Origin: a virus
DNA: 20,053 bases
Strand: one strand, 5' to 3'
Virus record (IMG/VR): IMGVR_UViG_3300030294_000189
Span: 1 to 20,053 of that record
How positions within the stretch are numbered: position 1 is the stretch's first letter; each line of letters opens with the position of its first letter. The position numbers were made by a program, and so were the translations under genes. Shown here in pieces: positions 1 to 20,053 of this stretch. Below the pieces are notes generated by a model, which saw nothing but the letters and a program-made list of their open reading frames with translations, was not told the DNA's origin and ran no database searches.

Positions 1-660
1 AATTTCGATTTTGTAAACCCCCGCACCTACAAAACTTATCACATTCTCACCTATATCTAAATAAGGGAATTTACCAGTCATATAGTTACCTTTACCCTCG
101 TAAACTTCTTCTATATCACTATCTATAGTTATACTTCCGCCAGTTATAGAAGTAATATTGAAGGTTCTTGAATTGATAGTAAAAGCACATGATCCAGTTC
201 CATATATAGTTATCAAAGGTTTAGATATATGAGTTGCCTTGTTATGATTTAATGTAGTTCCTGTTGTTAATGTCAATACGTCTTTTCCATCTAATAGATA
301 GCCAAAAGGTTGGCATCTAAACTCAATAGGAAAATTATATAATTGTTTTTCTATAACTTGTGACAATGGAACTATGTTATTAATTCTAGCCTTGTAATAT
401 CTATCGTCCACATTACCAAATACAACCTCTCCACTACCTTGTAACCAATTTATTAATTTAAGTGGATTATCCCCTTTATAATCTGCTTCGACTGGTTTAG
501 TGTCTCCGCTATAACCATCTTTTTCAGTTAGAAATCCATCTCTACCAGTTATTTCGGTTTCGGTTACTCTCTCTGTACTTAATTGGATAGGAGGAAGTGA
601 CACTATTTTCACTCCCATATCTTCGGCTTTTATACCATTCCATATTAATGTTTTTTTCAA
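1..660 (-). CDS. Distal tail protein (Dit-like), C-terminus cut by window edge
   Basis: The reading frame is open from a TTG at 658-660 to the left edge, 220 codons with no stop. It starts LKKTLIWNGIKAEDMGVKIV, and an AGGAG site overlapping the tape-measure stop codon lies 10 bases upstream. The sequence (PPIQLSTERVTE, GRDG, residues 60-110 GDNPLKLINWLQGSGEVVF, then a YKARI strand) follows the pattern of the phage tail family / Dit N-terminal domain. Dit forms the ring joining the tail tube to the baseplate. Its position directly after the tape measure is the usual place for Dit. The family call rests on pattern and position; the missing C-terminus prevents a check for carbohydrate-binding inserts. 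No ATG is near the start, so TTG is preferred on SD and spacing. Confidence 0.8.
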   Translation of the reverse strand, partial: MKKTLIWNGIKAEDMGVKIVSLPPIQLSTERVTETEITGRDGFLTEKDGYSGDTKPVEADYKGDNPLKLINWLQGSGEVVFGNVDDRYYKARINNIVPLSQVIEKQLYNFPIEFRCQPFGYLLDGKDVLTLTTGTTLNHNKATHISKPLITIYGTGSCAFTINSRTFNITSITGGSITIDSDIEEVYEGKGNYMTGKFPYLDIGENVISFVGAGVYKIEI

Positions 661-673
661 TAGTATCACTCTC

Positions 674-3600
674 CTAATATTTCTTTTGTCTTAGTCTGTA
701 GACATTTAGTTCATTTGCCATTTGTTCAACATTTTGATTTGTGTGTTGATGATATTCTCCAATTTGTAATGTTAATCCATTATCATTATGGGTTACCGAA
801 TTGCTTGAATTACTTGCTATATTGCCTAAAATTAATGATTTCATAGCCGATTGTTCTGCATTGATACTATTCTTCATGGCTGATACTTGCCTTGTGATTT
901 CTGCTTTCATATCTGCTACACTTTGCATATGATTATTTATTGCAGCACCTTTGCTTACATAAGCTACTGAACCATTTGAAGTTTCCCACCCTAATTCGTC
1001 TACGTTATATAATCCCGCACTTGGATTGCTTGATGTTCCTGTTGCATATCCTGTAGTAGTAGCATTGCTTGTAGTACCTCTTAAAGATACCATTTCACTA
1101 ACTGCATCCTGTACACTTTGTTTGCTTGAATTTAAACCAGTCAATAAACTATCTGCTAATGATTGCCCCGCATTTTGCCAGTTTGGAGCGTATGAATTTA
1201 ACAATGTAACTAAATCATTGTTATTGCTAGTTAATAATGTATATCTAGTTTGTGCATTTAAAGAATCGGTTTCGAGTAACTTAGAATAATATTCATCAGT
1301 CGCTTTTAACTTCTTTTCTTCATTTGCTTTTTGAGTATCATATTCATCCTTTAACGCTACTTTTTTTGCATCTGATTTTTCTGTTAGCAATGTTTTTTCT
1401 GCTTCTAATTGTGCTTTTTGATCTTCAATATTCCACGCATCTTCTTTAGCACTCAATGCTTTTTGTGAATCTTTAATTTGTAATGATAAGGCATCCTTAT
1501 CGGCTTGACTTTTAGTATTTGCCATCTTTGTTTTTAATACATTTATATTATCATTAGCTGCTTTTCTTTCATCTGCTCTCGATGTATCTGTTGTTTGTGC
1601 ATCTAGTGCTTTTATCTCTGCATCTATAGTATCAGTTTTATTTTTAGTAAGTTTGTCTATACTATCAACTTGTGAGTTGTATTCTTTTTCTAACAATGCA
1701 AGTTTATCATTGCTTACTTTTTCTGCTGCTGCTTTTTCTTCTTCAAGCTGTGCCTTTATTGCAGTTGTAGTTGCTTCGGCTATTTTAGTTAGTCTGTCTT
1801 TTTTATCATTTGCAATTTTAACTTGTTCATCTGCATCTTGTTTAGCAATAGTAATATCTAATTCAGCAGTTTTCTTTGCTAAGTCTAACGATTTATCCGC
1901 ATTATCTTTTGATATTTTATACTCTTCATCACCCAAAGCTTTTTTAGCATCTGTTGTCATATCACTTATTCTGTCAACTTCTGCTTTAGCATCTATATAA
2001 GCTTGGTTATCGTCTATACTCAAAAGATTTGCTTTATCCTTTGTATATGTGGCATTATCTAATTGACTTTGAACACCACTAAATGTTCCACTTGTTGAGT
2101 TCATTGAATCTATAATGTTAGATGCAGTTTCTTTAGTATAATTTTTAATTTCTCCAGTATTATTAGCAACTCTTCCTAAAACATCAGTTAAAGTTTTGAC
2201 TATAGGAATTATATTTTCCCCTATTTGCTTTGAAATTTCATTATTCATTTCATTAACACTTGTCATGTGATCATTAATGCCATCGCCACCATTGTAATGA
2301 TTACCTATTAAATAAGCTAATCCATTATCTAACATCTTAACATTGTTATTATTAGCGGTTTCCCATCCATGCTCATTTACGTGTGATAGGCCTGTTCTTA
2401 ATGTTGTTGTTCCTGTATACTTATCTGATACACTTCCATCAGCATTTAAATGCGTTCTGTTTTCATCAAAAGTATCTTGTTGAGTTTTAATATATATTGT
2501 CTTAGTGCTTGGTATTTGTAATATTTTATTTATAACATCTTGTAAATTTGAAATAGTACCATCTGCATTGGTTTTAATTTCAATTGGCGTTCCGTTTAGG
2601 TTGTATATTCCTGTCATTGTTCCATCTTCGGCAGTTTGTAAATTTTCTAATGAACCTACCGTTTGCTTATTTGCACCAGTTATTTTTCCACTTGCATCTA
2701 TTGTAGCCCCGCCCAAACCTTCTAAGGCAGTTTGACAAGTTGCTGCTAATTCAGCGTGTGTTTGTCCTAATTTTTCATTATCTTTTGCCATTTGGTCAGT
2801 ATATCCACCGACTTGATTGCTTGTTTCAGAATATGCACCAGTAATTCTTCCTGTTGCTGCATCATAAGTTACGGTTACATCTTCCATAGCTTTAGAATTA
2901 GTATTGTATAGTTCATATGTCCCGCTTTCAGTAATAGAGTTTAACCCAGTAAATGTATCATTCATTGTTTTAAGTTTTTTTTGTGAATCTGCATCCGCTT
3001 TTGTTAATTCTTGTCCACTATATTCATTAATTAATGCAAGTGCTTCGGGATTCTTTTCTTGTAATATTTTAAGATATTCGTTCCATTCATCAGTTTTTAA
3101 TTTTGTTTTATCATCTCTAAGTTTTGTAAATTTATCTATTTCAGTTTGAATTGCACCTTTATTTGCTTCATCTGCATTAGCTAAATTTAATTTAAGCATA
3201 TCTATTTGTGTATCATAACTAGCCTTGATTTTAATATTTTCTTCATCTATAGCCTTTTTCTTATCTTGTAATAATTTTGAAGCATCTTCGGGATTAACTT
3301 TTGAAACTCTTGCAGAAAAATCATTTTTAGCATATGCCTTTTCTTCTTGTGTTCCTCCTACTGCTGCTAATTCAATTTCTTTTATTTTATTAAGTTTATC
3401 TTGAACGTCTTTAACCTCTTGATTATTTAATACTCTTTTTTCATCTACCGCTTTTTGCTTAATAGCTAAGATTTCACCTTTAAGTTTATTTTCCTCTGTA
3501 ATTTGAGTATCAAAACCTTTGGAAATAGAATCCAACACTTTCTGTTCTGTTTCATCTATTTTATTATCATCCAATTTAAATAACTTACTTAAAGCATCTT

Positions 3601-5794
3601 GTGATTCTGATTGCTTACCTTTGATACTTATTATAGCATCATTAACCATCTTGTTTATTTGATTATTAAAATCAGAACTTTCACTATCTGTTATTATTCC
3701 ATCTAAATTCATAGTTTTTAAGAATAATTCAAAGTTATGTAGTGTGTCTGTAGATTCTTCAACTTTAGTTTTAAAACTGTCTGAAATATTATCACCAAAA
3801 GCTTTGTATTCAATGCCTAAATCTTCTAATTCTTTCTTAGATTTAAAAGTATAACCACTCATTCCGTTTATTGCTTTTTCCCAGTCTGACATTCCATCAG
3901 TTGTAGTAGAAAGTTTTTCTTTCATTTGATCTTGACTTGTATTTAAAGCTGCAATAGTTACACCTAACCCCGCAAAAGCTGCTACTACTGGAATTATTGC
4001 GGGTGTTAATGCAGTTATTCCACCTAATAGTCCTGTCATTCCACCCGTTGCGGTTGCTGCTTCTGTTGCACCAAACAACGAACCTATTCCGCCCGCTACT
4101 TTAACTAATCCCCCTATACCAGTTGTGAGAGTTCCTATTCCTTTTATAACTGGACCAAGTGCTGCTGCTCCCATTAACAACTTAGCGTAAAATTCTTGTT
4201 GTTCGGGTGATAAGTCCGCAAATTTATTTGCTAAATCTTGTATGTAATTTGCTAATTCAGTTATAATTGGTGCAAAATCTTCTTCGACTTTTATAGCTGC
4301 GGTTTCTATGCTCCCTGTCATTTGTTCAATAGCACTCTTTGCATTATCTTGCATAGTTTTTGCCATGTCTTTTGCTGCGCCATCAGAATTTTTATAACTG
4401 TTAGTTAAATCATCTAAAGCACCCGAACCACCTTGTACTAAAGCTAATAGTCCACTCATAGCTTCTTGTCCAAATATTGTTGCAGTATAGTCTTGTTTTT
4501 GTTGGTCTGTTTTGCCTTCTAAGGCTTTTGAGTATTCACCTACTATTGTACTTAATGATTTCATTTTTCCTTGTGAATCAAAAGCATTAAACCCAAGCGT
4601 TTTCATATCTCCCGCCGCTTCTTTGCTTGGACTTGCTAATCTTACTAACATTTCTCTTAATGTAGTCCCCGCTTGACTTCCTTTAACTCCATAATTACTT
4701 AGTTCCCCAATAGCTGCGGTTGTTTCTTCCAAACTCCATCCCGCTGCGTGTGCATTTGTAGCGACATATTTCAATGCTTCTCCTGTATCTGCTACTTGTG
4801 CATTTGTCTTTGCTGCATTTGTTGCTAATACGTCCGCAACATGGCTTGCATCACTTGCTTCTAGTCCAAACCCTCTCAATGCACTCGCTGCTATATCAGA
4901 ACTAGTTGCAACACTTTCACCACTACTTGCTGCTAAATCTAACATCCCTGGCATTGCTGACATTATTTCAGTTGTATTAAATCCCGCACTTGCTAAATTT
5001 TCCATTCCATTTGCTGCTTCTTTTGCACTAAAAGCGGTATCGGCTCCAAGTTGTATTGCTTGACCTTTTAATTTGTTAAATTCTTCACCAGTTGCACCAC
5101 TAATAGCTTTAACTCTACTCATTTGAGAATCAAAGTCCAAACCAACTTTAGTTGCTGCAACACCTACTGCAACTAAAGGAACTGTTAACCCCATAGTTAA
5201 TTTAGTACCTACATTAGATATTTTATCCCCAACTTTTACAATACCTTCTCCAATGCTAAGAGAACCCATGTTTTTTCTTATAACTGACCCTGTTTCTTCC
5301 GCTTTCTTTTCTATCTTGTCTAATTCTTTTACCGCACTAACACTTGCACTTTTAAACTCTCCGTCTAATCCATTTAAAGCATCTCTATCAATATCTAGTT
5401 TAATCTTTTTATTATTTAAACTTGTTAGTCTAGTTTCTAATTTAGCAATGCTTGCTTCGGCTTTTTGCATATCCTGTTCAATACTATTTTTAGATTTTGT
5501 ATCTGTCGCTTTATCATAAGATGTTTTTAATTCTGTTAGTTTCTTCTTTTGTGCATCTATTTTAGTGCTAGTTTTATCAATAGCCGATTCAACGCTTTTC
5601 ATTTGACTTGCTATTTTACTACCATCTATACTTTTAAAAGCGGTCCCAACTTTCTTAACTGAACTTTCCGCCTTATTCATGCTTTCAGTTATGGTTTTAC
5701 CCGCACTTTCAACAACCTTATTTACTTCTTGTATATCCTTTTTAATTCCACTATTATCTAGTTTAGTATTAATTTTTATAGTCCCATCACTCAA
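674..5794 (-). CDS. Phage tail tape measure protein, TP901 type
   Basis: About 1,706 residues. The tape measure sets tail length and moves with DNA into the host; at roughly 1.5 angstrom per residue it predicts a tail near 250 nm. Residues 1-190 are coiled-coil rich. Residues about 195-500 are the TP901 core (GMENLASAGF, LNAIGELSNYG-like and IFGQEAMSGLLALV patterns). Two hydrophobic Gly/Ala-rich stretches lie near 545-577 and 585-616. Residues 1290-1500 are a long Lys/Glu/Ala coiled coil. I see no peptidoglycan hydrolase domain. I chose the TTG at 5792-5794, giving SDGTIKINTKLDNSGI, because AGGTGA sits 5 bases upstream of it. The GTG at 5801-5803 in the same frame lies inside that ribosome site and would add three residues. 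A related module occurs twice, near residues 1135-1200 and 1590-1650. Confidence 0.95.
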   Translation of the reverse strand: MSDGTIKINTKLDNSGIKKDIQEVNKVVESAGKTITESMNKAESSVKKVGTAFKSIDGSKIASQMKSVESAIDKTSTKIDAQKKKLTELKTSYDKATDTKSKNSIEQDMQKAEASIAKLETRLTSLNNKKIKLDIDRDALNGLDGEFKSASVSAVKELDKIEKKAEETGSVIRKNMGSLSIGEGIVKVGDKISNVGTKLTMGLTVPLVAVGVAATKVGLDFDSQMSRVKAISGATGEEFNKLKGQAIQLGADTAFSAKEAANGMENLASAGFNTTEIMSAMPGMLDLAASSGESVATSSDIAASALRGFGLEASDASHVADVLATNAAKTNAQVADTGEALKYVATNAHAAGWSLEETTAAIGELSNYGVKGSQAGTTLREMLVRLASPSKEAAGDMKTLGFNAFDSQGKMKSLSTIVGEYSKALEGKTDQQKQDYTATIFGQEAMSGLLALVQGGSGALDDLTNSYKNSDGAAKDMAKTMQDNAKSAIEQMTGSIETAAIKVEEDFAPIITELANYIQDLANKFADLSPEQQEFYAKLLMGAAALGPVIKGIGTLTTGIGGLVKVAGGIGSLFGATEAATATGGMTGLLGGITALTPAIIPVVAAFAGLGVTIAALNTSQDQMKEKLSTTTDGMSDWEKAINGMSGYTFKSKKELEDLGIEYKAFGDNISDSFKTKVEESTDTLHNFELFLKTMNLDGIITDSESSDFNNQINKMVNDAIISIKGKQSESQDALSKLFKLDDNKIDETEQKVLDSISKGFDTQITEENKLKGEILAIKQKAVDEKRVLNNQEVKDVQDKLNKIKEIELAAVGGTQEEKAYAKNDFSARVSKVNPEDASKLLQDKKKAIDEENIKIKASYDTQIDMLKLNLANADEANKGAIQTEIDKFTKLRDDKTKLKTDEWNEYLKILQEKNPEALALINEYSGQELTKADADSQKKLKTMNDTFTGLNSITESGTYELYNTNSKAMEDVTVTYDAATGRITGAYSETSNQVGGYTDQMAKDNEKLGQTHAELAATCQTALEGLGGATIDASGKITGANKQTVGSLENLQTAEDGTMTGIYNLNGTPIEIKTNADGTISNLQDVINKILQIPSTKTIYIKTQQDTFDENRTHLNADGSVSDKYTGTTTLRTGLSHVNEHGWETANNNNVKMLDNGLAYLIGNHYNGGDGINDHMTSVNEMNNEISKQIGENIIPIVKTLTDVLGRVANNTGEIKNYTKETASNIIDSMNSTSGTFSGVQSQLDNATYTKDKANLLSIDDNQAYIDAKAEVDRISDMTTDAKKALGDEEYKISKDNADKSLDLAKKTAELDITIAKQDADEQVKIANDKKDRLTKIAEATTTAIKAQLEEEKAAAEKVSNDKLALLEKEYNSQVDSIDKLTKNKTDTIDAEIKALDAQTTDTSRADERKAANDNINVLKTKMANTKSQADKDALSLQIKDSQKALSAKEDAWNIEDQKAQLEAEKTLLTEKSDAKKVALKDEYDTQKANEEKKLKATDEYYSKLLETDSLNAQTRYTLLTSNNNDLVTLLNSYAPNWQNAGQSLADSLLTGLNSSKQSVQDAVSEMVSLRGTTSNATTTGYATGTSSNPSAGLYNVDELGWETSNGSVAYVSKGAAINNHMQSVADMKAEITRQVSAMKNSINAEQSAMKSLILGNIASNSSNSVTHNDNGLTLQIGEYHQHTNQNVEQMANELNVYRLRQKKY

Positions 5795-5818
5795 ATTATT
5801 CACCTACCTTTATAATTA

Positions 5819-5845
5819 AAGCACCTATTATAACAATAAGTGCTT
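5819..5845 (-). terminator. Hairpin between chaperone and tape measure genes
   Basis: On the minus strand an 11-bp stem (AAGCACTTATT with AATAGGTGCTT, one G-U pair) closes a 5-base loop. It overlaps the stop codon of the upstream gene. The following U content is weak (TAATTAT), and the tape-measure start lies about 24 bases beyond. It may be a partial terminator, an mRNA-processing site or a translation modulator. The 3' arm AGGTGCTT is shared with hairpins at 15679-15710 and 19905-19943. Confidence 0.55.
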
Positions 5846-6485
5846 ACTCTAATTCTGATAAATCCCCACCACGTTTTAGTATTTCGGCTATACTATTACT
5901 GTGATTAACTTCTTTTTCATCTTTTGGGATTGCATATATTTTCTTTAGTTTTTTGTAATGTTCTAATTCAGCACCTTTTAGTCCTGTTGTATCTGTTGCT
6001 CTTATACTCATAATTCTAGATATTTCATTATCTGCCTTTAGCGACCTAAATAGAGATTTAAACTTCCACCAATGTAAACTATCCTCTAATTGTAAATCTA
6101 TTCCGTACTGGTCTAAAAAGGCTGAATAGATATAGTCTGCATCATATTCAAAAGAATAAGTTTCTTCTTTGTTTGTTACTTGTTCTTCATCATTTTTGTC
6201 CTCTTTACCACACCTATAAAACCATAACATTTGTTTAATGGTTTCTTTGATATTATTAGTAACATGATTATATAGTTGTATATTAGCAATATCATCATTC
6301 ATAATGGTTTGGTCTAATATTGGATAATATATCTTTAAAGCTTTGTTCCAAAATTCTTCATCTTCTAAGTTTTCTTTGAATATTCCCTCAAACATAATAG
6401 AATGGCGGAAGTCAGAATTTATGCTGACTTCCACCCCTTCAATTATTAATGTTTGGGGTAATTTAGTTAACAATAAATTATTCAT
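5844..6485 (-). CDS. Gp15-family tail assembly protein
   Basis: 213 residues. It matches the Bacteriophage Gp15 family (PF06854) by its opening (TKLPQTLIIEGVEVSINSDF), by Y-x-A-F-x-x-Q-Y-G-I-D-L near residue 140, by LHWWKFKSLFRSL near 150-162 and by the IRATDTTG segment. In A118-like phages this protein lies between tail tube and tape measure and is thought to act as a tail-assembly chaperone on the tape measure; the role is inferred from position. An acidic, low-conservation segment (KEDKNDEEQVTNKEE) lies mid-protein. SD AAAGGGG precedes the ATG. It follows the tube gene after 18 bases, so no separate first chaperone ORF fits between them. Confidence 0.85.
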   Translation of the reverse strand: MNNLLLTKLPQTLIIEGVEVSINSDFRHSIMFEGIFKENLEDEEFWNKALKIYYPILDQTIMNDDIANIQLYNHVTNNIKETIKQMLWFYRCGKEDKNDEEQVTNKEETYSFEYDADYIYSAFLDQYGIDLQLEDSLHWWKFKSLFRSLKADNEISRIMSIRATDTTGLKGAELEHYKKLKKIYAIPKDEKEVNHSNSIAEILKRGGDLSELE

Positions 6486-6503
6486 TTAATTACCCCTTTC
6501 TTA

Positions 6504-7283
6504 CTATGCCTTAGATGTTACTGTAGCAACCCCTGTTTTCTTAGCTAAGTAGCTTGAATTAACTTCTACTATGCAGATTTGGTTGCCTGTTACTGCCGTT
6601 ATGTCACTAATTCCATCCCAAACACTATAAGTTATGCAACTATCATTTAATACCGGTGGTGTTACTGTACTTGCAGTTTTGTACATATAAACATTACCAT
6701 TTGTTAATACTGGCGAAACTGTAATTTTAGTTGTTCCACTAGTTGCTCCAGCTACACTAGATAATGTTAATGTTCCAAGTGTTTCAGTATATTCACCCTC
6801 TGTAAATTCTTTTGTAGTTACATCAAAATAACCCATTATCGGATCACCTACGCAATTTAAGTTACCACTTGCTGTTACTGTTTCTCCTCCCGCGCCGTTG
6901 AAATTAGATACTTCTACTGCTACTTTAAATTTTCTAGCTTTAAAATATCTTGTTGAACTTGTTGCAGCGGGTGCAAATAATTCAACTCTTATATATTCTC
7001 TTTCAGCATCAGAACCTACTTCGTGATTTCTTCCAATATTGTATAGTTCTTCTATTGCTACTGTTTCAGCGGTATCAACTATTAAATCAGTATCAAAAGC
7101 AAATTGAGTTTTATACCCTTTTACTGTGCTAGATTCTGTTTTATCATTTATATAAGTCTTGCTTTCAACTTGCGCCCCTACTGTTTCATTAAGAGTATTA
7201 AAACCCGCTCCCATAAGTGCAAAATTACTTGTTGCTTTGATTAATAAATAATCCGATATGTCACTTCTTACAATTTTACTCAT
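6504..7283 (-). CDS. Major tail tube protein with C-terminal Ig-like add-on
   Basis: 259 residues. Residues 1-160 resemble the clostridial/A118-type major tail protein that polymerises into the tube: SKIVRSDISDYLLIK, then AETVAIEELYNIGRNHEVG, then a beta-rich part ending GDPIMGYFDV. Residues about 166-259 form a separate beta-rich segment (SSVAGATSGTTKITVSP, WDGISDITAVTGNQICIVEV, KKTGVATVTSK), probably an Ig-like domain displayed on the tail surface. It sits between the tail terminator and the Gp15 gene, the standard slot for the tube protein. SD AGAAGGA precedes the ATG. High copy number is expected. Confidence 0.85.
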   Translation of the reverse strand: MSKIVRSDISDYLLIKATSNFALMGAGFNTLNETVGAQVESKTYINDKTESSTVKGYKTQFAFDTDLIVDTAETVAIEELYNIGRNHEVGSDAEREYIRVELFAPAATSSTRYFKARKFKVAVEVSNFNGAGGETVTASGNLNCVGDPIMGYFDVTTKEFTEGEYTETLGTLTLSSVAGATSGTTKITVSPVLTNGNVYMYKTASTVTPPVLNDSCITYSVWDGISDITAVTGNQICIVEVNSSYLAKKTGVATVTSKA

Positions 7284-7297
7284 TATTCATCCTTCTT

Positions 7298-7747
7298 TCA
7301 TATATTATTTTTTTGGTCATAGATTAATTGAACTTGTATACAATATCTAGCAGTTGTTGCATCTGCTGCATTGTCAAATAGATACCCACCTGTTAATGCT
7401 TTTATTTTGCTTGGCGTTTGTCCTTCTTCCATTGTTGGTAAAATCTTTTTAAACGAATTACTTTTTAACCATTGTGCAAACTGTTCGTAGAAATATATAT
7501 TGGTAATATTAACATCTTCATCACTTCCAAAATGTTCGATACTGGTAAGTGTGAATATAAATTGGTTCTCGCTATCTCCATTAACATATGTTTTTAATTC
7601 GGGCTTACATACTGTTTCATTAATGCTATAACTGGTTACATTGTCACTTTGAGAATAATCTACTTTTAGTGATAGAATACCATTGCTAGATTCTTGTAAT
7701 AGTGGACATAGCTTTATGTAGTTGTATAATGAATTTAATATACTCAT
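7298..7747 (-). CDS. Tail terminator / tail completion protein (Minor_capsid_3-like)
   Basis: 149 residues. The pattern (LYNYIKLCPLL at the N-terminus, YSINETVCKPELKTYVNGD, QFIFTLTSIEHFGSDEDVNITNIYFYEQFAQWL, then GGYLFDNAADATTARYCIQVQLIYD) fits the minor capsid protein family PF12691 of A118-like phages. By position just before the tail tube gene it should cap the tail tube and join it to the neck. The start codon overlaps the stop of the preceding gene by 4 bases (ATGA), indicating translational coupling. The terminator role is inferred from synteny; the family match is good. Confidence 0.75.
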   Translation of the reverse strand: MSILNSLYNYIKLCPLLQESSNGILSLKVDYSQSDNVTSYSINETVCKPELKTYVNGDSENQFIFTLTSIEHFGSDEDVNITNIYFYEQFAQWLKSNSFKKILPTMEEGQTPSKIKALTGGYLFDNAADATTARYCIQVQLIYDQKNNI

Positions 7748-8124
7748 TCTACTTTTCCCCCCACAAAATCAGCGACCGATTTCTCTATTTCTTTACCTCT
7801 ATCCGCATACATCCTCAAAGTCCATTTCATGCCGCGCATCGGCGAGCCTTGAAACTTAATATCTTTGTCTGTAGCTTCTAGTGGATTGCCCGCCATAACT
7901 TTACCTTCCCACATTCTGCGTGCATAAGGACTGTTATAAGTTATTGAATCAGCAGTAAGCGTTGCATTGCTTTTAAGAGTTCCTGTATCCATTGGTGTAT
8001 ACCCATCGGATAACCTTTTAACTTCACTTGTAAAAAATTGTTGTGCTTTTCCGCCTGTTTCCAAGTTTCTAGCCTTCAATATTTGTTCTGTATTGTTTAA
8101 GTTAATAGTTACTGTTGTACTCAT
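7744..8124 (-). CDS. Minor capsid / neck protein (HK97 gp10 or Minor_capsid_2-like)
   Basis: 126 residues. Key pattern: YTPMDTGTLKSNATL (residues 37-51), then a strand leading to NSPYARRMWEGK and GMKWTLRMYADRGKEIEKSVADFVGGK at the C-terminus. The P-M-D-T-G-x-L-K and S-P-Y-A-R-x-x-x-E/Y-G motifs are typical of gp10-like neck proteins and of PF11114. These sit between the head closure protein and the tail terminator in tailed phages, matching this order. One base separates it from the preceding stop codon, and its own end overlaps the next gene by 4 bases, so the four connector genes look translationally coupled. Confidence 0.75.
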   Translation of the reverse strand: MSTTVTINLNNTEQILKARNLETGGKAQQFFTSEVKRLSDGYTPMDTGTLKSNATLTADSITYNSPYARRMWEGKVMAGNPLEATDKDIKFQGSPMRGMKWTLRMYADRGKEIEKSVADFVGGKVE

Positions 8125-8125
8125 G

Positions 8126-8569
8126 CTATTTTGCCCCTAACTGATAGTGCCTAAGCGCCTTACTACCATTATCGTTTATAATAATAGACATAACACTCAC
8201 CACATTATCCAACTTATCTAAATTGGTGATAGGGTTAGTAGTTGGTACAAACTCAAAAGCACATTCACCCTTGACAATTCTATCAGTTGCTTGAAAAGTA
8301 AAATAATTATCTCTATTAACTAAATTCACATCATTCCATGCTTTAGGAGATAAATAAGTTTTATTGCTAAAGCTATTAATGAAAGGAATAAATATATTGA
8401 TTGAATCAGCTATATTTAAAACTCCTTTGCCTGTTTCTGTTGTACTAACTCCAGCAACTTTTTGTCCTTGCCAGTTTGCTTTTTGAATGATGGTTTTTTT
8501 ATAGCACTCTTTTAATGTAATCTTATCTATATATTTGTTGTATACAGTTATACTGCAATTAGTAAGCAT
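8126..8569 (-). CDS. Putative head closure (stopper) protein
   Basis: 147 residues from the ATG at 8567-8569 (MLTNCSITVYNKYIDKITLK). That ATG has AAGG 8 bases upstream and overlaps the previous stop codon; a GTG at 8600-8602 would extend it by 11 residues but lacks a ribosome site and would run deeper into the previous gene. The NCSITVYNK opening, the KANWQGQKVAGVSTTETG segment, a central IFIPF strand and the DRIVKGECAFEF strand resemble small head-closure-type proteins (DUF6751-like) of clostridial phages. The function is inferred from its place as the second connector gene after the capsid. Confidence 0.65.
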   Translation of the reverse strand: MLTNCSITVYNKYIDKITLKECYKKTIIQKANWQGQKVAGVSTTETGKGVLNIADSINIFIPFINSFSNKTYLSPKAWNDVNLVNRDNYFTFQATDRIVKGECAFEFVPTTNPITNLDKLDNVVSVMSIIINDNGSKALRHYQLGAK

Positions 8570-8969
8570 AATAATTGCCTTCAAACATTGAACCCGAACC
8601 ACCTTTTATTGTTGGTATACCTCTATATAGCAAGTCTGTATGTCCCAGATACAATTTAACAACCTTAAATAATTTATTACTTTCTGTTGTGTTTGCTTCT
8701 ACTACATACGTTGTTGAGGTATTACCTACACTTTCACTTGCTTTAATTCCACCATCATTCTCAATAGTTTGTTTAAGTTCCATCATTTCACATAAACAGT
8801 TTTTAACATCATCTGTTATTAAAGTTGCATCTTCTTTAATTCTGTTAAATGTAACATTGTCTAAAAACACTCTTGCCCTACGTTCATATGTGTTGAAATC
8901 AGATTCGGGAATGTTTGTTCCTCCGAATCCATTTACTTTGTCTATGTAATAGCCATAAGTTACATACAT
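8559..8969 (-). CDS. Head-tail connector (adaptor) protein
   Basis: 136 residues, mainly helical at the N-terminus: PESDFNTYERRARVFLDNVTFNRI (residues about 22-45), then DDVKNCLCEMMELKQTIENDGGIKASESVGNTSTTYV. The pattern of an early helix with A-x-x-x-x-D-x-x-T followed by a conserved ESVG-x-x-S-x-x-Y segment is characteristic of the gp6/gp15-type adaptors that dock below the portal. It is the first connector gene after the capsid gene and its helper. SD AGGAGGATTAGGGA precedes the ATG. The protein's C-terminus overlaps the next start codon. Confidence 0.75.
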   Translation of the reverse strand: MYVTYGYYIDKVNGFGGTNIPESDFNTYERRARVFLDNVTFNRIKEDATLITDDVKNCLCEMMELKQTIENDGGIKASESVGNTSTTYVVEANTTESNKLFKVVKLYLGHTDLLYRGIPTIKGGSGSMFEGNYYAY

Positions 8970-8981
8970 TCCCTAATCCTC

Positions 8982-9263
8982 CTATTTCTTTGCTTTGCTT
9001 AATTCGGCTATTTGTGCCTTTAACGCTTCATTTTCAGCTTTAATTGTTTCAAATTGGTCTAATTTTTCTGTATTATCTTTGTATTCTGCTAACTTGTTTT
9101 TAAGTGTTGAATTTTCTGCCTTTATTTCTGCTAATGATGTAGCTTGTCCCGCTTCTAATATTCTTCCTTCTTCGTCTAGTACACTATATCCCATTGAAAG
9201 ATATACTTCTTTAGCTTCATCGGGTACTTTTAATTGTTTGTTTCCTTGTTGTACTACTAACAT
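8982..9263 (-). CDS. Small coiled-coil protein next to the capsid gene
   Basis: 93 residues. Residues 1-42 look like a small folded segment (GNKQLKVPDEAKEVYLSMGYSVLDEEG). Residues 45-93 are a continuous heptad-rich coiled coil (SLAEIKAENSTLKNKLAEYK and so on, ending ELSKAKK). It has a strong SD (AAGGAGGG) and lies 12 bases after the major capsid gene. Small proteins of this shape often follow the capsid gene in related phages. The role is unknown; a head-morphogenesis helper or decoration factor is possible but not shown. Confidence 0.8.
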   Translation of the reverse strand: MLVVQQGNKQLKVPDEAKEVYLSMGYSVLDEEGRILEAGQATSLAEIKAENSTLKNKLAEYKDNTEKLDQFETIKAENEALKAQIAELSKAKK

Positions 9264-9275
9264 TCAATACCCTCC

Positions 9276-10169
9276 TTATGCTACTATAACAAAATCAATT
9301 GCATTTACTTTATTATCTAAGATAAATACATCTTCAAATGATTCTTCATAGTAGTAGAATTTACCTTGTGTTTTTGCAGTTGGTTCGTCTAAGCTAGCAA
9401 ATTGGTAAGATACTGGTGTGATTACTGCTAATGGGTGAATTAAACACATTTGTATTTGTTTTGCTCCAACTCCTGTTGCCCAACCACTTGTAAAATCATA
9501 AACTGTTTTCATAAGATCGCTTGATACTTGAATTATTTCAACTTCATCAAGTCTGTTTACACTTCTGCTAATAACTCCATCATTGCTTGCACCCGCAATA
9601 ATTTGTCTTGTTACTTGACTTGCATTTTTAAGTAATGTTTTAACTCCAGGCGTTACGTATAGCTTTCTGCCTTGAACTGGAACTCTCGCTTCATCCATAG
9701 CTTGCATTCTAGCATCAAATACAGTTAATACATTATCCTCTGTTAAAACTGTTGTATCAGCAGTTTTACTCTTTGCAGTCCAATCTGCATAAATCTTAGA
9801 TATACAATAAGCATCCATTTCGGGGAATTTTTGTTGATCATTATATACCTTTGTAATATTACCGATTGATGTCACAAAATTAGTTTGGTCAATGTCCATT
9901 GGATGAACTAAAGTGTCCCACATTCTTTGATTGGAAAGTGTTTTAGGTTCCCATGAGTTACTAAAGTTTCTACCGAATTCTCCTATTGTATCTCTATTTG
10001 CATCTTTTCTCCCTGTAGTTGCGATTACTGGAATTTCAATTGCCTTTGCTCCTGTCCATTTAAATAAACTGTTTGATGGTGAATTAAATAATGCACCAAA
10101 ATTTAATACATAAGGGAAATTTTGATCTAGTGCTTGTTGATATTGAGTAGCATAATTAATATTAGGCAT
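9276..10169 (-). CDS. Major capsid protein (HK97-type fold expected)
   Basis: 297 residues. It follows the scaffold gene directly and is the only protein here of the right size and composition for a shell protein. Visible features: GAKAIEIPVIATTGRKDANRD (start of the E-loop region), WEPKTLSNQRMWDTLVHPMDIDQTN (residues 73-98), DAYCISKIYADW, then ARMQAMDEARVPVQGRKLYVTPGV and KTQGKFYYYEESFEDVFILD near the C-terminus. The segment P-x-x-x-R-x-L-Y-V-T-P is typical of capsid proteins in this phage group. I see no N-terminal protease-cleaved delta domain, consistent with a separate scaffold protein. SD GAAGGAATTTAA precedes the ATG. Confidence 0.88.
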   Translation of the reverse strand: MPNINYATQYQQALDQNFPYVLNFGALFNSPSNSLFKWTGAKAIEIPVIATTGRKDANRDTIGEFGRNFSNSWEPKTLSNQRMWDTLVHPMDIDQTNFVTSIGNITKVYNDQQKFPEMDAYCISKIYADWTAKSKTADTTVLTEDNVLTVFDARMQAMDEARVPVQGRKLYVTPGVKTLLKNASQVTRQIIAGASNDGVISRSVNRLDEVEIIQVSSDLMKTVYDFTSGWATGVGAKQIQMCLIHPLAVITPVSYQFASLDEPTAKTQGKFYYYEESFEDVFILDNKVNAIDFVIVA

Positions 10170-10193
10170 TTAAATTCCTTCTTTCATATTTTA

Positions 10194-10826
10194 TTATTTT
10201 TCTACTGGTCTTTGGTGTATTGGTGTAAAGTTGAATCCAAAACCATTACCAGTTGTTTGTGTTTGTTGTCCGCCTGTTCCTTTTACTATTTCGGGTATTT
10301 TGTTTTCAGTTGTTGTTTCTACTGCAAATACTCCAGGATTTTTCTCCATGAAGTTTTTAACATGGTCGTCTGCTCCGAGGAACTTTCCATCTTCTAACTT
10401 TAAACCTTTTGATTTAAAATCATTAACAAAAGCATCTTTTACAAAGTCATTTGTAAATTTGTGTCCGCTTACAAACTCTTTTACTGCAAATTCATAATCT
10501 TTGTCAGCTAATTGTTTTTCATAAGCGACTTTATCCGCTTCTGATTTAGTTTGGTATTCTGTATTTTGAGTTTTTAATGTTTCTACTTGCTTTTGAATTT
10601 CTTCAATATTCATTCCCTTGAATTTTTCAATTTCAGAATTAACACTAGTTATTAATTCCTCTTTTGCTTTTAGTTCAAGTTTAGAATTATCTAATTCTGT
10701 TTGTAGCTTTTCTGTAGCTTGTCCCGCTTTTGTCTTTGCACTTTCAATATCAGTTCCATTGATAGACATTATTTGTTTTGCTATCTCTTCACTAACACCT
10801 AGTGCGATTAACTCTTCCTTTTTCAT
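10194..10826 (-). CDS. Scaffold protein (phage GP20-like)
   Basis: 210 residues. The N-terminus (KKEELIALGVSEEIAKQIMSINGTDIE) and a long acidic/lysine coiled coil (residues 35-115) are followed by a helical region (FVSGHKFTNDFVKDAFVNDFKSKGLKLEDGKFLG) and a glycine/glutamine linker ending in FGFNFTPIHQRPVEK. This is the pattern of the GP20 minor structural / scaffold family (PF06810), which guides capsid assembly and leaves before DNA packaging. It lies 24 bases upstream of the capsid gene. A perfect AGGAGG lies 11 bases before the ATG. A structured non-coding stretch precedes it. Confidence 0.88.
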   Translation of the reverse strand: MKKEELIALGVSEEIAKQIMSINGTDIESAKTKAGQATEKLQTELDNSKLELKAKEELITSVNSEIEKFKGMNIEEIQKQVETLKTQNTEYQTKSEADKVAYEKQLADKDYEFAVKEFVSGHKFTNDFVKDAFVNDFKSKGLKLEDGKFLGADDHVKNFMEKNPGVFAVETTTENKIPEIVKGTGGQQTQTTGNGFGFNFTPIHQRPVEK

Positions 10827-10893
10827 AACTTTCTATTCCTCCTAACAATTACGCTTTTATATGTGTTTTGCTTCACTATTGTATGTTTTTATG

Positions 10894-10999
10894 TCTTTCA
10901 TCTGACTTCCTATATATGATGTTAAGTCAAGCAAGCGAACTACTCCGCCTTCACCATCCTAAAAGGCTTCTTTCATCCTTAAATTTTGTTTAACTTAAC
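10894..10999 (-). other. GC-rich, hairpin-forming leader candidate upstream of scaffold gene
   Basis: The 183-base gap between the Tad2-like gene and the scaffold holds a 40-base stretch (10931-10970) of about 52% GC in otherwise AT-rich DNA. On the minus strand it can form GCCTT/AAGGC (10947-10951 with 10963-10967) and TGACTT/AAGTCA (10903-10908 with 10924-10929). A competing long-range GTTAAGT/ACTTAAC pairing joins 10921-10927 with 10993-10999. A 9-base direct repeat GATGAAAGA lies at 10894-10902 and 10969-10977. It may be a cis-acting RNA or a decayed small gene. Confidence 0.35.
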
Positions 11000-11009
11000 T
11001 TCTAAATTA

Positions 11010-11282
11010 CTATTCTATAATTTCCCAATCCTCTGCCAAGCAATCATTTATGCTTGGAACCCATGTTGATATTGTTCCCTTAACATTCTTTATTGCTAAA
11101 TACGGTTCATAAGGTACCCTATCACCAAATTCGTTTCTTGCATTTTCTGTACACGCTTTGTAACTTGCGGCCGGAACATAATAAATATACATTCCTTTAC
11201 CATTCCAACCTTTTCTAGCAACCTTGCCACCAACTTTTAATACTGCTAAAGCATCTCCAAAGTTTAATTGTGTTCTTTCCAT
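11010..11282 (-). CDS. tad2: Tad2 / DUF2829 family anti-Thoeris protein
   Basis: 90 residues from the ATG at 11280-11282, chosen because GGGGTGA lies 4-5 bases upstream; an in-frame start at 11345 lacks a ribosome site. The family pattern (PF11195, DUF2829) is clear: LNFGDALAVLKVGGKVARKGWNGKG (residues 5-29), then MYIYYVPAASY, then YEPYLAIKNVKGTISTWVPS, ending DCLAEDWEIIE. Tad2 proteins bind and sequester the cyclic ADP-ribose-type signal made by Thoeris ThsB, blocking abortive defence; some bind other defence nucleotides. The family is secure; activity against a given system is inference. It has its own promoter (11336-11364) and follows a terminator, so it behaves as a separate transcription unit inside the late region. 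Confidence 0.88.
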   Translation of the reverse strand: MERTQLNFGDALAVLKVGGKVARKGWNGKGMYIYYVPAASYKACTENARNEFGDRVPYEPYLAIKNVKGTISTWVPSINDCLAEDWEIIE

Positions 11283-11335
11283 ATACTCACCCCTTTTATA
11301 TCCATAATAATTACTTAACATAATCTTATAAACTA

Positions 11336-11364
11336 ATTTTACCATTGAAGAACAAATGTTTCAA
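11336..11364 (-). promoter_or_regulatory. Sigma-A type promoter for the Tad2-like gene
   Basis: The -35 box TTGAAA lies at 11359-11364, followed by a 17-base spacer and -10 box TAAAAT at 11336-11341. TGG directly before the -10 gives an extended -10 element. The expected start of transcription is near 11329, about 47 bases before the start codon. Confidence 0.7.
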
Positions 11365-11389
11365 GCTTTTTTAAAATAATACTTGACAT

Positions 11390-11422
11390 AAAAAAGAGAT
11401 AATAATTTTACTTATTACTTCT
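11390..11422 (-). terminator. Terminator after the head-fiber-like gene
   Basis: On the minus strand AGAAGTAATAA and TTATTATCTCT pair with one internal mismatch around a 6-base loop (11406-11411), followed by six T residues (11390-11395). The stem is AT-rich and so moderate. It lies between the fiber gene stop and the Tad2 promoter. Confidence 0.6.
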
Positions 11423-11434
11423 TTAAATATTTGT

Positions 11435-11944
11435 TTAAACTATTGCTCCTGTTGCATCTACCCAAGTAATAGCAGTTCCTAAATGTGTTACTACAAAAGT
11501 TCCTGTAGTTCCTGTTGTTCCAGTATCAACAACGGTTGGTGTTGTGCAAGGTCCTATTGCTGTTTTAGTAAATGTTACAACTCCTGTGTTTGCTACTCCT
11601 CCTACTGTCCATCCAGGAAAACTTGCTGATATTATTGTATTTCCTATTGCTCCTACTGTTTGTCCCTCTGTTACTGCAATAGTTTTAGCAACTCCATTTA
11701 AAGTAATTGTTATATTGCCCGCAGTTGTTGCTCCTACTGTTAGAGTTAATGTGTCTACTTCACTACTCTCGATGGTATTGTTGCACCATATAGGTTTTCC
11801 GTCACCATCTAAAGTAGTGTCCATGTACATTGTCCCGATATATGTTGCATGTGGTCTGTTCCCTGTTGTCCCTTTTAAAACTGTTTGTGATTCGAGTTGT
11901 GCTAGAATTTGTTTAACACGTTTTTCATTCCACCAGTTATTCAT
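11435..11944 (-). CDS. Head-fiber-like protein with an inserted beta-rich domain
   Basis: 169 residues. The N-terminal WNEKRVKQILAQLE helix (residues 5-18) and TVLKGTTGNRP...IGTMYMDTT...GKPIWCNNT (21-57) match the short repeat found in head-fiber and tail-fiber proteins, where KPIWWNGT normally runs straight into WVDATG. Here the WVDATG end comes at 161-166. A separate Thr/Val/Gly-rich beta domain (residues about 58-158, DTLTLTVGATTAGNITITLN and GWTVGGVANTGVVTFT) sits between them. The domain resembles Ig- or flagellin-like modules of phage tail proteins. The product probably decorates the capsid or binds surface carbohydrate. It has a perfect AGGAGGT ribosome site, its own promoter upstream and a terminator downstream. 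Confidence 0.75.
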   Translation of the reverse strand: MNNWWNEKRVKQILAQLESQTVLKGTTGNRPHATYIGTMYMDTTLDGDGKPIWCNNTIESSEVDTLTLTVGATTAGNITITLNGVAKTIAVTEGQTVGAIGNTIISASFPGWTVGGVANTGVVTFTKTAIGPCTTPTVVDTGTTGTTGTFVVTHLGTAITWVDATGAIV

Positions 11945-11974
11945 TTTAATACCTCCTAGTAATTAATTTGGCTT

Positions 11975-11983
11975 ATTATACCA
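11975..11983 (-). promoter_or_regulatory. Extended -10 promoter for the head-fiber-like gene
   Basis: The minus strand reads TGGTATAAT: a perfect -10 box (11975-11980) with a TGN extension. No good -35 box lies 16-18 bases upstream; TTAACA is present but 21 bases away. The expected start near 11968 gives a leader of about 24 bases containing AGGAGG. Confidence 0.55.
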
Positions 11984-12030
11984 TACTTACATTATACATT
12001 ATGTTAAGTGTTATTGTATATTTAAATATT

Positions 12031-12060
12031 AAAAAGGGAATAATATATTTATATTGTTCC
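12031..12060 (-). terminator. Rho-independent terminator after the minor head gene
   Basis: On the minus strand GGAACAATATA pairs with TATATTATTCC (one C-A mismatch) over 12037-12060, followed by a C and five T residues (12031-12035). It ends the minor-head transcript and separates it from the fiber promoter about 50 bases further on. Confidence 0.65.
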
Positions 12061-12072
12061 TCCACTTTGCTA

Positions 12073-12088
12073 CCGACATTAATGTCGG
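12073..12088. repeat. Perfect 16-bp palindrome after the minor head gene
   Basis: CCGACATTAATGTCGG reads the same on both strands and lies 18 bases past the minor head stop codon. As RNA it gives a 6-bp stem with a TTAA loop but has no U-tract. It could be a protein-binding site or a stabilising hairpin in front of the terminator at 12031-12060. Confidence 0.6.
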
Positions 12089-12105
12089 GACCACTTTTAT
12101 TTATT

Positions 12106-13326
12106 TTACTTTTTAGCTGCATTTGTGGCTTGTTGACTAATAGAACGGTCGAACTCTTGAACGGTCGCCCTCTCGTTCTTAGGTCGAATATTAGCTGCAT
12201 TGCTGAATTGTTTATATTCTGCCCTTTGTTGTTGTAGCTTGATGCTTGAAGCTTTAAATTCTGCATCTAATCCACTTTCTTTATAAGCTATGATGCTTCT
12301 TTTAGTTGCCCTCATTGCAGTTTCAATTTTCCTTTGATATTGTGTAGCTTCATAGCAAGTATAATTCTTGCCTTTATAATCAAAATTGGGCGGGTCTATA
12401 TTCTTTAATTGTTCATCAGTATAAGTTCTAATACTTGCTTGTGGTATGAATACTGCATACGAATGGCGACAATTATAGCCTTCAAGCCCCGCACCCATTC
12501 CTAGCCCTGTTGATTCAACTAAATTAGGATAATCTTTATCACTACCATTGACCTTATACACCTTTCCTTGCCACGCTTGATGATTTCCTACACCCACACC
12601 AGTTCTTGCACCCGCATGAGCAGTTACTTCTACATATTGCTCATTCTTATCCTCAATTATTTTATTCATATTAAAATCAATCATTTGTTGATTCATTTGA
12701 TGAGTTGAGGTAAGAACTGCCCTCCTCGTTGCAACATCAATTTGGTTTGACCAGTTACTTTCATAATCAACATATCGCAATCCCGAATCTGTCATTTTCT
12801 TGACCGCCTGTTTTATAGCTAAATTGTAGTCGCTAACCCCACTTTGAACCTTTAATTGAGCAATATTAAGTTGTTCTTGATAAAACTTCGCTATAGGCTT
12901 ATATACAACGTGACCATTAACATTTTCAGCAAAACCCATACTTTGAGTTATATTTTCTATATCACCTTTTGTATTTTTAATTGCTGATGCTAAATAATCT
13001 TTTAAGGCTTGGCTCTCATTTAATCGTATTGTTTTAAGTCCCGCTGCTTTGTATATTTCTGATTCTGCTGCAATTGATACTGCTGCAATTTGTGGGAATA
13101 AAGATTCTATTTGAGAATATGATAGGTTTAATGTCGCTGCAATCTTCGCTTCAATGTTTCTTATTCCGTATAATTCCGCTTGATTTTTCTGCCATTCTGC
13201 ACTACTTGTAATCGTGGCTGTTTTTTTTAAACGTCTACTAAAGTCCAAAATCACGAACTCTTCTAATTGTGAAAATAAATCTACTATATTGTTTGGAATT
13301 GATTCTAATTGCGAAGGTGTAAGCAT
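12106..13326 (-). CDS. Phage minor capsid protein 2 (MuF/SPP1 gp7-like minor head protein)
   Basis: 406 residues. The N-terminus (LTPSQLESIPNNIVDLFSQLEEFVILDFSRRLKK) and AEWQKNQAELYGIRNIEAKIAATL fit Phage_min_cap2 (PF06152). The MuF-like core follows: AHAGARTGVGVGNHQAWQGKVY near residues 233-254 and LEGYNCRHSYAVF near 280-292 with the N-C-R-H motif. The C-terminus is basic and helical. The protein binds near the portal and is injected or helps portal incorporation in related phages. It normally follows the portal directly; here nine small genes lie between them, and its ATG comes immediately after the stop of the last of these, with GAAGGTGAG as ribosome site. Confidence 0.88.
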   Translation of the reverse strand: MLTPSQLESIPNNIVDLFSQLEEFVILDFSRRLKKTATITSSAEWQKNQAELYGIRNIEAKIAATLNLSYSQIESLFPQIAAVSIAAESEIYKAAGLKTIRLNESQALKDYLASAIKNTKGDIENITQSMGFAENVNGHVVYKPIAKFYQEQLNIAQLKVQSGVSDYNLAIKQAVKKMTDSGLRYVDYESNWSNQIDVATRRAVLTSTHQMNQQMIDFNMNKIIEDKNEQYVEVTAHAGARTGVGVGNHQAWQGKVYKVNGSDKDYPNLVESTGLGMGAGLEGYNCRHSYAVFIPQASIRTYTDEQLKNIDPPNFDYKGKNYTCYEATQYQRKIETAMRATKRSIIAYKESGLDAEFKASSIKLQQQRAEYKQFSNAANIRPKNERATVQEFDRSISQQATNAAKK

Positions 13327-13452
13327 CTACTCACCTTCTTCCCTTAAAAGTTGTTTAACTTTGTCTAAAACATCATAGTAATCAACATCATAAAAATCTA
13401 TAGCTTTCTCTATGCTATCTTTTATTTGTTCTAATTCTTCTTTATTAAACAT
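13327..13452 (-). CDS. 41-residue acidic helical protein, function unknown
   Basis: Reading on the minus strand from the ATG at 13450-13452, the frame gives a 41-residue protein beginning FNKEELEQIKDSIEKAIDFY after Met and ending LLREEGE. It is acidic and predicted fully helical. The start overlaps the preceding stop codon (TAATG), and GAGGTG lies 8 bases upstream, so it is very likely translated. Its stop codon directly abuts the minor head start codon, suggesting coupled translation. I recognise no family. Confidence 0.75.
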   Translation of the reverse strand: MFNKEELEQIKDSIEKAIDFYDVDYYDVLDKVKQLLREEGE

Positions 13453-13658
13453 TACTGCAACACCTCAATTATCTTATCTTTTATTTCTTCCTCTGATAGT
13501 GTTTTGTCTGTAGGTATTCTTATATTAGCTTCTTTAATTAATGTATAGTCAAAGTTAACATCTATTGCAATCAATCTTTTTTTAGCTGGTAAGGCTACAT
13601 ATTCAGTTATTTGAAATACTTTTTCTATTGAATTAATTATTATTTTATCCTTATCCAC
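13452..13658 (-). CDS. 68-residue hypothetical protein
   Basis: The GTG start at 13656-13658 overlaps the preceding stop (TAGTG), with GAGGGGGA about 9 bases upstream. The protein (DKDKIIINSIEKVFQITEYV, then PAKKRLIAIDVNFDYTLI, then a C-terminal helix SEEEIKDKIIEVLQ) looks like a small alpha/beta fold. No family recognised. It belongs to a tightly overlapping gene run from 14208 to 13326. Confidence 0.75.
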   Translation of the reverse strand: MDKDKIIINSIEKVFQITEYVALPAKKRLIAIDVNFDYTLIKEANIRIPTDKTLSEEEIKDKIIEVLQ

Positions 13659-14008
13659 TACAATTCCCCCTCATATTTAATTTTTAATTCTGCTTTTGCT
13701 TTTTTGATTTCTTTTAGTATATCTTCCATTTTTCTATTATTTTCTACTATCTCTAAATCCATCTGTGCGTTATACCCATATTCTAATTGTTTCATTATTA
13801 CACTATTCAATTTTTTAATGAATCCTATCTTCCTTTGTTTATCCCTTGTCTCCCCGTCTGTAACATCAATTAAATATTTAGTTTTGCATTTAGGGCATTT
13901 AATAAACTGAATATTAATTCCTTTATATTTAGTTAAATACTTAGTTACAATTGGTGCATTTAAAAAGGTTAGTTCCTCTTTGCATTTATCACATATTATT
14001 TTATTCAT
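13658..14008 (-). CDS. Zinc-ribbon-like small protein with two CxxC pairs
   Basis: 116 residues. CDKC at residues 6-9 and CPKC near 38-41 make a plausible four-cysteine zinc site separated by about 28 residues. The C-terminal half (residues 65-116) is Lys/Glu-rich and helical, probably coiled coil (NNRKMEDILKEIKKAKAELK). The ATG overlaps the upstream gene by 4 bases, and GAGGGGG lies 10 bases before it. Such proteins often bind nucleic acid or a protein partner, but the function cannot be assigned. Confidence 0.75.
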   Translation of the reverse strand: MNKIICDKCKEELTFLNAPIVTKYLTKYKGINIQFIKCPKCKTKYLIDVTDGETRDKQRKIGFIKKLNSVIMKQLEYGYNAQMDLEIVENNRKMEDILKEIKKAKAELKIKYEGEL

Positions 14009-14208
14009 AATCTTATAACCCCCTCTTTAGCATTAATAACTTTAGCACCAACAACCTCAATATTAATTCCATCATCTTTTAAATTGAACTCTATTGTTTT
14101 TCTGATGCATTTGTATTCTTTCGGTTTGTGTGGTCCACCTATGAAGTATATCTTGTTAGCTTTTCTGTCTTTCTTGGCTTGTTTCTTTCTGTGAGATTGC
14201 TTATTCAT
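14005..14208 (-). CDS. 67-residue basic protein, function unknown
   Basis: The N-terminus is very basic (NKQSHRKKQAKKDRKANK), followed by a short beta-rich part (TIEFNLKDDGINIEVVGAKV). The basic tail suggests nucleic-acid contact, but no family is recognised. SD AGGGATAAGGA precedes the ATG, and the end overlaps the next gene by 4 bases. Confidence 0.7.
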   Translation of the reverse strand: MNKQSHRKKQAKKDRKANKIYFIGGPHKPKEYKCIRKTIEFNLKDDGINIEVVGAKVINAKEGVIRL

Positions 14209-14220
14209 TCCTTATCCCTC

Positions 14221-14421
14221 CTATGAACCACTATTAGCAACTAATATAACTTGTTCTGTATTCATATCTATTTTAGCTACTTTTAATTTAGCCTTTCTAA
14301 AATCACTACTATTTAGCCTTGCACATCTTTCTGCATGAAGTTCATCTTTTGCTATTACTACCATTGCATAATCTTCAACATAGCTTACTCTATCAGTTCT
14401 TTCTACTTTAAAACATTCCAT
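14221..14421 (-). CDS. 66-residue hypothetical phage protein
   Basis: Pattern: FKVERTDRVSYVEDYAMVVI, then AKDELHAERCARLNSSDF, then a C-terminal strand pair ending EQVILVANSGS. The R-T-D-x-V-x-Y...A-x-V-V-I-A-x-x-E-x-x-A arrangement resembles a small alpha/beta protein that I believe recurs in Firmicute phages without known function. SD GGAGGGG precedes the ATG. A candidate extended -10 promoter lies about 30 bases upstream, so this gene may start its own transcript. Confidence 0.75.
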   Translation of the reverse strand: MECFKVERTDRVSYVEDYAMVVIAKDELHAERCARLNSSDFRKAKLKVAKIDMNTEQVILVANSGS

Positions 14422-14451
14422 ACCATTACCCCTCCATTACTAATTGTAATT

Positions 14452-14460
14452 ATTATAGCA
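14452..14460 (-). promoter_or_regulatory. Candidate extended -10 promoter
   Basis: The minus strand reads TGCTATAAT: a perfect -10 box (14452-14457) with a TGN extension and no convincing -35 box. It would start a transcript near 14445, about 24 bases before the 66-residue gene, and so serve the run of genes leading into the minor head protein. Confidence 0.4.
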
Positions 14461-14475
14461 TTTATTACCATAACT

Positions 14476-14664
14476 TTATATTGTATTAGTTATTTTCAAT
14501 ACCCCTTCTTTGCTTAATATAGTCGCTTGGCGTTTTCCTAACAGTTTGTAATCTTCTCCTTCGATTAAGTTCTTTAATCTGCTATGAAGCGTCTGTATTG
14601 GTATGTCATATTCTGTTGATACTTCCTTTAGGGTTTTTATGTCTTTTAGTGTTAATTGTTGCAT
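14476..14664 (-). CDS. Small HTH-like DNA-binding protein
   Basis: 62 residues. LKDIKTLKEVSTEYDIPIQT (residues 6-25) followed by LHSRLKNL reads as helix-turn-helix of the excisionase/Cox type, where EVSTEYDIP would be the first helix and turn and QTLHSRLKNL the recognition helix. EGEDYKLLGKRQATILSKEGVLKI follows as a small wing. Short one-domain regulators of this shape are common in phages. The target is unknown; the palindrome in the promoter at 15525-15553, upstream of the same cassette, is an obvious candidate. SD AGAGGTGACAGG precedes the ATG. Confidence 0.7.
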   Translation of the reverse strand: MQQLTLKDIKTLKEVSTEYDIPIQTLHSRLKNLIEGEDYKLLGKRQATILSKEGVLKITNTI

Positions 14665-14678
14665 CCTGTCACCTCTTA

Positions 14679-14861
14679 TTATTTAAATTCTTGTAACATT
14701 TTAGAAATTAGTTCTATTCTTTCTCTATAATATTTTTCAGACCTTGCAGATATATTTTTCGATACTTGTTCCTCTAAATAATCCTTATAGTTAACAAGTG
14801 CATCTTCTACGCAATTTTTCTCTTCTTTCGCTTCACATTCAATTATGAATTTACTTTTCAT
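14679..14861 (-). CDS. 60-residue hypothetical helical protein
   Basis: Charged, mostly helical protein (KSKFIIECEAKEEKNCVEDA at the start; KYYRERIELISKMLQEFK at the end) with two cysteines but no metal-binding pattern. SD AGAGGTGAGGAT lies directly before the ATG. No family recognised. It is one of the promoter-proximal genes of the small-gene cassette. Confidence 0.65.
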   Translation of the reverse strand: MKSKFIIECEAKEEKNCVEDALVNYKDYLEEQVSKNISARSEKYYRERIELISKMLQEFK

Positions 14862-14885
14862 ATCCTCACCTCTTAATTAATATTT

Positions 14886-14912
14886 GAGTTGTTGCATATT
14901 TTACAACAACTC
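14886..14912. repeat. Perfect 9-bp inverted repeat between two cassette genes
   Basis: GAGTTGTTG (14886-14894) and CAACAACTC (14904-14912) flank a 9-base spacer. On the minus strand, the coding direction, AAATATT follows rather than a U-tract, so it is not a normal leftward terminator; on the plus strand only four T residues follow. It could stabilise mRNA or bind a protein. Confidence 0.6.
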
Positions 14913-14919
14913 TTTTGGA

Positions 14920-15138
14920 TTATTGTTCATAATAAAATTGACTAACGTATTCTGAATTATTCCAAAAATCTTCTATCTGTTTTAACTCCTTTATATTTAT
15001 TTTTTGTTTATTTATTGTTATGAAATTCCCGCTTTTTAATTCTTTAAGTTGTACTCCATTTGATTTCCAACCATGTTTCCCAAAAGGTTTATTTGAATTA
15101 ACTATTATTCTTCCGCTCCAGTCTTTTTTAATTTCCAT
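14920..15138 (-). CDS. 72-residue hypothetical protein
   Basis: Pattern: KKDWSGRIIVNSNKPFGKHG, then a beta-rich centre (SGNFITINKQKINIKELKQI) and an aromatic C-terminus (EDFWNNSEYVSQFYYEQ). Good SD AAGGGGTGA before the ATG. No family recognised. It is the second gene of the small-gene cassette. Confidence 0.7.
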   Translation of the reverse strand: MEIKKDWSGRIIVNSNKPFGKHGWKSNGVQLKELKSGNFITINKQKINIKELKQIEDFWNNSEYVSQFYYEQ

Positions 15139-15160
15139 AATATCACCCCTTAAATTATTT

Positions 15161-15187
15161 GCAGCTTTTAAGGTAGCTGCTGACCTT
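15161..15187 (-). other. Two mutually exclusive hairpins in the gap after the first cassette gene
   Basis: GCAGCT (15161-15166) pairs with AGCTGC (15175-15180). Overlapping this, AAGGT (15170-15174) pairs with ACCTT (15183-15187). Only one stem can form at a time. Neither is followed by a U-tract on the minus strand. The pair lies between a stop codon and the next ribosome site. Confidence 0.4.
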
Positions 15188-15192
15188 TATTT

Positions 15193-15480
15193 TTATAATA
15201 CGAAACTATGTGAAATATAAGTCTTTTCCTCTTCTACTACTTCAAAATCAAATGTGTAATGATTATCTTCGCTTTCAAGTGGTTTGTTTGATTGTGCATA
15301 AGTTGCCATATCTTCTAATGAATCTTTATCCTCTATTCCATTTGCTAATTCGTTGTATCCTCTTTTAGCCATTTCTTTAGCTAAGTCTTTTAATATTCCT
15401 TTAGTTGTTTTTGCTTTGCTGAATCCATCTATTACTGCTATTGTTCCGTTTGCTCTTATATCTAAAGTTACATTTGTCAT
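15193..15480 (-). CDS. 95-residue hypothetical protein, first gene of the small-gene cassette
   Basis: Pattern: TNVTLDIRANGTIAVIDGFS (beta strands), then a helical part with KAKTTKGILKDLAKEMAKRGYNELANG, then an acidic stretch and a final beta segment (NHYTFDFEVVEEEKTYISHS). The first 25 residues look like a small beta-hairpin. No family recognised. It directly follows a strong promoter with a palindrome in its spacer (15525-15553), and AAAGGGG precedes the ATG, so it should be the most strongly expressed cassette gene. Confidence 0.75.
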   Translation of the reverse strand: MTNVTLDIRANGTIAVIDGFSKAKTTKGILKDLAKEMAKRGYNELANGIEDKDSLEDMATYAQSNKPLESEDNHYTFDFEVVEEEKTYISHSFVL

Positions 15481-15524
15481 ATTTAAAACCCCTTTAAATT
15501 TATTTGTATCTATCTGATAATCTT

Positions 15525-15553
15525 ATAATATCATTAACGTTAATGTATGTCAA
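15525..15553 (-). promoter_or_regulatory. Strong promoter with an operator-like palindrome in the spacer
   Basis: The -35 box is a perfect TTGACA (15548-15553), the spacer is exactly 17 bases, and the -10 box is TATTAT (15525-15530). Within the spacer lies CATTAACGTTAATG (15532-15545), a perfect 14-bp palindrome. A repressor bound there would block RNA polymerase. Transcription should start near 15518 and serve the small-gene cassette. This is the best-scoring promoter by eye in the window. Confidence 0.8.
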
Positions 15554-15585
15554 CTACTTTTAGTAATTATTTTTATATATTTTAT

Positions 15586-15621
15586 CAAAACAAAAACACC
15601 ACCTAATTAATAGATGATGTT
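15586..15621 (-). terminator. Rho-independent terminator, second of a tandem pair after portal
   Basis: On the minus strand AACATCATCTA pairs with TAGGTGGTGTT (11 bp, G-U pairs only in this strand) around a 5-base loop. A T-rich run, TTTTTGTTTTG, follows. It sits about 30 bases upstream of the cassette -35 box and isolates that promoter from the portal transcript. Confidence 0.75.
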
Positions 15622-15669
15622 TTCTATATTAACTCTCCAAAAGAAGCTTCTATGACATTGTATCATAAA

Positions 15670-15710
15670 CAAATAATAAAAGCACCTTTATAATTTAATA
15701 AAGATGCTTT
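15670..15710 (-). terminator. Rho-independent terminator, first of a tandem pair after portal
   Basis: On the minus strand AAAGCATCTTTAT pairs with ATAAAGGTGCTTT (13 bp with one G-U pair) around a 6-base loop, over 15679-15710. TTTTATTATTTG follows. It lies about 85 bases after the portal stop codon. Confidence 0.75.
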
Positions 15711-15712
15711 AA

Positions 15713-15745
15713 GGGTTTGAGATAAGGGGTTTGGGTTTATAAGGG
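15713..15745 (+). other. Four-G-run motif (possible G-quadruplex) after portal
   Basis: On the plus strand there are runs GGG (15713-15715), GGGG (15726-15729), GGG (15733-15735) and GGG (15743-15745), with gaps of 10, 3 and 7 bases. TAAGGG occurs three times and GGGTTT three times. In AT-rich DNA this clustering is unusual. The G-runs are on the template strand for the leftward portal transcript. Confidence 0.45.
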
Positions 15746-15793
15746 TATCGGATTAATATTATTGTAACCTATACTGGTATATAATGCAAATTA

Positions 15794-17245
15794 TTATTTT
15801 GGAACGTTATCGAATGGTGAAGGAGGTATTAAAGGTTCATTTTGCATCATCTCTTCGGCTTCTTTTTGAGTTACTCCATACCTCTTCATTACATAGTATA
15901 CTGGCTTGATAATACTTGATGTTACATCTAAATACATTTGCGCTAATTCCGTTTCCTTATCCACGATAATTGAATCATCCCAACTGAACGAAATCTCCCT
16001 TTCAACATCTATTGATTTAACTCCTAAGTTTGCAAGTTGTCCCCATACACTCATTCCATATGCCAAAGTCTCTAAAGCATTTTGCATTGATTTTTGAATA
16101 TCCGCTACAGTTTGGTAACTTTTTTGTTTCCCCGCCTTGATTTCTGTTGCGGTCTTTGCGTCTGTAGTTACTCCTCTTTCTTGATTGGATATTGTTCCAG
16201 TTGCTAATCCTGTCAAGAACTCTACTTGCTTTAATAGTTGATTATATCCATGGTATAAACTAGAATCTCTTATAGTTGGACTAAATACATTATATTGACT
16301 TGTTCCTGTTGCAGTTGAATCAATATCTAACTTTCTGTATAGCCTTTCTTTTCCTACTGGCGTTACTGTATTACCGTATTCGTCTTTTTTTAGCATATCT
16401 GCATCTATGTCGATTGCAAGTTCTGTTCCTTCATATTCCCAAATTATCCTCGAATATTGTTCATCAACTTTTCTTAATATATTATTAGTTAATCTTGAAA
16501 ATATAGATACCCCTAAAGGAGATGTTGAATCAACACTATTTGCAAGTGGCATCTTGAAGTAAGAAAATAAAGGCTTGTCTACATTTTTAATTAATGTTTC
16601 GGGTTGTAATCCCGCCCATTCTTCAACTTCTGTTAAGTCTATTTGTTGACCTAAGCTGCTATCCATTGATATTCTTGATTGATTATAGTTTTGCTTTTTA
16701 AATGCCATGTTCTTGATTACATATCCTTCATTCTCCAAGTTATGATACTCTAGTCTTGTGTATGTATAGTCACCTCTGATTAATGTTTCAGGTAATATTG
16801 CTCCCGTTATATCTCCTCTTGAATTATAGGCAGTCGGAAAGAACATATCTGCATGGACAACATCAACTTCTACGTGGCCATTTGATATATAAGGTTTAAA
16901 TACTAATCCACCTTTTGCTATTCCATATTCAGTGTAATTTCTAATATTGTCAATAACCGCTTGATATTCTTGATTTAAAAAGTCATTATTACTGATCTCT
17001 GACTTAAATTCTATTGTTACTAATCGTGCTAACTCTGATGCTATTCCCGCACCTATATTTGCACTAAATACCGTTGTATTATTTATCCACGGTGCTTTAT
17101 CCTCATATATTTGTGTCCATAAATCAATATTAAGTGCCATTTCATTACTTACTGCAATATCAACACCGACTTTACTTTGTATTGTACTTCTATTATTAAA
17201 CAAATTCATTATCCCCCTTATCCATGCTTTTATATTTTGAAACAT
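15794..17245 (-). CDS. Portal protein, A118/SPP1 family
   Basis: 483 residues, normal portal length. The protein forms the dodecameric ring through which DNA enters the head and to which connectors attach. Visible family features: FQNIKAWIRGIMNLF at the start; WTQIYEDKAPWINN (residues 42-56); ELARLVTIEFKSEIS; YGIAKGGLVFKPYISNGHVEVDVVHADMFFPT (108-139); PLGVSIFSRLTNNILRKVDEQYSRI, the long central helix; EFLTGLATGTISNQERGVTTDAKTATEIKAGKQKSYQT (350-388); and an acidic, Pro-rich C-terminus. This matches the A118-type putative portal proteins. SD AGAGGTGAGTAA precedes the ATG. Downstream come tandem terminators rather than the usual minor head gene. Confidence 0.92.
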   Translation of the reverse strand: MFQNIKAWIRGIMNLFNNRSTIQSKVGVDIAVSNEMALNIDLWTQIYEDKAPWINNTTVFSANIGAGIASELARLVTIEFKSEISNNDFLNQEYQAVIDNIRNYTEYGIAKGGLVFKPYISNGHVEVDVVHADMFFPTAYNSRGDITGAILPETLIRGDYTYTRLEYHNLENEGYVIKNMAFKKQNYNQSRISMDSSLGQQIDLTEVEEWAGLQPETLIKNVDKPLFSYFKMPLANSVDSTSPLGVSIFSRLTNNILRKVDEQYSRIIWEYEGTELAIDIDADMLKKDEYGNTVTPVGKERLYRKLDIDSTATGTSQYNVFSPTIRDSSLYHGYNQLLKQVEFLTGLATGTISNQERGVTTDAKTATEIKAGKQKSYQTVADIQKSMQNALETLAYGMSVWGQLANLGVKSIDVEREISFSWDDSIIVDKETELAQMYLDVTSSIIKPVYYVMKRYGVTQKEAEEMMQNEPLIPPSPFDNVPK

Positions 17246-17263
17246 TTACTCACCTCTTTTATT

Positions 17264-17383
17264 TTATATTAACCACATAACTAATTTACATATTCCATAT
17301 ATAGCTCCTCCAACTAAGCTAACGATTCCAATCGCTGCTAAACATTCCATTATTATAAATATTTTTTCTATACATTTAAGCAT
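17264..17383 (-). CDS. 39-residue single-span membrane protein
   Basis: The ATG at 17381-17383 has GAGGGGA 9-10 bases upstream. It encodes 39 residues with a short N-terminal LKCIEKIFIIMECL segment and a hydrophobic span IGIVSLVGGAIYGICKLVMWLI that ends the protein. Three cysteines are present. It lies 18 bases before the portal gene. No family recognised; possible roles include a membrane-acting toxin, a superinfection factor or a small accessory peptide. Confidence 0.6.
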   Translation of the reverse strand: MLKCIEKIFIIMECLAAIGIVSLVGGAIYGICKLVMWLI

Positions 17384-17570
17384 TTAATAAAATCCCCTCT
17401 CTTTTTACCAATTTTATCGTTTAATTCTCAATTAGACTTGAAATATTTTTATATCTGCGGTGGACTAATGTCACCAAACCATTTAAAATAGCCATTGTTG
17501 TATTATCAATTAGAACTTTAATTATTGCGTTAAATCTAAATTTAACGTAATGTTACATAATGTTTAACTA
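17384..17570. other. Gap between two small membrane genes, with an inverted repeat
   Basis: No gene is supported in these 187 bases. The frame ending at 17421 is open for about 45 codons, but its only ATG (17493-17495, 24 codons) has no ribosome site. At 17528-17547, CGTTAAAT and ATTTAACG flank a 4-base spacer: a perfect 8-bp inverted repeat, possibly an operator or an RNA hairpin. Confidence 0.5.
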
Positions 17571-17696
17571 TTATTTAAGGTTTTTCAATATAATATCCAA
17601 CAACCCTATCCATTCAAATTTAAATAAATTAATTTGAATACTAAACCCACTTAGTAATATTATTATAATAGCTATCCACATTAGTATTTTATCCAT
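17571..17696 (-). CDS. 41-residue single-span membrane protein
   Basis: The ATG at 17694-17696 begins 1 base after the terL stop codon, and GGAAGGGA at the end of terL serves as ribosome site. The protein has MDKILMW, a hydrophobic span AIIIILLSGFSI, then a second amphipathic hydrophobic part with FEWIGLLDIILKNLK. It is likely membrane-inserted. No family recognised. Its tight coupling to terL supports real translation. Confidence 0.65.
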   Translation of the reverse strand: MDKILMWIAIIIILLSGFSIQINLFKFEWIGLLDIILKNLK

Positions 17697-17697
17697 A

Positions 17698-18956
17698 TTA
17701 CTGTCCCTTCCTTTTCCAAATGTCATTTGTGCTATATCTAGTTGCATCTATGAAATGATTATCTTTATCCGGATAACTATTGATTATGTTACCATCTTTA
17801 TCTACTTCATGTTCATACTTCAAAAACTCTTTTGCTGCATGAGGGCATCTTTTATTATCTATAATTATAGAGTTCAATGATTGTAACCATTTCATAGAAT
17901 ACTCTACACTTCCAGGCCCTTTTATAGCACCCCTAGCAAATAATCCATAAGAACGATAATCTTCAATACTTTTTGGCTCTGCTGAATCACAAATAACTTT
18001 ATCATTAGGTTTAATACCATGTTCATTGACCATAATGTCATAAGTAGCCTTGTTGGATTTCTTATTTTCTCTATGTTCATCAAATATATAAAGATTTCTT
18101 CTTGCTGCATCATAGTGAGTTCTAACAAATGCCCAAGGATCGGGAAACCAACCAAAATCACACGCTTGACTAATTCTATCAAATACATTATTAATTTCAT
18201 CATCTGTAATAGGCCCTATAATAACATTATCAAATATATCTCTACCAGTTCCAGTAACTTTCCCTAAATAATCATGTTCGTATTGTGTTGGCCTAGTTTC
18301 TTTCATATGCTCCGCTTCTAGTATAAATTGTTCTCCAAGCCATTCTCTATTTATTGTTGTATAATCGCTGTGATGTACTAACTTATCGTTTCTTTCTTCT
18401 AATACTTCCTCATTACACCAGTTCCTTTGACTTGCGGGTGGATTGAATGAATAAAATACAAAAAACTTTGGGCCACCTCTCATTAATGATTGGTTTATGT
18501 TATCTACTTTATCTATACTTTCAAATTCGTCTATTTCTTCATACCAAATATATTTTATATAACCTTTGGCCACTTTAGTTGATTTTAATTTCTTTGGTTT
18601 GTCAGCGCCTTTGAATAGTATGACTTGTCCTGTTGGTTTGTATGTTATTTGTAACTTACTGTCGGGTATATACCAATCATCTTCAACACCTAGTGCATAT
18701 ATTGCCCATGTTATTTGCTCGTAAACCGAACCTCTTAGCGTGTCTTTAACTCTTCTTATGACTACCGCATTGGTCATTTTCCCTTCTTGTGCATCTTTCA
18801 TTATTCCAAGGACTATTTCTAACGATATAAAGGAACTCTTTGTGCTACCACGTCCACCTATTTAAGCCAATAATGAGTATGTAACCCTAACTTTAAATCT
18901 CTATGTATTTTATAAAAACTTTCCGCTATTATACTTTTCAAACTCACACTTAGCAT
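17698..18956 (-). CDS. terL: Terminase large subunit, split by a frameshift before Walker A
   Basis: TerL is the packaging motor: an ATPase plus an RNase H-like nuclease. From the ATG at 18954-18956 the first frame gives 32 residues ending THYWLK, then TAG (18858-18860). The rest continues in another frame from GGT at 18856-18858 with the Walker A motif GGRGSTKSS, then the Walker B-like IWYEEIDEF (about 18524-18550), C-motif region SFNPP, and nuclease aspartates in ACDFGW, VICDSAE and NHFIDATRY. The ORF stop is at 17698. All catalytic residues are present once the frame is joined. The first ATG in the second frame is at 18801, after Walker A, so internal initiation would lose ATPase function. 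No slippery heptamer is seen at the junction (CTTAAATAGG). The shift is one base lost or two (TA) gained. Confidence 0.88.
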
Positions 18957-18972
18957 ATAACCACCACCCTTC

Positions 18973-19881
18973 TTATATATCGTCAACTATCCTTACTGGT
19001 TCTTTTGTTGTATCTCCATTACCTTTTATTTCTTTAGCTAGCTTTTCATTCTGCAACCTTCTATTCTCTAGTTCAAGCTTAGTCTTTTCTTCATCATTCA
19101 ATAAGTTGCAATGTTTATTCAAGAAATCCATAGCTTTCATCTTATCAGCTAATTTAAACTTAATCCCATCCTTGCCCTCTGATACTTCACTTATTATACT
19201 TGTATCTACTCCAACACTATTTTTTAAATCTACATAACTGTATTCCTTTATCTTTTGTTGTCCTGTATCGGGATCTATAACCGGAATATCTTCACCATCA
19301 CTATTTTTAGTCCATTGTGGTATCTGTCTCACTCCAAACTCTACATATTCTCCTATGTCTGAAAAGGCTATATCTATATATTTTTGAATTAATCCTCTTG
19401 TTAGTGCTGCTTTATCCATCGTAACCTCTGTTAACTTATCTACCATTACTTTTATCTTAGCATTGTTTAGCAATTTGCTTGCATTAACTGCTGCGGTCAT
19501 ATAGTCGCAATTATAAGCCTTTAAATAAGCTTTGGTTTGGTTAAAACACTTTGAGTAATAAATACAGAAAAGCTTTTGCTTCTCATTAAGTTCCTCATTC
19601 TTCATTACTTCCTTAACCTCTATAGAAATATTATCTTTAGGTTCTTTCTTTGTACTTTTTTTATTGTTGGACTTGGTTTGTTGTACAACACTTTTTTTGT
19701 TGTCCTTTTTTTGTTGTACAACATTTATATCTTCGTCCCATTTGTCCCTCTTTTTCCATACTGCTATCTTCTTTTCATCTTCATTTATCATGTTGGCTAT
19801 TTCTCTATTGGTTATGTTACCTTTATGTTCTATGTATATTCCTTTTGCCTTATCTCTTTCGGGTGATCTTATTCTTGCCAT
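18973..19881 (-). CDS. terS: Terminase small subunit
   Basis: 302 residues. TerS recognises the packaging site and loads TerL. The N-terminal HTH (KGNITNREIANMINEDEKKI, residues about 19-38, then VWKKRDKW) is followed by a basic Gln/Lys linker with two 11-residue repeats (VVQQKKDNKKS and VVQQTKSNNKK, residues 54-75). A Terminase_2-type region comes next: LNEKQKLFCIYYSKCFNQTKAYLKAYNC (97-125), AAVNASKLLNNAKIK, then the oligomerisation part and a charged C-terminal coiled coil. This long, two-part form is typical of SPP1/A118-type headful phages. SD AGAAGGA precedes the ATG. A hairpin with a U-tract lies 23 bases upstream, leaving no room for a promoter between. Confidence 0.92.
   Translation of the reverse strand: MARIRSPERDKAKGIYIEHKGNITNREIANMINEDEKKIAVWKKRDKWDEDINVVQQKKDNKKSVVQQTKSNNKKSTKKEPKDNISIEVKEVMKNEELNEKQKLFCIYYSKCFNQTKAYLKAYNCDYMTAAVNASKLLNNAKIKVMVDKLTEVTMDKAALTRGLIQKYIDIAFSDIGEYVEFGVRQIPQWTKNSDGEDIPVIDPDTGQQKIKEYSYVDLKNSVGVDTSIISEVSEGKDGIKFKLADKMKAMDFLNKHCNLLNDEEKTKLELENRRLQNEKLAKEIKGNGDTTKEPVRIVDDI
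19661..19722. repeat. 33-bp tandem repeat with paired palindromes inside terS
   Basis: The perfect palindrome GTTGTACAAC occurs at 19680-19689 and 19713-19722, exactly 33 bases apart. GTTG also occurs at 19666 and 19699, again 33 apart. The unit encodes the 11-residue TerS linker repeat. The spacing is close to three helical turns, so both copies face the same side of the DNA. A pac-type recognition role is possible. Confidence 0.6.
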
Positions 19882-19903
19882 ATTGTTTCCTTCTTTCTAA
19901 AGT

Positions 19904-19943
19904 AAAAAGCACCTACCACCGATAAATGGTAGTAAATGCTTTT
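19904..19943 (-). terminator. Strong hairpin with U-tract just before terS
   Basis: On the minus strand a 16-bp stem forms (19905-19920 with 19928-19943, closing pairs AAAAGC/GCTTTT). It has G-U pairs that become mismatches on the plus strand, so it is an RNA structure for leftward transcription. The loop is 7 bases and TTTTTACTTT follows. The terS ribosome site begins about 10 bases later, so terS expression depends on read-through or antitermination. Confidence 0.75.
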
Positions 19944-19961
19944 ATTAATTAGTTGTATATT

Positions 19962-20049
19962 AACCAGTAAGCGTGACTAAATTATACATTCGAGCCATGG
20001 AGGGAATCCACTTCCTCTCATAATATATTTTTGTGGTTACTTACTGGCT
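19962..20049 (-). ncRNA. Structured GC-rich element upstream of terS (candidate ncRNA or packaging site)
   Basis: A closing stem pairs CCAGTAAG (20040-20047, minus strand) with CTTACTGG (19964-19971), extended by G-U and A-U pairs to 11 bp over 19962-20049. Inside, 19991-20019 is about 62% GC in AT-rich surroundings and can form GAGG/CCTC and GGAA/TTCC stems. No supported ORF covers it. The terminator at 19904-19943 would give such an RNA a defined 3' end at about 145 bases. It could instead be a cos or pac-region DNA structure. No promoter is visible inside the window. Confidence 0.4.
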
Positions 20050-20053
20050 TATG

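What the first reader, a model, noticed from the sequence alone, without database searches (positions are those of the whole stretch)
13327..15553. Independently promoted cassette of nine unknown small genes inserted between portal and minor head genes
Seen: portal is followed by two tandem terminators, then a near-consensus promoter, then nine short genes (41-116 residues) that overlap or nearly touch, leading without a gap into the minor head gene. Known: in A118/SPP1-like phages the minor head gene normally follows the portal directly. Inference: this is an accessory island carried inside the head module, with its own regulation, an HTH-like protein and a CxxC/CxxC protein. Because a known anti-defence gene sits in a comparable unit a few kb away, these genes are the best candidates here for undescribed anti-defence, superinfection or host-takeover functions.
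Basis: partly seen in the sequence, partly recalled or inferred. Interest (0 to 1): 0.65.

Follow-up and report, generated by a model that had tools for sequence, protein, structure and literature searches.

The report
Self-regulated accessory operon inside head genes
Between two capsid genes this clostridial-type phage carries an inserted operon of nine small genes, switched by its own promoter and probably by a DNA-binding protein it encodes; it is built like the operons in which other phages keep their anti-CRISPR genes, but what its genes do is untested.

Summary
Nine coding ORFs (13327-15480) lie between portal and minor head gene behind terminator hairpins and a TTGACA-17-TATTAT promoter. 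In 37 of 48 measurable relatives the two head genes are 30 nt or less apart, so this is an insertion. Searching 2.9 million viral contigs with the promoter plus its palindrome found one other phage (L115/L116) with the same island at the same joint: g4, g5, g7, g8 kept in order, five genes replaced, two non-coding linkers 96-98% identical between unrelated neighbours.

The palindrome fills the -35/-10 spacer. Among all fetched loci (1.43 Mb) this layout occurs five times, always before an operon holding a g4 homologue (five of six g4 operons). So g4, a 62-aa winged-HTH protein, is most likely the operon's own repressor, as Aca proteins are for anti-CRISPR operons, one class of which also sits inside a head module.

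The cargo is most likely anti-defence or host-takeover genes (probability about 0.45); none matches a known inhibitor. It is not a classical moron: no terminator is seen downstream, so transcription should run on into the head genes.

The parts
15679..15710 (-). Terminator-like hairpin 1 downstream of portal; the counterpart in L115 is similar (AAGCACCTATATTAATTTATAGGTGCTTTT)
15592..15624 (-). Terminator-like hairpin 2 (not in L115)
15525..15553 (-). Sigma-A type promoter TTGACA-17-TATTAT, TGn
   Evidence: conserved in L115/L116
15532..15545 (.). Perfect 14-bp palindrome CATTAACGTTAATG filling the promoter spacer: probable operator of g4
15193..15480 (-). g1, 95 aa, orphan
15139..15192 (-). 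Linker 1, BLAST match 15136-15192 96.5% identical in L115 between unrelated genes; 6-bp hairpin, possible H-type pseudoknot by eye, just upstream of the g2 ribosome site
14920..15138 (-). g2, 72 aa, orphan
14862..14919 (-). Linker 2, 97.7% identical over 43 nt in L115; strong hairpin (z -6.2)
14679..14861 (-). g3, 60 aa; weak relative (27%) between TerL and portal in L031/L048; phrog_2037 E 3e-4
14476..14664 (-). g4, 62 aa winged HTH, probable autoregulator
14221..14421 (-). g5, 66 aa, most conserved cargo (86% to L115, dN/dS 0.18); relatives in an early prophage region (L110) and in large phage contigs (L119/L120)
14005..14208 (-). g6, 67 aa, basic N-terminus, orphan
13658..14008 (-). g7, 116 aa, CxxC/CxxC zinc ribbon plus helical tail, phrog_1315; relatives in late modules of other clostridial phages
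13452..13658 (-). g8, 68 aa, relative in L115 (36-41%)
13327..13452 (-). g9, 41 aa, ends at the minor head start; carries that gene's ribosome site

Best explanation
The island is an autoregulated accessory operon inserted between portal and minor head genes. Shown: insertion, promoter, palindrome in the spacer, an HTH gene in the operon, the same layout before other g4-type operons, and gene turnover between the two carriers. Inferred: on DNA entry no g4 protein is present, the strong promoter fires at once and makes the small proteins in a burst. g4 accumulates, binds the ACGT-centred palindrome as a dimer, blocks RNA polymerase and shuts the operon off, so that its transcription does not disturb the head genes lying directly downstream. 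The terminators after portal keep transcription from upstream out of the operon. The cargo most likely counters host defences or takes over host functions and is exchanged between phages one gene at a time. My estimates: regulated operon 0.9; g4 is its repressor 0.75; cargo mainly anti-defence or takeover 0.45.
For: Insertion: 37 of 48 non-duplicate relatives have a portal-minor head gap of 30 nt or less. Same island at the same joint in L115/L116, found by promoter sequence alone. Content turnover, with synonymous divergence of g5 0.38, g8 0.65 and g7 0.86 against 1.4-1.45 for portal and minor head, i.e. more recent exchange of those cargo genes than of the backbone. Operator: ACGT-centred palindrome exactly in the -35/-10 spacer in window, L115, L113, L111 and L114, in L111 and L114 extending to 20 and 26 bp; no other case in 1.43 Mb of held loci; five of six g4 operons have it. 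A perfect 12-bp ACGT-core palindrome occurs in only 1 of 223 control upstream regions. g4 folds as winged HTH, pLDDT 83, nearest solved folds pSK1 Par DNA-binding domain, Xis, MerR types. Literature: anti-CRISPR operons of Mu-like phages sit between head genes with own promoter, HTH gene and variable cargo (PMC4704812); Aca repeats always lie within the core promoter, and unrepressed transcription harms downstream genes (PMC9410906).
Against: No binding or expression data. No cargo protein matches a known inhibitor. The g4 family is small (six full members; four come from only three host genomes) and rare (3 of 207 genomes of one family, none in 50,697 phages or 72,556 plasmids at the sensitivity used). 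L112 lacks the operator. A 14-bp palindrome alone is not rare (3 in the window, 2.5 expected). The CTACGTAG promoter pattern also hits G115, where the g4 profile found no match. g7 relatives live in late modules, which fits late expression as well.
Confidence: 0.6

Rival explanations
1. The island is late-expressed: its promoter is an added late promoter and the small proteins are assembly, packaging or virion accessories made together with the head proteins.
For: No terminator between g9 and the minor head gene, g9 carries that gene's ribosome site. g7 relatives lie in TerS-TerL, minor head-scaffold or pre-tape-measure positions in seven of the eight loci whose neighbours I read.
Against: Near-consensus sigma-A promoter with operator, insulated by terminators from upstream late transcription. 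Most relatives assemble without any of these genes. No match to a structural family.
Confidence: 0.2
2. It is a lysogenic-conversion unit: transcribed from the prophage, kept low by g4, giving the host superinfection exclusion or other traits.
For: Own promoter independent of lytic control; similar logic is described for anti-CRISPR operons expressed from prophages (PMC4704812).
Against: Whether this phage is temperate is unknown: the 20-kb fragment shows no integrase or repressor. No known exclusion gene or clear membrane protein in the island.
Confidence: 0.15
3. g4 is an excisionase- or partition-type DNA-binding protein, or a mobility factor, and the spacer palindrome is the site of another regulator such as the phage or host repressor.
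For: Fold neighbours include Xis and pSK1 Par; phrog_2655 excisionase E 0.002; serine recombinases near g4 in L111 and near g7 in L095/L096.
Against: The palindrome travels with g4, not with any other shared gene, across phage and non-phage contigs. No recombinase in either island and no flanking direct repeats.
Confidence: 0.15

Closest known systems
acr-aca operon of Mu-like Pseudomonas phages (JBD30 type), between protease/scaffold and gpG genes
   Same: Inserted between conserved head genes; own promoter; HTH gene in the operon; repeat within the core promoter; fixed position with variable small-gene content
   Different: Different joint (portal-minor head); HTH gene inside the operon (4th of 9, 3rd in L115), not after the acr genes; MerR/Xis-like winged HTH that met no curated HTH family cut-off; nine cargo/regulator genes; no gene tested as an inhibitor
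Early anti-defence genes found through a shared promoter sequence in archaeal viruses (PMC11065993)
   Same: Conserved regulatory sequence leads to variable small genes; predicted winged-HTH autorepressor (Aca8)
   Different: Bacterial sigma-A promoter, one operon instead of many scattered genes; no functional test
Establishment operons of conjugative plasmids p576/pLS20 (PMC8708921)
   Same: Burst expression on entry, repressor operators at a conserved promoter, short inverted repeats in leaders thought to stabilise RNA
   Different: No sequence relation tested; plasmid, not phage
Moron of lambdoid phages
   Same: Insertion between genes adjacent in relatives, own promoter, lower GC (28% against 33-36%)
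   Different: Nine genes, terminators upstream, none downstream

Membership tests
acr-aca operon | HTH regulator gene within the operon | tested here: met
   g4, winged HTH model pLDDT 82.6 and weak HTH family matches
acr-aca operon | Inverted repeat inside the core promoter | tested here: met
   14-bp palindrome in the -35/-10 spacer, same layout in five of six g4 operons
acr-aca operon | Regulator belongs to a described Aca family | tested here: inconclusive
   No Aca library available; Pfam and NCBIfam give only sub-threshold HTH hits
acr-aca operon | Regulator represses the promoter | not testable with these tools
   needs reporter or binding assay
acr-aca operon | At least one gene inhibits a CRISPR-Cas or other defence system | not testable with these tools
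   no match to a known inhibitor; libraries are incomplete for inhibitors
Classical moron | Inserted between two genes adjacent in relatives | tested here: met
   37 of 48 relatives have a gap of 30 nt or less
Classical moron | Flanked by promoter and downstream terminator | tested here: not met
   promoter present; no terminator-like site on the - strand from 15592 down to 10000
Classical moron | Base composition differs from neighbours | tested here: met
   GC 28.2% against 35.5% (minor head) and 33.3% (portal)
Tad2 anti-Thoeris protein (nearby gene 11010-11288, not in the island) | PF11195 domain above curated cut-off | tested here: met
   89.3 bits, cut-off 25; binding of the signal molecule not testable
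phrog_1315 zinc-ribbon family (g7) | Profile match with two conserved CxxC pairs | tested here: met
   E 6e-12; four cysteines the only invariant residues in nine relatives

The most novel reading that the evidence does not exclude
g4 founds a new family of Aca-like autoregulators (MerR/Xis-type winged HTH, operator NNNWACGTWNNN in the promoter spacer) that marks anti-defence operons in clostridial phages and other clostridial contigs (the L114 operon carries an orphan C5 DNA methyltransferase). The head-module island would then be a reservoir of new inhibitors, swapped between conserved structured linkers.
Probability: 0.4. Interest if true: 0.75.

Novelty: new variant of a known kind. Interest (0 to 1): 0.55.

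Why it matters
If right, a small HTH gene plus a recognisable promoter gives a search handle for accessory operons in clostridial mobile elements, where few inhibitors are known (AcrIB2 is the only tested anti-CRISPR of C. difficile phages that I met in the papers read, PMC10732046). Five small proteins in this island and six in L115 have no counterpart in the other phage and become a short list for testing. The linkers, nearly identical between unrelated neighbours, would show how such genes are swapped without breaking the operon.

Tried and rejected
Concatenated cassette proteins against 50,697 phages and 72,556 plasmids: no match, also for single g4 relatives. Portal as a single query in genome and viral collections found only the same virus; alignments worked. 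Rfam on the island: no family. Operator pattern with 2 mismatches in 207 genomes: two hits without a related operon and control hits at the same level, judged chance. CTACGTAG promoter pattern: the two known g4 operons plus one hit in G115, where the g4 profile search had found nothing; control pattern 4 hits. Linker sequences occur in no other viral contig, so they are not a widespread element. Linker 2 hairpin has one broken pair in L115 and no covariation, so conserved RNA structure is not shown; the pseudoknot of linker 1 is by eye only. Direct repeats at the island ends as insertion marks: none convincing. Tad2 promoter checked for the same operator: absent. g5 fold: small beta-alpha-beta, only weak matches to uncharacterised phage proteins, one called RNA polymerase inhibitor (E 0.11), too weak to use. 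PADLOC: nothing usable.

Full report
What is there. The window is a 20,053-base virus record, a fragment of a tailed phage whose late genes run on the - strand. Portal (15794-17245) is followed by two terminator-like hairpins, a promoter at 15553-15525 and nine short ORFs that end exactly where the minor head gene (12106-13326) begins. All nine ORFs have their annotated frame as the best of six by the codon usage of the phage's own structural genes. A second sample holds the same virus over 4,972 bases with one difference (L004), so the arrangement is not an assembly accident. GC falls to 28.2% in the island, against 33-36% in the genes on either side.

Is it an insertion? I collected relatives by portal and minor head alignments. 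Of 48 non-duplicate relatives where both genes could be measured, 37 have 30 nt or less between them, 4 have 44-171 nt and 7 have 309-3309 nt. Both C. difficile Leicestervirus phages and C. celatum have 0-12 nt. Where I read the other large gaps they hold different genes, for example a GIY-type endonuclease in L044 and ParB/radical-enzyme-like genes in L020 (my reading of the sequences). Insertions also occur in neighbouring joints: L031/L048, whose terminases are 81% identical to the window's, carry a serine recombinase and two small genes, one like g3, between TerL and portal, and Ruminococcus phage RG-TP1 has a DUF2829/Tad2-like gene between minor head and scaffold. So the head module of this group is generally open to insertions.

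A second copy of the island. The promoter spacer holds a perfect 14-bp palindrome, CATTAACGTTAATG. Scanning 2.9 million viral contigs for TTGACANNNATTAACGTTAAT gave three contigs: the same virus and two contigs of a second phage, L115 and L116. L115 (TerS 69%, portal 54%, minor head 65% identical) has at the same joint a terminator, this promoter and small genes in the order 53 aa, 79 aa, g4-like (57%), 68, 101, 36 and 50 aa, g5-like (86%), g7-like (44-50%), g8-like (36-41%), 91 aa, minor head. Four genes are kept in order; five of the window are replaced. Synonymous divergence is 0.38 for g5, 0.65 for g8 and 0.86 for g7, against 1.4-1.45 for portal and minor head; g4 (1.26) is nearly as old as the backbone. 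Two spacers, g1-g2 and g2-g3, are 96-98% identical although the genes on their sides are mostly unrelated, and neither occurs in any other viral contig. They may be the places where genes are exchanged, or leader structures that protect or time the message; linker 2 folds as a strong hairpin (z -6.2), but one pair is broken in L115. I cannot decide between these.

The regulator. Homologues of g4 turned up in four Clostridium-family contigs. In three of them the operon holding g4 starts with a promoter whose -35/-10 spacer is filled by an ACGT-centred palindrome: GTTAACGTTAAT in L113 (one mismatch), ATCTACGTAGAT in L111 (20-bp palindrome in all) and ACCTACGTAGGT in L114 (26 bp). A scan of every locus held (1.43 Mb, both strands) for such a promoter finds exactly five distinct cases, and all five are g4 operons; the sixth g4 operon, L112, whose g4 has a longer tail, lacks it. 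In 223 control upstream regions a perfect 12-bp ACGT-core palindrome occurs once. AlphaFold2 gives g4 a winged helix-turn-helix fold (pLDDT 83), nearest in the PDB to the pSK1 Par DNA-binding domain, Xis and MerR types, at modest scores. The residue before the recognition-helix TL is K or R in the two CTACGTAG cases and Q, A or S in the three TTAACGTTAA cases, suggestive but n=5. I infer that g4 binds the palindrome and represses its own operon.

The cargo. g5 is under strong constraint (dN/dS 0.18); relatives are in a prophage early region between replication-type genes and TerS (L110) and among the many small genes of large phage contigs (L119/L120). g7 is a zinc ribbon (phrog_1315) whose relatives sit in terminase, head or tail modules of clostridial phages, in L095 and L096 directly after a serine recombinase. 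g1, g2, g6, g8 and g9 match nothing useful in Pfam, PHROGs or PADLOC. The island therefore mixes genes from early and late pools under one promoter.

How it probably works. The layout matches the acr-aca operons of Mu-like Pseudomonas phages, which lie between two head genes, carry a promoter, an HTH gene and a variable set of inhibitors (PMC4704812). For ten Aca families a repeat lies within the core promoter, and repression is needed because strong early transcription harms downstream genes (PMC9410906). The same logic fits here: no terminator separates the island from the minor head gene, so a strong unregulated promoter would disturb the head operon. Regulatory sequence has been used before to find anti-defence genes in archaeal viruses (PMC11065993). 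It works like an acr-aca operon; membership is not shown, because no inhibitor activity, repression or Aca-family match was demonstrated.

Verdict. Observation confirmed; interpretation partly supported and sharpened: a mosaic, probably self-repressed accessory operon. The anti-defence role is the best guess, at about 0.45, with late/structural accessory genes and lysogenic conversion as the main rivals.

Noticed in passing
window 18801-18986: TerL reading frame is broken: '...HTHYWLK*' then 'GGRGSTKSS' in another frame, whereas L031/L048 (81% identical) have an open frame there. Assembly error or a defective phage; L004 does not cover it.
   Followed up: partly
window 11010-11288: Tad2-like anti-Thoeris gene (PF11195) with its own promoter-like site between minor head and scaffold; RG-TP1 has a DUF2829 gene at the same joint.
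   Followed up: partly
L115 873-2276: In L115 TerS is 69% identical to the window's but TerL is not recognisably related to it: terminase subunits look mosaic.
   Followed up: no
L115 5291-5596 and L116 2463-2699: The two contigs of the second phage differ by an in-frame deletion of 69 nt in one island gene (101 against 78 aa).
   Followed up: no
L114 1703-10474: g4-type operon in a Clostridium-family contig followed by some 20 co-directional small genes, an orphan C5 DNA methyltransferase and membrane proteins, like a plasmid leading region.
   Followed up: partly
L095 8097-9067; L096 8370-9408: Zinc-ribbon gene of the g7 family directly behind a serine recombinase inside late modules; L096 also has an ACGT-core palindrome just upstream of the recombinase promoter.
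   Followed up: partly
L126 10890-10990: Remnant of a g4-type gene near a relaxase-like ORF, with a decayed TTGACG...TGTTAATG upstream.
   Followed up: no
window 17264-17747: Two further small ORFs (39-aa membrane peptide and 58 aa) between TerL and portal; L115 has a 42-aa ORF there.
   Followed up: no
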